Under the pieces are notes generated by a model. It saw nothing but the letters and a program-made list of their open reading frames with translations. It had not been told where the DNA came from and made no database searches. From the NCBI GenBank assembly GCA_020848615.1, contig JADLHW010000035.1, positions 1 through 64,000 on the forward strand: a stretch of 64,000 bases of DNA, read 5' to 3'. The translations under genes were made by a program, and so were the position numbers. Of this stretch, positions 1 through 64,000 are shown one piece after another. This stretch comes from Thermoleophilia bacterium (GTDB taxonomy: Bacteria > Actinomycetota > Thermoleophilia > Miltoncostaeales > Miltoncostaeaceae). The first letter of the stretch is position 1. Every line of letters begins with the position of its first letter.

Positions 1-72
1 CTGCCCGGAGGACCGCACCAACTCCAACGCCTCAGCGCGGAACTCGGCGGTGTACTTCATCGGACGACCCAT
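1..72 (-). CDS. IS3-family transposase OrfA, N-terminus (cut by window edge)
   Basis: The minus strand reads MGRPMKYTAEFRAEAL and then ELVRSSGQ before the window ends. This is the typical opening of an IS3-family OrfA, the small helix-turn-helix protein that binds the element ends and is fused to the integrase by frameshifting. The ATG follows a strong AGGAGG ribosome site 5-8 bases upstream. Only 24 residues are visible, so whether the element is intact cannot be judged. It points out of the window, away from the IS256-like fragment beside it. Confidence 0.75.
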   Translation of the reverse strand, partial: MGRPMKYTAEFRAEALELVRSSGQ

Positions 73-131
73 CAGGAACACCTCCTGCCGGGGCTACCGC
101 CCCAGAATCAGGTGTCCAACACCAAGGGTCA
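1..131 (-). mobile_element. Probable end of an IS3-family insertion sequence
   Basis: The DNA upstream of the OrfA start (73-131) runs up to the point where the adjacent IS256-like reading frame stops making sense. On the minus strand the candidate tip begins TGACCCTTGGTGTTGGACACC, shown here only as the likely terminal repeat because IS3 elements begin with TG. The other end and the target duplication lie outside the window, so the exact boundary is inferred. Confidence 0.4.
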
Positions 132-311
132 ACTGCCGTGCGTGACACGCTCGGCGCTGCGCTCATAGCGGCCGGCGCCGATCGCCTCGGCCGCTTCCAG
201 GTCGATCAACGACTGCAGCACCAATTGCATGCCCGAGCGCAGCACGTCGAGATCGCCACCCGCGCGCAGTGCGTCGAGCAGCTGGGACAGGGCATCCTTA
301 TCGAGGGCCAT
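129..311 (-). pseudogene. IS256-family (mutator) transposase, N-terminal fragment
   Basis: Sixty codons start at an ATG at 311 and give MALDKDALSQLLDALRAGG, then a helical stretch ending in EAAEAIGAGRYERS. This is the conserved opening of IS256-family DDE transposases, which are normally about 400 residues long. The frame ends at a TGA (129-131) right where the IS3-like end begins, so the remaining 340 or so residues are missing. The simplest reading is insertion of the IS3 element into an older IS256 copy. The fragment cannot make an active enzyme. Confidence 0.8.
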
Positions 312-495
312 CGGGTTCTCCTTGTGCGCGACTTGGTAGGTCACGCTGAGGATCACCCGGTGGCCCTCTCGGGGGCTACCGACTCCCGGAAATCCCACCA
401 CTCGACGGGGCATCAGCAGGCGCAACTCGTTGCGTCGGTGCTGACAGGGCAGCCCTCTAGAATGGGTTGCGGTTAGGAGACGGAGAGGGGTCCAA

Positions 496-981
496 GTGAA
501 GGTGTTCGTCGTCCTCCAACACGGAACGAGTCTTCCGAGCATCGTCGATGCCGTTATCTCCCGCGAAGAAGCGATCCTCATCGCGGAAGAGATCAGCGAG
601 GACCTTGGACTGGACCTCGATGTGCCGCCCCCGCCCGGTACAGCCCTCCATCGAGACGACATCGTCGCTTTGACTGGCCCCGGTCCTGAGAGCGTCATAG
701 TTCTCATCGCTGAGATCCCCGTGAATGCGAAGCCATACGACTCGCCGAAGCTCGACGCCATCGCGGAAGCTCTCATCGCCGCGCTTGCGAGCGGAGTCAA
801 CGCCACTGCCAGAGAACTGGCCACCGAAGTAGGCGAGAACGAGAAGACCGTAGCCAACGTTCTCCGGGGAGCGAGCGCGAAGTATGGCGACGCGCCCTTC
901 GCCCGTGCCGGAAAGGCGGGCAAGGCGCACAAGTGGCGCCTCAGCACTCCATGGCTGGCAGCGAACCCCGAGTACCAGTAG
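496..981 (+). CDS. Hypothetical protein with a C-terminal winged-helix-like segment
   Basis: The 161-residue protein is not recognised as a named family. Residues 1-75 look like an alpha/beta domain (MKVFVVLQHGTSLPSIVDAV, then a run of helix and strand). Residues 80-155 contain ARELATEVGENEKTVANVL, a helix-turn-helix pattern followed by a wing ending in HKWRLST, which suggests DNA binding. The GTG start has a GGAGAG site 10 bases upstream. Third codon positions carry clearly more A and T than in the core genes of the window, fitting acquisition with the mobile DNA around it. It could be a regulator of the element or an orphan gene. Confidence 0.6.
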   Translation: MKVFVVLQHGTSLPSIVDAVISREEAILIAEEISEDLGLDLDVPPPPGTALHRDDIVALTGPGPESVIVLIAEIPVNAKPYDSPKLDAIAEALIAALASGVNATARELATEVGENEKTVANVLRGASAKYGDAPFARAGKAGKAHKWRLSTPWLAANPEYQ

Positions 982-1208
982 CACTATTGGGGCTCTTCGC
1001 GGATGAGGGCCTTGTGTCGCAGCTCGCTCCAAGCCCGGGGTGGCGGTTCCCGGACACCCGTTTGGGGCGTCGATTCAAGTCCGGGGAGCTTCTGCGGCAT
1101 CTCCGCTCGCCTCCGAAAGCCGTTGCCGGGTCCGCTCGCTCGACCCGAATGCCGGCGACTTACAGCATGTGCTTGGACCGCACGGCGTGGACGGCCTACA
1201 CTCAGCTG

Positions 1209-1478
1209 ATGATGCGCCCGGTCACCGTCACCCTGGACGACGAGCTGTATTCCAGCATCGAGGAACTCGCTGGCCGCAGCGGTCGTCCCGTCGAGGAACT
1301 CACGCGCGAGCTTGTCGGTGAAGGCGTCCGCTCACGGGCTCGGGCCGCCGCCCAAGACGCGCTGCGCGGCATCGCGGACGCGAACCGCGATCCCTTGGAT
1401 GATGACTCCGCTGTAGCGCTGGTCGCCGAGGAGGTTCGGCAGATCCGAGCCGAGCGGCGTGACCAGGGTCGTTCTTGA
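1209..1478 (+). CDS. Ribbon-helix-helix antitoxin of a PIN-toxin pair
   Basis: The 89-residue product begins MMRPVTVTLDDELYSSIEEL and continues with GRSGRPVEELTRELVGEGV, an N-terminal beta strand and two helices typical of ribbon-helix-helix antitoxins. Such proteins bind the operon operator and wrap their toxin with the C-terminal tail. Two adjacent ATG codons (1209, 1212) are possible starts and neither has a strong ribosome site. The frame is open further upstream, but that part has no antitoxin character. The gene overlaps the PIN-domain toxin by 20 bases, the usual translationally coupled arrangement. Confidence 0.75.
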   Translation: MMRPVTVTLDDELYSSIEELAGRSGRPVEELTRELVGEGVRSRARAAAQDALRGIADANRDPLDDDSAVALVAEEVRQIRAERRDQGRS

Positions 1479-1875
1479 TCCCAATGTGGTCGTCTCGGCG
1501 CTGATAGCGCCGGAGGGGACGTCCCGCAGAGCGCTCGACGCGGCCCTCATCGACGGGACGGACCTCATCGTGAGCGCTCAGTGGCTGGCAGAGATCGGCG
1601 AGGTGACCGGACGTCCTCGCTTCCGCCGTTGGTTCAGCGTGGAGGCGGCCCAACTCCTGATTGCCGAGATGTGGCGCGCCGGCCTGCAGTTCGACGACCC
1701 GGTGCGCTCGAAGCCGCTCGGTCCGGATCCCGACGATGACTACCTGCTCGCGCTTGCCGAGGCGGCCACCGCGGTCCTGGTGACCGGGGACTCGGCGCTC
1801 GTCGAACACCAGGGAGTGGTCACCGTTCTTTCCCCAGCCGCGTTCCTGGCGACGCGGACACCAGAGGGCCTATAG
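1459..1875 (+). CDS. PIN-domain toxin (VapC-like ribonuclease)
   Basis: This 138-residue protein starts at a GTG inside the antitoxin gene. It has the PIN fold signature: the first acidic residue D7 in VVLDPNVVVSAL, E45 in the second helix, an acidic cluster GPDPDDDYLLALA around residues 89-100, and D111 in VLVTGDSAL. These four acidic positions bind the metal ions that cut RNA, so the active site looks complete. The family is the putative-toxin PIN group rather than classical VapC of mycobacteria. Its expected role is cleavage of RNA when the antitoxin is lost, which stabilises the surrounding island. Confidence 0.8.
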   Translation: MTRVVLDPNVVVSALIAPEGTSRRALDAALIDGTDLIVSAQWLAEIGEVTGRPRFRRWFSVEAAQLLIAEMWRAGLQFDDPVRSKPLGPDPDDDYLLALAEAATAVLVTGDSALVEHQGVVTVLSPAAFLATRTPEGL

Positions 1876-1910
1876 GGGGCCTTGGCCGGCGGTCCGAGAG
1901 GCTGTTGGAT

Positions 1911-1963
1911 CGAGAGGGACGAATGACTTTTCGGGGCCGCTGGCGGACCTCCCGATTGGTCCA
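1911..1963 (+). repeat. Dispersed ~53-bp repeat, copy A
   Basis: The segment starts with CGAGAGGGACGAATGA and ends with CTCCCGATTGGTCCA. A close relative (roughly 85% identical by eye) lies in the same orientation at 3235-3287. It sits between the PIN toxin gene and the tRNA-Glu fragment and is followed by a second TTTGGTCCACG motif. It has no coding character. It may be an end of a mobile element or part of an attachment region. Confidence 0.6.
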
Positions 1964-2024
1964 AATTTGGTCCACGCCGGCACACCTCCGGCGTTTTCCC
2001 TGCATAGAAGGTTTTCCCAGCTCA

Positions 2025-2067
2025 CTCTCACGGCGGTAACACGGGTTCGAATCCCGTATGCGCTACC
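2025..2067 (+). other. 3' half of a tRNA-Glu(CTC) gene, probable attachment-site scar
   Basis: Starting at the anticodon loop CTCTCAC (2025-2031), the sequence reads GGCGG (3' anticodon stem), TAAC (variable loop), a perfect T-arm ACGGG-TTCGAAT-CCCGT (2041-2057), the 3' acceptor strand ATGCGCT and A-CC. The arrangement matches tRNA-Glu. The required 5' strands (CCGCC for the anticodon stem, AGCGCAT for the acceptor) are absent upstream, so this is not a complete tRNA. Integrases often use exactly this 3' half as their target, and the fragment is what remains at the far end of an integrated element, which would then lie to its left. Confidence 0.75.
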
Positions 2068-2323
2068 TCACCGAACCCTCGGGAAACCGCTCTGCGGAGT
2101 GGTTCCCGGGGGTTTCGTCGTGCGGCATCTCGGGATCGAGCCGTGCCTTCAGGGTGATCGTGACCTGTTGACCGACGCTGGGGCTTCTGTCGTTCGCCCT
2201 CAGAGAGAGATCGACCCCTTTGCCGAACGCCAACGGCGTGAGGATGGCCAGGCACCCGAGAGCAACCGCTGCGCACCGGTTCACGCGGCGTCGGGAGCGT
2301 TGCGCCTGTCGGGGCACGTCCAC
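2063..2323 (-). pseudogene. Truncated secreted or membrane-anchored protein gene
   Basis: The 86-codon frame starts MDVPRQAQRSRRRVNR, followed by a hydrophobic segment (about residues 17-34, CAAVALGCLAILTPLAFG) that looks like a signal sequence, then GVDLSLRANDRSPSVGQQV, which resembles the first strands of an immunoglobulin-like domain. It then ends abruptly inside the tRNA fragment. The likely explanation is loss of the 3' part during integration at the tRNA gene. The first 43 bases overlap the HigA-like gene. No function can be assigned. Confidence 0.4.
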
Positions 2324-2655
2324 CCTCCTGAGACGGGATCGTCGGACGCCGGCTCGGCGACCTTCGAGTCGACTGGCGCGACCGCCAACCGCGCGCCGAG
2401 GGGCAGCAGCAAGCGCTCGAAGGTCTGGACGGTGGCATTGATCTCGCCGCGTTCGATCCGGCTGATCTCCGACTGCCCGATCCCGGATGCGCTCGCGAGC
2501 TGCTTCTGGGTCATGCCGAGACCCGTGCGCCGGGCGATCAGTTCCGCGGCCAGGCCGAAGCGGGCCTCGAGCGCGGCCAGCTCGGCGACAGCCGCGGGCC
2601 CATCGGCCTGTGCCTCCGCCTGGATGTCGTGAATCAGCTGCTCGAAGTCACCCAT
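2281..2655 (-). CDS. HigA-like antitoxin (XRE-family helix-turn-helix)
   Basis: From the ATG at 2655 (preceded by GAGGAAGGGG) the product has about 124 residues. Its central part, GMTQKQLASASGIGQSEISR and then IERGEINATVQTFERLL, is a canonical lambda-repressor-like helix-turn-helix. An upstream in-frame ATG at 2685 lacks a ribosome site. The gene lies about 50 bases behind a RelE/HigB-type toxin on the same strand, the toxin-first order typical of higBA. It should bind its own promoter and neutralise the toxin. The C-terminal 30 residues (VAEPASDDPVSGGW onward) look disordered. Confidence 0.8.
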   Translation of the reverse strand: MGDFEQLIHDIQAEAQADGPAAVAELAALEARFGLAAELIARRTGLGMTQKQLASASGIGQSEISRIERGEINATVQTFERLLLPLGARLAVAPVDSKVAEPASDDPVSGGWTCPDRRNAPDAA

Positions 2656-2706
2656 CTCAACCCCTTCCTCGGCTCCGATCAGCATGGGCTTTAGCCCATA
2701 CCGCGG

Positions 2707-2985
2707 TCAAGTCGCTCCCCGGCGGCGGCGGAACTCGCGAAGGCGTGACACGGCGACGCGGATCTCCGCTTGCTGCCGCTTGCCGCTGGCGTCCTCACCC
2801 TTGTCATAGCCGCCCAGGAGCAGGATCAGCCTGTCGCCGTGGGGGTGGAAGAAGACCCGCAGCAGGATGTCCTCGGAGCGGTCGCCTCCGAAGCGCGCGC
2901 GAGCCTCGGCCTCGCTGATGCCGTGGATCTCGGCCTCGAGGTTGATCACCGCCTTGCCGGTCATCCTCAGCCGGAACTCGTACAC
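2707..2985 (-). CDS. HigB-like (RelE/phage Gp49-type) toxin, possibly shortened at the N-terminus
   Basis: The visible frame gives MYEFRLRMTGKAVINLEAEI, later LRVFFHPHGDRLILLLGGYDK, and ends in QQAEIRVAVSRLREFRRRRG. These are the last two thirds of the RelE/HigB fold, whose family members cleave mRNA on ribosomes. The GTG start used here (2985) has no ribosome site, and in-frame codons upstream read LPKLLGKKVHAGG, which is what the family shows before this point. No start codon precedes them except CTG, and a stop occurs near 3090. The gene may have lost its first 15-25 codons, perhaps at the junction with the repeat-bearing DNA next to it. Confidence 0.65.
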   Translation of the reverse strand: MYEFRLRMTGKAVINLEAEIHGISEAEARARFGGDRSEDILLRVFFHPHGDRLILLLGGYDKGEDASGKRQQAEIRVAVSRLREFRRRRGAT

Positions 2986-3234
2986 GCCCCCGGCGTGGAC
3001 CTTCTTGCCCAGGAGCTTCGGCAGACCGCGACGCCGTTCACCTGGAGGACGGTGCGCATCGCGGTGCCGAGGGGCCGCCGTACCTCACGCCGCACCGTCC
3101 CAAAAGGATCCTGGTGCCTTCAGGCCGTCGAAGCTCACGCAGCCGATGCCCGAGGAGTCGCTCTGGACGGCGCCGGCGAAGCCCCTGTGCGCCCTCCGCC
3201 GTCCGAGTCGCCAGGCCCCGAGGTCTCTCTGCAG

Positions 3235-3287
3235 CGAGAGGGACGAATGAATTTCCGGGCCGCTGGGTCGACCTCCCGCTTGGTCCA
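3235..3287 (+). repeat. Dispersed ~53-bp repeat, copy B
   Basis: Begins CGAGAGGGACGAATGA, shares GGGCCGCTGG and CTCCCG-TTGGTCCA with copy A at 1911-1963, and has the same orientation. The two copies bracket 1.3 kb holding the tRNA-Glu fragment and the HigBA-like pair. The flanks do not match well beyond the repeat. Confidence 0.6.
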
Positions 3288-3407
3288 CGTTGGCGCCCCC
3301 TCAACGTCTACCCTGCTTCCAGTAGGCGCAGAGGAAGCCGTCGCTGCAGTCGAGTCCCCCGATCGCAACGCTCCCATCACGTGCGATCCGCATCCAACCC
3401 GCCGCCA

Positions 3408-3436
3408 TTGGCCGCGGCACGGGGGTTCCCTAGGGT
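3408..3436 (+). promoter_or_regulatory. Sigma-70-type promoter of the LCP gene, leaderless
   Basis: TTGGCC (3408-3413) and TAGGGT (3431-3436) are separated by 17 bases. Seven bases follow before GTG at 3444, so transcription would begin at or next to the start codon. This spacing is what decides the chosen start. Confidence 0.55.
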
Positions 3437-3443
3437 CGAGGGC

Positions 3444-5342
3444 GTGGTTGACGGGTCTCGCCAAGACGTGCCTCGTCACGACGAGGCCGAGGAGCCGGCC
3501 GGCCGGCATCACTCCGCGCGGTACTACCGGATCCCCAAGCGGGCCTCCCGGTGGGTCACCGTGGTGGTGTGGTCGGCGTGGATCGGCCTGGGCGTCGCGG
3601 CCGGCGCGCTGTGGGCCGGGTACGAGTTCGTGGAGGAGACGATCTCCACCATCAGCCCGGACACCGCCCGGATCCGTGAGGCACGGCGCGTGGTGGACCG
3701 CGTCGAGCCCGGCAAGCCGGTCAACATCCTGCTGATCGGATCCGACAGCCGCGGCAGCGAGGCCGGCAACAGCGACTCGATCATCCTGGTGCACATGGAC
3801 AGCCAGCTCGGGTTCATCTCGATGCTGTCGTTCGCGCGCGATCTGTGGGTGAACATCCCGGGGATCGGCCAGGCCAAGATCAACGCCGCATACGCCGCCG
3901 GAGAGCGCGCCGGCACCGGGGGCCCCGGGAAGGTCATCGAGACGATCAAGGAACTCACCGGCCAGCAGGTCAACGGGTTCGTCGAGATCGACTTCGCGGG
4001 GTTCGCCGAGATGGTGGATGACCTCGGCGGCGTCTACATCGACGTCGACCGCAGGTACTTCAACGACAACTCCGGACCCGACAAGTACGAGATGATCGAC
4101 CTGAAGCCCGGCTACCAGAAGCTCAACGGCGCCGACGCCCTCGACTACGTCCGGTACCGGCACACCGACGACGACTTCGCCCGGATCGTCCGTCAGCAGA
4201 CGTTCCTGTCCGAGCTCAAGCGACGCACCCGCGGGCAACTGAGCCAGGGACCGCGCTTCGTCAGGCTGCTCGCCGACCACGCCCAGACCGACATCAACGA
4301 TGCCGGGCGCCTGCTGAACCTCATCCGCCGCGCGATCGAGACCCCCGACGACCGGGTGTCCCGCGTGCAGGTCAAGGGGATCTCGACGACCGTCAACGAG
4401 GTGTCGCTCAACGAGCTGGACCCCGCCGAGCTGCGGGACGCCATCCAGGACTGGCTCAACCCGGAGTTCCTCACCGGCCAGGACAGCGGTCCCAAGGTCG
4501 TTCCCGCGAAGACCCGGGTCACGGTCCTGAACGGGTCGGGGCGGTCCCTGGTGGGTGAGCAGATGGCGGAGCTGCTCCGCGGGAAGGGGTACCTGGCCGC
4601 CTCCGGTGGCAACGCCGACTCCTTCGGCTACACCACCAGCGCCATCCTCTTCGACCAGACCTCGCAAACCGGGCTCGCCGCCGCGCGGGCGCTGCGGACG
4701 CTCGTCGGTCCCACGGCCGCCCTGACCGCCGTGCCGAAGGCCCGCCTGGGCGGCGCCCAGGCCGCCGTGGTCGTGGGCGGGGACTTCGGTGGATCGCTCC
4801 ACACGCCCCCGCCCCCCGAGCGGCCGGCCCCACCGGATGTGGTGAGCACCGCCCGCCTGGTGCCGATCTTCCGGAACATCGCCGGCCGAACCGGGATGAA
4901 GCTCATGGTCCCGCTGAAGGTCGCCCGCGGGTCGGAGGTCCGCCAGATCAGGGTGTACCGCATCGACGCGCCGGGTGGCCGGAAGCCGTGGACGGCCAAG
5001 ATCGTGTTCCACCGCCTCGACGGAGGGGACCGGTACTGGGGCATCACCGCCACCCAGATGAACGACCCGCCGATCCTCGAAGGCGCGACCGGCCCCTGGA
5101 GGAAGGGCACGGGCCTGGTTCGAACGACCCTCTTCTACAACGGGCGGCACCTCGCCAGGGAGGCCTGGGAGTACCAGGGGGTCCGCTACTGGATCACCAA
5201 CGTCCTCGACAAGGACCACGCGCTCACCGCGGAGACGATGCACGAGATCGCCCGCTCGTTCCGTCCCGCCCGCACCGCCAGGCTCCGCACGGGCGAAGCC
5301 GAGGCCGGTCTGTCCGTGGAGTACGACGCCGCGACGCCGTGA
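3444..5342 (+). CDS. LytR-CpsA-Psr (LCP) family cell-envelope glycopolymer transferase
   Basis: This is a 632-residue membrane protein. A short cytoplasmic tail is followed by one transmembrane helix (about residues 37-60) and the LCP domain (about 92-265): NILLIGSDSRG, the arginine-bearing LSFARDLWVNIPG, and DALDYVRYRHTDDDFARIVR. LCP enzymes move undecaprenyl-phosphate-linked polymers onto peptidoglycan. A LytR_C-type domain follows (about 352-445, TRVTVLNGSG onward). An extra C-terminal domain of about 150 residues (from RLVPIFRNIAG) is not recognised. The GTG at 3444 fits a leaderless promoter; GTG 3468 is an alternative. It lies near the exopolysaccharide locus and could attach that polymer to the wall, but it is not in its operons. 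Confidence 0.88.
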   Translation: MVDGSRQDVPRHDEAEEPAGRHHSARYYRIPKRASRWVTVVVWSAWIGLGVAAGALWAGYEFVEETISTISPDTARIREARRVVDRVEPGKPVNILLIGSDSRGSEAGNSDSIILVHMDSQLGFISMLSFARDLWVNIPGIGQAKINAAYAAGERAGTGGPGKVIETIKELTGQQVNGFVEIDFAGFAEMVDDLGGVYIDVDRRYFNDNSGPDKYEMIDLKPGYQKLNGADALDYVRYRHTDDDFARIVRQQTFLSELKRRTRGQLSQGPRFVRLLADHAQTDINDAGRLLNLIRRAIETPDDRVSRVQVKGISTTVNEVSLNELDPAELRDAIQDWLNPEFLTGQDSGPKVVPAKTRVTVLNGSGRSLVGEQMAELLRGKGYLAASGGNADSFGYTTSAILFDQTSQTGLAAARALRTLVGPTAALTAVPKARLGGAQAAVVVGGDFGGSLHTPPPPERPAPPDVVSTARLVPIFRNIAGRTGMKLMVPLKVARGSEVRQIRVYRIDAPGGRKPWTAKIVFHRLDGGDRYWGITATQMNDPPILEGATGPWRKGTGLVRTTLFYNGRHLAREAWEYQGVRYWITNVLDKDHALTAETMHEIARSFRPARTARLRTGEAEAGLSVEYDAATP

Positions 5343-5378
5343 TCCGTGCCGGCGGCCCGCGCCCGCGCGAGGGCCCGC

Positions 5379-5401
5379 ACCGCACCGCGGCCGAGTGCGG
5401 T
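5379..5401. terminator. Hairpin between convergent genes
   Basis: ACCGCAC (5379-5385) pairs with GTGCGGT (5395-5401) across a 9-base loop in the 58-bp gap between the LCP gene and the convergent ATPase gene. No T-run follows on either strand, as is common at this G+C, so the terminator role is inferred from position. Confidence 0.4.
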
Positions 5402-8085
5402 CAGGGGCCCGCGGCGGAGGACGACGGCCCCCGCAGCCGCAGGCGGATGAACTTCTCGGCCCCCACGATCAGGGCGATCGCCACACCGGTGGCGAGGATC
5501 CGCAACCAGGACTCCACCGACAGGGCCTCGGTGCGGAACAGGGCCTGCATGAACGGGGCGTAGGTGAACAGCGCCTGCAGGATCGCCGTGACCGCCAGTC
5601 CCGTCAGGAGCCACCGGTTCGAGAACGCGCCGACCGACAGGAACGACCGGTCCAGGGACCGACAGTTGAGGAGGTAGGCGGCCTCACCCACCACGAACAC
5701 GTTCACGGCGACGGTCCGCGCCTCGTCGACACCGGCGCCCAGGTGCCGCTCCAGCTCGAACAGGCCGAACGCGCCGGCCAGCAGCAGCAGCGACACCAGG
5801 GCCATCCGCCCGATGAGCGTCGCGCCCAGCAGCGGCGCCGCCGGGTCGCGCGGCGGGCGGGCCATCGCGTCGCGCTCCAGCCGCTCGAACGCGAGCATGA
5901 GCCCCAGCGCGACCGCGGTGGTCATGTTGATCCACAGGATCTGCGTCGGGAGGATCGGCAGCGTCGCGCCCGCGACGATCGCGACGAGGATCACCAGGCC
6001 CTCACCGATGTTCGTCGGCAGGGTCCACACGATGAACTTCGTGATGTTGTCGAAGACCCGCCGCCCCTCCTCCACCGCCCCGGCGATCGTCGCGAAGTTG
6101 TCGTCGGCCAGCACGACGTCCGCCGCCTCCTTGGCGACCTCCGTGCCGTCCCGGCCCATCGCGATGCCCAGGTCGGCCTGCCGCAGCGCCGGCGCGTCGT
6201 TCACGCCGTCCCCGGTCATCGCGACGACCTGCCCCTGCGCCTGCAGGCCCTCCACCAGCCGCAGCTTCTGCTCCGGCGACACCCGGGCGAACACGTCGGT
6301 GGTGCCCACGATGTGCGGCAGCTCGTCCGCACCGGCCTCCGCCAGGGCGGCACCCGAGAGCGCCGCCGGCTCCCTCCCGCCGGTGAGGCCCACACGCCGC
6401 GCGATGGCCCGGGCCGTCTCCAGCTGGTCGCCGGTCACCATCTTCACGGTGATCCCCGCGGCCCGGCACTCGGCGACGGCCCGCACCGCCTCCTCCCGCG
6501 GCGGGTCGAGCATCCCCTGCAGCCCCAGCAGGACCAGCCCCGACACGGCGTCCTCGCTGAGGGAGGCGGCGTCCGGGACGTCGCGCTCGGCGAACGCCAG
6601 CACCCGCAGCCCGTCGGCCGCCAGCGCCGACGCCGCCTCGAGCACCGCGTCCCGGTCGATCGGCACGATCCCGTCGCGGCCCGCCATGTGCGTGCAGCGC
6701 TCCATGATGCGCCCCACCGCGCCCTTCGCGTGCACCGTCACCCCGGACGCGGAGCGGTCGAGCGTCGCCATCCATCGCCGCTCCGAGGTGAACGGGACGA
6801 CGTCCAGGCGCTCGTTCGCGGCCCGGATCGCATCCGGCGCGAGGCCCGCCCGCGACGCCGCCGCGAGCAGGGCGCCCTCGGTGGGATCCCCCACCACCCC
6901 CCACACGCCGTCCACCTCCCGGCGGCGGGCGTCGTTGCACAGCACCCCGGCGGTGAGGCACCGCTCCAGCACCGGCGAGGGGCCCTCCACCGGGTCCCCG
7001 CCGACCAGCACGGCACCGTCCGGGCCGTACCCGTCGCCGGTCACCTCGTGGTGGGTCCCCGCACACCACACGGCGCGCACCACCATGCGGTTCTGGGTGA
7101 GCGTGCCGGTCTTGTCGGTGCAGATCACGGTGGTGCTGCCCAGCGTCTCGGCCGCGGGCAGCCGGCGCACGATCGCCCGGCGGGACGCCATGCGGCTCAC
7201 CGCGATCGCCAGGGTGATCGTCACCGCCGCCGGCAGGCCCTCGGGGATCGCCCCGACCGCCAGCGCCACGGCCGCGGTGAACATGTCGGCCGCGGGCTCC
7301 CCGCGTGCCAGCCCCAGCACGAACGTGAGCGCTGCGAGCACCAGGATCACGATGGTCAGTAGCCGGCCGAACTCCGCGATGCGCCGTGTGAGGGGCGTGT
7401 CGAGCTCGGCGACCTCCTCCATGAGCCGGTGGATGCGGCCGAGCTCGGTGTCCGCACCCGTCGCCGTCACCACGCCGCGGGCGTGCCCGGTGGTGAGCAG
7501 CGTCCCGGCGTACGCCATGCTCGTGCGCTCGGCGATGACCGTCTCGGGCGGCACGGGATCGACGTCCTTGCCCACCGTCCCCGACTCCCCGGTGAGCATC
7601 GACTCGTCGGCCATCGGGTCCCGGGCCCACACGATGCGCAGGTCGGCGGGGACGCGGTCACCGGCCTCCAGCGCCACCAGGTCCCCGGGCGCCAGATCCT
7701 CGGAGTCCACGGTGTGGCGCCGCCCGTCGCGCACCACCACCGCCCGCGTGCGGGCGATCGACAGGAGCGCCTCCAGGGCCCGCTCCGCCCGTGACTCCTG
7801 GATGAAGCCGATCGCGGCGTTCACGACGACGACGCCCCCGATGACCGATGCGTCGACGTACTCGCCCAGGAGGGCACTGATGACCGCCGCGGCCAGCAGG
7901 ACGTGGATGAGGGGGTCGTGGAATTGCAGGACGAGGCGTCGCAGCGCGCCCGGCCGGCGCGGCGCGGGCAGCAGGTTGGGCCCGTGCTCGCGCAGCCGCC
8001 GCGCGGCCTCCTCCGCGGTGAGGCCGCGTTCGGGGTCGCCGTCGACCAGCGCGACGGCCTCCTCCACCCGCAGGTGATGGCTCAT
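5401..8085 (-). CDS. P2-type cation-transporting ATPase
   Basis: The 894-residue protein has every catalytic motif of a P-type pump: an N-terminal cation-ATPase domain, the actuator loop LTGES (165-168), transmembrane motif AIPEGLP (280-285), the phosphorylated aspartate D324 in DKTGT, and the hinge TGDGVNDAPAL. About ten membrane helices are visible, including a C-terminal set of six. The AIPEGLP motif and overall length fit the P2A/P2B-like bacterial group that exports Ca2+ or moves Mn2+/Na+ (CtpF/PacL relatives). Metal specificity cannot be read from sequence alone. It stands alone, convergent with the LCP gene. Confidence 0.9.
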   Translation of the reverse strand: MSHHLRVEEAVALVDGDPERGLTAEEAARRLREHGPNLLPAPRRPGALRRLVLQFHDPLIHVLLAAAVISALLGEYVDASVIGGVVVVNAAIGFIQESRAERALEALLSIARTRAVVVRDGRRHTVDSEDLAPGDLVALEAGDRVPADLRIVWARDPMADESMLTGESGTVGKDVDPVPPETVIAERTSMAYAGTLLTTGHARGVVTATGADTELGRIHRLMEEVAELDTPLTRRIAEFGRLLTIVILVLAALTFVLGLARGEPAADMFTAAVALAVGAIPEGLPAAVTITLAIAVSRMASRRAIVRRLPAAETLGSTTVICTDKTGTLTQNRMVVRAVWCAGTHHEVTGDGYGPDGAVLVGGDPVEGPSPVLERCLTAGVLCNDARRREVDGVWGVVGDPTEGALLAAASRAGLAPDAIRAANERLDVVPFTSERRWMATLDRSASGVTVHAKGAVGRIMERCTHMAGRDGIVPIDRDAVLEAASALAADGLRVLAFAERDVPDAASLSEDAVSGLVLLGLQGMLDPPREEAVRAVAECRAAGITVKMVTGDQLETARAIARRVGLTGGREPAALSGAALAEAGADELPHIVGTTDVFARVSPEQKLRLVEGLQAQGQVVAMTGDGVNDAPALRQADLGIAMGRDGTEVAKEAADVVLADDNFATIAGAVEEGRRVFDNITKFIVWTLPTNIGEGLVILVAIVAGATLPILPTQILWINMTTAVALGLMLAFERLERDAMARPPRDPAAPLLGATLIGRMALVSLLLLAGAFGLFELERHLGAGVDEARTVAVNVFVVGEAAYLLNCRSLDRSFLSVGAFSNRWLLTGLAVTAILQALFTYAPFMQALFRTEALSVESWLRILATGVAIALIVGAEKFIRLRLRGPSSSAAGP

Positions 8086-8122
8086 GCCCGGGCGACCGTC
8101 CCGCGGCGCGCCACCGGCCGGG

Positions 8123-8260
8123 TCACGCCGCCGCGTCCGGCACGTCGCGGCCGGGGCCCCGCGTCACGCCGGCCGGGGGCCAAACCACGGGGACCGGCTC
8201 GCGGGCGCCGGACGCGAGGTCCACCACGTCACGCACCCTCCTGGCTCCGAGCGCCTCCAT
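8123..8260 (-). CDS. Possible small protein upstream of the ATPase
   Basis: A 45-codon frame from ATG at 8260 has G or C in nearly every third codon position, like real genes here, and would encode MEALGARRVRDVVDLASG followed by a proline-rich tail. There is no convincing ribosome site and no recognised family. It occupies half of the 262-bp gap before the ATPase start, in the same direction. It may be a chance frame in G+C-rich DNA. Confidence 0.25.
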   Translation of the reverse strand: MEALGARRVRDVVDLASGAREPVPVVWPPAGVTRGPGRDVPDAAA

Positions 8261-8347
8261 CCGGCCAGCCTACGTCCCGTGGCACGCCCCGGCGAGTCCC
8301 GCGGTCCGGGTGCCGGAACGTGCCGCGCCCCCGGAGGCACGGGCCGC

Positions 8348-9523
8348 TCAGGGTCCGATGAGCCCCCGGTAGGCCGACACCAGCGCCTCGGCGGAGTGCT
8401 CCCACGACAGGCCGGTGCGGATGCGCTCGCGGCCCGCGGCGCCCATGCGGTCCCGTTCGGCGGGATCGTCCATCAACGCGGCCACCAGCCGCGCGAAATC
8501 CGCCTCGTCGCGGGCGTACACCGCGGCATCCCCCGCCGAGACGCGGGTCTCGGGCAGATCGAACGACACCATCGGACGCCCCATCATCATGTACTCCATG
8601 ACCTTGGTCATCGTGGAGACGTCGTTGAGGGGGCTCGGCGGGTCGGGCGCCAGGCAGACGTCGGCGCTCGCGATGTGCCGCACCAGGTCGGCGTCCGGCA
8701 CCCGGCCGGTGAACGACACCATGCCGTCGAGCCCCAGCCGGGAGGCCAGTCGCATGGCGTCCTCCCGGGATTCGCCGTCGCCCACGAACACCGCCCGCCA
8801 GTCGTCGCGGCCGAGCTCGTCGCCCAGGATCGCCAGCGCGCGCACCGCGACGTCGACGCCGTCCTGCGGGCCCATCACCCCCACGTAGACCAGGAGGTGC
8901 GGTGCGCCGGCCCGCAGCGCGGGGTCGGGATCGGTGGGCGGGAACCGGTCGGCCGCCGGCCCGGTCCGCACCACCACGACCTGCTCGGGGCGTCGCCGGC
9001 CGCGCCCCAGCGCCACCGCCCGGTAGCTCTCGTTCGTCGCGATCACCATGTCCGCCAGGGCGTACGTGATCCGCTCGGCCAGCAGCAGCACCCGGTACAT
9101 CGCCCCGTCGCCGCCGCCGAACCGGCTGCGGTACAGCTCCGGGGCGAGGTCGTGGTGATCGAAGACCAGCCGGGCGCCGCGCAGCCGGTGCGGGATGCCG
9201 GCGACGAACAGCAGGTCCGGCGGGTTCGTCATGTGCACCGCGTCGAACCGTCCGAGGCCCAGCGACAGGCGCAGCATGTGGAACAGGGCCAGGCCGTACT
9301 CCCCCACGAACCCGAGCTTCCCCCCGCCGGACTCCCGGATCGGGAAGCGCCGGATCCGGACGCCCTGCAGCACGACCTCCGGCTCCCGGTCCCGCCGGGT
9401 CCCCCGCGGGCAGATGACGGTGACCTCGTGGCCGGCCCCGGTCAACGCCAGGGCCTCCTGCCAGACGCGCCGGTCGAACGGCACCGAGAGGTTCTCGGAG
9501 AGGATCAGCACGCGCCCGGGCAT
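8348..9523 (-). CDS. GT4-family glycosyltransferase
   Basis: The 391-residue protein begins MPGRVLILSENLSVPFDRRV, the glycine- and valine-rich opening of a GT-B enzyme. The C-terminal nucleotide-sugar domain shows LLVYVGVMGPQDGVDVAVRA, SFTGRVPDADLVRHIASADV and, in place of the usual EPFG loop, TMTKVMEYMMMGRPMVSFD, seen in GT4 enzymes of exopolysaccharide clusters. The ATG at 9523 has a GGAG site; longer in-frame extensions run into the divergent promoter region. It is expected to add a sugar to the lipid-linked repeat unit on the inner membrane face. It is divergently paired with the AlgD-like dehydrogenase. Confidence 0.87.
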   Translation of the reverse strand: MPGRVLILSENLSVPFDRRVWQEALALTGAGHEVTVICPRGTRRDREPEVVLQGVRIRRFPIRESGGGKLGFVGEYGLALFHMLRLSLGLGRFDAVHMTNPPDLLFVAGIPHRLRGARLVFDHHDLAPELYRSRFGGGDGAMYRVLLLAERITYALADMVIATNESYRAVALGRGRRRPEQVVVVRTGPAADRFPPTDPDPALRAGAPHLLVYVGVMGPQDGVDVAVRALAILGDELGRDDWRAVFVGDGESREDAMRLASRLGLDGMVSFTGRVPDADLVRHIASADVCLAPDPPSPLNDVSTMTKVMEYMMMGRPMVSFDLPETRVSAGDAAVYARDEADFARLVAALMDDPAERDRMGAAGRERIRTGLSWEHSAEALVSAYRGLIGP

Positions 9524-9555
9524 CGGGTCAGTCTCCGCAGGGGACGGCCCCTCGC

Positions 9556-9612
9556 GCAACACCCGATCGCGGTGTTGTTGCCGCCCGGTCCCCCGGCCTA
9601 GGCTTGGTGTTG
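9556..9612. promoter_or_regulatory. Inverted and repeated GGTGTTG sites in the divergent promoter region
   Basis: CAACACC (9556-9562) and GGTGTTG (9570-9576) form a perfect 7-bp inverted repeat with a 7-base spacer, and a third GGTGTTG lies at 9606-9612. They flank and overlap the promoter of the dehydrogenase gene and sit upstream of the divergent glycosyltransferase, so they could bind a regulator of the exopolysaccharide locus. No regulator is identified. Confidence 0.35.
9574..9603 (+). promoter_or_regulatory. Candidate promoter of the AlgD-like dehydrogenase
   Basis: TTGTTG (9574-9579) and TAGGCT (9598-9603) are 18 bases apart. The -10 element ends 41 bases before ATG 9645, leaving a leader of about 35 bases. 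Confidence 0.4.
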
Positions 9613-9644
9613 CCCCAGCCGCCCCCATCCAGGGGAACGTGCCC

Positions 9645-10958
9645 ATGAGAATCGCCATCTTCGGCCTCGGGTATGTCGGGACCGTATCCGCCGCGTGCCT
9701 CGCGCAGCTCGGTCACGAGGTCTCCGGAGTCGACGTCAACTCCGACAAGGCCGCCGACGTCGCCGCGGGGCGGAGTCCCATCGCCGAGGACGGCGTGGCG
9801 GAGCTGCTGGGGGCCGCGGTCGCCGCCGGCCGGCTGCGCGCCACGACCTCCGCGGCGCAGGCCGCGGCATGGGCCGACGCGTCGCTGGTGTGCGTCGGCA
9901 CCCCCAGCCGGGCCAACGGCGGCCTCGACACCTCGTACGTCGAACGCGTCGTGGAGGAGATCGGGGCGGCCCTCCCGCCCGGGGCCCGTCACACCGTCAT
10001 CATCCGCAGCACGCTGCTGCCCGGCACCACCCTGGGAGTGCTGCGCCCCATCCTGGAGCGCAGCGCGGGACGTCCTGTGGGCGGGGACCTCGGGCTGGCC
10101 TACAACCCGGAGTTCCTGCGCGAGGGCAGCGCGGTCCGCGACTTCACGGATCCGCCGTACACCGTCGTGGGCGGTGTGGACGCGGCGAGCGAGGAGGTCG
10201 CGGCGGCCCTGTACGACGGTCTCGGCGCGCCGGTCCACCGCGTGGCGATCGCCGAGGCCGAGGCCGTGAAGTACGCGGCCAACGCCTTCCACGCGCTGAA
10301 GGTGACGTTCGCGAACGAGATCGGGCACCTGTGCAAGGCCATCGGCGTGGACGGGCACACCGTGATGGACATCCTCATCCGGGACACGAAGCTGAACGTG
10401 TCGCCGGCGTACCTGCGGCCCGGCTTCGCGTTCGGCGGCTCGTGCCTGCCCAAGGACCTCCGCGCCCTCCTGCACGCCGCCCGCCGCGCCGACGTCGACC
10501 TGCCCATGCTCGAGGGCGTCCTGCCGAGCAACCGGCGGCAGGTCAAGGCCGCCGTGGACCTGGTGCTCGCCCAGGGCACCCGCTCGGTGGCGATGCTCGG
10601 CCTGAGCTTCAAGGCGGGCACCGACGACCTGCGCGAGAGCCCCGTCGTGGAGCTCGCCGAGACGCTCATCGGCAAGGGCTGCCGCCTGCGCATCTACGAC
10701 GACAACGTGAACTGGGCGCGGCTCGTCGGCGCGAACCGCCGGTACATCGAGGCGACGATCCCCCACCTCGCCGAGCTGATGGTCACGAGCGTCGAAGCGG
10801 CGATCGACGGCGCCGAGGTGATCGTGGTGGGCAACGCCAGCCCGGAGTTCGACGGCGTGCTGGCGTCCGCGGACGGCCGGACCGTGATCGACCTCGTCCG
10901 CCTCCCCGGCTCGGTCCCCGGCGACGGGAACGGGCACTACCACGGGATCTGCTGGTGA
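9645..10958 (+). CDS. Nucleotide-sugar 6-dehydrogenase, AlgD-like (probable GDP-mannose 6-dehydrogenase)
   Basis: The 437-residue enzyme has the N-terminal NAD-binding motif FGLGYVG (residues 5-11), the central domain with NPEFLREG and KVTFANEIGHLCKA, and the catalytic cysteine C267 in FGGSCLPKD. The C-terminal domain has GLSFKAGTDDLRESPVVELAE and the protein ends in GICW. These features, especially the tail, resemble AlgD, which oxidises GDP-mannose to GDP-mannuronate, more than UDP-glucose dehydrogenases. It would supply the uronic acid for the polymer built by this locus. Substrate assignment is by resemblance and needs testing. Confidence 0.85.
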   Translation: MRIAIFGLGYVGTVSAACLAQLGHEVSGVDVNSDKAADVAAGRSPIAEDGVAELLGAAVAAGRLRATTSAAQAAAWADASLVCVGTPSRANGGLDTSYVERVVEEIGAALPPGARHTVIIRSTLLPGTTLGVLRPILERSAGRPVGGDLGLAYNPEFLREGSAVRDFTDPPYTVVGGVDAASEEVAAALYDGLGAPVHRVAIAEAEAVKYAANAFHALKVTFANEIGHLCKAIGVDGHTVMDILIRDTKLNVSPAYLRPGFAFGGSCLPKDLRALLHAARRADVDLPMLEGVLPSNRRQVKAAVDLVLAQGTRSVAMLGLSFKAGTDDLRESPVVELAETLIGKGCRLRIYDDNVNWARLVGANRRYIEATIPHLAELMVTSVEAAIDGAEVIVVGNASPEFDGVLASADGRTVIDLVRLPGSVPGDGNGHYHGICW

Positions 10959-10970
10959 GCTCCCCGCCGG

Positions 10971-12548
10971 TCAGCGGCGCCGCGCCGCCGCGATCCGGGG
11001 GCCCAGCCGGTCCCGCGCCTCGGATGCGGCACGCCGGGCCACCGCGAGCGGCCGGGGCCGCAACACCCGGGCGGGCGGCGCCGGCGAGCGGCGCACCAGG
11101 TGGACCACGACCGGCCCCCGCCCCGCCGGCAGCGCCGTCCCCGCGTCACCGCGCACCGTGCCGCCCGGCCACGTGACCACCACCTCCTCGCCGGACGGAT
11201 CACCCGCCATCACGGTGAGCGCACGCACGCCGTCGGGCACCTCCAGGCGTACGCGGCGGGACCCCGGATGGACCACCAGGACATCCCCCGAGCGCCGGCA
11301 GCGGACGTTCGTCGCGGCGATCTCGCCCAGCGGCATCCACCGCGCGTCCCCGAGGCGCGCCACCAGCGCGGCGGCCTCCCGCAGGGGCATCAGGTCCGGG
11401 ACGGTGTCGTAGTGGTGCCCGTAGAGGACCACCGGGTGCCCCAGGTAGGCGTGCATCGCGACCCGGGCGGCGATCCCCTCGACGCCCGCCGCGTCGCTGC
11501 CGTCGTCACGGGACGGCAGCTTGATGCGCGGGATCACCGGCAGCCCGCCGTCGGCCCAGTCGGCGATCCCCCAGCCGGCCACCCGCGGGTCGGCCGACAG
11601 CGGGCGGTCGTCGACCTGGCAGAGGGCGTCGAAGCCGCATGCCGCCAGCGCCGCCCGCACGTCCGGGCCGCAGGCGTGGTGCGGCGGGGCCATCACGCGG
11701 GACACCCGCAGCCCGGTGCGCCGCTCGAACCGGGCGACCCGGTGCAGGGCGGTGGCGAGCATGGCGCGGGCCTCCGCGGCGTCCGCCGGCCGGTCGAGCT
11801 CACGGGCCAGGTGGTCGTTCCCGTGCACCAGCAGCGACAGGCTCCCGGCGTTCGCACGGAACACCTCCACCGCGCGCCGGCCGGCGTGCAGGGCGTCCAG
11901 CGGGACCATCGCCATCGCCGCGTGGTACCCGTGGGCGCGGGCGTCGGCCGCGAGGGCCGCATAGTCGATCCAGCCGTACCGCGCGGCGTGGAGGTTCGGG
12001 TCGTCGAACAGGAACGCCGCGCGCAGCGGCGGGTCGGGGGGGCACCGGTCCGCGCACGCGTCCCTCAGGACGTGGATGAACGGCAGGGCGTCGGCCCCCC
12101 GGCCGTCCACCAGCCACTCGCCGATGCCCGTGCCCGGCGGGAGCTCCGGAGGGGGACGATCGACCACGTGCGCCCCGCCGTCCGCGACCCAGGCGGGCCG
12201 CCCGTCCCGGGTCGCCAGGACCTCACCGCGGGCGTCGCGGACCCCCGCGGCGCCCGGCGTCCCGCCGGGCAGCCGGCAGCCCCGCAGGGACGGGTGCACG
12301 AGCCCGTTCCCGGTGAGCACCGGCCCACCGGGCCCGCGGTCCCCACCGGGGGCGACGGCGACGGTCACCGGGGCGCCGGACGGCGGTGCGCCGCCGGGCT
12401 CCAGCCGGATCGCGACGTCCGCCGCACCGCCGTCCTCCGCCGGCACCACCGTGACCGGGAGCACGTGCTCGAGGGCGTCCCACAGCCGTGCGCCCCCGAC
12501 GCGTGCGCGGGCCGGCCCGACGGCGACCACCAGCCGATCCGCCGCCAC
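10971..12548 (-). CDS. Polysaccharide-deacetylase-fold protein of unknown specificity
   Basis: This 525-residue protein starts at a GTG 12 bases behind the lyase-like gene and so forms an operon with it. The central part (about 175-400) contains FLFDDPNLHAARYGWIDYAAL, LLVHGNDH, MAPPHHACG and VVLYGHHYD, metal-ligand-like aspartates and histidines in the order found in NodB-type barrels, though the standard TFDDG motif is absent. The C-terminus looks like a beta-sandwich module. No signal peptide is seen. A role in carbohydrate trimming or modification is inferred from fold and neighbours. Confidence 0.55.
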   Translation of the reverse strand: MAADRLVVAVGPARARVGGARLWDALEHVLPVTVVPAEDGGAADVAIRLEPGGAPPSGAPVTVAVAPGGDRGPGGPVLTGNGLVHPSLRGCRLPGGTPGAAGVRDARGEVLATRDGRPAWVADGGAHVVDRPPPELPPGTGIGEWLVDGRGADALPFIHVLRDACADRCPPDPPLRAAFLFDDPNLHAARYGWIDYAALAADARAHGYHAAMAMVPLDALHAGRRAVEVFRANAGSLSLLVHGNDHLARELDRPADAAEARAMLATALHRVARFERRTGLRVSRVMAPPHHACGPDVRAALAACGFDALCQVDDRPLSADPRVAGWGIADWADGGLPVIPRIKLPSRDDGSDAAGVEGIAARVAMHAYLGHPVVLYGHHYDTVPDLMPLREAAALVARLGDARWMPLGEIAATNVRCRRSGDVLVVHPGSRRVRLEVPDGVRALTVMAGDPSGEEVVVTWPGGTVRGDAGTALPAGRGPVVVHLVRRSPAPPARVLRPRPLAVARRAASEARDRLGPRIAAARRR

Positions 12549-12560
12549 CCGCCCCGCCCC

Positions 12561-13346
12561 TCAGCGGCCCGGAGCCAGGGACAGGGGCAGCGGCGTGGGG
12601 ATCGCGTCGGGACCGGCGATGGCGACGTCGTCCAGGAGGACGGTGGCCGCCGACGGCACGATGCGGTCCGTGTAGTTGTTCACGCTCCACTGCCTGGCCT
12701 CGCGCTGCAGGGACGGGTAGGCCGTCCGGACCCCCGTCACGCTGATCACGCGCCTGCCGTCCTGCACGACGGTGACGCTGCCGGTGTGCCCCGCCGACCA
12801 CCGGTACCGGACCTGCACGTGGAACCACCGGCCCGCCGGGACGTCGATGGGCGAGGTGCCACGGTTGCGGGACGCGATGGCGTCCCACAGGTAGAGCCGC
12901 ATCAGGCCCGGCCGGCGCCCCTGCCCGATGTTCAGCACGAAGGCCGGGTCGTTCCGGGCGCCGGAGATCTTGGTCTTCCACTGCATCACGTTCCACCAGC
13001 GCATCCCGCGGTACGCGCGCGGGATGCGGTACGCGGCGCTGTACCAGGCGTCGACGGGCAACGGGGACCCGTTCGCGATGCGCCACCGGAACAGGCGGGC
13101 CGCCTGCGCCGGCCGGGTGCCGTCCGCGCCGCGGATCGCCAGCCGGAAGGCGTGCCGGCCGGAGTGCGCCCCGCCCGAGGTCACCGTCACGCTGCCGGAG
13201 CCGCTGTTCACGACCCCTCCCCCGTCCCGCCACTGACGCAGGTCGCCGGTCTCGGCGTCGGCGCTCCACAGCACGGCGGCGGCGGCGCCCGGGACGGCGG
13301 CCCCCAGCACGCAGGCGGCCAGCGCCGGCGCCGCCGCCCGCCACAC
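12561..13346 (-). CDS. Secreted polysaccharide lyase-like protein (heparin lyase I-like jelly roll)
   Basis: The GTG at 13346 gives a 261-residue protein with a clear signal peptide (AAAPALAACVLGAAVPGAAA). The mature part has SADAETGDLRQWRDGGG, WYSAAYRIPRAYRG, WNVMQWKTK, GRWFHVQVRYRWSAG and VLLDDVAIAGPD, the pattern of beta-jelly-roll polysaccharide lyases found beside exopolysaccharide genes. It may cut or trim the polymer during export or release. The frame is open far upstream, but that DNA encodes the flippase on the other strand, which fixes the start near 13346. Confidence 0.65.
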   Translation of the reverse strand: MWRAAAPALAACVLGAAVPGAAAAVLWSADAETGDLRQWRDGGGVVNSGSGSVTVTSGGAHSGRHAFRLAIRGADGTRPAQAARLFRWRIANGSPLPVDAWYSAAYRIPRAYRGMRWWNVMQWKTKISGARNDPAFVLNIGQGRRPGLMRLYLWDAIASRNRGTSPIDVPAGRWFHVQVRYRWSAGHTGSVTVVQDGRRVISVTGVRTAYPSLQREARQWSVNNYTDRIVPSAATVLLDDVAIAGPDAIPTPLPLSLAPGR

Positions 13347-13367
13347 CCCGCCGGGGCGGGCTGAGCG

Positions 13368-14819
13368 GTGGGCGAGGCGCGGGCCGTCTTCCGCAACGCC
13401 GGCGCCCTGGCGGCGGCGCAGATGATCGAGCGGATCTCCGGCATCACGCTCACGTTCGTGCTCGCCCGGGCGCTGGGCGCGGAGGGACTGGGGATCTACA
13501 GCGGCGCCCTCGCGGTGTACGCGTTCATCGCGATCGGCGGCCAGCTCGGCGCCACCACCTTCGTGGTCCGCGAGATCAGCCGGGACCTCACGCGAACCAG
13601 CACCTACGTGGTGCACTTCGGGGTGGTGGTGGCATGCGCTTCCGCCACCCTCGCAGTCGCGGTGATCGCGCTGATCCCCGTGCTGGGCTTCTCCTCCACC
13701 CTCGCGGCCGCCGTGACGCTGGTCCTCGCCGCGGTGGTGCCGGGCACCCTCAACGTGATCTTCGAGGGCGTCTTCATCGCGCATCAGCGCACCCATATAC
13801 AGACGATCCTTACCCTCGTCGCCCAGGTCGTCAACGTGGGCGCGAGCGTCGCGCTGCTGGCGAGCGGGCACGGGGTCGTCGCCGTGCTCGCGGTCTTCGT
13901 CGCCGTCCAGTACCTCCTGGCCGCGTCCTACCTCACGGCCATCGCGACGCGGATCGCGCCGATCCGGGGGCCCTTCCGCCCGTCGGTCGCCCGCAGGCTC
14001 ATCGGGGAGAGCCGGGCCTTCATCGGGTCGTCGGTGCTCGGCGCGCTGTTCTCCCGCCCGGAGGTGCTGCTGCTCACCGTCATCACCTCCGAGGCGCAGG
14101 TCGGGTACTTCGCCGCGGCGCTGAAGATCGTGGACGTCTGGTACTTCATCCCCACCACATTCGCGATGAACGTGTACCCCCTGCTCGCGCGGTCCCACCG
14201 GGCCGGCCGGGAGCGGCTCCAGGAGATCCAGGACAAGAGCCTCCGGTTCCTGCTCGCCTTCGCCCTGCCGGTGTCGGGCGCCACCCTCGTACTGGCCGGG
14301 CCGCTCATCGACCTGGCCTACGGCGACGACCTGGCGCCCGCGGTCACCCCGCTGCGCATCCTGGCGGCGAACGTGTGCCTCTCCGCGCTGTTCGAGCTGC
14401 TGTGGCGGGTGCTGTCCGCCCGGGACGAACAGGGGGCCGTGCTGCGCGTCCAGGCCGTCACGACGTTCACGCGGCTGGGCGGCGGCGTCGCGCTCATCGG
14501 GTGGTTCACGGCCGTCGGCGCGGCGGTCAACATGGCCGTGAACATGGTGCTCCACATCGCGCTGCTCATCCGCGCGGTGCGGCGCGACGGGACCCGCTTC
14601 CGCCTGCCGCAGCTGGCGCTGCGTCCCGGGATCGCGGCCCTCGGCAGCTCCGCGGTCGCCGCGGCGCTGCTCGGTCCCGCGGGGTTCGTGGTCGCCACCG
14701 CCGCGGCGACGGCCGCCTACGCCGTGCTCGCGCTGGCCCTGGGCGCCGTGTCCCCCGCCGACATCCGGCTGCTGCGCCGCGACCGCACCACCGAACCCGC
14801 GACCCCGGAGGCGACATGA
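13368..14819 (+). CDS. Wzx-like polysaccharide flippase
   Basis: A 483-residue, very hydrophobic protein with about 12-14 membrane helices of the MOP/PST superfamily. It opens with FRNAGALAAAQMIERISGI and has LGAEGLGIYSGALAVYAFIA, the usual helix 1-2 motif, and SSVLGALFSRPEVLLL in the middle. It should turn lipid-linked repeat units across the membrane. It starts at GTG 13368, divergent from the lyase-like gene with only 21 bases between starts, so the two promoters must overlap. It is coupled to the next gene by an ATGA overlap. Confidence 0.88.
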   Translation: MGEARAVFRNAGALAAAQMIERISGITLTFVLARALGAEGLGIYSGALAVYAFIAIGGQLGATTFVVREISRDLTRTSTYVVHFGVVVACASATLAVAVIALIPVLGFSSTLAAAVTLVLAAVVPGTLNVIFEGVFIAHQRTHIQTILTLVAQVVNVGASVALLASGHGVVAVLAVFVAVQYLLAASYLTAIATRIAPIRGPFRPSVARRLIGESRAFIGSSVLGALFSRPEVLLLTVITSEAQVGYFAAALKIVDVWYFIPTTFAMNVYPLLARSHRAGRERLQEIQDKSLRFLLAFALPVSGATLVLAGPLIDLAYGDDLAPAVTPLRILAANVCLSALFELLWRVLSARDEQGAVLRVQAVTTFTRLGGGVALIGWFTAVGAAVNMAVNMVLHIALLIRAVRRDGTRFRLPQLALRPGIAALGSSAVAAALLGPAGFVVATAAATAAYAVLALALGAVSPADIRLLRRDRTTEPATPEAT

Positions 14820-15382
14820 CCCCGCCCGGCGTGCACGTCCACCCCTCCGCCCTGGCCGAGACCGACCGGATCGGCGAGGGCACGCGGATCTGGGCGTTCG
14901 CCCACGTCCTGCCCGGCGCGGTCGTCGGGCGGGACTGCAATATCGGCGACCACTGCTACGTCGAATCCGGCGCGGTGATCGGCGACGGCGTCACGATCAA
15001 GAACGGGGTGATGGTGTGGGACGGGGTGACCCTCGAGGACGGCGTCTTCGTGGGCCCCGGGGCGATCTTCACGAACGACCTCCGGCCGCGTTCACCGCGC
15101 GGCGGGGATGCCGGCGACCGCTACGCCGGCGACGCGTGGCTGACGCCCACCGTGGTGGGACGCGGGGCGACCATCGGGGCGGGGGCCGTCATCCTGAGCG
15201 GCCTCCGGATCGGGGACCACGCGATGGTCGGCGCGGGTGCGATCGTGACCCGCGAGGTGCCCCGCCACGCCCTGGTCGTCGGGAACCCCGCCCGGGTCCG
15301 GGGGTGGGTGTGCGCCTGCGGCCACCGCCTCGCGGACCGCGGGGCGGACTGCCCGGACTGCGGATCCCGGTCGGACGGGTGA
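14816..15382 (+). CDS. Left-handed beta-helix N-acyltransferase (WbpD-like) with C-terminal zinc ribbon
   Basis: The 188-residue product begins VHPSALAETDRIGEGTRIWA and shows hexapeptide repeats throughout (VGRDCN-IGDHCY-VESGAV-IGDGVT-IKNGVM). This matches the WbpD/WlbB acetyltransferases, which acetylate the 3-amino group of UDP-GlcNAc3NA. The tail has CACGHRL and CPDCG, four cysteines that can form a zinc ribbon, a common add-on in this group. It would work with the aminotransferase (22375-23508) and oxidoreductase (23489-24589) on the opposite strand. The ATG overlaps the flippase stop. Confidence 0.85.
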   Translation: MTPPGVHVHPSALAETDRIGEGTRIWAFAHVLPGAVVGRDCNIGDHCYVESGAVIGDGVTIKNGVMVWDGVTLEDGVFVGPGAIFTNDLRPRSPRGGDAGDRYAGDAWLTPTVVGRGATIGAGAVILSGLRIGDHAMVGAGAIVTREVPRHALVVGNPARVRGWVCACGHRLADRGADCPDCGSRSDG

Positions 15383-15412
15383 TTGACCGCCGCGGCGGCC
15401 CCGCCGGATACT
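15383..15412 (+). promoter_or_regulatory. Candidate promoter of the ATP-grasp operon
   Basis: TTGACC (15383-15388), beginning on the last base of the preceding stop region, and GATACT (15407-15412) are 18 bases apart. The ATP-grasp ATG is 53 bases further on. This separates 15466-18904 from the flippase unit. Confidence 0.45.
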
Positions 15413-15465
15413 GCTGGAAACGTGCGCGCGCCAGCCCGCGGCGCGCGACGTCCCGAGACGGAGCC

Positions 15466-16713
15466 ATGGTGCCCGCACGTCGCGCCTCCGCACCCCCGGA
15501 TGCCGCCCCGAACGGCGTCCCGCGGGCCATCGCGGGGCGGTGGGCGCCGGCGCGTCCCGCCGACGCCCTGCTCCTGGACGCCGGCCCCCGGCAGGCCCTG
15601 GTGCTCGTGCGGTCCATCGGCAGGTCCGGGAGGCGCGCGGAGGTCCTGCTCGCCGAGGGGACCGAACCGGTGCGCGCCTCGCGGTTCACCGCCGCCTGCC
15701 ACCCGCCCGCCGGGGACGTCGTCGAGCGGGCCATCGAGGTCCTCCGCGATCATCCGGCCCTCGTCCTGCACCCCCTGCTGGACGCCACCATCGAGGCGGT
15801 CCGCGCGCGTCGCGGCGACCTCACCGCGCACGGGGCGATCGCGCTGGCGCCGGAGGACGCCCTCGCCGTGGCGGTCGACAAGACCGCCACCCTCGCCCTC
15901 GCCCGCCGGCTCGGGGTGGCGGTGCCCGCCGGCGTGGTGGTCCGCGACCCCGCGGACGCGCCCGCCGCGGTGGCGGCCCTGGGCCCGCCCGTCGTCGTGA
16001 AGCCCGCGCGGTCATGGACCGGCGGCGACCGCCACATCCCGGTGGCGGCGCGGGACGGCGAGGACGCCCGCCGGGCCGTGGACCGCATCACCGCCGCCGG
16101 CGGCGTCGCGCTCGTGCAGGAATGGCTGCCGGGACGCCGCGAGGCCATCAGCCTGGTCCGGTGCGACGGCCGCCCCCGGGCCGTCTTCGCACAGGTCGCG
16201 CACCGCATGGCACCGTCCCTCGGCGGCAGCTCGGTGCTGCGGGAGAGCATCGCCCCGCCGGCCGACGCCCTCGCCGCCGCCGACGCCCTCACCGCCGCCA
16301 TCGGCCTGGAGGGGTACTCGGAGGTGGAGTTCCGGCGGGATCGCCGGGGGCGCCCGGTGCTCATGGAGATCAACCCCCGGCTCTCCGCGTCCGTGGAGCT
16401 GGCGGTCCGCGCCGGGCTCGACATGCCCCTGCTGCACCACCTGTGGGCGGCCGGCGAGCCGCTCCCCGCGGCGCCGCGGTACCGGCTCGGGACCCGGATG
16501 CGGTGGCTCGGCGGCGACGTGAGCCGTCTCGCCGAGTCGGTCCGCCGCCGGGGACGGCCGGACGTCCCGCGGCCCGGCCGCGCCGCCCGGGACCTCCTCA
16601 CGGGCTTCGCCCACCCGCAGGACTACCTGGCGAGGGACGACCCCGGGCCCGCGCTCCGGGCCCTGGCGGGCAAGGCAGCAGACTACGCACGACGATCAGG
16701 AGCGCTCACATGA
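15466..16713 (+). CDS. ATP-grasp ligase
   Basis: A 415-residue enzyme with an ATP-grasp core from about residue 140: PVVVKPARSWTGGDRHIPV (ATP-binding lysine), ALVQEWLPG, SEVEFRRDRRGRPVLMEINPRLSAS (metal-binding E and N). This fold joins a carboxylate to an amine or other nucleophile through an acyl phosphate. Together with the flavoprotein and deacetylase that follow, with ATGA and GTGA overlaps, it may add an amino acid or carboxylic acid to a sugar or lipid carrier. The substrate is unknown. The first 30 residues look disordered; ATG 15466 is the first sensible start after the promoter. Confidence 0.75.
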   Translation: MVPARRASAPPDAAPNGVPRAIAGRWAPARPADALLLDAGPRQALVLVRSIGRSGRRAEVLLAEGTEPVRASRFTAACHPPAGDVVERAIEVLRDHPALVLHPLLDATIEAVRARRGDLTAHGAIALAPEDALAVAVDKTATLALARRLGVAVPAGVVVRDPADAPAAVAALGPPVVVKPARSWTGGDRHIPVAARDGEDARRAVDRITAAGGVALVQEWLPGRREAISLVRCDGRPRAVFAQVAHRMAPSLGGSSVLRESIAPPADALAAADALTAAIGLEGYSEVEFRRDRRGRPVLMEINPRLSASVELAVRAGLDMPLLHHLWAAGEPLPAAPRYRLGTRMRWLGGDVSRLAESVRRRGRPDVPRPGRAARDLLTGFAHPQDYLARDDPGPALRALAGKAADYARRSGALT

Positions 16714-17909
16714 AGCGGGAGACCATCCCCGTCGCGGTCATCGGCGCCGGTCCCTACGGCCTGGCGCTCGCGGCCCACCTCGGCGCCCGGGGGGTCGGCC
16801 ACCGGATCTTCGGGACGCCGATGGGCAGCTGGCGGCACCACATGCCCGCCGGGATGTACCTGAAATCCGAGGGGTTCGCCTCGACGATCGCCTCGCCCGG
16901 CGGCGACCACACCCTCGAGCGGTACTGCGCCGACCACGGCCTCGCGTACGGGCACACCGGCGTGCCGGTCCCCATCGAGACCTTCTCGGCATACGGCGCG
17001 TGGTTCCAGCAGGAGCTCGTGCCGAACGTGGAGGACCTCGAGGTGCGCGCGGTGGCCACCGGCAACGGCGGGTTCGTGCTGCGCCTCGCCGACGGCGAGG
17101 CGGTGCACGCCCGGCGGGTCGTGGTGGCCTCCGGCATCCGGGAGTGCGAGCACATCCCCGACGAGCTGCGCGGCATGGACCGCGAGCTGGTGTCCCACAC
17201 CGCCCACCACACCGGCTTCGACGGCTTCGCGGGGCGGACCGTCGCGGTGATCGGAGCCGGCCAGTCGGCCCTGGAGACCGCCGCCCTGCTGCACGAGGCC
17301 GGCGCCCGGACGCACCTGCTGGCGCGCATCCCCGTGCTGGACTGGAGCGACGGGCCGCCGCCGGAGGGCCGCAGCATCCGCCAACGGGCCCGGCGTCCCG
17401 GATCGGGTCTCGGCAACGGCTGGCGGCTGTGGGGGTTCGAGCACGCCGCGGCGGCGTTCCGCCGCCTGCCCGCGGCCACCCGCCTGCGATTCGTGCGCGA
17501 GACGCTGGGCCCGCAGGGCGCCTGGTGGCTGCGTCCCCGGTTCGGCGGCGTCGAGGTCCACGTGGGGACGACGGTGGAGGCCGCGGACCCGGCGGCCGGC
17601 GGCGGGGTGACGCTGCGGCTCCGGCGCGACGGCGGGGCGCGTGACACCCTCACCGCCGACCACGTCATCGCCGGGACCGGCTTCCGGCCGGACGTCCGCA
17701 GGCTGTCGTTCCTGTCGCCCGGCGTCGCCGACGGGATCCGCAACACCAACGGCTTCCCGGTCCTCGACGCGGACCTCTGCACCAGCGTCCCCGGCCTCCA
17801 CATGATCGGCCTGGCATCCGCCGGGAGCTTCGGGCCGGTGTGCCGGTTCGTGGTGGGGGCGGGGTTCGCCGCCCGCCGCCTGTCCCAGCACCTGGCGGCC
17901 GCGGCGTGA
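16710..17909 (+). CDS. FAD-dependent oxidoreductase (flavin monooxygenase-like)
   Basis: The 399-residue protein has two dinucleotide-binding motifs: VIGAGPYGLALAAHL at residues 10-24 for FAD and VAVIGAGQSALETAALL near 180 for NADPH, plus the late ATG-type motif HVIAGTGFRPDVRRL. This resembles flavin-containing and N-hydroxylating monooxygenases. It also matches a group of proteins found beside ATP-grasp enzymes in polysaccharide clusters. The ATG overlaps the ATP-grasp stop, so the two are translated together. Whether it hydroxylates an amino group, for example on the ligated substrate, is inference. Confidence 0.78.
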   Translation: MKRETIPVAVIGAGPYGLALAAHLGARGVGHRIFGTPMGSWRHHMPAGMYLKSEGFASTIASPGGDHTLERYCADHGLAYGHTGVPVPIETFSAYGAWFQQELVPNVEDLEVRAVATGNGGFVLRLADGEAVHARRVVVASGIRECEHIPDELRGMDRELVSHTAHHTGFDGFAGRTVAVIGAGQSALETAALLHEAGARTHLLARIPVLDWSDGPPPEGRSIRQRARRPGSGLGNGWRLWGFEHAAAAFRRLPAATRLRFVRETLGPQGAWWLRPRFGGVEVHVGTTVEAADPAAGGGVTLRLRRDGGARDTLTADHVIAGTGFRPDVRRLSFLSPGVADGIRNTNGFPVLDADLCTSVPGLHMIGLASAGSFGPVCRFVVGAGFAARRLSQHLAAAA

Positions 17910-18904
17910 CCACCCGGCGGCGGAACGGGGAGCGCACGCTCACCGTCCTCGCCTACCACCGCGTGGCGCCCCAGCCCGACCCGGGGTTCCGCGCGCCGGA
18001 CCCCGCCGCCGTGGAACCGCACGAGTTCGCCCGGCAGATCCGCTGGCTCGCCGGGCGGTACACCCCCGTCGGCCTGGACGACCTCGACGCCGCCGTCACC
18101 GGCGGCGCGCCCCTGCCCCGGCGGGCGCTGCTCGTGACCTTCGACGACGGGTACCGGGACGTCCTGGAGCATGCCGTCCCGGTGCTGTCCCGGTCCGGGG
18201 TGCCCGCCGTCGTGTTCGCGGTGACCGGCGCGATGGGCACGCGGCGCCTCATGTGGTGGTCGGAGTGCGCGCACATCGCCGGCACGGCGCGGGGCCGCCG
18301 CACGCTCCCGTCCGGCCAGGTGGTCGACATGGACGACCCCGCGGCACGGCGGCGGGTGTACGACTCCGCCTGCGCGTTCCTGAAGCGCCTCGACACCGTC
18401 CCGCGCGCGGCCGGGATCGCGGCGCTGGGCCGCGCGCTGGGGGTGGAGGACCGGCCCCCGGGCCACGGGTTCCTGTCGTGGGACGACCTGCCGGTCCTCC
18501 GGCGGGCCGGGGTGTGCGTCCAGGCGCACACCGTCACGCACGCCATCGTCGGCCGGATCCCGCCCCACCGGGCCGAGGAGGAGATCACGGGCTCCCTCGC
18601 GGCGGTCGCCGATGCGACGGGACGGCCCGCCACGGCCTTCGCGTATCCCAACGGGGAGCTCGGGGACTTCGGCGAGGCGGCCGCGGCGCTGCTGCGCCGC
18701 GCCGGCGTGCGCCTCGCGTTCACCATGCTTCCGGGACCGGGCACCGTGGCGGCCGCCCGGCGCGCCCCGCACGAGATCCCGCGCATCGGCGTGTATCGCG
18801 CCGACACCCTCGCGACCCTTGCTCTGAAGGTCGCCGGCGTGGCCCGCGCCCGGCGGGCCGTGCGGCGCACCCTCCGCGGTCACCCCGCCAGCACCGCCTC
18901 GTAG
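17906..18904 (+). CDS. Polysaccharide deacetylase (NodB fold)
   Basis: The 332-residue enzyme starts at a GTG overlapping the previous stop. It has LLVTFDDGYRDVLEHAVPVL (catalytic and metal aspartates at 80-81), the metal-ligand motif CVQAHTVTHAIVG, and TAFAYPNGELGDF, which are motifs 1-3 of the family. No signal peptide is present, so it is probably cytoplasmic and acts on a lipid- or nucleotide-linked sugar. The substrate is presumably an N-acetylated residue of the locus polymer. Its last 25 bases overlap the end of the convergent glycosyltransferase gene. Confidence 0.85.
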   Translation: MTTRRRNGERTLTVLAYHRVAPQPDPGFRAPDPAAVEPHEFARQIRWLAGRYTPVGLDDLDAAVTGGAPLPRRALLVTFDDGYRDVLEHAVPVLSRSGVPAVVFAVTGAMGTRRLMWWSECAHIAGTARGRRTLPSGQVVDMDDPAARRRVYDSACAFLKRLDTVPRAAGIAALGRALGVEDRPPGHGFLSWDDLPVLRRAGVCVQAHTVTHAIVGRIPPHRAEEEITGSLAAVADATGRPATAFAYPNGELGDFGEAAAALLRRAGVRLAFTMLPGPGTVAAARRAPHEIPRIGVYRADTLATLALKVAGVARARRAVRRTLRGHPASTAS

Positions 18905-19854
18905 GCTCCGAGGACCCGGCGGGCGACGGCCCCCGTCGTGAGGTCGGCGACCCACGGGCGGGCGCCCGAGCTCCCGCCGAGCCCCAGCAGGGATCGCACG
19001 CCGCCGGTCCACGCGGCGACGTCCCGGGGCAGCACCAGGCATCCGGGCGCACCCGCGGTTCGGGCCGCGACGTCGCCCACGTCGGTCGCCACCAGCGGCA
19101 GGTCGCACGCCATCGCCTGCTTGACGATGTTCGGCGAGCCCTCCTGGAACGACGGGAACAGCAGCACGTCGGCGGCGTTCATGTACAGCGGGAGCCGTTC
19201 CTGGGGCTCCCGCCACACCACCAGCAGCTCGGTGCCCGGCTCCTCCCGGGCGACCGCGTCGGCGACCGCCCGGGCGAACGGGAAGCCCTTCGTCGGGATC
19301 CGCGGGTTCGCCGCGAACAGCAGGTACCGGCGGCCGGGCGCGAGCCCCAGCTCCCGGCGCGCCTCGGCCCGGTCCACCGGCCGGAACCGTTCGTGGTCCA
19401 CCTCGTGCGGGATCACGAACACCCGCCGGCAGCCCGCCAGGCGCGCCGCCATCTGATCGCTCTGCACGATCGCGGCGTCCACGAGACGGCCCAGGAGGCG
19501 GCTGCTGGCCGCCTCCAGCCGGGACGGCGCGGCGATCCGTCCCTCGGCGGTCATCCGCCCCAGCAGGTCGCTGCCGTGGAAGCTCACCACCAGCGGGCAC
19601 CGGCGCTGCAGCCGCGACGCCCACCCCACGAACCCGTAGTGGGCGTGCACGAGGTCGTAGGCGCCGCCGGCCAGCCGGCGGCGGGTCGCACGCACGCCCG
19701 CGGGGTAGGCCAGCTTGCTGGAGGCCCCCCGGAACTCCAGCACGTCCATCTCCACCCCGAGCTCCCGCAGCGACTCGACCTGCGTGCGGATGAAGGTGCC
19801 GCTCGCGGGGCGCGCGGCCGACGGGTACATCACGGTGGTCACCAGCACCCTCAC
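18880..19854 (-). CDS. GT4-family glycosyltransferase
   Basis: A 324-residue GT-B enzyme: MRVLVTTVMYPSAARPASGT at the N-terminus, DLVHAHYGFVGW, and FATSFQEGSPNIVKQAMAC-type donor motif (seen as FPSFQEGSPNIVKQAMACDL) with the retaining-GT4 glutamate. It is the last gene of a seven-gene minus-strand operon starting at 26743 and overlaps the preceding gene by 4 bases. It should add one sugar of the repeat unit. Confidence 0.87.
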   Translation of the reverse strand: MRVLVTTVMYPSAARPASGTFIRTQVESLRELGVEMDVLEFRGASSKLAYPAGVRATRRRLAGGAYDLVHAHYGFVGWASRLQRRCPLVVSFHGSDLLGRMTAEGRIAAPSRLEAASSRLLGRLVDAAIVQSDQMAARLAGCRRVFVIPHEVDHERFRPVDRAEARRELGLAPGRRYLLFAANPRIPTKGFPFARAVADAVAREEPGTELLVVWREPQERLPLYMNAADVLLFPSFQEGSPNIVKQAMACDLPLVATDVGDVAARTAGAPGCLVLPRDVAAWTGGVRSLLGLGGSSGARPWVADLTTGAVARRVLGAYEAVLAG

Positions 19855-20939
19855 CGGCGCGCCGCCATCGCCGCGGCGTACGCCCGCATGTGGGCGTCCG
19901 CCGCGTCCTGCGGGCCGTGCCGGGACTCGAGGAGCGCGCGGCCGGCGGCCCCCAGGCGGGCCGCATTCCCCGGGTCCCGCAGCACGCGGATGAGCGCGGC
20001 GGCCAGCGCGGGCGTGTCGCCGGGCGGCACCAGGTGGCCGGTGCGGCCCTCCACCACCAGGTCCGGCAGCGCCCCGACCCGGGTCGCGACGACCGGACGA
20101 CCGTGGCCGTACGCCAGGGGGATCACCCCGCTCTGGGTCGCATCCGTGTAGGGCAGGGCGACGACCGTCGCGCCCCGGAACAGCTCGTCCCGCAGGTCGT
20201 GGGGGATGAACGCGTCGTGCACCTCGAACCGCCCGGGGTCCACCATCAGCGCGCGGTAGCGGTCCAGCGGCTCCCCCGTGCCGGCGATCACGAACCGCGC
20301 GTCGGGCACCGCCGCGGTGACCGCCGGCTGGGCGCGCACCAGGTCCTCGAGCCCCTTGTACGGCCAGATGCGCCCGAAGAACAGCACGCGCGGCGGGCCG
20401 GCGGGCGGCGGCGCGACCACCCCGCCGAGGTCCATGTTCGCCGGCATCGGCACGACGTGCACGCGCTCGGGACGCAGGCCCGCGAGCCGGACGAGCTCGT
20501 CACGCAGCACCGCGCCGTGCACGAGCACCGCGTCGGCCCGCCGGAACCCCGCGTCCATGATCCAGGTGGGCGTCTTGCGCGACAGGGCGTCGCCCGTGTG
20601 GGGGCGCGGGTCGTGGCAGGTCACGACCACCGCGGGCCGGCGCACGGCGCGCAGCAGCGGGTTGAGCCAGAAGTTCCCGCCCTGGACGTGCAGGACGTCC
20701 GGGCGTGCGCGGCGCACCTCCCGCAGCACGTCGCCCACGATGAAGCGCAGGTAGCCCGCGCCGTTGCGCAGCCTGGGCTGGTCGTACAGCCGCAGATCGA
20801 GGGCCTCGCCGAGCGCGGCGGCGTGCGGGCCCGCATCGGCGCGTGGCAGGAACAGGGTGACCCGCGCCCGCCGTGCGAGCGCCGGCGCGAAGGACGCCAG
20901 GTAGTCCGCGAACCCGAACGCGACGATCGCGACCCTCAC
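19851..20939 (-). CDS. GT4-family glycosyltransferase
   Basis: The 362-residue enzyme begins MRVAIVAFGFADYLASFAP from GTG 20939, which overlaps the upstream stop as GTGA. Its C-terminal domain has RVLFFGRIWPYKGLEDLVRA and VVALPYTDATQSGVIPLAYG, the phosphate- and nucleotide-binding loops of GT4 transferases (QSGVI in place of the EPFG loop). It lies between the ligase-like gene and another glycosyltransferase in the same operon. The sugar transferred is unknown. Confidence 0.87.
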   Translation of the reverse strand: MRVAIVAFGFADYLASFAPALARRARVTLFLPRADAGPHAAALGEALDLRLYDQPRLRNGAGYLRFIVGDVLREVRRARPDVLHVQGGNFWLNPLLRAVRRPAVVVTCHDPRPHTGDALSRKTPTWIMDAGFRRADAVLVHGAVLRDELVRLAGLRPERVHVVPMPANMDLGGVVAPPPAGPPRVLFFGRIWPYKGLEDLVRAQPAVTAAVPDARFVIAGTGEPLDRYRALMVDPGRFEVHDAFIPHDLRDELFRGATVVALPYTDATQSGVIPLAYGHGRPVVATRVGALPDLVVEGRTGHLVPPGDTPALAAALIRVLRDPGNAARLGAAGRALLESRHGPQDAADAHMRAYAAAMAARR

Positions 20940-22378
20940 GGCGCGGCGGTGCCGGCCCGCGCCGCGGCGGCCATCGCGGTGAGGAGCGCCACCACCAGGA
21001 CGAGTCCCTGCAGGCTCGCCCGCCCGTTGAGCGGCTCGGAGAGCATGTTGACCATCACGCCCGCGAGCCCCGCGGTGAGCCCCGCCGCGAGGACCGCCGG
21101 CACCGGGTCGTCCGGTTCGGCCATGGCGCGCCGGCCGTTGGCGATCCCGCCGGCCAGGAACGCGGCGAAGGCCAGGAGGCCCCCGGCACCGGTCTCGACG
21201 AGCACCAGCGCATAGGTGTTGTGGACCGTGTAGTCCCATCGCGACGCGACGTCCCGGGTCCGGTACGGCTCGGCCGCCACCGCCTCGTTGTTCGCCCCCA
21301 CACCCAGCAGGGGATGGTCGCGCGCCATGGTCGCGGCGATCTCCAGCAGGGGGATCCGCGAGGCCGCCGCGCCGCCGTCGTCGGCCGACAGGCGCGTGGC
21401 GACCGCCCCGCCCAGGACCGCCACGAGCAGCACCATCACCGCGAGCGGACCGGCGAGCGCCGTCGTGCCCGGCCAGCGGCGGCGGTTCGCGATGATCACG
21501 AACACCCCGATCCCGACGAGGGTGGACACCCACCCGCCGCGGCCGAGGGTCATGACCAGGGCGACCAGCCCGAGGGCGAAGGCGGTCATCCCCAGCCGCC
21601 GCAGGCCCCGGCCGGCGGGGGCGACGGCGAGCGCCAGGCAGACCGGCAGGAACAACGCCAGGAACGCCGCCTGGGTGTTCGGGGAGCCGACCGTCCCGCC
21701 GAACCGCTCCACGCCCCCGTCGACGTCGACCCGCAGCTCCAGGCCCCCCACGCTGAACGCCGGCAGCCCGGCGAGGACCCCCACGGCCAGCAGCCCCTGG
21801 CTCAGCACGCCCGCGGCCATCGCCCCGGCCGCGAGCAGCAGGTCCCGGCGGTCGCGCAGCACGGTGGCCACGTACGCGCCCACCGCGAGCACGTGCACGA
21901 GCAGGAGCACCCCGAACACCGCCAGGGCACGGTCGGTGGCGACGGCGACCGACGCCGCGGCGATCGCCATGAGCAACGCGAGCGGCACCATCGTCCGCCG
22001 GACGATCCGCCGGTCGGCCGACGGCGCCACCGGGACGGGCCCCGCGAGCCGCAGGACCCACAGGCAGGCGATCGCGACCGCCGAGGCCGACAGCACGGCG
22101 CCGCCGACGGCGCCGAGCGCCGCGGGCCCCTCCCGGTACGCGAAGAACCGGTCGACGCCCATCGGCACGTCCATCACCACCACGACCAGCAGCAGGCGGC
22201 GCCCGTCGGTGACCAGCGCCGCCGCCAGCGGGAGCGCCGCGGCGATCAGCAGCAACGGCCGGTCACCGGGCGATGCCGCCGCGAGCGCCGCGGCGATCAG
22301 GCCGAGCGCGAGGCCGGCGCCGGCCGCCACCGGAAGCGCGCCGAGGCGCCGGCCGGGTCCCGGCGCCGCGATGGTCAC
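20936..22378 (-). CDS. O-antigen ligase/polymerase-like membrane protein
   Basis: A 480-residue protein with about 12 predicted membrane helices. The large loop after the middle helices contains PLLGVGANNEAVAAEPYR and, near the end, TVHNTYALVLVETGAGG, the H-N-x-Y/L pattern of the Wzy/WaaL (Wzy_C) family. GRGGWVSTLVGIGV is a further family feature. It would join repeat units or ligate the polymer on the outer face. The GTG start 22378 overlaps the aminotransferase stop. Confidence 0.82.
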   Translation of the reverse strand: MTIAAPGPGRRLGALPVAAGAGLALGLIAAALAAASPGDRPLLLIAAALPLAAALVTDGRRLLLVVVVMDVPMGVDRFFAYREGPAALGAVGGAVLSASAVAIACLWVLRLAGPVPVAPSADRRIVRRTMVPLALLMAIAAASVAVATDRALAVFGVLLLVHVLAVGAYVATVLRDRRDLLLAAGAMAAGVLSQGLLAVGVLAGLPAFSVGGLELRVDVDGGVERFGGTVGSPNTQAAFLALFLPVCLALAVAPAGRGLRRLGMTAFALGLVALVMTLGRGGWVSTLVGIGVFVIIANRRRWPGTTALAGPLAVMVLLVAVLGGAVATRLSADDGGAAASRIPLLEIAATMARDHPLLGVGANNEAVAAEPYRTRDVASRWDYTVHNTYALVLVETGAGGLLAFAAFLAGGIANGRRAMAEPDDPVPAVLAAGLTAGLAGVMVNMLSEPLNGRASLQGLVLVVALLTAMAAAARAGTAAP

Positions 22379-23508
22379 GGTGCCGCCGGCTCCGGGCGGA
22401 CCTCCCGGCGGCCCGCGAACGCGGCGACGCGCGCCCCGATCTCCTCCACGGTGGCATCCGTGAGCTCGGCGTACACCGGCAGCGACAGGATCCGCCCCGC
22501 GGCGGCCTCCGTGACCGGGAACGACCCCGGCCCGGCGCCCAGCTCCGCGTACGCCGGCTGGAGGTGGATGGGCACGGGATAGTGGATGCCGGTGGCGATG
22601 CCGTCCTCGGCGAGGGCGGACGCCAGCCCGTCGCGGTCGTCCAGCCGGATCACGTAGAGGTGCCACACGTGCTCCAGGCCGTCCCGCGCGGACGGGAGGC
22701 CCACGGCCGCGTCCCCCAGCACCTCCCCGTACCGCGCCGCGACCCGCCGCCGCCCGGCGTTCCATGCGTCCAGATGACGGAGCTTCACGCTCAGCACCGC
22801 CGCCTGCAGGGTGTCCAGCCGCCGGTTGAACCCCACGTGCTCGTGGTGGTGCTTGCGCTCCTGGCCGTAGTTGCGCAGCTTCCTGAGCGCCGCGGCGACC
22901 TCCGCGTCGTCGGTGACGACCGCCCCGGCGTCGCCGTACGCACCCAGGTTCTTCCCGGGGTAGAAGCTGAACGCCGCGGCATGTCCGAGGCCGCCGGTGC
23001 GCCGGCCCCGGTGCCGGGCGCCGTGCGCCTGGCAGGCGTCCTCGACGATCGCCAGGCCGTGGGCGCCGGCGACCGCGGCGAGGGCGTCCATGTCGGCGGG
23101 CTGGCCGTACAGGTGCACCGGCAGGATCGCCCGCGTGCGGGGGGTGACGGCCGCCTCCACCAGCGCCGGGTCCATGTTCAGCGTGTCGGGCTCCACGTCC
23201 ACCAGCACCGGCGTCGCGCCGCAGTGGGAGATCGCGAACGCCGTGGCGATGAAGGTGTTCGCGGCCGTGATGACCTCGTCCCCGGGGCCCACGCCCACCG
23301 CCCGGAGGGCGAGCTCCAGCGCCGACGTGCCGGAGTCGACGCCCACCGCGTGCCCCACGCCGCAGTACGCGGCGAACTCCCGCTCGAAGGCGGCGACCGC
23401 GCCACCCAGGATGAAGTCACCGCGTTCCAGGGTGCCCTCCCAGCACCCCGCGATCTCCGGTGCGATCGACGCGAGCTGGGCCCGCAGGTCAACGAGGGGA
23501 ACGTGCAA
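22375..23508 (-). CDS. DegT/DnrJ/EryC1-family PLP aminotransferase (WbpE-like)
   Basis: The 377-residue sugar aminotransferase has VDSGTSALELALRA (phosphate-binding turn), VEDACQAHGA (aspartate to the pyridine ring) and the cofactor lysine K186 in FYPGKNLGAYGD. GKNLGA after the lysine is typical of WbpE/WlbC enzymes that aminate the 3-position of a UDP-sugar made by a WbpB-type dehydrogenase. That partner lies directly upstream and overlaps by 20 bases. The start at 23508 is TTG, weak but the only codon giving the conserved HVPLVDLRAQ opening. Confidence 0.87.
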   Translation of the reverse strand: MHVPLVDLRAQLASIAPEIAGCWEGTLERGDFILGGAVAAFEREFAAYCGVGHAVGVDSGTSALELALRAVGVGPGDEVITAANTFIATAFAISHCGATPVLVDVEPDTLNMDPALVEAAVTPRTRAILPVHLYGQPADMDALAAVAGAHGLAIVEDACQAHGARHRGRRTGGLGHAAAFSFYPGKNLGAYGDAGAVVTDDAEVAAALRKLRNYGQERKHHHEHVGFNRRLDTLQAAVLSVKLRHLDAWNAGRRRVAARYGEVLGDAAVGLPSARDGLEHVWHLYVIRLDDRDGLASALAEDGIATGIHYPVPIHLQPAYAELGAGPGSFPVTEAAAGRILSLPVYAELTDATVEEIGARVAAFAGRREVRPEPAAP

Positions 23509-24589
23509 CGAGTGCCCCCCGCATCCGGCCGCCCCCGTTCATCGCGCGGCGGCGGGGCACGACGGGCTTCGGTGCGCCGTTCTCGGCGATCGACCGGTCG
23601 ATCGCCTCCAGCACCCGGACGACGTCGCGTCCCGCGGCGCCGTCGGTCGCCGGGAGGCGTCCCGAACGCGCGCACTCGATGAAGTGCTCGACCTGGTTGC
23701 GCAGGGGCTCCGACGGCTCGATGCGCGGGCTGATGATGTCGCCGTCCCGGAGCGTCATCGGGAAGTCGTCGATGCCCCCCGCGCCGTTGAGCGGCGCCGT
23801 GGGATGCGGTTCGACGCCCCGCTCGAACACCCGCACGCTCTCCTGCGGGTCCATGTCGTTCATGACGATCCGCTGGTTCGCGGCGACGACGACGACCTCC
23901 CGCACCTTGTTCGGGTCGGCCCAGCTCACATGGATGTGGGCGACGACGCCGTGCGGGTAGCCGAGGGCGGCGAACCCCACGTCCTCCTGGCGTCCGTTCA
24001 GCACCCGGGCGCCGACGGCGCTCACCCACTCCGGCACGGCCTCCAGCATGAAGTTGAAGATGGACACGTCGTGCGACGCGAGATCCCACATCGCGTTGAC
24101 GTCCCGCCGGATGGGTCCCAGGTTCGTGCGGCGCGAGTACAGGTAGTGGATCTTCCCGAGCCCGGGGCGCCGGATGAGCTCGCGGACCTTCAGCACGGAC
24201 GGGTTGAACAGGAACGTGTGACCGACCATCAGGACCAGGCCCGCGGCGGCCGCGGTGTCGATGAGGGCCGCGGCATCCTCCGAGCGCGTCGTGATGGGCT
24301 TCTCGACCAGGATGTGCTTGCCGGCGGCCAGGCACGTCTGGGCGACCGCCGCGTGGGTGCTCGCGGGCGTGCAGATCACCGCGGCGTGGACGGCGGGATC
24401 CGCCAGGGCGTCCGCGAGGTCGGTGGTCACCCGCACGCCGGGGAATCGCTGCCCGATGGAGACGAGCTTCCCGGGATCGGTGTCGCACACCACCACGGGC
24501 CGTGCACCGGCCACCTGGCCGATGAGGCGGACGTAGTGCCCGCCCCAGTGGCCCGTCCCGATCACCGCGACACCAAGCGGCTCGGTCAT
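23489..24589 (-). CDS. Gfo/Idh/MocA-family sugar oxidoreductase (WbpB-like)
   Basis: The 366-residue enzyme begins MTEPLGVAVIGTGHWGGHYV, an NAD-binding Rossmann motif, and has the family signature HILVEKPITTR with the catalytic lysine and WDLASHDVSIFNFML with the conserved D and H. This pattern fits WbpB/WlbA dehydrogenases that oxidise C3 of UDP-GlcNAcA ahead of transamination. The ATG at 24589 is preceded by GAGGAGCG; an upstream ATG at 24610 has no site. The last 25 residues are variable and arginine-rich. Confidence 0.85.
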   Translation of the reverse strand: MTEPLGVAVIGTGHWGGHYVRLIGQVAGARPVVVCDTDPGKLVSIGQRFPGVRVTTDLADALADPAVHAAVICTPASTHAAVAQTCLAAGKHILVEKPITTRSEDAAALIDTAAAAGLVLMVGHTFLFNPSVLKVRELIRRPGLGKIHYLYSRRTNLGPIRRDVNAMWDLASHDVSIFNFMLEAVPEWVSAVGARVLNGRQEDVGFAALGYPHGVVAHIHVSWADPNKVREVVVVAANQRIVMNDMDPQESVRVFERGVEPHPTAPLNGAGGIDDFPMTLRDGDIISPRIEPSEPLRNQVEHFIECARSGRLPATDGAAGRDVVRVLEAIDRSIAENGAPKPVVPRRRAMNGGGRMRGALVARSPR

Positions 24590-24614
24590 GATCGCTCCTC
24601 TCGTGGGCACCCGC

Positions 24615-25430
24615 TCATCGCGCCCCCCGGCGCATGAGCACGCTCGGGATGGTCATCAGGATGAGGCGCAGGTCCCGCCCGATGGAGGGATGCCGCACGT
24701 ACTCGAGGTCCATCCGCATCATATCCTCGAACGACACGCGGCTCCGGCCCGCGACCTGCCAGGGCCCCGTGATCCCGGGGAGGGCCGTGAGGCGCTCCAG
24801 GCACCAGTCCCCCGGATAGCGCAGCACCTCGTAGGTGGGGACGGGGCGGGGCCCCACGAGGCTCATCTCCCCGCGCAGCACGTTGAACAGCTGCGGGAGC
24901 TCATCGAGGCTGGTGCTGCGCAGGAAGTGCCCGACCGCCGTGACGCGGGGGTCGTCGCCCAGCTTGAAGCCGGCGGCCCCCGCCCCGTCCAGCGTGCCGC
25001 CCACGAAGGCCGCGACGTGCCGCTGATGGGCGGACTGGTCGGCGTTGTGCTCCATCGTGCGGAATTTGAGGCACCGGAACACCCGGGCCTCCCACCGCCG
25101 CCCCGACGGGGTGCGCCGGCGCCGGGCCCCCCAGCGGTCCTGCGCGAACAGGGCGGGTCCCGGCGAGGTGAGCCGGATCGCCGTCGCGATCGCGATCAGC
25201 AGCGGGCTCAGCAGGATGATCGCCAGCGTGGCGAGGACGATGTCGATGCCGCGCTTGGCCACGTACCTGCTCGTGCGGTCCGGCGCGGTCCGGTCGAGGG
25301 CCTTCCCCGGGAAGACCATCCGCCGCGCCGCCGGCAGGGTCCGGCGCCGCGGGAGGCGCTGCAGCGAGGCCGTCTCCGTCGCCGGGACGACGATGGGGCC
25401 GGTCCTGATCCCGAGGTCGCCGGTGGTCAT
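24615..25430 (-). CDS. Initiating sugar-phosphate transferase (polyprenyl-phosphate glycosyl-1-phosphate transferase)
   Basis: A 271-residue monotopic phosphoglycosyltransferase. After about 55 polar residues, [20 protein letters not shown] forms the re-entrant membrane helix. The catalytic core has [28 protein letters not shown] (acidic pair) and [13 protein letters not shown]. It lacks the N-terminal membrane bundle of WbaP, so it belongs to the short class. It would place the first sugar phosphate on undecaprenyl phosphate and start repeat-unit assembly. Its ATG overlaps the stop of the co-polymerase gene. Confidence 0.9.
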
Positions 25431-26743
25431 CGGTCCACCTGCGCCCTGGCGGCGGCGGACCGGACGATCTCGCGGGCGCCGCGGCGGGCCCGCCCGCCGC
25501 ACAGCACGACGCCCGTCACGGGCGCCCCGAGCAGCGACAGGCGCCGTGAGGCGTCCGCGACGGCCGTGGAGCTCACGCCCCCGCCGGGAACGACCAGCAC
25601 GACCCCGTCGGTGCACGGTGCGATGACCTGGCTGTCGGCCACGCCGGTCACGGGAGGACCGGACACGATGACGATGTCGTAGTCCACCGCGAGGCGGTCC
25701 ATGAGCCCGGGCAGCGCCGGCGACCCGAGCAGCGCGCCGGGGTTCGCGCCGCCGCGGCCGGCCGGGAGCACCATCGGGCCGTTCCGGCCCGCCCTGCGGG
25801 TGACGTCGGCGATGTCCGCGGTGCCCTGGAGGACCTGGGCGAGCCCGCGGGCCCCGCCCACGCGGAAGGCGGTGTGCAGGCGCGGCTCCCGCAGGTCCGC
25901 ATCCACCGCCAGGACCTCCCGGCCCGCCTTCGCGAGGGCTGCGGCGGTGTTCGCCGCGACCGAGGCGGCGTGCTCACCGGGGCCCGTGGCGCAGAACAGC
26001 AGCACGCGGCCCTGGTCGTCGGGGTCCTGGGCGAGCAGCGCGACCCTCAGGGCGCGGTAGGCCTCCTCCTGCACCGACCCCGTGTTGAAGACCCGGACGG
26101 GGCCCGGGTCGTCCGCCGGCAGCGGCGGGATCTCGGCGAGGACGTGCGCCCCGGCCGCCGCCTCGAGCTGCCGGGGGGCCCGCACCCGCGGATCGCGGCG
26201 GTCCGCGACGATCGCCGCCACCGCGCCGCCGGCGGCTCCGAGCAGGAGGCCCAGCGCGAGGGCGAGGGGCCAGCTGGGGCTCGACGCGCCACCGGGCCGC
26301 TCCGCCTCCTCCACCCGCGTGACCGTGCCGGCGGGCGCCACATCCGCCACCAGGATGTCGCCCAGGGCGTTGGCCGCCGCCGCCGCCCGGTTCCCGTCGG
26401 CGTCGCGCGCGGTGATCCGGAGCAGCTCGGTGTCGGCCGGGAGCGTGATCTCCGCCTCCGGCGCCGTGTCCGTGCCGAGCCGCTGCGCGAGCCGCTCGCG
26501 GATCGGCCGGCTGCCGAGGATCGCCCGGTAGGTGTTCGCGAGCCGATCGGCGTAGAGCAGGTCGTCCTCGCGCACCGCGCCCGTGGAGCCCGGCCGCGTC
26601 TGGATGCGGAGGGTGGCCGTGGCCTCGTACACGGGTGTCCGGACCGCCGTGGCGAAGGCCGCCACGATGATCGCCACCGCCGTGACGACCGCCACGATCC
26701 ACGCGCGGCGGGTCACAACCTCGATGAGCTGGGCAATCCCCAT
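25427..26743 (-). CDS. Wzc-like polysaccharide co-polymerase with degenerate kinase motifs
   Basis: The 438-residue protein has an N-terminal membrane helix (about 14-34), a Wzz-type periplasmic domain with YEATATLRIQTRPG, a second helix near 175-195, and a BY-kinase-like domain. There the Walker A motif, normally GEGKS/T, reads GPGEHAASVAANTA with no lysine, and the Walker B region reads YDIVIVSGPP instead of the usual IDTPP. Only the A' motif VLAVDADLREPR is intact. The C-terminus has no tyrosine cluster. It probably sets chain length without kinase activity. ATG 26743 is the first gene of the minus-strand operon. Confidence 0.82.
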   Translation of the reverse strand: MGIAQLIEVVTRRAWIVAVVTAVAIIVAAFATAVRTPVYEATATLRIQTRPGSTGAVREDDLLYADRLANTYRAILGSRPIRERLAQRLGTDTAPEAEITLPADTELLRITARDADGNRAAAAANALGDILVADVAPAGTVTRVEEAERPGGASSPSWPLALALGLLLGAAGGAVAAIVADRRDPRVRAPRQLEAAAGAHVLAEIPPLPADDPGPVRVFNTGSVQEEAYRALRVALLAQDPDDQGRVLLFCATGPGEHAASVAANTAAALAKAGREVLAVDADLREPRLHTAFRVGGARGLAQVLQGTADIADVTRRAGRNGPMVLPAGRGGANPGALLGSPALPGLMDRLAVDYDIVIVSGPPVTGVADSQVIAPCTDGVVLVVPGGGVSSTAVADASRRLSLLGAPVTGVVLCGGRARRGAREIVRSAAARAQVDR

Positions 26744-27062
26744 CGCGCGACACCTGATTGCGTTTCCGATGGAGGCGCAGGGGCCTCCATGAGCGATCAT
26801 CCGACAGCGGCTTCGCGGCTGACAACCCATCGCCCGACCGGGCCCGGCGGCACCGGAAACACGCGGTGCGCCAAGATTTTGGCGTCTTGCGCGAAAAGTT
26901 CCGGCAGGTTCGCCCGAATCCACTTGCGAAACTCGGCGCCGTGGACGTCGGCCTGAACGATCGACGGGGTTTGGACCTATACGAACGGCCAGTTGGCCGT
27001 CGGCGGCGGCGCGTCGGAGTCTGTGCGGGCCGTGGCCCCGCAGCGTCAGGGAGGCGGACGAC
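26744..27062. other. Divergent intergenic region between the two halves of the exopolysaccharide locus
   Basis: No gene is seen. This 319-bp region must hold promoters for both the co-polymerase operon and the adenylation operon. It contains three hairpin-capable repeats: TGGAGGC/GCCTCCA (26770-26789), CGCCAA-GATT-TTGGCG near 26870-26885, and CGGCCA-GT-TGGCCG near 26986-27000. A TATACG sequence just before the last one could be a -10 element for the rightward genes. It is the least G+C-rich stretch of the locus. Confidence 0.5.
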
Positions 27063-28652
27063 ATGGGCGTGACCGCCGGGGCCGGACTCGCCGCGGGGTT
27101 CCTCCGCTCGGCCCAGCACACACCGCAGCGACCGGCCGTCCAGGTCGGCGGGCAGGAGATCGCGTACGGCGTGCTGCTGCAGTTCGCCGCGGCGGTCGCC
27201 GCCACGTTGCAGCAGCACGGGGAGAGCGCCGCCGGCCTCACGGCCGTCTTCGCGGCGCGGAGCCTGTCCGCCTACGGCGGGATCCTGGGCGCCCTGCTGC
27301 GCGGCACCGGGTACGTGCCGCTCAACCCGGCGTTCCCGGCCGGACGCACCCGCGAGATGCTCCTGCGCTCCCGGTCACGCGAGATCGTGGTGGACGCCGC
27401 GGCGGCGCCCCTGCTCCCGGAGGTGCTGCACGACGCCCCGCCGGGCATGCTCGTGGTCCTGCCGGAGGACGGACCGGAGGACGAGCTGCGCGCGGCCCTG
27501 CCCGGGCACCGCGTCCTGGGCCCGGGCGACCTGACGCACGCGGACGCATGGGCCCCGCGGGACGTCGACCCGTGGGGCATCGCGTACCTGCTGTTCACCT
27601 CGGGCAGCACGGGCGTCCCGAAGGGCGTGGTGGTGGCGCACCGCAACGTCCGCGCGTTCCTGGACGTCGTGGTCCCCCGGTGGGAGATCGACCCGGGCGA
27701 CCGGCTGTCGCAGATGTTCGACCTCACCTTCGACGTGTCGGTCGCCGACATGTTCATGGCGTGGGAGGCGGGCGCCTGCGTCTGCTGCCCCTCGGCGGCG
27801 CAGGTCCGCAAGCCGGGCCGGTACATCCGCGACTCCCGGCTCAGCGTGTGGTACTCGGTGCCGTCGGTCGCGATGTTCATGCGCCGCTTCGGCGAGCTCG
27901 GCCCCGGCCGCTACCCGGGCCTGCGGCTCAGCGTGTTCGCCGGCGAGGCCCTTCCCGAGCGCGTCGCGCTCGACTGGGCCCGGGCGGCGCCGAACGGGAT
28001 CCTCGAGAACACCTACGGACCCACCGAGACGACGATCGTGGTGACCGGGCACCGCTGGAGCGCCTCGCCCGGGCGGGAACCCGTGAACGGCATCGTCCCC
28101 ATCGGGACCGAGTTTCCGGGGAGCACGGCGTTCGTCGCGGACCAGGACCTCATGGAGGTCCCTCCCGGGGAGGCCGGCGAGCTGCTGGTCGCGGGACCCC
28201 AGGTGGCACTCGGATACTGGGACGACCCGGAGGCCACCGCGCGCGGCTTCGTCGTCCCGCCGGGACGGACCGAACGCCACTACCGCACCGGCGACCGCGT
28301 GCGCCGCCCCGACGGGCACGGCCCGATGGCCTTCCTGGGCCGCCTCGACGGGCAGGTGCAGGTGCTGGGCCACCGGGTGGAGCTCGGCGAGGTGGAGGCG
28401 GCGATCCGGCGCCTGACCGGGACGGACGAGGTGGTCGCGCTGGGCTGGCCCCCCACCGACGCCGGGGTGGGCGGGATCGTGTGCTTCGTCGCCGCGCGCG
28501 ACCTGGACGTCCCGGCGCTCCGCCGCGCCGCCGCGGACGTGCTGCCGGACTACATGGTGCCCCGGGACGTGCGGTGCGTGGACGCCCTGCCGCTGAACGC
28601 CAACGGCAAGTTCGACCGCCCCGCGCTGCTCGGGTTGCTGGAGGGGCGGTGA
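27063..28652 (+). CDS. Stand-alone adenylation enzyme 1 (DltA/NRPS A-domain type)
   Basis: A 529-residue AMP-forming enzyme with all core motifs: A3 LLFTSGSTGVPKG (176-188), A5 NTYGPTETT (316-324), A7 YRTGDRVRRPDG, A8 GRLDGQVQVLGHRVEL and the A10 lysine in NANGKFDRP. The A4 region FDVSVAD keeps the aspartate (D224) that in NRPS A-domains holds the substrate alpha-amino group, so an amino acid is the likely substrate. There is no condensation or carrier domain. It should charge the carrier protein two genes downstream. RBS AGGGAGG precedes the ATG. Confidence 0.85.
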   Translation: MGVTAGAGLAAGFLRSAQHTPQRPAVQVGGQEIAYGVLLQFAAAVAATLQQHGESAAGLTAVFAARSLSAYGGILGALLRGTGYVPLNPAFPAGRTREMLLRSRSREIVVDAAAAPLLPEVLHDAPPGMLVVLPEDGPEDELRAALPGHRVLGPGDLTHADAWAPRDVDPWGIAYLLFTSGSTGVPKGVVVAHRNVRAFLDVVVPRWEIDPGDRLSQMFDLTFDVSVADMFMAWEAGACVCCPSAAQVRKPGRYIRDSRLSVWYSVPSVAMFMRRFGELGPGRYPGLRLSVFAGEALPERVALDWARAAPNGILENTYGPTETTIVVTGHRWSASPGREPVNGIVPIGTEFPGSTAFVADQDLMEVPPGEAGELLVAGPQVALGYWDDPEATARGFVVPPGRTERHYRTGDRVRRPDGHGPMAFLGRLDGQVQVLGHRVELGEVEAAIRRLTGTDEVVALGWPPTDAGVGGIVCFVAARDLDVPALRRAAADVLPDYMVPRDVRCVDALPLNANGKFDRPALLGLLEGR

Positions 28653-30265
28653 CCGACGACGGGCGGGCACGGCCCGCGACCGATCTGGGGGCCGTCTTCA
28701 CGCGGACCGCGGAGCGGCACCCCGACGCGCCGGCGCTGGCCGCCGACGGCGCCGTGCTGACCTACGCCGAGCTGCACGCCGCGGCACGCGACCTCGCCGG
28801 GGCCGTACGCGCCGCCACGCCCCGCGGGGCCCCGGAGGTGACGGGCGTGCTCGCGCGGCGCTCGGTGACGGCCTTCGTGGGCCTGCTCGCCGCCCTGCTG
28901 GCCGGGCACACCCACCTGCCGCTGAACCCCGCGTTCCCGCCGGCGCGGACCCGCGACATGCTCCGCCGCGGCGGAGCCCGCGTCGTGGTCGTCGACGCGG
29001 ACGGGGCGGCGGCCGCTCCCGGGGTGCTCGACGCGCCGGACCCGCCGGTGGCGGTGATCGCGCCGGACCTGGAGGACCCCTCGGCGCTCGGCGCGGCGCT
29101 GCGGGGACACACGGTCACGCCGCGGGCCGGGGTCGTGGGCGCCGGCGCGTCGGGCCCAACGGGCACCGGCCCGGACCCCGGCGGCATCGCGTACCTGCTG
29201 TTCACCTCCGGGACGACGGGGACGCCCAAGGGCGTCGGCATCACGCACGCGAACATCGTCCCGCTGGTCACCGCCGCCGCCGAGCGGTACGGCATCGGTC
29301 CCGGTGATCGCGTGTCGGTGACGGCGGAGCCCACGTTCGACGCCGGCCTGTACGACACGTTCCTCGCCTGGGCGGGGGGCGCCTGCGCCCACTGCCTGCC
29401 GCGGGGCCAGCTCATCAAGCCGGGCCGCTTCATCCGCGACGCGGCCCTCACGGTGTGGGACTCCGTGCCCTCGATCGCCCTGTTCATGCGCCGCCTGGGC
29501 GCCCTCAAGCCGAACGCCTACCCCAGCCTGCGCCTCAGCATCTTCGGTGGCGAGGCCCTGCCCGAGGACCTCGCCCGCGCCTGGGCGGCCGCGGCCCCCC
29601 GGTCGGTGCTCGAGAACCACTACGGCCCCACCGAGGTGACCGTGGAGTGCCTGGTGCACCGCTGGAGCCCGCGGGACGCGGTCCACGCCCAGGCGGGCGG
29701 CATCGTGCCCATCGGCAGGGCGCTGCCGGGCCTGCGGGCTCTCGCCGTCGACGCGTCCCTCGCGGAGGTGCCGCCGGGCGCCGCGGGCGAGCTCCTGATC
29801 GCCGGCCACCAGGTCGCGCCCGGGGACTGGGATCAGCCCGAGGCGACGGCGCGCAGGTTCGTGGTGCCGCCGGGGCGCACCGAGCGGTTCTACCGTACCG
29901 GGGACCGCGTGCGCCGTCCCGACGGGGACGAGCCGTTCCTGTTCCTGGGGCGCCTGGACGACCAGGTCCAGGTGCTCGGCAACCGCGTCGAGCTCGCCGA
30001 GGTCGAGCGGGCGGCACGCGACCTGCCGGGGGTGGACGACGCGGCGGCGGTCGGCTGGCCGGTGCTCGCGACCGGTGTCGGCGGCATCGTGTGCTTCGCG
30101 ACCGGCGGCGCCGAGCCGGCGGCCATGCGGGTCGCCCTCGCCGCGCACCTGCCCGGCTATATGGTCCCCGTCGAGGTGAGGATGATGGACGCGATCCCGC
30201 GCACGACGCACGGCAAGACCGACCGGCGGGCCCTGCTCGCGCTGCTCGACGGGGACCCCGGGTGA
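28649..30265 (+). CDS. Stand-alone adenylation enzyme 2
   Basis: A 538-residue paralogue of the preceding enzyme. It shows LLFTSGTTGTPKG (A3), TFDAGLYD (A4 with the amino-group aspartate position kept), NHYGPTEVT (A5), YRTGDRVRRPDG (A7), GRLDDQVQVLGNRVEL (A8) and HGKTDRR (A10 lysine). The two copies share architecture and spacing but differ in the pocket region (CLPRGQLIKPGR against CPSAAQVRKPGR), suggesting different substrates. GTG 28649 overlaps the upstream stop as GTGA, so expression is coupled. The pair could load two different building blocks on one carrier. Confidence 0.83.
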   Translation: MTDDGRARPATDLGAVFTRTAERHPDAPALAADGAVLTYAELHAAARDLAGAVRAATPRGAPEVTGVLARRSVTAFVGLLAALLAGHTHLPLNPAFPPARTRDMLRRGGARVVVVDADGAAAAPGVLDAPDPPVAVIAPDLEDPSALGAALRGHTVTPRAGVVGAGASGPTGTGPDPGGIAYLLFTSGTTGTPKGVGITHANIVPLVTAAAERYGIGPGDRVSVTAEPTFDAGLYDTFLAWAGGACAHCLPRGQLIKPGRFIRDAALTVWDSVPSIALFMRRLGALKPNAYPSLRLSIFGGEALPEDLARAWAAAAPRSVLENHYGPTEVTVECLVHRWSPRDAVHAQAGGIVPIGRALPGLRALAVDASLAEVPPGAAGELLIAGHQVAPGDWDQPEATARRFVVPPGRTERFYRTGDRVRRPDGDEPFLFLGRLDDQVQVLGNRVELAEVERAARDLPGVDDAAAVGWPVLATGVGGIVCFATGGAEPAAMRVALAAHLPGYMVPVEVRMMDAIPRTTHGKTDRRALLALLDGDPG

Positions 30266-30528
30266 GCGCGGTCACGCCCGAGGCCGTCCGCGCCGCCCTC
30301 CTGGACCGCCTCACCGCGCCCCTGTCGCTGCTCGGCATCGACGCGGCGTCGGTGACCGGCGACTTCGACCTCCTGCACAACGGGGTCGTCGACTCCCTCG
30401 GGCTCCTCAACCTGCTGGGCGACGTCGAGGACGCGCTCGGACTCGAGATCGACTACGAGGCCCTGGACGCGGACGACCTGGCGCGGGTGGGCCCGCTGTG
30501 CCGCTACATCGCGGACCATGCCGCCTGA
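30262..30528 (+). CDS. Acyl/aminoacyl carrier protein
   Basis: The 88-residue protein has the four-helix carrier fold with the phosphopantetheine serine S45 in GVVDSLGLLNLLGDVEDALG. The family motif is usually DSL/DSV, so the site is intact. It overlaps the adenylation enzyme by a GTGA and the following acyltransferase by 11 bases. It is the obvious thiol carrier for both adenylation enzymes, like DltC in teichoic acid D-alanylation. Confidence 0.88.
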   Translation: MSAVTPEAVRAALLDRLTAPLSLLGIDAASVTGDFDLLHNGVVDSLGLLNLLGDVEDALGLEIDYEALDADDLARVGPLCRYIADHAA

Positions 30529-31075
30529 GCGCCGGCCGATGCCGCCCCGCGCGGCCTGGAACTACAGCGCGACCCCGGTCGTGGTGGCCCTGAGGAACCG
30601 GGTGCTGCAGCTCATCGCCCTGTACGCCCCCGGGGCGTACTCCCTGCGGCCGCGGCTGCACCGCCTGCGGGGGGTCCGCATCGGACCGAGGACGTTCATC
30701 GGGATGGACGTCATCCTCGAGACCGACCGCCCGCACCTGGTGTCCATCGGGGCGAACGTGGACCTGTCGGTGCGGGTCACGGTGATCGCCCACTTCGCCG
30801 GCACGACCGCCGCCGACGCGACCGGCGACGAGTCCGTGACGTCGGTGCGCATCGAGGACGACGTGTTCGTGGGCCCGGGCGCGATCATCCTCCCGAACGT
30901 GACCATCGGCCGCGGGGCCGTGGTGACCGCCGGCAGCGTGGTCACGAAATCCGTCCCTCCGCTGACCATGGTCCAGGGGAATCCCGCCGAGCCCGTCGCA
31001 CGTTCCTCGGTGCCCCTCATGGGCACCAAGAACCCCCGCGAGTACTACCGCACGCTCCGCCCCATCCGCCGCTGA
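30518..31075 (+). CDS. Left-handed beta-helix acyltransferase
   Basis: A 185-residue enzyme of the hexapeptide-repeat family: LRGVRIGPRTFIGMDVILET, VSIGANVDLS, VRIEDDVFVGPGAIILPNVT, IGRGAVVTAGSVVTKSVPPL and VQGNPAEPV. The last motif is the usual C-terminal coil of maltose O-acetyltransferase-like proteins. As the last gene of the adenylation-carrier operon it is the natural candidate to move the carrier-bound acyl or aminoacyl group onto a sugar. Ordinary members use acetyl-CoA, so that remains an alternative. Confidence 0.83.
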   Translation: MPPERRPMPPRAAWNYSATPVVVALRNRVLQLIALYAPGAYSLRPRLHRLRGVRIGPRTFIGMDVILETDRPHLVSIGANVDLSVRVTVIAHFAGTTAADATGDESVTSVRIEDDVFVGPGAIILPNVTIGRGAVVTAGSVVTKSVPPLTMVQGNPAEPVARSSVPLMGTKNPREYYRTLRPIRR

Positions 31076-31079
31076 GCGC

Positions 31080-31697
31080 TCACGCCCGGCGCGAGAGCGC
31101 CACCGCCTTGAACACGAAGTCGATGAGCCCCGGCCGGAAGAACACGCGGGCGTCGACGACGCCGCCCGGATGGGTGAACGCGATGTCGGTGGTGCGGGTC
31201 CCGGACGCGCTGATGGGGATCTCCGTGCGCTTGGCCCCGATGTCGACCACCACCGTCCCCGTCATCCCGGCGTACGGCCACACCTCGTAGGTGAGCCGCA
31301 GCAGGCGCGGGCCGGCGCCGGAGCCACGGAACGAGAAGTTCACGCCGGCCATGAACTCCGTGGGGAAGCTCGCGGGCATCCGCCACCAGATCTGGTTCAC
31401 GCCGGGGGCCGAGGTGTAGGCGCCGTCGAACGTGTCGAGCCACGCCTGGGGCGTCGCCTGGTACGGCCGCTGCGGGGTGAGGCGGTGGGTGCGCTTGGCG
31501 ACGAGCGCGGCGTCCACCCGGACGCCCAGCTCCTCCAGGCGCCCCGCCAGGGTGGCGGCGGCCGGTGCCCTGCGCACATCCGCCGACGCGACGCGCCCGG
31601 TGTCCAGGTCGACGACGTCGTGCGTGTGCGCCTCGGGCGCGGGCGGCGCCTCCCGCGCCGGATCGGCGACGTACTCGCCGGGGCGGCCGGTGTCCAT
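31080..31697 (-). CDS. Conserved-looking hypothetical protein
   Basis: The 205-residue protein starts at ATG 31697 behind GAGGAGG; the frame is open 30 bases further but without a site. No family is recognised. Residues 1-60 are polar and probably flexible; residues 95-205 look like a beta-sandwich (NQIWWRMPASFPTEFMAGVN, RLTYEVWPYAGMTGTVVVDI, PGGVVDARVFFRPGLIDFVF). No signal peptide or membrane helix is seen. It ends 4 bases from the convergent acyltransferase gene and may belong to the polysaccharide locus by position only. Confidence 0.6.
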   Translation of the reverse strand: MDTGRPGEYVADPAREAPPAPEAHTHDVVDLDTGRVASADVRRAPAAATLAGRLEELGVRVDAALVAKRTHRLTPQRPYQATPQAWLDTFDGAYTSAPGVNQIWWRMPASFPTEFMAGVNFSFRGSGAGPRLLRLTYEVWPYAGMTGTVVVDIGAKRTEIPISASGTRTTDIAFTHPGGVVDARVFFRPGLIDFVFKAVALSRRA

Positions 31698-31830
31698 CGC
31701 GACCCTCCTCATCCGGGTGCCGACCATGCGACCCTATGCCGCCGCGCACCGCGGGGACGACCCGGGCGGGTGCGCATCCCGTGCTCCCTCCCCGGCGGCG
31801 GACGATCACCGGACGGAGCCGCGTGCGGGC

Positions 31831-32161
31831 ATGACCCTCGACCACCTCGCACGGGCCGCCAGGACCACCGGCGCGGTCGCCCTGGCCACCCTCGCGGCCG
31901 GATGCTCCGGCACCACGCGGCACACGGCCCCGGAACGCCCGGTACCGGTTCCGGGGCATGCTGGTCCTGCCGGCCGGCGGCCCCACCCGCACGGTGTCGA
32001 GCATCACGGCCGGCGCGCACGGACCGCTGGTCACCGAGGCCGTGTTCGACGCGTCCGGCACGGTGACCGTGCGCGGCCCGCGGCGGGGACGAACGACCCG
32101 TGGTCGCGCCGTCCCGCGACGGAGCGGGCGCCGGGAACGACATCGCGATATTGTTGCCTGA
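31831..32161 (+). pseudogene. Frameshifted small lipoprotein gene
   Basis: The first frame, from ATG 31831, gives MTLDHLARAARTTGAVALAT and then a lipobox LAAGCSG, with high third-position G+C to about 31930. From about 31940 the coding pattern moves to the next frame, reading RFRGMLVLPAGGPTRTVSSI and TEAVFDASGTVTVRG to a stop at 32161. A one-base frameshift near 31930-31950 explains both halves. It may be a real mutation or a sequencing error. An intact product would be a lipoprotein of about 105 residues of unknown role. It ends inside the MarR operator. Confidence 0.55.
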
Positions 32162-32172
32162 CGGCAAGCAAT
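32150..32172. promoter_or_regulatory. MarR-type operator upstream of the MarR-MFS operon
   Basis: ATTGTTGCC, four bases (TGAC), then GGCAAGCAAT form an imperfect palindrome centred 38 bases before the MarR ATG. TTGCC-N4-GGCAA arms of this kind are typical MarR-family operators. The sequence is strikingly A+T-rich for this genome and could also contain the promoter. Autorepression of the regulator and exporter is the likely function. Confidence 0.6.
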
Positions 32173-32198
32173 TACGGGATGGGCCGCCATTGCAGGGC

Positions 32199-32648
32199 AT
32201 GACGGACGACGAGATCGCGCGGCTGCGCACCGCGGTGCTGCGCGTGGCCCGGCGGATGCGGCGCCTGAGCGCCGAGGAGGGCCTCACCCCCGCCCAGTCG
32301 GGGCTGCTGGCGACGCTGGTGCGCACGGGGCCCACCCGCGCCGGGGACCTGGCGGCATGTGAGGGCCTCAACCCCACGATGCTCTCGCGCATGCTCGGCA
32401 CCCTCGAGGAACAGGGCCTGGTGAGCCGCTCGGTGGACGCCGAGGACCGGCGCGCCACCCGGGTGGAGGCCACGACCGCCGGCAGGCGCCGCATCGGCCG
32501 CATCCGCACCCGCCATCGCGCCGCCCTCGCCGCCCTGCTGGAGGACCTCGAGCCGGAGCGCCTCGCCGCGCTGCGCGATGCGCTGCCGGCGCTGGAGGAC
32601 CTCGCCGGCGACGAGCCCCGGCAGCCGTCCGCCGAGGCCCGCCGATGA
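32199..32648 (+). CDS. MarR-family transcriptional regulator
   Basis: From ATG 32199 the product has 149 residues. It has the winged helix of the family: LTPAQSGLLATLVRTGPTRA, LAACEGLNPTMLSRMLGTLEEQGLVSRSVDAEDRRATRVEATTAGR, with the conserved DxR wing. The ATG is preceded by CAGGGC only; the in-frame extension upstream would run through the operator and is unlikely. The gene overlaps the exporter gene by 4 bases, the classical repressor-efflux pair. Its ligand is unknown. Confidence 0.87.
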   Translation: MTDDEIARLRTAVLRVARRMRRLSAEEGLTPAQSGLLATLVRTGPTRAGDLAACEGLNPTMLSRMLGTLEEQGLVSRSVDAEDRRATRVEATTAGRRRIGRIRTRHRAALAALLEDLEPERLAALRDALPALEDLAGDEPRQPSAEARR

Positions 32649-33889
32649 GCCTTCGCGGCACATTCGCCGCGCTCGGCGAGCCGAACTACCGCAGGTACTT
32701 CGCCGGCCAGGCCGTGAGCCTGGCGGGCACGTGGATGCAGGCCGTCGCGCAGTCGTGGCTGGTGCTGCAGCTCACGCATTCCGGGACCTGGCTGGGCCTG
32801 GTGGCCGCCGCCCAGTTCCTGCCCGTGCTGCTGTTCGCGCCCTACGGCGGGGTGCTGGCCGACCGTGTCGACAAGCGCCGCATGCTCATGGCCACCCAGG
32901 CGGCGTTCGGCGTGCAGGCCGTCGCACTGGGCCTGCTCACCGTGACCGGCGCCGTGCGTCTGTGGATGGTCGTCGTGCTGGCCCTGCTGTTCGGGCTCAC
33001 CAGCGCCGCCGACAACCCCGCGCGCCAGGCCTTCGCGTCGGAGATGGTGCCGCCGCACCAGGTCCGCAACGCCGTCACCCTCAACAGCATCCTGGTGAAC
33101 TCCGCCCGCGCGGTGGGCCCGGCCGTCGCCGGCATCCTCATCGGCACGGTCGGCACGGGCATCTGCTTCCTGGTGAACGCCACCACCTATGCCGCGGTGC
33201 TGGGCGCCCTGGCCACCATGGACACCTCGGCGCTGCGGCCCGCCCCCCAGGCGGCCCGCGCGCCCGGCCAGCTGCGGGAGGGGCTGCGCTACGTGCGCGC
33301 CACGCCCGGGCTGCTGGTGCCGCTGATGATGCTGCTGATCGTGGGGATGCTGGCCTACGAGTTCGCGGTGGTCCTGCCGGTGCTCGCCCACGGCACGTTC
33401 CACGGCGGCCCGGGGACGTTCGCGCTGATCGTGTCCGCGATGGGCGCGGGGGCCGTCGCGGGCGGGCTGCTCACCGCCGGCCGCTCGGCCACCGGCGTGG
33501 CCCCGCTGAGCCGCGCGGCGCTGGTGTTCGGGATCGCCATCGCCGTGGCCGCCGCCGCGCCCACCCTCGCGCTGGAGGTGGTCGCGATCGCCGCGGTGGG
33601 CGCCGCGAGCATCATGTTCCTGGCCACCGGCAACTCCACCCTGCAGCTGGAGAGCGACCCGCGCTTCCGCGGTCGCGTGATGGCCCTGTGGTCGGTCGCG
33701 TTCCTGGGCAGCACGCCCCTCGGCGGGCCGGTGATCGGCGCCATCGCCGACTGGGCGGGCCCGCGCGTGGCGCTGGGGGTGGGCGCGGCCGCCTGCATCG
33801 GCGCCGGGGCGCTGGGGGCCGTGGCCTGCCGCCGCATGCCGCGCCGCGGACGACCGGCCCTGGCGGCGCCGGCGGTGGCCTCCCGGTAG
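32645..33889 (+). CDS. MFS transporter (MFS_3/EntS type)
   Basis: A 414-residue protein with 12 probable membrane helices. It begins RGTFAALGEPNYRRYFAGQAVS, a common opening of the MFS_3 group, and has the loop 2-3 motif GGVLADRVDKRRML. ADNPARQAFASEMV and QLESDPRFRGRVMALWSV are further group hallmarks. It is a likely drug or metabolite exporter under control of the overlapping MarR protein. Confidence 0.87.
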   Translation: MSLRGTFAALGEPNYRRYFAGQAVSLAGTWMQAVAQSWLVLQLTHSGTWLGLVAAAQFLPVLLFAPYGGVLADRVDKRRMLMATQAAFGVQAVALGLLTVTGAVRLWMVVVLALLFGLTSAADNPARQAFASEMVPPHQVRNAVTLNSILVNSARAVGPAVAGILIGTVGTGICFLVNATTYAAVLGALATMDTSALRPAPQAARAPGQLREGLRYVRATPGLLVPLMMLLIVGMLAYEFAVVLPVLAHGTFHGGPGTFALIVSAMGAGAVAGGLLTAGRSATGVAPLSRAALVFGIAIAVAAAAPTLALEVVAIAAVGAASIMFLATGNSTLQLESDPRFRGRVMALWSVAFLGSTPLGGPVIGAIADWAGPRVALGVGAAACIGAGALGAVACRRMPRRGRPALAAPAVASR

Positions 33890-33954
33890 GCGGGAGCGCG
33901 GTCCGGCGCGCGTGCGCGGGCGCGCGGCCGGGTCGACCGGGCAGGATCCCGGGC

Positions 33955-35130
33955 ATGAGCAGCTCCGAGCCCGCCCGCCCCCGGCTCAGCGCCGCGCTCC
34001 GGGAGGGCGCGACCGTCACGCCCCTCGAGCTGTTCTTCGACCTGGTGTTCGTGCTGGCGATCACCGAGTGCACCTCGCTGATGGCCGCCGACCCCACATG
34101 GGCGCAGTTCGGCCGTGCGCTGCTGGTGCTCGCCGTCCTGTGGTGGTCCTGGGTGGGGTACGCGTGGCTCACCAGCCTCGTGGACCCCGAGGAGGGCTGG
34201 GTGCGCCTGGCGATGTTCGCCGCCATGGCCGGCCTGCTGGTGGTGGCGCTGTGCATCCCGGAGGCGTTCCGGGACCTGGGCCTGCTGTTCGCCGGCGCGT
34301 ACGCGGTCGTGCGGCTCGCCCACATCGGGTTGTTCATGGTGGGCGCCCGCGGGGACCCGGCCCTTCGCCGATCGGTCATCGGGCTGTTCGTGAGCACGTT
34401 CATCGGGGTGAGCCTGCTGGTCTTCGCGGCCTTCCTGGACGGGCCGGCGCAGGGTCTCACCTGGGCGGCGGCCGTGGTGATCGACATGGCGGGCCCGTAC
34501 GTGTCCGGGTCCGACGGCTGGCGGCTCGAGCCGGAGCACTTCGCCGAGCGGCACGGGCTCATCGTGCTCATCGCGCTCGGCGAGTCGATCGTCGCGATCG
34601 GCCTGGGCGCGCAGGGCGGAGTGGACGCCGGCGTCGTGGTGGCCGCCGTCGTGGCGGTGGCCCTGGCGGCCGCCCTGTGGTGGATGTACTTCGACGTGGT
34701 CGCGCTGGTGGCGGCCCGCCGCCTGCAGAAGGCGGCGCCCGGCAGGGAGCGCAACGAGGTCGCGCGGGACTCGTTCTCCTACCTGCACTTCCCCATGGTC
34801 GCCGGGATCGTCATGGTCGCGCTGGGCGTGAAGACGACCCTGGCGCACGTCGGCGACCCGCTGCACGCCGAGCCCGCCACGGCGCTGCTGGGCGGCATCG
34901 CCATGTACATGCTCGCCCACGTCGCGTTCCGGTGGCGCAACGTGCACAGGTTCTCGGCGCAGCGGTTCATCGTCGCGCTGGTGATGATCGCCCTGATCCC
35001 CGCGGGGGCGGTGATGCCGGCGCTCGCCACGCTGGCGATGGCCGTGGGCATCCTCGCCGCGATGCTCGCGTACGAGGTCGTGCGCTTCGCCGAGCTGCGC
35101 GGCCGCCTGCGTCACGACCTGCGGCACTGA
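33955..35130 (+). CDS. LtrA-family membrane protein
   Basis: The 391-residue protein has the low-temperature-requirement-A signature: TPLELFFDLVFVLAITECTS near the N-terminus, then HFAERHGLIVLIALGESIVAIG in the middle, in about ten membrane helices. The family's biochemical role is unknown; the name comes from Listeria. It starts at ATG 33955 with CAGGA 9 bases upstream, 65 bases after the MFS gene, and may be transcribed alone. Confidence 0.88.
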   Translation: MSSSEPARPRLSAALREGATVTPLELFFDLVFVLAITECTSLMAADPTWAQFGRALLVLAVLWWSWVGYAWLTSLVDPEEGWVRLAMFAAMAGLLVVALCIPEAFRDLGLLFAGAYAVVRLAHIGLFMVGARGDPALRRSVIGLFVSTFIGVSLLVFAAFLDGPAQGLTWAAAVVIDMAGPYVSGSDGWRLEPEHFAERHGLIVLIALGESIVAIGLGAQGGVDAGVVVAAVVAVALAAALWWMYFDVVALVAARRLQKAAPGRERNEVARDSFSYLHFPMVAGIVMVALGVKTTLAHVGDPLHAEPATALLGGIAMYMLAHVAFRWRNVHRFSAQRFIVALVMIALIPAGAVMPALATLAMAVGILAAMLAYEVVRFAELRGRLRHDLRH

Positions 35131-35211
35131 CGGGGCGTCGATGCGTGGGCCGGCCGTCCAGCCGGTGGCATGGCACGGCCCGCACGATTTCCCCCCGGAA
35201 CCGCGGAAGAA

Positions 35212-35242
35212 TTGACAGTGCGGCCTATGCATCGCATATGCT
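35212..35242 (+). promoter_or_regulatory. Promoter of the molybdate operon
   Basis: A perfect TTGACA (35212-35217) is followed 17 bases later by CATATG (35235-35240), or 19 bases later by TATGCT (35237-35242). A GCATATGC palindrome covers the -10 region. ModA GTG is 40 bases further, behind AGGAG. Confidence 0.6.
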
Positions 35243-35282
35243 CGTGAGGTTTCGTTCAGGGCCCGACCAGGAGAACCCCCCA

Positions 35283-36083
35283 GTGCGTTCCCGAGCAACC
35301 GCAGCCGTCCTCTCCGCGACCGTCCTGCTGGGCGGTGCGGCCGTGTTCACCGAGGCCGCCCCCGGCCCCGCCGCCGTCGAGCAGGCGACCCCGAAGAAGC
35401 CGAAGCCGCTCAAGCCCGAGCTGCGCCTGAAGGGCGCGACGATCTACGCGGCCGCATCCCTCGCCGAGATGTTCCCGGCGATGGCGCCGAAGGAGACCTA
35501 CAGCTTCGCCGGGTCCGACCAGCTCGCGTTCCAGATCGAGCAGGGCGCCCCCGCCGACGTGTTCGCGTCCGCGAACGTGCGGTACCCCGCCCAGCTGTTC
35601 GCCAAGGGCTTGGTGGAGCAGCCGGTGGTGTTCGCCTACAACGTGCTCGTCGTCATCGTCCCCAAGGCGAACCCCGCCCGCATCGACTCCGTCGACGACA
35701 TCGCCAAGCCCGGCGTGAAGCTGGTGATCGGCGACGCCACGGTCCCGGTGGGCTCCTACACCCGCACCGTGCTGAAGAAGCTGAACCTCGAGGCCGCCCT
35801 GAACAACGTGGTGAGCAACGAGTCCGACGTCCGCGGCGTGGTGACGAAGGTCGCCCTCGGCGAGGCCGACGCGGGCGTCGCCTACTGGACCGACTTCCTG
35901 AACGAGCGCAAGCGCGTGAGGTACGTCGCCATCCCGGAGTCCGCGCAGCCCACCGTCGCCTACTCAATCGCCGTGAACAAGGCCGCGCCGCACCCCGCGC
36001 AGGCCCGCGCGTTCGTCCGCTACCTGCGGGGCACGGTCGGCAAGCGCTGGCTGAAGAAGTACGGCTTCCGGCTCGAGAACTGA
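35283..36083 (+). CDS. modA: Molybdate ABC transporter, substrate-binding protein
   Basis: A 266-residue secreted protein with a signal sequence (TAAVLSATVLLGGAAVFTEA) and a lysine/proline linker. The binding domain has GATIYAAASLAEMFPAMAP, YSFAGSDQLAFQIEQGAPADVFASAN and GDATVPVGSYTRTVLKKL, the motifs whose serine and backbone contacts hold molybdate or tungstate. No lipobox is evident. The GTG start at 35283 is set by AGGAG; an upstream in-frame ATG lies inside the promoter. The permease gene follows after 10 bases. Confidence 0.9.
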   Translation: MRSRATAAVLSATVLLGGAAVFTEAAPGPAAVEQATPKKPKPLKPELRLKGATIYAAASLAEMFPAMAPKETYSFAGSDQLAFQIEQGAPADVFASANVRYPAQLFAKGLVEQPVVFAYNVLVVIVPKANPARIDSVDDIAKPGVKLVIGDATVPVGSYTRTVLKKLNLEAALNNVVSNESDVRGVVTKVALGEADAGVAYWTDFLNERKRVRYVAIPESAQPTVAYSIAVNKAAPHPAQARAFVRYLRGTVGKRWLKKYGFRLEN

Positions 36084-36093
36084 CCGCCCGCCC

Positions 36094-36906
36094 GTGAGGT
36101 CGCTGTTCGGGGTCGTCGCCGCCGTGATGGTGGCGGCGACCCTGGCGTTCCTGGTCCTCCCCATCGCGGCCATCTTCATCCGGGTCCCGCCGGGCGACCT
36201 CTACACGTCCGACCTGGCCCTCGACGCGCTGCGGGTGACCGCCTGGACGAGTCTGTGGGCGAACGTCGCGTTCCTGATCGTGGGGACCCCGGCCGCCTAC
36301 CTGCTCGCCACCCGGCGGTTCCCCGGGCGGGCCGTCGTCATCACCCTGTGCGAGCTGCCGCTGGTGCTGCCGCCCACCGTGGCCGGCGTGGGGCTGCTGG
36401 TGGCGTTCGGCCGCTTCGGCATCCTGTCGGACCAGATGGCGTTCCTCGGGCTCGCCATCCCGTTCACCCAGATCGCCGTGATCATGGCGGTGGCGTTCGT
36501 CGCAGGCCCCTACTACCTGCGCGGGGCCACCGCGGCGTTCGACGCGATCGACCGGGACTGCGTGGACGCCGCACGCACCCTGGGCGCGGGCCCCGCACGG
36601 GTGTTCGCACGCATCGCGATCCCCATGGCCATGGGCGGGCTGGGGTCATCGTGGGCCATCGCGTTCGCCCGGGGCGTGGGCGAGTTCGGGGCCACCATCA
36701 TCTTCGCCGGGTCCCTGCAGGGCGTCACCCAGACGCTGCCGCTGGCGGTGTACGCCCAGTTCCAGTCCGACTTCGACGCGGCGCTCGCCATCGGCGGCCT
36801 CCTGGTGATCTTCGCCGCCACCGTCCTGCTCCTCGTCAAACTGCTCTCGGCATGGCAGACGCGCTCCAGATCCGCATCGCGGTCCCCCGGCGCCGCTTCC
36901 GCGTAA
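36094..36906 (+). CDS. modB: Molybdate ABC transporter permease
   Basis: A 270-residue membrane protein with about six helices and the ABC-permease EAA loop reading DCVDAARTLGAGPARVFARIAIP. LPLVLPPTVAGVGLLVAFGR and AFARGVGEFGATIIFAGSLQGVTQTLPLAVY are typical ModB segments. The start is GTG 36094. It overlaps the ATPase gene by 55 bases, so the two are tightly coupled. Confidence 0.9.
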   Translation: MRSLFGVVAAVMVAATLAFLVLPIAAIFIRVPPGDLYTSDLALDALRVTAWTSLWANVAFLIVGTPAAYLLATRRFPGRAVVITLCELPLVLPPTVAGVGLLVAFGRFGILSDQMAFLGLAIPFTQIAVIMAVAFVAGPYYLRGATAAFDAIDRDCVDAARTLGAGPARVFARIAIPMAMGGLGSSWAIAFARGVGEFGATIIFAGSLQGVTQTLPLAVYAQFQSDFDAALAIGGLLVIFAATVLLLVKLLSAWQTRSRSASRSPGAASA

Positions 36907-37583
36907 CCGCGGAGCTCGAGGTCGCGTCCGAAACGCTGGTGCTCGTGGGGCCCTCCGGGGCGGGCAAGAGCACGGTGCTGCGCGCCGTCGCCGGGCTGGA
37001 GCGCCCGCGGGAGGGGCGCGTGGCCGTGGGCGACGAGGTGTGGTTCGACTCGGGACGTCGCGTGAACCTGCCGCCGGACCGGCGCTCGGTGGGCCTGGTG
37101 TTCCAGCAGTACGCCCTGTTCCCGCACATGACGGTGCTCGGCAACGTGCGGTTCGGCGGCCGCGCCGGAGCGGAGGAGCTGCTGGAGCGGCTCGGTATCG
37201 CGCACCTGGCGTCCGCCCGCCCCGCCGAGATCTCCGGGGGCGAGCGCCAGCGGGTCGCCCTCGCCCGGGCGCTGTCGCGCCGTCCCCGGGTGCTGCTGCT
37301 GGACGAGCCCATGGCCGCCCTCGACCCGCACACGCGCGACGCGGTCCGCGCCGAGCTGCGGGGCACGCTCGCGGAGCTGGGCCTGCCCACCGTGATCGTG
37401 AGCCACGACTTCGAGGACGCCGTGGCGCTGGCCAACCGTGTGGCGGTGATGGACACCGGCCGGATCGTGCAGACCGGCACGGCACGGGAACTCGCCGGAT
37501 CCCCCGCCACCGCCTTCGTGGAGGCCCTCACGCGCCGGCACCGCACCGACGACGGGTTGCGCGGCCCCGACCCCCCGGCGTAG
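36852..37583 (+). CDS. modC: Molybdate ABC transporter ATPase
   Basis: The 243-residue ATPase has Walker A GPSGAGKST, the Q-loop FQQYALFPHMTV, signature EISGGERQRVALARAL, Walker B VLLLDEPMAALD and switch histidine in VSHDFEDA. It lacks the C-terminal TOBE (Mop) domain found in many ModC proteins, which is instead provided by the next gene. ATG 36852 lies inside modB; an earlier in-frame start would antisense nothing but would put permease-coding DNA in the wrong frame. Confidence 0.88.
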   Translation: MADALQIRIAVPRRRFRVTAELEVASETLVLVGPSGAGKSTVLRAVAGLERPREGRVAVGDEVWFDSGRRVNLPPDRRSVGLVFQQYALFPHMTVLGNVRFGGRAGAEELLERLGIAHLASARPAEISGGERQRVALARALSRRPRVLLLDEPMAALDPHTRDAVRAELRGTLAELGLPTVIVSHDFEDAVALANRVAVMDTGRIVQTGTARELAGSPATAFVEALTRRHRTDDGLRGPDPPA

Positions 37584-37595
37584 CCTGCCCGCCCG

Positions 37596-37973
37596 ATGGC
37601 CGACGAGCGCACCTACTCCGCCAGCGAGGCCGCCCGCGCCCTGGGCATCAGCCTCGACACGCTCCGGCGGTGGGACCGCGCGGGGCGCATCGCCGTGCAC
37701 CGCGACACCGCCAACCGCCGCATCGTGGACGCATCGGAGATCGACCGGCTGCGGGGCGAGCGCGGCACGTCGATGAGCGCCCGCAACCGGTTCCCCGGCA
37801 CCGTCCGGTCGGTTACGGCCGAGGGCCTGCTCACACGCGTGGAGATCGACGTCACCGAGCCGGTGCGCGTGGTGGCGATCATCACCTCCGAGGCCGCCGA
37901 GGATCTGGGCCTGCGCCCCGGCGGCCCGGCGACCGCGGTCGTGAAGGCCACCTCGGTGATGGTGTCCGGCTGA
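37596..37973 (+). CDS. MerR-type helix-turn-helix fused to a molybdate-binding TOBE (Mop) domain
   Basis: The 125-residue protein joins a MerR-like DNA-binding part, YSASEAARALGISLDTLRRW-DRAGRI (residues 7-32), to a Mop domain, SARNRFPGTVRSV and LLTRVEIDVTEPVRVVAIITSEAAEDLGL (about 61-110), which binds molybdate or tungstate. Proteins of this pattern act as molybdate-responsive regulators or storage proteins. TAGCCT (37581-37586) overlaps the modC stop and lies 9 bases before the ATG, so a nearly leaderless extra transcript is possible. Likely control of the modABC operon is inferred. Confidence 0.83.
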   Translation: MADERTYSASEAARALGISLDTLRRWDRAGRIAVHRDTANRRIVDASEIDRLRGERGTSMSARNRFPGTVRSVTAEGLLTRVEIDVTEPVRVVAIITSEAAEDLGLRPGGPATAVVKATSVMVSG

Positions 37974-38997
37974 CGCCCCCGGGCAGGAGCAGCATGGTGT
38001 CGCCGAACTCGTGCCACAGGTAAGCCGCCGTGACGGCCGCGTAGGCCTCGGCCACCGCCGCCGGGCCGGCGACCGCCTCGATGAGCATGCGGTGGCTCGC
38101 CCGCGGTTCGTGGAGGCCCGTCACCAGGCCGTCCACCACCCGGGCGGGCCGGTCCGGGCCCAGCACCAGGTCCGTCCACCCGGACGCCGGCCGCACCCGG
38201 CCCGCCCCGGACGCGGCGCTCTCGAGCGCCCGGGCGGCGGTGGTGCCCACGGCGATCACGCGGCGCCCGGCACGGCGCGCGCTCTCCGCCAGCCGGGCCG
38301 TGTCGGCGGGCACGGCGAACCGCTCCGCCTGGGGCGGCTCGTGCGCCTCCGGGCTGGAGACGCCGGCGTGCAGGAGCACGGGCGCGAGGGTCACCCCCGC
38401 GGAGACCAGGCGGGCGAGGAGCCGCCCGCTGAACGGCCGGCCCGCGCTCGGCATCTCGGCGCTGCCCGGATGCGCGGCGAACACCGTCTGGTGGTCCCGC
38501 AGGCGGGTGGGCCCGTCCAGGTACCCGTAGCCGATGGGCCGCCCGTGGCGCGCCAGGTACTCCGCGGCGGACACCGGCGGGCATACGGACGCGCGCCACA
38601 GGCGGGTCTCGCCGGCCGCCGCCCCCGGATGCGGGGCGAGCAGCCGCACCTCGGCGCCGTCCGGCAGCCGCAGCACCTCGCCCGCGTCACGCGCGAGGTC
38701 GGGGCCGCCGCCGCCGGGCAGACGCACCTCCACCACCCAGTCGCCGTCGGCGATCACGGCGGACACGTGCAGCGGGCGGGGCTCGCCGCGCTCCGGCCGG
38801 GCCGTGAGCGCGGCGGGGATCGTCGCCGAGGTGTTGACGATCAGGAGGTCACCGGGCAGGAGCTCGGCCGGCAGGTCCCGGAAGCGGCGGTGCGCGACCG
38901 CCCCGGGGCGCCACACGAGCATCCGCACGCCGTCCCGCGCGACGCCGCGGCGCTCCGGCGGCGCCGTGGCCTCCCGCACCGGCGCGGGCGCGGTCAC
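37882..38997 (-). CDS. QueA-like S-adenosylmethionine:tRNA ribosyltransferase-isomerase
   Basis: The 371-residue protein matches QueA overall: RDLPAELLPGDLLIVNTSAT at the place of the QueA N-D-T-R motif, RHGRPIGYGYLDGP, TVFAAHPGSAEMPSAGRPFSG, VGTTAARALES and LVTGLHEPRASHRMLIEAVAG, ending with EFGDTMLLLPG. QueA makes epoxyqueuosine in tRNA, but no other queuosine gene is visible and the NDTR motif is altered. Both facts fit an actinobacterial QueA-like branch of uncertain role. The last 30 residues, rich in R, P and S, lie antisense to the MerR-TOBE gene (92-bp overlap) and look like read-through. Confidence 0.75.
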   Translation of the reverse strand: MTAPAPVREATAPPERRGVARDGVRMLVWRPGAVAHRRFRDLPAELLPGDLLIVNTSATIPAALTARPERGEPRPLHVSAVIADGDWVVEVRLPGGGGPDLARDAGEVLRLPDGAEVRLLAPHPGAAAGETRLWRASVCPPVSAAEYLARHGRPIGYGYLDGPTRLRDHQTVFAAHPGSAEMPSAGRPFSGRLLARLVSAGVTLAPVLLHAGVSSPEAHEPPQAERFAVPADTARLAESARRAGRRVIAVGTTAARALESAASGAGRVRPASGWTDLVLGPDRPARVVDGLVTGLHEPRASHRMLIEAVAGPAAVAEAYAAVTAAYLWHEFGDTMLLLPGGVSRTPSPRWPSRPRSPGRRGAGPDPRRPRR

Positions 38998-39704
38998 GCC
39001 GGCACCGCCGGCATTCCCGCGGCGATGTACCGGCCACCGGGCAGATCGCCCTCCAGGAGCCGCACCACCGCGGGCGCGACATCGTCCGGCGCCGCCCGGT
39101 CCGAGAGGTCCTCGCCGGGCATCGCCGCCCGCAGCATGGCGGTGTCCATCTCCCCGGGGTCGAGGGCGTAGACGCGCAGCGACGGATGCTCCACCGCGAC
39201 GACGGCGGTGAGCAACTCCAGCGCGGCCTTGCTGGCGCCGTACCCGCCCCAGCCCTCGTACGCGGCGACCGCCGCATCCGAGGTCATGAGCACCACCCGC
39301 CCGCCGGCCGCCTCCAGCTGCGGCAGCACCCGGGCCAGCATCGCCACCGGCGCGACGGCGTTCACCGCGAACAGGCGCTCGAGGTCGGCGGCGGGGTGGT
39401 CCTCCAGCCGGGGCGGCGGGGCGACGCCCAGCGCCGCCGCGCACGCGACCATCGCGTCCAGCCGGCCGAGCGCCCGGACGGCCTCCCCCAGCGCGCGGCG
39501 GTGAGCCGGATCGGCCTGGTCGCCTGGCACGGCGGTCACCGTGCCGGGCCCCGGCGCGGACGCCGCCGCCCGCGCCAGGGCCGCCGGGTCCCGGCCGTCG
39601 GCGACCACGCGGTATCCGCGGACGGTCAGCGCGTGCGCCACGGCCCGGCCCAGGCCGCGGGACGCCCCGGTGACCAGCGCCACCGGCATCGTGCTCGTGT
39701 CCAT
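38994..39704 (-). CDS. Short-chain dehydrogenase/reductase, probable SoxR target
   Basis: A 236-residue SDR: VALVTGASRGLGRAVA (cofactor loop), the catalytic serine in VVLMTSDAAVA, and YGASKAALELL with Y and K four residues apart. The ATG at 39704 has GGGAGG upstream; a longer frame would cross the promoter. It overlaps the QueA-like gene by 4 bases (GTGA), making a two-gene operon. The promoter carries a SoxR box in a 19-bp spacer, so induction by redox-cycling compounds is expected. The substrate, perhaps a quinone or carbonyl, is unknown. Confidence 0.82.
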   Translation of the reverse strand: MDTSTMPVALVTGASRGLGRAVAHALTVRGYRVVADGRDPAALARAAASAPGPGTVTAVPGDQADPAHRRALGEAVRALGRLDAMVACAAALGVAPPPRLEDHPAADLERLFAVNAVAPVAMLARVLPQLEAAGGRVVLMTSDAAVAAYEGWGGYGASKAALELLTAVVAVEHPSLRVYALDPGEMDTAMLRAAMPGEDLSDRAAPDDVAPAVVRLLEGDLPGGRYIAAGMPAVPA

Positions 39705-39737
39705 CGGTCCCTCCCATCCGAGGTGTGCCACGATGGG

Positions 39738-39768
39738 ACCGTACGAGTTCAAGTGCACTTGAGGTCAA
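39738..39768 (-). promoter_or_regulatory. SoxR-controlled promoter of the dehydrogenase operon
   Basis: On the minus strand TTGACC (39763-39768) and TACGGT (39738-39743) are 19 bases apart, the long spacer typical of MerR/SoxR-activated promoters. The spacer contains CAAGTGCACTTG, and one arm extends to ACTTGAGG on the plus strand, close to the E. coli SoxR box CCTCAAGT/ACTTGAGG. The -10 element ends 33 bases before the dehydrogenase ATG. Confidence 0.75.
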
Positions 39769-39778
39769 GGGGTGTGCG

Positions 39779-40240
39779 ATGGGATCCGAAGCGGCGCTTC
39801 CGATCGGGGTGGTCTCGGCCCGCGCGGGCGTCGCCGCGTCCGCGCTGCGGTTCTACGAGGAGCGGGGGCTCATCGCGTCCGTGCGGTCCCCCGGCGGACG
39901 GCGGGCCTACGACCGCAGCGTCCTGCGGCGGCTGGCGTTCATCCGCGCCGCTCAGAACGTGGGGCTCGGCCTGGCCGAGATCGGTGAGGCCATGGCCGCC
40001 CTGCCCGACGGCCGGCCCCCCACGCCCGGGGACTGGTCGCGCCTGGCCCGCGCGTGGGGCCCGCGCCTGGACGCCCGGATCGCGGCGCTGCAGGCCCTGC
40101 GCGACGGGCTGGACGGGTGCATCGGCTGCGGCTGCCTGTCGGCGGAGCGCTGCCCCCTCGCGAACCCCGGGGACCGGGCCGCCGCGCGCGGCCCGGGCGC
40201 CGCGTACCTACCGCCGCTCCTGCGCCGCGCCATCCGGTGA
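39779..40240 (+). CDS. soxR: SoxR redox-sensing regulator
   Basis: The 153-residue MerR-family protein has the helix-turn-helix IGVVSARAGVAASALRFYEE and the [2Fe-2S] ligands C114, C117, C119 and C125 in the exact C-x2-C-x-C-x5-C spacing of SoxR. Oxidation of this cluster turns SoxR into an activator. ATG 39779 is preceded by AAGGGG. No soxS is present, as in actinomycetes generally, where SoxR directly controls a few oxidoreductases. The divergent dehydrogenase with its SoxR box is the evident target. The stop overlaps the convergent GGDEF gene by 33 bases. Confidence 0.93.
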   Translation: MGSEAALPIGVVSARAGVAASALRFYEERGLIASVRSPGGRRAYDRSVLRRLAFIRAAQNVGLGLAEIGEAMAALPDGRPPTPGDWSRLARAWGPRLDARIAALQALRDGLDGCIGCGCLSAERCPLANPGDRAAARGPGAAYLPPLLRRAIR

Positions 40241-42070
40241 GCCCGACCGGGCCCCGGGGTTCGCCAGGGGATCCGGGGGCGCGACCGGGAGGAGCCCCGA
40301 CACCCACAACCGCTCCAGCGCCGCCACCACGCGGGGGCAGAACTGCGCCTCGGCGCCCCGGCGGCATTCGGACACCGCGGCCTCCACGTCCAGCGGACCG
40401 CGGTACCCGCGCATCGAGGTCATCGCGTCGAACGCGTCGGCGAGCGCGAGGATCCGGGCGCCCACCGACAGGCGCGCGCCGCCGACGCCGTCCGGGTAGC
40501 CGGCGCCGTCCGGCCGCTCGTGGTGGTGGCGCACCCACTCCACCTGCTCCGGGCCCAGGGCCTCGGCCACGATCTCCGCGCCCAGCGCCGCATGCTCCCG
40601 CACCCGGCGGCGTTCCTCGGGGGTGAGCGGGCCGGGCTTGAGCAGCACGCTGTCCGGCACCCCGATCTTCCCGACGTCGTGCACCAGCCCGGCCTGGTGC
40701 AGCAGCAGGGCCTCCTCCCGCGGCCAGCCCAGCGCCAGCCCCAGCTCGTGCGCCAGCGCCGCCACGCGCTCGGAGTGCCGCTGGGTGGACGGGTCGCGCG
40801 CGTCGACCGCCCGGGCCAGCAGGCGGATGCCGCTGAGCGCCCGGCCCCGGGCGATGCGCCGGGCCTGCTCGTGGCCGGACACCACCTCGGTGATCTCCGG
40901 CGTGTATCGCACCGCCCCGTCCCGGTGGGAGTGCTGGGCGGCATACAGCGCGATGTGCGTCTTGCGCTGCAGGTCGCGCGGCCCGTCCGGGGCGTGGCGC
41001 AGGTCGCACACGCCCGCCGACACGGTGAGGTGCCCGGCGCCGGGGAACGGCGCGGCCTGGAGGGCGTCGCGGGCGCGGACGGCGGCGGCGAGGGCCCCCT
41101 CCGAGCCCGACTCCGGCACCACCCAGGCGAACTCGTCCCCGGCGACCCGCGCGACCACCGCCTCCGGCGGCGCGCACCCCCGCAGGCGCTCCCCCACCTG
41201 CCGCAGCACCTCGTCGCCGCCGGCGTGCCCCAGCCGGTCGTTGACGTCCCCGAACCCGTCCACGTCGAACAGCACCAGCGACACCTCGCCGTCGCGGCAC
41301 CGGGCCCGCGCCACCTCCACGGTGAGGCGCTCCTCGAACGCCCGGCGGCTGAGGAGACCCGTGAGCGGGTCGGTGCCCGCCCCGGCCCGCTCCGCGGCGC
41401 GGGCGGCGGCACCGGCCACCGCCATCCCCACCAGCTCCCCCAGCTCCGCCAGGCGGTCCTCGGCGCCCGGCGCGAACGCCGCGTCCTCACGGGTCGACAG
41501 CGCCAGCAGCCCGCCCCACAGCACCCCGCCCCACCGGATGGGCGCGGCGATGCCCGACCGGTACACCGGGTCGACGGTGCGCGCCGAGTCGGGGTCCGTC
41601 GCCCGGAGCTCCCCGTAGTCGTCCACCCGCGCGGGGCGGCCGGTGGCGGCGACCACCGCCATCGTCCGCCGGCCCCTGAGGCTGAAGCACTCCCCCACCT
41701 CGGCGCCCACGCCCCAGGTGCCCACCACCTGCGCCATGCCGTCCCGGAACCTGGCGACCCGGCCGCCGTCCGCGCCGAACGCGGTGGCCACCACCTCCGC
41801 CACCAGCGTCAGCACGGCCGCCGGGTCGCCCTCCGCGGCCACGACCTCCGCGACCCGCCGCAGCAGCCGGTCGCGCTCCGCCTCCCATGTGGGCCACCAC
41901 GCCCGCGGGGCGATGGCGCCCACGGAGATGCCGGCGCCGGCCCCGGCCGCCGCGCGGAACGCGGCGTTGGCGCTCACCACGCGGCCCTCGGCGTCGAGGG
42001 TGATGCGCGGCTCCTCGGCGCGGTGCGCGACCGGCGCCGCCTGGGTCGGGTGAGGCACGTCCTGGGGCAT
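40208..42070 (-). CDS. GAF-GGDEF-HD-GYP cyclic-di-GMP signalling protein
   Basis: A 620-residue protein. A short PAS-like N-terminus (ITLDAEGRVVSANAAFRAAA) is followed by a GAF domain (about 95-255), a GGDEF domain with DPLTGLLSRRAFEERL and the site motif RVAGDEFAW (A in the first position), then an HD-GYP domain with VHDVGKIGVPD and GAGYPDG. It thus has synthase-type and hydrolase-type domains for cyclic di-GMP in one chain. AGDEF sites can be active, and the HD-GYP motifs are complete. The ATG 42070 is chosen for its GGAG site. No membrane segment is seen. Confidence 0.87.
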   Translation of the reverse strand: MPQDVPHPTQAAPVAHRAEEPRITLDAEGRVVSANAAFRAAAGAGAGISVGAIAPRAWWPTWEAERDRLLRRVAEVVAAEGDPAAVLTLVAEVVATAFGADGGRVARFRDGMAQVVGTWGVGAEVGECFSLRGRRTMAVVAATGRPARVDDYGELRATDPDSARTVDPVYRSGIAAPIRWGGVLWGGLLALSTREDAAFAPGAEDRLAELGELVGMAVAGAAARAAERAGAGTDPLTGLLSRRAFEERLTVEVARARCRDGEVSLVLFDVDGFGDVNDRLGHAGGDEVLRQVGERLRGCAPPEAVVARVAGDEFAWVVPESGSEGALAAAVRARDALQAAPFPGAGHLTVSAGVCDLRHAPDGPRDLQRKTHIALYAAQHSHRDGAVRYTPEITEVVSGHEQARRIARGRALSGIRLLARAVDARDPSTQRHSERVAALAHELGLALGWPREEALLLHQAGLVHDVGKIGVPDSVLLKPGPLTPEERRRVREHAALGAEIVAEALGPEQVEWVRHHHERPDGAGYPDGVGGARLSVGARILALADAFDAMTSMRGYRGPLDVEAAVSECRRGAEAQFCPRVVAALERLWVSGLLPVAPPDPLANPGARSGSPDGAAQERR

Positions 42071-42364
42071 CGGTCGTCGGACTCCGAGTATCGCTCCGAA
42101 CGCCGCGATGCACATCCGTTGCGCCTCGGCGGTTCCACGGGCGCGCCTCACGGGTTGGACGCGGCCAAATGCGGGGGTCCGCGGGACGGATTGTCCGGCC
42201 TCACTGCCCCCGGACCCTCCGGGGCAAACCAATTCGATTGCGTATCAGATTGAAGCGACGCTCCGCTAATGTCGGCCGGGATGGCGCCGACCAAGGAGCC
42301 ATCGCGTGTTGGTGGCCGGTATCTGCGGGGGTCCGGCCACCAGCACACGCCCATGGCCCCGGGG
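42071..42364. other. Intergenic region with a strong hairpin
   Basis: No gene is seen. Near 42230-42290 lies an A+T-richer patch that may carry the promoter of the GGDEF/HD-GYP gene, though no clear -35/-10 pair is visible. TGGTGGCCGG (42310-42319) pairs with CCGGCCACCA (42333-42342), with GTGT/ACAC continuing the stem after a bulge. This hairpin lies just behind the GNAT gene and may end its transcript. Confidence 0.45.
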
Positions 42365-42796
42365 TCACTCCGCGAGCGGCCGCTCCATCCAGACGTGCGG
42401 GATGCCCGCGTCGTCGAAGATCCCGCCGAGCGTGCGGTACCCGCCGCGCCGGTAGAAGCCGATCGCCTGGGTCTGCGCCGTGAACCCCAGCCGCCGTGCC
42501 CCGCGCGCCAGCGCCTGCCGCTCGGCCTCCGCGAGCAGCGCCAGCCCGACGCCGGTGCCCCGGGCGGAGCGCCGCACCGCCATGCGCCCCAGCTTCCACA
42601 GGCCGTCGCCGGCCAGCAGGCGGCAGGTGCCCACCAGGTCGCCGCCGGCGAACGCGACCAGGTGCAGCGCGGTTGCGTCGTGCGCGTCGCGCTCCTCGTC
42701 CAGCGGGACGCCCTGCTCCGCGCAGAACACCTCCTCCCGCAGGAGGAGGAGGGGCTCCATCTCGCCCGGCACGGCCTCACGCACCCGCAGGGTCAC
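42365..42796 (-). CDS. GNAT-family N-acetyltransferase
   Basis: A 143-residue enzyme with LGRMAVRRSARGTGVGLALLAEAE, the acetyl-CoA-binding loop (R-x2-G-x-G), and VFCAEQGVPLDEERDAHD near the start, a feature of the ElaA/YjdJ-type group. The GTG start overlaps the Nudix stop by 4 bases, so the two form an operon. The substrate is unknown. Confidence 0.85.
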   Translation of the reverse strand: MTLRVREAVPGEMEPLLLLREEVFCAEQGVPLDEERDAHDATALHLVAFAGGDLVGTCRLLAGDGLWKLGRMAVRRSARGTGVGLALLAEAERQALARGARRLGFTAQTQAIGFYRRGGYRTLGGIFDDAGIPHVWMERPLAE

Positions 42797-43236
42797 GCCG
42801 CCCCGAGATCGCGTGCCACGTCGGCCACCAGCCGGCGCTCGTCGTCGTACGCCAGGTCCCGCACCGCGGCCGCGAGCGGCAGCCAGCGGGCCTCGTGCAC
42901 CTCCACCCGCATGGCCTCGTCGATCGCGTCGATGCCGCCGGCGATGGGCGTCATGAGCCAGTAGTCCACGGTCTTGGAGATGCGGACCCCGTCGCTGGTG
43001 AAGAAGTACCGCAGCGTCGGCAGCTGGCCGCCCGCCTCGCAGATGAGGCCGGTCTCCTCGCGCACCTCGCGCAGGGCGGACTGCAGCGGCGCCTCGCCGT
43101 CCTCCACGGTGCCCTTCGGGAGGGTCCAGTGCCCCTCCGGCCGGCCGGCCGGGCGGATGACCGCCAGGTGGGCGGCGCCCTCGCGAACCGCGACGACGAC
43201 CCCTCCCGCGGAATGGTGGCGCCTCGTGGGCGTCAC
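42793..43236 (-). CDS. Nudix hydrolase
   Basis: The 147-residue protein carries a complete Nudix box, GTVEDGEAPLQSALREVREE followed by TGL (about residues 42-64), with the metal-binding REVREE helix. It opens RRHHSAGGVVVAVREG, as in Ap4A/NUDIX hydrolases of the MutT group, and has WTLPKG before the box. It likely hydrolyses a nucleoside diphosphate derivative such as Ap4A or an oxidised nucleotide. Start GTG 43236. Confidence 0.88.
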   Translation of the reverse strand: MTPTRRHHSAGGVVVAVREGAAHLAVIRPAGRPEGHWTLPKGTVEDGEAPLQSALREVREETGLICEAGGQLPTLRYFFTSDGVRISKTVDYWLMTPIAGGIDAIDEAMRVEVHEARWLPLAAAVRDLAYDDERRLVADVARDLGAA

Positions 43237-43339
43237 CGGCTGCTCTCGCCCGGCGACGGCGCGTCCTCCCGGTGAACGACGACGGCCGCGAGCGTACCTG
43301 ACGCCCGCGGCCGCCGGCCCTGCGCGGAACCCTGCGGGA

Positions 43340-43867
43340 TCAGGCCCGCGGGTCGCGCTCCTCCAGCTCGCGCATCCGCGCCCGGCGGTCCGGCACGCCC
43401 CGGTTCCAAACGCGGAACACGCCCACCATGTCGGCGAGTTCGCCGGACGACCTGCCGACGCTGGTGGTCGCGTTCCCGACCTCCTCGGCGGCGGCGCCGG
43501 TCTCCTCGGCGGACGCGGCGACCTGGGGGATGTCGTCCCGCACGCGGGTGGCCTCCGCCCGGATCAGGGCGAACGCCTGGACGTCGCCGTACCGCTCGAA
43601 CAGGTTCCGGTCGATCACGTCCAGGACGGTCGCCGCCTGGTCCTGCTGGGTGGCCTTCGCCCGCGTCTTCGGGTCTCCCGAGACGCGGAGGCCGATGAAC
43701 GCGACGACGAGCATGGGGACCACGCCTGCCGCGAGGACGGCGAGGATGAGCTTCGGCGCGAGCCTGAGCCGCGAGCGGCACGCTCCGTGTTGGACGCCCG
43801 CACAGGCCCGGACCGCGCCGGCTCCGCCCCGGGCCCATTCCGCGGCGGCCGCCCGCGGGGATAGCAT
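43340..43867 (-). pseudogene. Methyl-accepting chemotaxis protein with a large internal deletion
   Basis: The 175-codon frame joins the two ends of a chemoreceptor. Residues 40-65 form the first membrane helix (LILAVLAAGVVPMLVVAFIG), followed by TVLDVIDRNLFERYGDVQAF, the usual beginning of a periplasmic sensor. The text then jumps to VAASAEETGAAAEEVGNATT and ADMVGVFRV, the extreme C-terminus of a signalling domain. The rest of the sensor, the second membrane helix, HAMP and the signalling tip are missing, while the frame stays open. Internal deletion is the likely cause. The start is uncertain because it overlaps the promoter of the divergent phosphofructokinase. Confidence 0.65.
43862..43867 (+). 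promoter_or_regulatory. -10 element for leaderless phosphofructokinase mRNA
   Basis: TAGCAT ends 7 bases before ATG 43875, so transcription should begin at the start codon. No ribosome site precedes the ATG and no good -35 is visible. Confidence 0.45.
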
Positions 43868-43874
43868 CGCCGCC

Positions 43875-44906
43875 ATGAGAGTCGGACTCCTCACCGGGGG
43901 CGGCGACTGCCCCGGTCTCAACGCGGTGATCCGTGCGGTGGTCCGCACGGGCGCCAGCCGGTACGGACACGAGCACCTCGGCATCCTCCACGGGTGGCGG
44001 GGGATCATCGAGCCGGAGACCCGCCCGCTCGACCGCGCCGCGGTCGGCGGCATCCTCCACCTCGGCGGCACGATCCTGCGGAGCTCGCGCACGAACCCCT
44101 ACAGCCGTGACGGCGGGCCCCGGCTGGTCGTCGAGAACGCGAAGAAGCTCGGCCTGGACGCCCTGGTGGCGATCGGCGGCGAGGACACCCTCGGCGTGGC
44201 GAACCGCCTGCACGCCGACTTCGGATTCCCCGTGGTGGGGGTCCCGAAGACCATCGACAACGACCTGTCCGGCACGGACTACACGTTCGGCTTCTGGACC
44301 GCCGTGCAGATCGCCGTCGAGGCGATCGACCGCCTGCACACCACCGCCGACTCCCACGACCGGGTGATGGTGGTGGAGGTCATGGGCCGCCACGCCGGCT
44401 GGATCGCCCTGGAGTCCGGCCTGGCCGGCGGCGCCGACGCGATCCTCATCCCGGAGGTCCCCACCGCGGTGGAGCGCGTCGCGGAGCTCGTGAACCAGCG
44501 GGAGGCGCAGGGCCGCCACTTCTCGATCGTCGTGATCAGCGAGGGCGTGCAGTTCACCGACGGGTCCGCCGACAGCGGCGAGCTCGACGAGTTCGGGCAC
44601 GTGCAGCTGGCGAACGTGAGCGTGGGCGACTTCCTCGCCCGGCGCATCCGCGAGCTCACCGGCAAGGAGGCCCGCGCGGTCGTCCTGGGCCACACCCAGC
44701 GCGGCGGCACGCCCCTGGCGTTCGACCGGGCGCTGGCGACGCGCTTCGGCGTGCACGCCGCCGACATGGTCGCGGACGGCCTGTTCGGACGCATGGCGGC
44801 GGTGCGCGGCGACCGCGTGATCGACGTGCCGCTTGCCGAGGCCGTCGGCACCCTGAAGACCGTCCCGCCGGAGATGTTCCGGGACGCGGAGCCCTTCCTG
44901 GGCTGA
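43875..44906 (+). CDS. 6-phosphofructokinase, PPi-type active-site signature
   Basis: A 343-residue PfkA-family enzyme with GGGDCPGLNAVIRA, GGEDTLG (101-107), VPKTIDNDLSGTD, VMVVEVMGRHAGWIAL and GHTQRGGTPLAFDR. In ATP-dependent enzymes the positions corresponding to D104 and K125 are usually both glycine (GGDGS, PGTIDND). Aspartate and lysine there mark pyrophosphate-dependent enzymes, such as the one from Amycolatopsis. It would phosphorylate fructose 6-phosphate reversibly with PPi in glycolysis. The phosphate donor is inferred from these two residues only. Confidence 0.87.
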   Translation: MRVGLLTGGGDCPGLNAVIRAVVRTGASRYGHEHLGILHGWRGIIEPETRPLDRAAVGGILHLGGTILRSSRTNPYSRDGGPRLVVENAKKLGLDALVAIGGEDTLGVANRLHADFGFPVVGVPKTIDNDLSGTDYTFGFWTAVQIAVEAIDRLHTTADSHDRVMVVEVMGRHAGWIALESGLAGGADAILIPEVPTAVERVAELVNQREAQGRHFSIVVISEGVQFTDGSADSGELDEFGHVQLANVSVGDFLARRIRELTGKEARAVVLGHTQRGGTPLAFDRALATRFGVHAADMVADGLFGRMAAVRGDRVIDVPLAEAVGTLKTVPPEMFRDAEPFLG

Positions 44907-44922
44907 CCGCCGGGCCGCGCGC

Positions 44923-44940
44923 GGGTCCCGTACGGGACCC
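44923..44940. terminator. Perfect 18-bp palindrome between phosphofructokinase and TopB genes
   Basis: GGGTCCCGTACGGGACCC is its own reverse complement and lies 17 bases after the phosphofructokinase stop. It could end that transcript as a stem with no T-run, or be a protein-binding site for the downstream gene. Confidence 0.4.
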
Positions 44941-45002
44941 GGCGCTCCCCCGGCACACCCCGCCGGACGGACCGCCTGGCGCCGGTGCTACGCTCGCCGC
45001 CG

Positions 45003-47549
45003 ATGTCCAGGATGCTCATCATCTGCGAGAAGCCCTCGGTCGCCCGTGACGTGGCCGCCGCGCTCTTCGGGAAGCCGAAGAAGGCCGGCGATTTCCTCGA
45101 GGGGCCCGACGGCAGCATCGTCGCGTTCGCGGTGGGACACCTGCTGGAGCAGGTCGATCCCGACGAGTACGACCCCAAGTTCAAGAAGTGGAAGTACGAC
45201 GACCTCCCCATCATCCCGGAGGACTTCCGCTACAAGGCCCGCGACACGCGCTCCGGCACGCACCTCAAGGCGCTGCACAAGCTCATGTCACGGAAGGACC
45301 TCGAGATCCTGGTGAACGCCTGCGACGCCGGACGCGAGGGCGAGCTCATCTTCAAGCTCATCCTGCAGACCGCCTCCGCGACCGCGCGCAAGAAGCCGGT
45401 CAAGCGCGCCTGGTTCAGCTCGATGACCGCCAAGGCCATCCGGGACGCCTTCGACAACCTGCGCGACGACGAGCAGCTCAGGCCGCTCGAGGAGGCCGCC
45501 CGCGCCCGCAGCGAGGCGGACTGGCTGGTGGGCATGAACGCCACGCGCGCCGCCACCACCCGGGCGGGCTCGGTGCGCAAGGTCCTCTCCCTGGGCCGCG
45601 TCCAGACCCCCACCCTCGCCCTCATCGTGAACCGCGACCTGGCGATCCAGGCCTTCGTGCCCGAGGACTACTGGGAGGTCGAGGCCGCGTTCGACACGGC
45701 CGACGGCGCCCGGTACACCGGCATGTGGCACGAGGGCTCCAGGACGCGGCTGGGCGACGCCGAGACGGCCGCGTCCATCGCCGCCGCCGTGTCCGGCAGG
45801 CCCGCCGAGGTCCTGTCGGTGGAGACCAAGCCCCAGGTCGAGCAGGCCCCTCTGCTGTACGACCTCACGACCCTGCAGCGCGAGGCGAACCAGCGGTTCG
45901 GGTTCTCGGCGCAGCGCACGCTGTCCACGGCGCAGGCGCTGTACGACCAGCACAAGCTGCTCACCTATCCGCGCACGAACTCCCGGTTCCTGTCGGGCGA
46001 CATGATCGCCCAGCTCAGGCCCACCGCCAGCGCGGTGGGGGCGGCCGCACCGGTGTACGCCGACGGGGCCCGGTACGTCCTCGGGCTCGACAAGCTGCCA
46101 CTCGGCCGAGTCGTCAACGACAAGAAGGTCACCGACCACCACGCGATCATCCCCACCGAGGGCGACCACGACCTGGCGCGCCTCAACGCGGACGAGAAGA
46201 AGATCTACGACATGGTGGCCCGCCGCTTCCTGGCGGTGTTCCACCCCGCCGCGAGGTTCGAGCGCACCGTCATCGAGACGCGCTGCGAGGACCACCTGTT
46301 CCGCAGCCGCGGCCGCGTGATGATCGAGGCCGGCTGGCGCGCCGTGTACGGCGAGGAGGCCGCCCCGCCGCCGAAGGCCGAGGGCGAGAAGGCCCCCGCC
46401 GAGGGCGCGGAGCCCGAGAAGGAGCAGAACCTCCCGCCGCTGGCCGAGGGCCAGGAGGTCACCTGCGCGGCGGCCGAGTCGCTGGCGAAGCGCACCAAGC
46501 CGCCCGCGCGGTACTCGGAGGGCACCCTCCTGCGCGCGATGGAGACCGCCGGCAAGCTGGTGGAGGACGACGAGGCGGCCGAGGCCATGAAGGACGCCGG
46601 CCTGGGGACGCCCGCCACCCGCGCCGCCACCATCGAGCGCCTCATCGACGCCGAGTACGTGGAGCGCGACGGCCGCCAGCTGCGCGCCACCGAGAAGGGC
46701 GTCGGGCTCATCACCATGCTCGGCGACCACGCGCTCACCAAGCCGGAGCTCACGGGCCGCTGGGAGCAGCGCCTGGTCCACATCGAGCGCGGCGCGGAGA
46801 CCCACGACGCGTTCCGCCGGGACGTCGAGGACTTCACCAAGGACGTCGTCGCGTGGTTCGCCGACAAGGAGCGCGAGGACCTCCGCGTGGAGCGCCGCGT
46901 GCTGGCCCCGTGCCCCACGCCGGGCTGCGAGGGGCAGATCGTCGAGTACCCCAAGAGCTACGGCTGCAACAGCTACAAGGGCAAGGACGAGCCCGGCTGC
47001 GGCTACACGCTGTGGAAGACGAACAACGGGAAGACCCTCACCCTCGACGAGGCGATGGAGCACATCCACGCCGGGCGCTCCAGCAAGGACCTGGCCGCCG
47101 ACCGGGAGATCGTCGGCCGGTGCCCCACCCCGGGGTGCGAGGGCGACATCATCGAGCGGCAGCGCAGCTACGGCTGCACCAGCTGGAAGAGCCGCACGGA
47201 ACCGGGCTGCGGGTTCGTGATCTGGAAGAAGGTGCGCGGCAACAAGGGCGAGGTCGACATCGAGACCGCCCGCCAGATGGTCGCCCGGGGCGAGAGCACC
47301 GCCACGGTGGCCGTCGCCAAGGAGCCCATCGGCAAGTGCCCCACCCCGGGCTGCGGGGGCGACATCATCGAGAACTCCCGCGCGTACGGCTGCACCAGCT
47401 GGAAGAGCCGGAAGAACCCGGGCTGCGGCTTCGTGATCTGGAAGCGGGAGAAGGGCCACGAGGTGACCCGCGAGGAGGCCGTCGAGCGCCTCGCCGCCGC
47501 CGCGCAGGAGGCCGGCGGCACCCCCGCGGAGCCAGTTCAGGCGGCATGA
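45003..47549 (+). CDS. topB: DNA topoisomerase III-type type IA topoisomerase with three C-terminal zinc ribbons
   Basis: An 848-residue enzyme. The TOPRIM domain (1-150) has LIICEKPSVARDVA and NACDAGREGELIF with the metal-binding acidic residues. The strand-cutting tyrosine is Y322 in KLLTYPRTNSRFL. A charged alanine- and glutamate-rich insert lies near 455-480. The C-terminus carries three tandem repeats starting near 635, 705 and 778, each with CPTPGCxG and GCGxxxWK pairs of cysteines separated by YGC. Transcription from TACGCT (44989-44994) would be leaderless. It should decatenate or relax single-stranded DNA regions. Confidence 0.93.
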   Translation: MSRMLIICEKPSVARDVAAALFGKPKKAGDFLEGPDGSIVAFAVGHLLEQVDPDEYDPKFKKWKYDDLPIIPEDFRYKARDTRSGTHLKALHKLMSRKDLEILVNACDAGREGELIFKLILQTASATARKKPVKRAWFSSMTAKAIRDAFDNLRDDEQLRPLEEAARARSEADWLVGMNATRAATTRAGSVRKVLSLGRVQTPTLALIVNRDLAIQAFVPEDYWEVEAAFDTADGARYTGMWHEGSRTRLGDAETAASIAAAVSGRPAEVLSVETKPQVEQAPLLYDLTTLQREANQRFGFSAQRTLSTAQALYDQHKLLTYPRTNSRFLSGDMIAQLRPTASAVGAAAPVYADGARYVLGLDKLPLGRVVNDKKVTDHHAIIPTEGDHDLARLNADEKKIYDMVARRFLAVFHPAARFERTVIETRCEDHLFRSRGRVMIEAGWRAVYGEEAAPPPKAEGEKAPAEGAEPEKEQNLPPLAEGQEVTCAAAESLAKRTKPPARYSEGTLLRAMETAGKLVEDDEAAEAMKDAGLGTPATRAATIERLIDAEYVERDGRQLRATEKGVGLITMLGDHALTKPELTGRWEQRLVHIERGAETHDAFRRDVEDFTKDVVAWFADKEREDLRVERRVLAPCPTPGCEGQIVEYPKSYGCNSYKGKDEPGCGYTLWKTNNGKTLTLDEAMEHIHAGRSSKDLAADREIVGRCPTPGCEGDIIERQRSYGCTSWKSRTEPGCGFVIWKKVRGNKGEVDIETARQMVARGESTATVAVAKEPIGKCPTPGCGGDIIENSRAYGCTSWKSRKNPGCGFVIWKREKGHEVTREEAVERLAAAAQEAGGTPAEPVQAA

Positions 47550-47959
47550 CCCCCCGGCGGGTCGCGGAGCACCTCGCCGCCCGCGGCCGGTGGGGCAGTT
47601 CGCGGTCGTCCGGGCCCGGCGGGCAGCGACGCGACCATGCCGAGACGCGGGTGGAGCTCACGCTCACCGAGGAGGATCTGGTCGACCTGCCCGCCCGCAT
47701 CGCGCAGCGCCTCGTCGCCGGCCTGCGCCTGGACGAGCGCCCCCTGCGCCTGCGGTGCGGCACCGAGCGCAGCCGGGAGCAGAACCGGGGGATCGTGGAG
47801 CGACGCCTCCTGTCACGCGTGGAGGCGGCGCTGGCGCCGCCCGCCCCGGCGCGCCGGCCCACCCGCCCCACCCTGGGCTCCAGGCAGCGACGCCTGGCGG
47901 CCAAGCGGCTGCGGTCGGACGTCAAGAGCACCCGCCGTTCCCCGTCCGCCGACGACTGA
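47546..47959 (+). CDS. arfB: ArfB-like ribosome-rescue peptidyl-tRNA hydrolase
   Basis: The 137-residue protein has the release-factor GGQ motif at 25-27 in RSSGPGGQRRDHAETRVEL and a basic C-terminal tail (RQRRLAAKRLRSDVKSTRR) as in ArfB/YaeJ, which enters the empty mRNA channel of stalled ribosomes and frees the peptide. Its ATG overlaps the TopB stop (ATGA), so the rescue factor is translated together with a topoisomerase, an unusual partner. Confidence 0.87.
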   Translation: MTPRRVAEHLAARGRWGSSRSSGPGGQRRDHAETRVELTLTEEDLVDLPARIAQRLVAGLRLDERPLRLRCGTERSREQNRGIVERRLLSRVEAALAPPAPARRPTRPTLGSRQRRLAAKRLRSDVKSTRRSPSADD

Positions 47960-48024
47960 GCGCCCGTAGGATCCGGGACGGCGGGGCCCGGCCCCGCGTG
48001 ATGCCATCCGACCAGGAGGACCCC

Positions 48025-48681
48025 GTGGACGCCCTCGAGGCCATTCGCAAGCGTCGCAGCGTGCGCGCGTACACCGACCGGCCCGTCTCGGACGAGGATC
48101 TCGACGAGCTGCTGCGCCTGGCGCTCCTGGCCCCCACCGGCAGCATGTCGCAGGCATGGAGCCTGCTGGTCGTCCGCGACCCCGCGCGGCGCGAGACGCT
48201 CGCCGACATCGTGATCCGCGGCGGCGGCACGTACTTCACCACGGTCCGTCCCCCGGCGGAGGGCCACACCCCCGAGCAGCATGCCGAGGCGTCGAAGGCG
48301 TACGCCCAGGAGGTGCTGGGCAGCTACCGGCGGGTGCCGGTGTGGGTGATGGGCCTGGTGGTGCCGCGCAACATGTTCCCGCCGCAGGAGCGGGACAAGG
48401 AGGCACTCTCCGACGAGATGTCCGTGGCGTTCGCGATGGAGAACCTGTTCGTCGCGGCGCGCGCGAAGGGCCTGGGCACGGTGCCCACCGTGTTCCACTG
48501 GTTCTGCGAGGACGAGCTGCGGGCCGCCTTCGGCCTGCCGGACGAGGTGCGGGTGCCGGTCGTGACGCCCCTCGGGTACCCCACCGAGTTCCCGGTGGGC
48601 CTGCCGCCGCGCCTGAAGGCCATCAAGCGCCCCTGGCGGACGCTGGTGCACGACGACGCCTGGGGGAACCCCCGGGCGTAG
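48025..48681 (+). CDS. Nitroreductase-family flavoprotein
   Basis: The 218-residue protein starts DALEAIRKRRSVRAYTDRPV, the FMN-binding arginines of the family, followed by LLRLALLAPTGSMSQAWSLL and AFAMENLFVAARAKGLGTVP. GTG 48025 follows AGGAGG at 5 bases, better than ATG 48001. It should reduce nitroaromatics, quinones or similar compounds with NAD(P)H. It is convergent with the next gene, 14 bases apart. Confidence 0.87.
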   Translation: MDALEAIRKRRSVRAYTDRPVSDEDLDELLRLALLAPTGSMSQAWSLLVVRDPARRETLADIVIRGGGTYFTTVRPPAEGHTPEQHAEASKAYAQEVLGSYRRVPVWVMGLVVPRNMFPPQERDKEALSDEMSVAFAMENLFVAARAKGLGTVPTVFHWFCEDELRAAFGLPDEVRVPVVTPLGYPTEFPVGLPPRLKAIKRPWRTLVHDDAWGNPRA

Positions 48682-48695
48682 TCCGCCGTCGCCGG

Positions 48696-50963
48696 TCAGC
48701 CCGCGGCGACCGCCGCGGGCCCGCCGGCCGGCTCGAGGGTGATCTCCTCCTGCACCAGGCCGCGGGCGATCACGCGCTCCAGGGCCTCCACCGCCGGCGG
48801 CCAGAACTGGGTGCCGGAGTTCGCCTTCGCCTCGCCGAGGGCCCATTCCAGGCTCCGCGCCGCCTTGTAGGTGCGCGGGGAGCGCATCACGTCGAACGCG
48901 TCGGCGAGGGCCAGCACGCGGGCCTCCTCCGGGATCTGCTCGCCCGCCAGGCCGTCCGGGTACCCGCCGCCGTCCCACCGCTCGTGGTGGGCCCGCACCC
49001 ACGACGCCTGCTCGGCCGACAGCACGTCGGCGACGATCTTCGCCCCGGTCTCCGGGTGCCGGTTGATCACCGCGCGCTCGGCGTCGTCCAGGGGGCCGTC
49101 CTTCAGCAGGACGGCGTCCGGCACCGCGATCTTGCCGACGTCGTGGACGATGCCGGCCTCGCGGAGCTGCACGCGGCGCGAGTCGGACCACCCCATGGCC
49201 ATCGCGATGGTCACCGCGAGGTCCGCGACGCGCTCGGAGTGACGGAAGGTGTTGGGGTCCTTGGAGTCCACCGCCCAGGCGAGGGCCTTCATCGCGCGCA
49301 GGCTCGGCGTCTCGGCGGGCATCGCGGCGCGCCGGGCGAAGACCTCCTCCGTGACGTCGAACGACCAGGCGATCACCGTGTTGCGGCCGCGCAGCTTCGC
49401 GTACTCGACGGCGAGCTCGGCGTTGCGCTGCAGCTCACCGGGGGTCTCCGCGGCACCCTGCTCCCCGCCGAGTTGCGCGACGCCGAACGACGCGGTCACC
49501 TCCCCCACGCCGGGCACCGGCGTCTCGGCGATGTGGCGGCGCACCCGCCGCGCCGCCTCCAGGGCGGCGACCGCGTCGGCGCCGTCCATGAGCCAGGCGA
49601 ACTCCTCCCCGCCGATCCGGGCGACCAGGTCCCCGTCCCCGGCGGCCGCCTCCAGGCGGCGCGCGACCTCGCCGACGACGGTGTCGCCCGCCGAGTGGCC
49701 CTTCTGGTCGTTCAGCCGCTTCAGGCGGTCGATGTCCATGATGACGAGGCTCAGGGGACGACGGGCCGCCCGGGCGGAGGCCACCGCCTCGGTGAGACGC
49801 GAGAAGAACGCGTTGTGCCCCGGCAGGCCGGTCAGCGGGTCGCGGCTCCCCTCGGTGCGCCCCTCCCGGGCATCCGCGTCGGCCAGCGCGAGGGCGGCGA
49901 CCCCCGCGAAGCGCGCGAGCAGGCGGTCGGCCTCGTCATGGGCGTCCTCGGCCGTCACGGCGGCCAGCTGCCCCCATTCGCGGCCCCCCACCCGCAGCGG
50001 CACGGCGACGATGACCTCGCCGGGGTCGCGGCGCAGCGCCCGTTCCCGCGCGATGCGCGCGTCGAACGGCACGAGGGTGCCGGTGGGCAGGTCGGCGCGA
50101 ACCTCCCCCACCACGCACTGACCGCCGGGGTCGCTGCGCAGCAGCGCGACGGCGCGGACCCCGGCCAGGTGCGCGGCCTCCCGGACCAGCCGGGCGTGGA
50201 CGGTGCCGGTGGCGTCCGCGGCGGTGAGGCGCCCCAGGGCGGCGTGGGCGCGTTCGTTCTCGGTGGGGTCCCGGAGCGTGAGCAGGTACCCGGTGACGGT
50301 GCCGGTGTCGTCGCGGCTCGCCGCGACCCGGGCGGAGACCGCCCGCGGGGCGCCCCCGGCGTGGCGGACGGTGAGCTCGGCGTCGGTGGAGCCGGCGCTG
50401 CGCGCCCGCCGGAAGGCATCGGCGACGGCGGCGGTGTCGGGCCCCAGCAGCGGGTCGCGGCCCACGCGCATCCCCATGAGGACCTCGGCGGCGTACCCGG
50501 TCACCCGCTCCATCGCCGGGTTCACGTTCGCGATGCGGCCGTCGGCGTCGAGCACCGCCAGGCCCGTGGGCAGGGCGTCGACCATCGCGGCGGTGTCGGC
50601 GAGCGCCGCCCGTTCCCGCACGCGCCGCAGGGCCGCCGCCACGCGCATCTCGGCCTCCGCCGCACGGACCGGGAGCATGATGCAGTCGCCGGCCCCGGCG
50701 TCGAGGGCGTCCTCGGCGGCGGCGGTGTCGCCCGCCGGCACGACCGCGAGCAGCTCGGGCCGGTGGCGCAGGTCCAGCAGGCCGGTCACGCCCTCGGCGG
50801 GCGGCCATTGCGCCACCACCACGTGCGGCGCCGAGCCGTTGCCGCCGGACACGACCTCCATGCCGGCGTTCGCGGCGGCCCGTGCGAGGGCCGCGAGGGC
50901 GCGGGCATCCGCGACCCGGAGCTGGATGCGGGCCGGGGCGAACGGGGCCGGAGGCGCGGGCAT
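48696..50963 (-). CDS. PAS-GAF-GGDEF-HD-GYP cyclic-di-GMP signalling protein
   Basis: A 755-residue paralogue of the 40208-42070 protein with a different input end. Residues 1-120 look like a receiver-like fold without clear phosphorylation residues. A PAS domain (about 125-235, LPTGLAVLDADGRIANVNPA), a GAF-like region, a GGDEF domain with the full motif RIGGEEFAW, and an HD-GYP domain with VHDVGKIAVPD and GGGYPDG follow. Both catalytic motifs are complete. Start ATG 50963 follows GAAAGGGGGG. It is soluble by sequence. Confidence 0.88.
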   Translation of the reverse strand: MPAPPAPFAPARIQLRVADARALAALARAAANAGMEVVSGGNGSAPHVVVAQWPPAEGVTGLLDLRHRPELLAVVPAGDTAAAEDALDAGAGDCIMLPVRAAEAEMRVAAALRRVRERAALADTAAMVDALPTGLAVLDADGRIANVNPAMERVTGYAAEVLMGMRVGRDPLLGPDTAAVADAFRRARSAGSTDAELTVRHAGGAPRAVSARVAASRDDTGTVTGYLLTLRDPTENERAHAALGRLTAADATGTVHARLVREAAHLAGVRAVALLRSDPGGQCVVGEVRADLPTGTLVPFDARIARERALRRDPGEVIVAVPLRVGGREWGQLAAVTAEDAHDEADRLLARFAGVAALALADADAREGRTEGSRDPLTGLPGHNAFFSRLTEAVASARAARRPLSLVIMDIDRLKRLNDQKGHSAGDTVVGEVARRLEAAAGDGDLVARIGGEEFAWLMDGADAVAALEAARRVRRHIAETPVPGVGEVTASFGVAQLGGEQGAAETPGELQRNAELAVEYAKLRGRNTVIAWSFDVTEEVFARRAAMPAETPSLRAMKALAWAVDSKDPNTFRHSERVADLAVTIAMAMGWSDSRRVQLREAGIVHDVGKIAVPDAVLLKDGPLDDAERAVINRHPETGAKIVADVLSAEQASWVRAHHERWDGGGYPDGLAGEQIPEEARVLALADAFDVMRSPRTYKAARSLEWALGEAKANSGTQFWPPAVEALERVIARGLVQEEITLEPAGGPAAVAAG

Positions 50964-51042
50964 GCCCCCCTTTCGGCGCCGGGCGGCCAGAGTTGACCCT
51001 GCGTACCGGCGAGTTCACGACCGTCGCCGCCGCGGCGGCGGC

Positions 51043-51639
51043 CTACCCCCGTGCGCCGCCGGCGCGCGTGCGGCGCCACCACCACAGCGCGGTCGCGGCG
51101 AGGAGGACCGCGACCACCAGCAGGATCACCCGCGAGGCGGCGCCGACGGCGGCGGACACCGCGTCCCACTCGTGGCCCAGCGCCCAGCCGGCGCCGATGA
51201 GCGCCGTGTTCCAGAACGTGCTGCCGATGGCGGTGAGCACGGTGAACCGCAGCACCGGCATCCGCAGGGTCCCGGCGGGCACCGACACCGCCGATCGCAG
51301 CAACGGGACGCACCGCGCCAGCAGCACGACGCGGTCGCCGCGGCGCCGGAACCACTCCTCGCTGCGCTCGAGGTGCCCCGCCTCCAGGCGCAGCAGCCGG
51401 CCGTGGCGCAGGATGAGGGCCCGCCCGCCGCGGTGCCCCAGCGCGTACAGGATCAGCGCCCCGGCCACCGAGCCGGCGGTGGACACCAGGATCGCCAGCA
51501 CCACGTTCAGCTCGCCCTGACCCGCCAGGAACCCGGCGAGCGGGAGGATCGCCTCGGAGGGGATGGGCGGGAAGAGGTTCTCCCCGAGCAGCAGCAGGAA
51601 CAGCCCGGCGTAGCCCAGGTCGCGGATGACGGCCTCCAC
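51043..51639 (-). CDS. DedA-family membrane protein
   Basis: A 198-residue protein with LGYAGLFLLLLGENLFPPIPSE and AGSVAGALILYALGHRGG, then FRRRGDRVVLLARCVPLLRSAVSVPAG, the conserved R-x3-P segment of DedA. The family takes part in flipping undecaprenyl phosphate or other lipids and in membrane homeostasis. GTG 51639 is chosen because TAGGGT (51647-51652) lies 7 bases before it, giving a leaderless mRNA; the GTG at 51663 would lie upstream of that -10. It is divergent from imuB with 93 bp between starts. Confidence 0.87.
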   Translation of the reverse strand: MEAVIRDLGYAGLFLLLLGENLFPPIPSEAILPLAGFLAGQGELNVVLAILVSTAGSVAGALILYALGHRGGRALILRHGRLLRLEAGHLERSEEWFRRRGDRVVLLARCVPLLRSAVSVPAGTLRMPVLRFTVLTAIGSTFWNTALIGAGWALGHEWDAVSAAVGAASRVILLVVAVLLAATALWWWRRTRAGGARG

Positions 51640-51696
51640 GCCGGGAACCCTAGGCCATCGCACCGTCCCTCGACCGGACGGCGGGTCGGGGACCGC

Positions 51697-51731
51697 TTGA
51701 CCCCGGCCCGCCGATCATCGAACATGTGTTC
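51697..51731 (+). promoter_or_regulatory. LexA-controlled promoter of imuB
   Basis: TTGACC (51697-51702) is followed after 17 bases by GAACAT, which is the first half of the SOS box GAACATGTGTTC (51720-51731). The box matches the Gram-positive LexA consensus GAAC-N4-GTTC and lies over the -10 position. ATG 51733 begins 2 bases after it, so the mRNA is probably leaderless and LexA binding would block the polymerase directly. Confidence 0.85.
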
Positions 51732-51732
51732 G

Positions 51733-52941
51733 ATGATCGTGGCCGTCCTCCTCCCCCGGTTCCCGTTGCTGGTGGCGATGCTCGCCGCCCGGCGGCCGCT
51801 CGACGAGCCGGTGGCGCTGGGGCCCGCGCCGGGCGCCCCGCAGGTGGTGGGTCCCTGCACCCCCGCCGCGTGGGACCGCGGCGTGCGGCCCGGCCTGCGG
51901 GTGGGCGAGGCGATGGCCCGCTGCCCCCAGCTGGTGCTGGTCACCCCCGACCCCGATGGGGTCGCGGAGGCCCACGAGCGCCTGCTCACGCGCCTGGAGG
52001 ACATGGGCGCGGCGGTGGAGCCCGGGGAGCCGGGCGTCGCGCGCTTCTCGTCCACCGGCCTCGAGCGCCTGCACGGCGGGCTGGACGGCGTCATCCGGCG
52101 GGCGCGGGCCGCGCTCCCGGTGGGCGCCGGCGGACGGGTGGGGGCCGCTCCCGGCCCGTTCACCGCGCTGCAGGCCGCCCGTCAGGCGTCCCCGCGGCGG
52201 CCGCTGGTGATCGGTGAGGACGAGGCGCGGGGGTTCCTGGCGGCCCTGCCGGTGGAGCGCCTGCCGCTGGATCCGGGGCGGACGGCGGCGCTGCGCGACC
52301 TGGGGTTGCGCACCGTGGGGGCCGTCGCCGACCTGCCGCGCGGCCCGGCCCTGGAGTGGCTGGGGTTCGACGGCATCGCCGCGTGGCGGCTGGCGCGCGG
52401 CGAGGACGACCGTCCGCTGCGGCCGCGGCGCGTGCCGGACCCCCTGGAGGCCGGCTACCGCTTCCCGGAGCCGGTGGGGTCGCTGCAGGTGCTGGAGGCC
52501 GCCGCCCGGCTGCTGCTGGGCGAGCTCGCCAGCGGCGCCCGCGGGCGGGGCGCCGCCCTGCGCGCCCTGCGGCTGCGGGCGCGCCTGGCTGACGGCGGGT
52601 CGTGGACGCACGACGTGCCGCTGCGGGAGGCCACCACCGACACCGGCCGGCTGGAGCTCGCGGCGCTGCCGCCGCTGGCGAACGTGACCGGGCCGGTCGC
52701 CGCGCTGGCGGTGCGCGGCGACGCGTCCGGGCCGCCGGGCGGGCCCCAGCTCACCATGGAGCGCGCCGGGTGGCGGGAACGCGCCCGCCGCAGCGGCGAG
52801 GCGGTGCGGCAGGTGCGGCCCGCGGGGGGCGACGACGCCCTGCTGCGGCTCGTCGAGCTCGAACCCTGGTCGCGGCTCCCGGAGCGCCGGTGGGCACTGG
52901 TTCCCTTCGATACGTCGCAACTCCCCGACCGGTCCGCGTGA
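51733..52941 (+). CDS. imuB: ImuB-like inactive Y-family polymerase homologue
   Basis: The 402-residue protein begins IVAVLLPRFPLLVAMLAARR, where active Y-family polymerases have a DxDxFF motif; the catalytic aspartate is replaced by leucine, the hallmark of ImuB. Later parts match the family (FSSTGLERLHGG, RGFLAALPVERLPLDPGR, GLRTVGAVADLPRGPALEWLG). In mycobacteria ImuB recruits DnaE2 and ImuA' to the sliding clamp for mutagenic repair. The C-terminal part is short and the DUF6504 unit is a separate gene overlapping by 4 bases. The in-frame ATG at 51724 lies within the LexA box. Confidence 0.85.
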   Translation: MIVAVLLPRFPLLVAMLAARRPLDEPVALGPAPGAPQVVGPCTPAAWDRGVRPGLRVGEAMARCPQLVLVTPDPDGVAEAHERLLTRLEDMGAAVEPGEPGVARFSSTGLERLHGGLDGVIRRARAALPVGAGGRVGAAPGPFTALQAARQASPRRPLVIGEDEARGFLAALPVERLPLDPGRTAALRDLGLRTVGAVADLPRGPALEWLGFDGIAAWRLARGEDDRPLRPRRVPDPLEAGYRFPEPVGSLQVLEAAARLLLGELASGARGRGAALRALRLRARLADGGSWTHDVPLREATTDTGRLELAALPPLANVTGPVAALAVRGDASGPPGGPQLTMERAGWRERARRSGEAVRQVRPAGGDDALLRLVELEPWSRLPERRWALVPFDTSQLPDRSA

Positions 52942-53153
52942 TCCGCGGCCCCGGCGGCGTCCCCCACGCGCTGGTCGCGCCGGGCGGACGGCGCCGGATG
53001 GTGATCGCGGTGCGCGACGAGTGGCTGGTCCAGGACCGCTGGTGGACCGGCGATCCGGTGGAACGCCACTTCTTCGAGCTGCTGGTGGAACCCGGCCGCG
53101 TGGTCACCGCGTTCCACGACCTGCGCGCCGGGGAGTGGTTCGACTACGGGTGA
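52938..53153 (+). CDS. DUF6504-like small protein
   Basis: The 71-residue product, RMVIAVRDEWLVQDRWWTGD and VERHFFELLVEPGRVVTAFH, ends with WFDYG. It resembles the small W- and R-rich DUF6504 domain seen next to, or fused with, ImuB in actinomycetes. GTG 52938 overlaps the imuB stop. It is probably a structural or DNA-binding accessory of the SOS mutasome, but its function is unknown. Confidence 0.65.
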   Translation: MIRGPGGVPHALVAPGGRRRMVIAVRDEWLVQDRWWTGDPVERHFFELLVEPGRVVTAFHDLRAGEWFDYG

Positions 53154-53196
53154 CCCGGCACCGCACACCGGGGTAGGGTCGCCCAGGGGGCCGGGG

Positions 53197-54132
53197 ATGG
53201 GCGAGCGAGGCGACCACGGTGTGCTGGAGGCGATCGGGGATACGCCCCTGATCCGGCTCGCCCGCGTGGTCCCGGAGGGCTCCGCCGAGGTATGGCTCAA
53301 GTTCGAGCTCGCGAACCCCACCGGTTCCTACAAGGACCGGATGGCGCTCGCGATGATCGAGGGCGCCGAGCGGCGCGGCGAGCTGCGCCCCGGGATGACG
53401 GTGGTCGAGTACACCGGCGGCAGCACCGGGTCGTCGCTGGCCTTCGTGTGCGCGGTGAAGGGGTACCGGCTGCGCATCGTCACCTCCGATGCGTTCGCCA
53501 CCGAGAAGCTGCGCACGATGGAGGCGTTCGGCGCCCGCCTCACCGTCCTTCCCAGCGAGGGCGGGATGATCACGCCGGGACTGCTGCCCCGGCTCATCAC
53601 GGAGGCCGAGCGCATCCGGGACGCCGAGGGCGCGTACTGGACCGACCAGTTCAACAACACGGACTCCGTGGAGGGGTACCGCCGGATCGGCGATGAACTG
53701 CTGGCGCAGCTGCCCGGCGGCGTGGACGCGTTCTGCGGCGGCATCGGTACCGCCGGGATGATCGTGGGGGTCGCCCGGGCGCTCCGGGAGGCCGGATCCG
53801 CGGCGCGGATCGTGGCGCTGGAGCCCGCCGGGTCGCCGGTCATCACCACCGGCGCCGGCGGCCCGCACCACGTGGAGGGCCTCGGCGTGGGGTTCGTTCC
53901 CCCGCTGCTCGCCCTGGCCGGCCAGGACGAGGTCCGCGCGATCGACGAGCGCGAGGCCCGCGCGATGTCCCGGCGCCTCGCCCGGGACGAGGGTGTGTTC
54001 GCCGGCACCTCCACCGGCCTCAACGTGGTGGGCGCACTGGCGCTCGCCGCGGAGCTCGGCACCGGCCGCACCGTCGTCACGGTGGCGTGCGACACGGGCC
54101 TGAAGTACCTGCGGGGCGACCTCTTCGGGTGA
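53197..54132 (+). CDS. Cysteine synthase-family PLP enzyme
   Basis: A 311-residue fold-type II enzyme with AIGDTPLIRLARV, the PLP lysine K46 in NPTGSYKDRMA, the phosphate-binding GGSTGSS loop at about 83-89, and FCGGIGTAGMIVGVA. Members make cysteine from O-acetylserine or O-phosphoserine and sulfide, or cystathionine. TAGGGT (53174-53179) gives a short leader with AGGGGG before the ATG. It is convergent with the sulfate-activation operon 19 bases away, which supports cysteine synthesis. GSYKDR instead of GSVKDR is a mild deviation. Confidence 0.83.
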   Translation: MGERGDHGVLEAIGDTPLIRLARVVPEGSAEVWLKFELANPTGSYKDRMALAMIEGAERRGELRPGMTVVEYTGGSTGSSLAFVCAVKGYRLRIVTSDAFATEKLRTMEAFGARLTVLPSEGGMITPGLLPRLITEAERIRDAEGAYWTDQFNNTDSVEGYRRIGDELLAQLPGGVDAFCGGIGTAGMIVGVARALREAGSAARIVALEPAGSPVITTGAGGPHHVEGLGVGFVPPLLALAGQDEVRAIDEREARAMSRRLARDEGVFAGTSTGLNVVGALALAAELGTGRTVVTVACDTGLKYLRGDLFG

Positions 54133-54150
54133 GGTCCCGCCCGCGGGGGG

Positions 54151-56055
54151 TCAGGCCGGGATGATCCCGGCGGCACGGAGGTGGTTGAGCACGAGCTCCA
54201 CCGCCTCCTGCGGGTCCACCTCGTCGGTGCGGACATGCACCTCGGGGTGCTCCGGCGCCTCGTACGGGGAGTCGATCCCCGTGAAGTTCGGCAGCTCCCC
54301 GCGGCGGGCCTTCGCGTACAGGCCCTTGGGGTCGCGCGACTCGGCGACCTCCAGCGGGGCGTCCACGAACACCTCGCAGAACTCACCGGGCTCCATGAGG
54401 TCGCGGGCGAGTCGCCGCTCCGCCCGGAACGGCGAGATGAACGAGGCGAGCACCACCAGCCCGGCGTCGGCCATGAGCCGGCCGACCTCAGCGACGCGGC
54501 GGATGTTCTCCACCCGGTCGGCGTCCGTGAACCCGAGGTCCCGGTTGAGGCCGTGCCGCACGTTGTCGCCGTCCAGCAGGTACGTGCGGATCCCGAGCGC
54601 GTGGAGGCGCTTCTCCACCAGGTTCGCGATCGTGGACTTGCCGGAGCCCGACAGCCCGGTGAACCACACCAGGGCCGGGCCGTGGCCGTTGAGCTGCGCC
54701 CGCGACGCCCGGGTGACCTCCACCGCGTGCCAGTGGATGTTCTCCGACCGGCGCAGCGCGAAGTGCAGCAGGCCGGCGGCGACCGTGTTGTTGGTCATCC
54801 GGTCGATGACGATGAACCCGCCGGTGTCGCGGTTGTCGGCGTACGGGTCGAACGGCACGGCCCGGTCCAGGGCGACGTTGCACACCCCGATCTCGTTCAG
54901 CGCCAGCGTGGGGGCCGCCTGGTGCTCCAGGGTGTTCACGTTCACCCGGTACTTCGGGGCGTGGATGGTGGCGCCCACCGTGCGGGTGCCGATCTTCAGC
55001 AGGTAGGGGCGGCCCGGCAGCAGCTCCTGCTCGTGCATCCACACGATGTGGGCCTCGAACTGGTCGGCCACGCCGGCGGGCTCGCGGGCCTCGCAGATGA
55101 CATCGCCGCGGCTCACGTCCACCTCGTCGGCGAGCGTGACCGTGACGGCCTGATGGGCGGCGGCCTCCTCCAGGTCGCCGTCGAACGTCACGATGCGGGC
55201 GACGGTGCTCTCGGTGCCGGACGGCAGGACCCGCACGCGTTGCCCGGCGCGCAGGGTGCCGCTCACCACCGTGCCGGCGAACCCGCGGAAGTCGAGGTCC
55301 GGCCGGTTCACCCACTGCACCGGCAGCCGCATGGGCTGGGTGTGGGCGAGGTCCTCCACCTCGACGGTCTCGAGGTGCTCCATGAACGTGGGGCCCGTGT
55401 ACCACGGGGTGCTGGGGCTCGGCTCGGTGATGTTGTCGCCGCGGAGGGCCGACAGCGGGATGCACGTGATGTCGGTGAGCCCGACCCGGGCGGCGAACGC
55501 CCGGTACTCGGCCTCGATGGCGTCGAACACCGCGCGGTCGTACCCCACCAGGTCCATCTTGTTCACGGCGAGCACGATCCTGCGCACGCCGATGAGCGAC
55601 ACCAGGTAGCTGTGCCGGCGGGTCTGGGTGAGCAGCCCCTTGCGGGCGTCCACCAGGATCACCGCCAGGTCGGCGGTGGACGCCCCGGTGACCATGGTGC
55701 GCGTGTACTGCTCGTGCCCCGGGGTGTCGGCCACGATGAACTTGCGGCGCTCGGTGGAGAAGAACCGGTACGCGACGTCGATGGTGATGCCCTGCTCGCG
55801 CTCGGCGGTGAGGCCGTCCAGCAGGAGGGCGAAGTCCAGGTCGCCGCCCTGGGTCCCCACGCGCTTGGAGTCGGCCTCCAGCGCCGCGAGGTGGTCGTCG
55901 AACACCAGCTGCGACTCGTACAGGAGGCGCCCGATGAGCGTGGACTTGCCGTCGTCGACGCTGCCGCACGCGATGAACCGCAGCAGGCTCTTGTACTGGT
56001 GCTGCCGGAGGTACTCGTCGATGTCCTTGGCGATGAGCTCCGAGGAGTGCGCCAC
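54151..56055 (-). CDS. cysNC: Bifunctional sulfate adenylyltransferase GTPase subunit/APS kinase
   Basis: A 634-residue fusion. The N-terminal CysN part has the GTPase motifs GSVDDGKST (31-39), DTPGH and NKMD. The C-terminal CysC part has a second P-loop GLSGSGKST near residue 460, [17 protein letters not shown] and [14 protein letters not shown]. It powers APS formation with CysD by GTP hydrolysis, then phosphorylates APS to PAPS. The GTG start at 56055 follows the CysD stop with no base between. CysNC fusions are common in actinomycetes and some proteobacteria. Confidence 0.94.
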
Positions 56056-56976
56056 CTAGAAGTAGCCCTCCTGCTTCTTCTTCTCCATCGAGCCGTCCTG
56101 GTCGTGGTCGATGGTGCGGCCCTGCCGCTCCGAGGAGGTGGTGAGCAGCATCTCCTGGATGATCTGGGTGAGGGTGTCGGCCGTGCTCTCGATGGCCCCG
56201 GTGAGCGGGTAGCAGCCCAGGGTGCGGAACCGCACGCTGCGCATCTGCGGCACCTCGCCCTCGTGCAGCGGCATGCGGTCGTCGTCCACCATGATGAGCG
56301 TGCCGTCCCGCTCGACCACGGGCCGCGGGGCGGAGAGGTACAGCGACACGATCGGGATCTGCTCGAGCCAGATGTACTGCCAGATGTCGAGCTCGGTCCA
56401 GTTGGACAGCGGGAACACGCGCACGCTCTCCCCCGGGTTGCGGCGCGCGTTGTAGAGGCGCCACAGCTCGGGGCGCTGCGACTTGGGGTCCCACTGGTGC
56501 TGCGGGGATCGCAGCGAGAACACGCGCTCCTTGGCGCGGGACTTCTCCTCGTCGCGGCGGGCGCCGCCGAAGGCCAGGTCGAAGCGGTGCAGGTCGAGCG
56601 CCTGCTTGAGCCCTTCCGTCTTCCACATGTCGGTGTGCAGCGCCGACCCGTGGTCGAACGGGTTGATGCCCTTCTCGATGCACTCCGGGTTGGAGTACCG
56701 GATGAGCTCGAAGCCGACCTCCTGGGCCATCCGCTCCCGGAACGCGATCATCTCCCGGAACTTCCAGGTGGTGTCGATGTGCATGAGCGGGAACGGCAGC
56801 GGCGCCGGGTGGAACGCCTTGCGCGCCAGGTGCAGCATCACCGAGCTGTCCTTGCCGATGCTGTACAGCATCACGGGGCGCTCGGACTCGGCGACCGCCT
56901 CACGCATGATGTGGATGCTCTCGGCCTCCAGGCGCTGGAGGTGGGTGAGCCGCGTGTGTTCGAGGTTCGTCGTCAC
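56056..56976 (-). CDS. cysD: Sulfate adenylyltransferase subunit 2
   Basis: The 306-residue ATP-pyrophosphatase-fold protein has [20 protein letters not shown] (PP-loop), [20 protein letters not shown], and the tail [23 protein letters not shown] typical of CysD. It makes adenosine 5'-phosphosulfate with CysN. GTG 56976 gives the usual N-terminus ([20 protein letters not shown]). A TAGAAC just upstream may be a -10 for near-leaderless transcription. Confidence 0.94.
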
Positions 56977-57167
56977 GCCCGCATGTTCTACAGGAGGCCT
57001 CAGCCGGCGGCCGGTGGGCGTCCAGGGAGGGACCGGGTGGAGCCGGGTCCCGGTCGCGGGCCGCCGTTGCGGCACGCCGCGTCCGGCACAAGGATGCCAG
57101 ATCGGCGGGATGCGGCGTCCGGGGCCCCGCCGCGCGGCCGGGTGCCGGAACTGGTCTGATTGCGGGA

Positions 57168-57830
57168 ATGCGCGTCGACAGGTCCGTGCTCGCCCCCGCC
57201 CTCAGCCTCGCCCTCGCCGTCGGGATCTTCGGCGTGTCGTTCGGCGTGCTGGCGGCCTCGGCGGGGCTGTCGCTGCCCCAGGCGTCGGCGATGTCGCTGC
57301 TGGTGTTCACGGGGTCGGCCCAGTACGCGGCCGTCGCGGCGGCGGCCGCGGGCGCCGCCATGCCGGCCGTCGTGCTCACCGGCCTGCTGCTGAACACCCG
57401 GTGCGTGGCGTTCGGGGTGGCGCTCGCCCCGGTGATCGGCACCCGGTGGTCGCGCCGCCTGCTGGGCGCGCAGTTCATCATCGACGAGTCCACGGCGCTG
57501 GCGCTGGCGGAGGAGGACCCGGCGCGCGCCCGCGCCGCCTTCTGGGTGACCGGCCTGGCGGTGTTCGGCTGCTGGAACGCGGCGACCGTGGCCGGCGCGC
57601 TCGCGCAGTCGGCGCTGGGCGACCCGCGGCGGTTCGGGCTGGACGCCGTGTTCCCCGCCGCCTTCGTCGCGCTGCTGGTGCCGATGGTGCGCCGCCGGGC
57701 GCACCTGGCGGCGGCGCTCGCCGGCGCGGCGGTCGCGCTGTGCGCGGTGCCGTTCGCCCCGGCGGGCGTCCCCATCACCCTGGGGGCGCTCGGCGCGCTG
57801 GCCGGGGTCGCCGCGGAGCGCCGCGCGTGA
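57168..57830 (+). CDS. azlC: AzlC-family branched-chain amino acid exporter subunit
   Basis: A 220-residue membrane protein with [40 protein letters not shown] and [19 protein letters not shown], the conserved blocks of AzlC. The family exports branched-chain amino acids and analogues with AzlD, the next gene, which overlaps by 4 bases. ATG 57168 may be leaderless. Confidence 0.88.
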
Positions 57831-58135
57831 CCTGGGCGGCGATCCTCGCCCTCGCGGCCGGCACCTATGCGCTGAAGGCCGCGGGCCCCGCGCTGCTGGG
57901 CGGGCGGCGCCTGCCGGACCCCGTCACGGCGCTGCTCGCCCCGCTGCCCGCCGCGTTGCTGGCCGCCCTGGTGGCGGTGGCGACCTTCGACGGCGGCGAG
58001 CGGCTGGTGGCCGATGCGCGCGTGGTGGGCATCGCCGTCGCGGGGATCGCGGTGTGGCGGCGCCTGCCGTTCCTGACGGTGGTGGTGCTGGCCGCGGCCG
58101 CCGCCGCGGCCGCGCGGGTGGCGGGGATGGCCTGA
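57827..58135 (+). CDS. azlD: AzlD-family membrane protein
   Basis: The 102-residue protein has three or four membrane helices and the typical opening AILALAAGTYALKAAGPALL, with LLAPLPAALLAALVAVATF. It is the small partner of AzlC. The GTG start overlaps the azlC stop. Confidence 0.85.
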   Translation: MTWAAILALAAGTYALKAAGPALLGGRRLPDPVTALLAPLPAALLAALVAVATFDGGERLVADARVVGIAVAGIAVWRRLPFLTVVVLAAAAAAAARVAGMA

Positions 58136-58208
58136 CCACCCGATCGGGGAGTTCCCTGGAAAGCCGCAATACCTAGAGTTCCCGTGGAATGAGCGTCCAC
58201 GCCCGCCC

Positions 58209-58937
58209 ATGCTGAGGACCGTCCTGCATCTCGCGGCGGCCCCGGTGGCGCTCGGACGCGCCACGGCGGTGGCGCGGGTCCGGCGGTTCGGCACCCTCAC
58301 CTCCGTCCGGACGGACGAGCCGGTGGTCGCGCTCACGTTCGACGACGGCCCGCATCCGGAGTACACGCCGCGGCTGCTCGACATCCTGCGCCGGCACCGG
58401 GCGCGGGCGACGTTCTTCGTGGTCGGCGAGCGCGTCGCGCGGGCCCGCGAGGTGGCGCGGCGCATCGTCGACGAGGGCCACGTGCTGGCGAACCACACGT
58501 GGAGCCACGCCCGGATGACGGAGATGACCTCGCCGCAGCGGCGTGAGGAGATCCGGCGCTGCGCGGAGGCCATCGCCCCGCTGGGCGGGCTGCCGATGTT
58601 CCGCCCGCCTCAGGGCCGGCAGAGCGTCGGGTCGCGCATGGACATCCACCGTGGCCGGCACGACTGCATCGCCTGGAGCGCCTACATCGAGGACTGGCTT
58701 CCGCAGTCGCCGGAGATGCTCACGGCGCGGCTGCGCGCCGCCATCTCGCCCGGGGCGATCGTGGTGCTGCACGACGCGATCTGCGATCCCACCGAGGACG
58801 GCGCCGAGGACCGCGAGGCCCTGCTCGCCGCCGTCGACGCGGTGCTCGCCGAGCGCTCGGGCGACATGCGGTTCGTGACGGTGCCGGAGCTGCGGGCCCT
58901 GGGGTCCGAGCGGCGAAAGGCCTGGATCACGGCGTAG
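58209..58937 (+). CDS. NodB-type polysaccharide deacetylase
   Basis: A 242-residue enzyme with the full motif set: ALTFDDGPHPEYTP (D45-D46), NHTWSH (95-100, metal histidines), FRPPQGRQS and IVVLHDAICD. Such enzymes remove N-acetyl groups from peptidoglycan or chitin-like chains. A short N-terminal hydrophobic segment may anchor it. TAGAGT near 58173 is a possible -10. It resembles peptidoglycan N-acetylglucosamine deacetylases more than the enzyme at 17906. Confidence 0.88.
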   Translation: MLRTVLHLAAAPVALGRATAVARVRRFGTLTSVRTDEPVVALTFDDGPHPEYTPRLLDILRRHRARATFFVVGERVARAREVARRIVDEGHVLANHTWSHARMTEMTSPQRREEIRRCAEAIAPLGGLPMFRPPQGRQSVGSRMDIHRGRHDCIAWSAYIEDWLPQSPEMLTARLRAAISPGAIVVLHDAICDPTEDGAEDREALLAAVDAVLAERSGDMRFVTVPELRALGSERRKAWITA

Positions 58938-59004
58938 CACGGTTTTGGAGGCCGGGGTCATCTGCCGATCCTGATGGAACGGACCCCCGGACAGAGGACC
59001 ACGG

Positions 59005-60744
59005 ATGGCCTTCCCCTTCCCGCCGAAACGGCTGGGCGCATTCCGCGCGCTCCGCGTGAGGACGCGCCTGCTCGTCATCGTCGCCATCGCCATGGTCGGC
59101 ATCGCCGCGATCGTGGTGTCGGCGTCGCTCGACGCGCGGCGCGAGCTCAGCGCCGAGCGTGAGCTGAAGACCCGTCACCTGGTGGAGGCCGCCGTCGGCG
59201 TGCTGGGCCACTTCGCCGCACTGGAGGAGGGCGGGGAGATGACGCGCCCCGCCGCCCAGGAGGCGGCGAAGGAGACGCTGCGGGCGATGCGGTACGAGAC
59301 GACCGAGTACTTCTGGATCAACGACCAGGCCGGGGTGTTCGTGATGCACCCCACCAAGCCGAAGCTCGAGGGCACCAACCAGATGGGGATGACGGACCCC
59401 GAGGGCAAGCCCCTGATGCGCGCGTTCGTCGACACCGTCGCCCGCGACGGCGCCGGGTACGTGGGGTACATGTGGCCTCCCGCCGACGACCCGGAGGGCA
59501 CCCCGGTGCCGAAGGTGTCGTACGTCCAGGGCTTCACGCCCTGGGGGTGGACCGTGGGGTCCGGCATCTACATGTCCGACGTGGACGCCGCGTTCTGGAG
59601 CAGCCTGCGGGACCTGCTGCTCTGGGCGCTGGTGATCGCCGCGGTGGTGGTGGCGGTGACCCTGTGGATCGGCAACGGGATCGTGCGGTCCCTGGTGCGG
59701 ATGCGGGACGGCATGCGGCGCATCGGGGAGTCCGGTGACCTGGCGGACCGCGTGCCCGAGGGCCGCGACGAGGTCGGCGAGGTCGGTGCGGCGTTCAACG
59801 GGATGATCGCGGCGTTCGCCGGGGTCATCCGGGAGGCGTCCGCCGGCGCCCAGGCCCTGGCGGAGCGCGCCCGGGTGATGGCCGGCGCCGCCGACGAGAG
59901 CGGTGCGGCGGTGGGGCAGATCGCGGCGGCGATGGAACGGGTCACCCGCGCCACCGAGGACCAGGCCGACGACACGGTGCGGGCCACCGCCACCGTCGCC
60001 GGCATCGCCGAGGGCGTCGATGAGGTGTCGCACCGGGGACGGACGGCCGCCGAGGCGGCGGGTGCCGCCGACGACGCGGCGCGCCAGGGCATGGTCATCC
60101 TGGATGACGCCACCCGGGCGATGCACGAGATCGAGGCGTCGGTGGGCGGCGCGGGCGCCGTGGTGCGCGACCTCGGGGTCCGCAGCGAGGAGATCGGCCA
60201 GATCGTGGGGGCCATCACCGAGATCGCCGGCCAGACGAACCTGCTGGCACTGAACGCGGCGATCGAGGCGGCCCGCGCCGGTGAGCAGGGCCGGGGATTC
60301 GCGGTGGTCGCTGAGGAGGTGCGCCGGCTCGCCGAGCAGAGCGCGGAGGCCGCCGAGTCGATCACCGGGCTCATCGGCGACATCCAGCGCGAGGCATCGC
60401 GGGCGATCGGGGCGATGGAGTCCGGCAGGGAGGCGGTGCAGAGCGGCACCGCGCAGATGGGCGCCGTCGGCGAGGCGTTCACGGCGATCCGTGACCGTGT
60501 GGGCGCCGTGACCCGGGATGTCGGCGAGGTCGCCGAATCGGCGGACCGGCTGCGGGCCGGTGCGTCGTCCGCCGCGGAGGCGATGACGGTGATCGCGGAG
60601 ACGGGGGCCCGCAACGCGGCGCTTTCCCACGAGCTGAGCGCTCCGGACCGCACGGTGGAGATCGTCCGCGAGGCGGCGGAGGAGGTGGGCGAGCTGGCGA
60701 CCGGGCTGGACCGCCTGGTCGGCCGCTTCACGCTCCAGCGGTGA
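59005..60744 (+). CDS. Methyl-accepting chemotaxis protein with single Cache domain
   Basis: A 579-residue chemoreceptor: first membrane helix (about 21-42), an sCache_2 sensor (about 50-195, with [20 protein letters not shown] and [20 protein letters not shown]), second membrane helix (about 203-223), HAMP, and the signalling hairpin tip [20 protein letters not shown] then [20 protein letters not shown] near 405-445. The sCache type often senses small organic acids. The ATG has AGAGG upstream. Its presence implies a chemotaxis system elsewhere. It is complete, unlike the remnant at 43340. Confidence 0.92.
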
Positions 60745-60805
60745 GGGTGATCCCCCGGGGGCGCGTCGCGTCCCCGGGGGATCCCACCCGTCCCCGGCGT
60801 ATGCG

Positions 60806-60817
60806 AACATGTGTTCG
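60806..60817 (+). promoter_or_regulatory. LexA box of dnaE2
   Basis: GAACATGTGTTC is identical to the box before imuB and also ends 2 bases before the ATG. It covers the expected -10 position; no clear -35 is visible 17 bases upstream. Confidence 0.85.
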
Positions 60818-60818
60818 A

Positions 60819-63800
60819 TGTACGTCGAGCTCCACGCGCATTCGGCCTTCAGCTTCCTGGATGGCGCCTCCAGCCCCGAGGAGCTGGCGGAGACCGCCGC
60901 CACCCTGGGGCACCGGGCGATGGCGCTCACCGACCACGACGGCCTGTGCGGGTCGCTGGCGTTCGCGCACGCGGCCCGCGGCGCCGGGGTGCGGCCCATC
61001 ACCGGCTGCGAGGTCACGCTCACCGACGGCAGCCACCTCACCCTGCTCGCGGCGACGTCGCGGGGGTACGCCAACCTGTGCCGGCTCATCACCGTCGCGC
61101 ACGCCGGCACCAGGGACACCCGCGACCGGCGCGCCCTCCCCCCGGCCCTGCCGCCCCCCGCCCTGGGCGCGCACGCCGAGGGGCTGGTGTGCCTCACCGG
61201 CTGCGCCCGCGACGGGCTGGTGCCGCGGCTGATGCGCGACGGCAGGAGGCCGGAGGCCGTGGCGTGGCTGGCGCGGCTGCGGGAGTGGTTCGGCGACGAC
61301 GCGGTGTACGTGGAGCTGCAGCGGCCGCTGCTGCGCGGCGACCGGACGCTCATGCGGGACCTGCGGGAGCTGGCGCGGGAGGCGGGCCTGCCGGTGGTGG
61401 CCACCGGCAACGTCCACGCCCACCACCCGCGCCGCGCGTACCTGCAGGACGCCTTCGTGGCGGCCCGCCACCGCCAGACCCTGGACGGGTCGGAGGCGGT
61501 GCGCCGCGGCAACCGGGCGGCGGTGCTCGGCACGCCGCAGGACATGGCGCGCCACTTCGCGGCCGTGCCGGAGGCGGTGGCCGCCACCGCGGACATCGCG
61601 GAGCGCTGCGCGTTCGACCTCACCCGCGACCTGGGGTACCGGTTCCCGGACTTCGTGGCGGGCCACCCCGGGCAGACCGCCCAGCATGCGCTGGCGGACC
61701 TGTGCGCGCACCTGCTGGGCGCCCGGTATCCCAACGCCACGCGGCGGGCGGAGGCCCGGCGGCGGCTGGACCAGGAGCTGGCGCTCATCGACCACCACGG
61801 CCTCGCCGGGTTCTTCCTGCTGCACCGCGACATCCTGGAGCTGGCCCGCGAGGTGGCGCTGCTGGTGCGGCCGGCCGGGTCGGCGCGGCGCAACCTGCCG
61901 CCCGGCCGGGGCCGCGGGTCGTCGGTGGGGTCGATCGTCTGTTACCTCACGGGCCTGTCCCACATCGACCCGGTGGCGAACAACCTGTTCCTGGGCCGGT
62001 TCCTCAACCGCGACATGGCGTCGGTGCCGGACATCGACCTGGATTTCCCCCGCGACGTCCGGGAGAAGCTCATCGAGGAGATCGTGCGCCGGTACGGGCC
62101 GGAGCACGCGGCGCTGGTCGCGGCGTTCCCCACGTTCCGCATCCGCATGGCGATCCGGGAGCTCGGCGGGGTGCTGGCCCTGCCGGAGGCCGACCTGGAG
62201 CGCCTGGTGCGGATGAGCGACGGCTGGTCCAGCCCCAAGCTGCTGGAAGAGGAGCTGCTTCGCCTCCCCGACGGCGAGGCGAAGCTGAAGTCCCCGCGGT
62301 GGCGGGCGCTCATGTTCCTGGCCGGTGAGGCCGCGGGCCTGCCGCGGCACCTGTCCCAGCACTCCGGCGGGATGGTGGTGAGCGCCCAGCCCCTGGTGGA
62401 GCTGGTGCCGGTGGTGCCCGCCGCATTCCCCGGGCGGCAGCTGTGCCAGTGGGACAAGGACTCCTGCGCGGACGCGGGGTTCGTGAAGGTCGACCTGCTG
62501 GGCCTGGGGATGCTGTCGGCGGTGGAGGAGTGCGTGGACCTCATCGCCCGCACCGGCCGCACGGTGGACCTGTCGCGCATCGACTTCACCGACCGCGAGG
62601 TGTTCGCCGAGATCCAGGACGCCGACACGGTGGGGACGTTCCAGATCGAGAGCCGTGCGCAGATGCAGAGCCTGCTGCAGACCCGGCCGGAGAACCTGGA
62701 CGACCTCACGGTGCAGGTGGCGCTCATCCGCCCCGGGCCGGTGTCGGGCGGCGCGGTGCACCCGTACGTGAAGCACCGCCGCGCCAAGCGCGCGGACCCG
62801 GGCTTCGAGCCGCCGTACGACCACCCGCTGCTGGCCCCGGTGCTGCGGGACACCCTGGGGGTCGTGGTGTTCCAGGAGCAGGTGCTGGAGGTCGCGATGG
62901 CCCTGGCGGGGTTCAGCCCGGGGCAGGCGGAGGCGCTGCGCCGGGCGATGAGCCGCAAGCGCAGCCGCGACGCGATGCTGCGGCTGTGGGGGGAGTTCCG
63001 CGACGGGGCCCGCGCCCGCGGCGTGGACGACGACACCATCCGGCTGGTGTTCACCAAGCTCATCGGGTTCTCGAACTTCGGGTTCCCGAAGGCCCACTCC
63101 TCGGCGTTCGCGGTGCTGGCGTACCAGAGCGCGTGGCTGCGCCGGTACCACCCGTCGGAGTTCCTGGCGGCGCTGCTGAACGCCCAGCCCATGGGCTTCT
63201 ACCCCCCGGCGAGCCTGGTGCGCGACGCCCAGCGCCGCGGCGTGCGGGTGGTGGGCCCGTGCGTGAACCACGGCGGGGCCACGTGCACGGTGCAGCCGGA
63301 CGGGGCGGTGCGGGTGGGCCTGGGGTACGTGCGGGAGGTGCGCCAGGAGGCCGCCGCCCGGCTGGTCACCGAACGGCATGACGCCGGCCCGTTCCGGGAC
63401 CTGGCGGACCTCGCCGCGCGGTCGGAGCTGCGCCGGGAGCAGCTGTCGCAGCTGGTGCGGGCGGGGGCGTGCGACGTGTTCGCCGAGCCGCGCCGCCGGA
63501 TGCTGTGGCAGCTGGCCACCATGAGCCGCCCCGTGCGGCACGCCGCCCACACCCAGCTGGCGCTGCCCCTGCCCGCGTCCGAGGCCCCGCCGCTGGCCGA
63601 GCCGGATCGCTTCGAGCGGGTGGTGACCGACTACGAGACCATGGGGTTGTCGGCCGGGTGGCACCTCATGGCGCTGGTGCGGCCGCACCTCCCGGCGCAG
63701 ACCCGCACGGCCCGGGATCTGAAGGAGCTGCGCAACGGCGAGCGCGTGCTGGTGGCGGGCATGGTGACCGCCCGGCAGCGCCCGGCGACGGCGAACGGCA

Positions 63801-64000
63801 TCGTGTTCCTGCTGCTGGAGGACGAGACCGGCATGTCGAACATCGTCGTGAAGCCCGAGACCTACGAGGCGCACCGGGCACTCGTGCGCGCCGAGCCCAT
63901 GGTGATGGTGTGGGGGCGCCTGGAGCGCCACGACCGGAACATCAACGTTCTCGCCGAACGCCTGGAGCGCGTCGCCCCGCCGCCGGACCGCTCAATGGAG
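60819..64000 (+). CDS. dnaE2: Error-prone DNA polymerase III alpha subunit (runs off the window)
   Basis: The visible 1,060 residues begin YVELHAHSAFSFLDGASSPE, a PHP domain, and include the catalytic block SVPDIDLDFPRDVREK near residue 405 with the metal-binding aspartates, then KVDLLGLGMLSA and QTRPENLDDLTVQVALIRPG, and late OB-fold residues (GERVLVAGMVTARQRP). The overall pattern fits DnaE2, the mutagenic alpha subunit used in SOS repair. The gene continues past 64000. It starts with an ATG 2 bases after a LexA box, identical in layout to imuB. A second in-frame ATG at 60810 lies inside the box. Confidence 0.93.

Follow-up and report, generated by a model that had tools for sequence, protein, structure and literature searches.

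The locus described here raises two linked questions: whether a SoxR regulator controls the adjacent, divergently oriented pair of genes coding for a short-chain dehydrogenase/reductase (SDR) and a QueA-like protein, and what a homologue of QueA would do in such a redox response. The window, i.e., the whole stretch of 64,000 nucleotides that was analysed, contains the following features at this locus, with coordinates of the window and, in brackets, of the minus strand as read.

37882..38997, minus strand: QueA-like protein (PF02547, 215.7 bits); the homologous part spans about 37981-38997
38994..38997, minus strand: 4-nt overlap GTGA of the SDR stop and the QueA-like start; the same overlap occurs in 70 of 78 homologous loci
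38994..39704, minus strand: SDR, 236 aa from the ATG (PF00106, 119.6 bits; conservation in 78 homologues)
39729..39731 (39731-39729), minus strand: GTG as a candidate leaderless start for the SDR, 6 nt past the -10 element and sharing the reading frame of the ATG at 39704
39738..39743 (39743-39738), minus strand: -10 element TACGGT, from the sequence; nearly all 24 loci have nAnnnT at this spacing
39747..39764 (39764-39747), minus-strand reading: SoxR box (dyad) CCTCAAGTGCACTTGAAC, 18 bp, lying across the 19-bp spacer
39763..39768 (39768-39763), minus strand: -35 element TTGACC, from the sequence; cTTGA invariant in 24 of 24 SoxR-linked loci
39779..40240, plus strand: soxR, a 153-aa MerR-family [2Fe-2S] sensor (TIGR01950; PDB 2zhg)

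The regulator, its box and the first gene of the operon

The soxR product scored 189.6 bits against the curated SoxR model TIGR01950 (cut-off 116.9), its closest PDB entry was E. coli SoxR (2zhg, E=4e-44), and its cluster motif CIGCGCLSAERC has the [2Fe-2S] spacing CX2CXCX5C, in agreement with the initial annotation, which had named the divergent gene a SoxR with all four cluster cysteines. The gene is transcribed divergently from the minus-strand SDR/QueA-like pair. At its 3' end, soxR is overlapped by the end of a minus-strand ORF coding for a GAF-GGDEF-HD protein (window 40208-42232).

On the minus strand of the window sequence, TTGACC and TACGGT are separated by exactly 19 bp, with the SoxR dyad (core CAAGTGCACTTG) between them, as had been claimed, so that the dyad lies within the overlong -35/-10 spacer typical of SoxR-activated promoters. 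The dyad differed from the E. coli-type box that served as the SoxR search pattern, CCTCAAGTNNACTTGAGG, by 2 mismatches in 16 defined positions. It was the sole match in the window at up to 2 mismatches (0.01 expected from shuffles), and also the sole match in the 3.64-Mb genome when up to 3 were allowed; at the latter threshold, a control pattern read in reverse matched 8 times per strand genome-wide. Taken alone, the genome-wide dyad count is weak and not extreme, and the case is carried by position and conservation. The dyad edge facing soxR and the soxR ATG are 14 bp apart, which makes autoregulation of soxR through the same dyad likely.

The SDR carries TGASRGLG, which conforms to the TGxxxGxG motif of classical SDRs, and retains N115, S142, Y155, and K159, positions that are 96-100% conserved among the 78 homologues; the NNAG-type motif is altered in this copy. 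Solved structures returned generic SDR matches only and did not narrow the substrate. The SDR ATG is located about 6-7 nt past the -10 element in many relatives, which suggests that the SDR mRNA is leaderless in these. Read from the sequence, the 4-nt GTGA overlap is a translational coupling of the SDR with the QueA-like gene.

Conservation and loss of the arrangement among relatives

With one genome scanned per species, 80 QueA-like relatives were obtained, nearly all of them from Actinomycetota. In 78 of the 80 loci the SDR gene immediately preceded the QueA-like gene, the remaining two being cut by contig ends, and wherever a locus was long enough to contain both genes they were found together. 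Besides SoxR, no third conserved partner was detected across distant genera in the 80 loci. A larger gene cluster was likewise considered and ruled out, as no neighbour beyond SoxR was recurrent. Among plasmid records, one likely member of the subfamily was found, in Nonomuraea (47% identical). The pair in Actinacidiphila and Streptomyces (L102-L124) was mostly divergent from a GAF-domain-like gene, possibly coding for a sensor kinase (named by eye).

A divergent SoxR was present in 23 other loci with the same order SoxR / dyad / SDR / QueA-like, belonging to Geodermatophilaceae, Frankiaceae, Jatrophihabitans, Smaragdicoccus, a member of Pseudonocardiales, a member of Streptosporangiales, and unclassified MAGs. 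All 22 adjacent SoxRs with a complete sequence have the cluster motif CX2CXCX5C. Of 22 carrier genomes tested, 20 encode a SoxR that scored above the cut-off, mostly unlinked to the pair. In the window and the 23 other SoxR-linked loci, cTTGA is followed by the 18-bp dyad, 4 nt, and a -10 element nAnnnT (mostly nACGnT), resulting in a 19-bp spacer. Promoters were scored on TTGA, the dyad core (of 12), and A...T at fixed distance: a core of at least 9/12 was found in 22 of the 23 SoxR-linked loci and in 0 of 2,300 shuffles, none of which exceeded 7. A chance dyad was ruled out by its conservation across loci and by the shuffles. That this gene order and this promoter spacing recur in 23 other loci strongly supports SoxR control of the operon, and SoxR very probably regulates the SDR/QueA-like operon of the window.

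The promoter layout extends in part to loci that have no neighbouring SoxR. With a core of at least 5, it was detected in 32 of 53 SoxR-unlinked loci vs. 5 of 5,300 shuffles, and some SoxR-unlinked loci of Actinomycetospora and Nocardia had altered dyad cores. The variant dyad of one Actinomycetospora soxR promoter resembles the dyad of its SDR promoter (L141, L057, L067: CCTGGACCATGGTCGAGG; CCTCGACAATCGTTGAGG), and this shared variant suggests that the box co-evolved with a SoxR acting in trans in this genus. The SoxR-type architecture was absent from the Streptomyces/Actinacidiphila and Ilumatobacteraceae copies of the pair; the former indicate that the enzyme pair is usable without SoxR.

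In a tree of SDR plus QueA-like sequences, the window grouped with a relative from its own family (G025), adjoining Geodermatophilaceae. Adjacency to SoxR changes at least five times on this tree, and the link is therefore not obligatory; in G025 the SDR/QueA-like pair is present and SoxR is not nearby. The copy of another relative, G012 (L024:7055-8548), is decayed, with parts of both SDR and QueA-like genes missing or out of frame. In G019 and G022 (L026, L027), a SoxR gene with a decayed dyad directly abuts a glycosyltransferase/TPR-like gene, which is the gene found downstream of the QueA-like gene in G025 and G012. This layout looks like the scar of an earlier SoxR/SDR/QueA-like order from which the pair was apparently lost. 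Within the window's family, the unit is being lost.

The QueA-like protein and queuosine synthesis

The PF02547 domain of the QueA-like protein was accompanied by a QueA fold: its AlphaFold model (pLDDT 90) matched QueA entries only in the PDB (E 1e-19 to 1e-20). Identity to true QueA was about 30-37%. Scores with the QueA equivalog models were below the cut-offs (153.5 vs. 324 and 122.9 vs. 267.45 bits). Homology stops near 37981 while the ORF continues to 37882; its last ~32 residues are read-on over the antisense 3' end of the gene at 37596-37973. The latter codes for a MerR-HTH plus TOBE protein and follows molybdate-type ABC transporter genes (together window 36094-37973).

A comparison of 81 QueA-like with 18 true QueA proteins of the same class revealed about 17 positions with different invariant residues. 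The QueA-like proteins lack residues that are invariant in true QueA (in AAPTAGLHF, GLGTFRP, TNFHLP, and others): the AAPTAGLHF, GLGTFRP, TNFHLP, and YRF regions read AEMPSAGRPF, VSSPExHEPP, TGLHEPxASH, and YLWHEFGD, and the region after LHxG differs too. Many other conserved positions are common to both groups. According to a 2023 review, how SAM and tRNA bind QueA is still unclear (PMC10491745), which for now precludes assigning roles to the replaced residues, E181, R187-P188, H302, and W328-H329-E330 among them.

The window's genome (96% complete) has a single PF02547 gene, and TGT, QueC, and QueG were not found in it, leaving no TGT to supply preQ1-tRNA. TGT was also not found in 27 of 33 other genomes carrying the QueA-like gene. 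Five of the six carriers with TGT, mostly Nocardiaceae, have no other PF02547 gene, and a queuosine role is formally conceivable in these five. The sixth, G080 (L161, L173, L174), a MAG in which mixing is possible, has a true QueA (366.8 bits) adjoining TGT plus two separate SoxR/SDR/QueA-like units. The initial annotation had suggested that the operon links redox stress to tRNA modification or to another QueA-type reaction. SoxR control of the operon was strongly supported. The tRNA-modification link was not supported, given the missing TGT, QueC, and QueG, the scores below cut-off, the distinct conserved residues, and the one genome in which QueA-like genes coexist with a true QueA next to TGT; a queuosine function was ruled out on pathway genes, equivalog cut-offs, and residues. 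Another QueA-type reaction was the better half of the proposal. Most genomes with the QueA-like gene lack the remainder of the queuosine pathway, so its product probably performs an undescribed reaction.

Proposed function, alternatives, and known systems

SoxR promoters of this layout are already known. In Stenotrophomonas maltophilia, SoxR bound in the 19-bp spacer of mfsA activates upon oxidation of its cluster, and the divergent soxR, whose start is overlapped by the box, is repressed (PMC4411124). In Streptomyces, redox enzymes are direct targets of SoxR, which activates them upon exposure to redox-active antibiotics (PMC4146615). By analogy, the SoxR of the window is expected to act as these do. 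Reduced SoxR would sit on the dyad within the overlong spacer until redox-active compounds oxidise its [2Fe-2S] cluster and the promoter is remodelled, which would switch on the SDR and, by way of the overlapping stop and start codons, the QueA-like enzyme; repression by SoxR of its own gene, which starts 14 bp from the dyad, is probable as well. We infer that the QueA-like enzyme probably still uses SAM and shares one substrate with the SDR; the most likely candidate is a small molecule, redox-active or electrophilic, that would be modified or detoxified.

On this basis, we consider it likely that the locus is a SoxR-activated operon of two genes, an SDR and a neofunctionalised, non-queuosine enzyme of the QueA fold that would act on a small molecule. 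More tentatively, as a serious possibility somewhat short of probable, the QueA-like proteins may form a separate enzyme family whose members, together with the SDR, move a ribosyl or other group derived from SAM onto a substrate other than tRNA, in a SoxR-induced response to redox-active compounds.

The main alternative to small-molecule modification is a new modification of nucleic acid, in which the product of the QueA-like enzyme is a novel modified nucleobase or nucleotide (in RNA, in DNA, or free). The many conserved positions in common with QueA, whose known substrate is a 7-deazaguanine in tRNA, would fit this; the deazaguanine synthesis gene QueC is absent from the window's genome, however, and the sole constant partner of the QueA-like gene is an SDR, which leaves this explanation unlikely. 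It appears less probable still that the dyad serves autoregulation of soxR only, or that SoxR controls the SDR with the QueA-like gene as a passenger. The short distance between dyad and soxR ATG, and the decay of the pair in one family relative and its loss in two, would fit such explanations, whereas the dyad lies exactly between the SDR -35 and -10 elements in all linked loci, a site of matching architecture is retained in loci without a neighbouring SoxR, and the two overlapping genes stay together in every locus long enough to tell. Last, that the protein is a real QueA through which SoxR ties redox stress to queuosine in tRNA is very improbable: the shared Pfam family and fold, and its being the only PF02547 protein in five TGT-bearing genomes, are outweighed by the pathway genes missing from the window's genome, the absence of TGT from most carriers, the scores under the QueA cut-offs, the ~17 invariant differences, and its coexistence with a true QueA-TGT pair elsewhere in one genome.

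To our knowledge, the QueA fold has so far been linked to one tRNA-modifying step. If the QueA-like enzyme indeed uses SAM on another substrate, this would be a second type of reaction for the fold, and a separate family would mean new SAM chemistry outside queuosine synthesis. The gene is present in many actinobacterial genomes; general family searches label it as queuosine synthesis, although most carrier genomes appear unable to make queuosine. The conserved SoxR promoter and the constant SDR partner offer a handle on when the gene is used, and the operon would add a target class to the actinobacterial SoxR regulon. A limited search of the literature returned neither a SoxR with a QueA homologue or an SDR/QueA-like operon as target nor a subfamily of QueA that stands outside the queuosine pathway, an absence that is no proof.

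The arrangement shares with the SoxR-soxS and SoxR-mfsA systems of E. coli and Stenotrophomonas the divergent soxR and an 18-bp dyad in a 19-bp spacer near the soxR start. Unlike in these, the target is an SDR/QueA-like operon rather than a regulator or an efflux pump, the -10 element is mostly nACnnT, and many of the target mRNAs appear leaderless. The SoxR regulon of S. coelicolor (ecaA-D, SCO2478, SCO0320ext) is similar in that an actinobacterial SoxR directly activates redox enzymes through soxboxes in their promoters (PMC4146615), whereas its six targets include no SDR/QueA-like pair, and the Streptomyces and Actinacidiphila copies of the pair found here are without the promoter architecture. 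With QueA itself, the SAM:tRNA ribosyltransferase-isomerase (PF02547), the QueA-like protein has in common the fold, many residues, and about 30-37% identity; it differs in falling under the equivalog cut-offs, in the replacement of four regions, and in being carried mostly by genomes without TGT.
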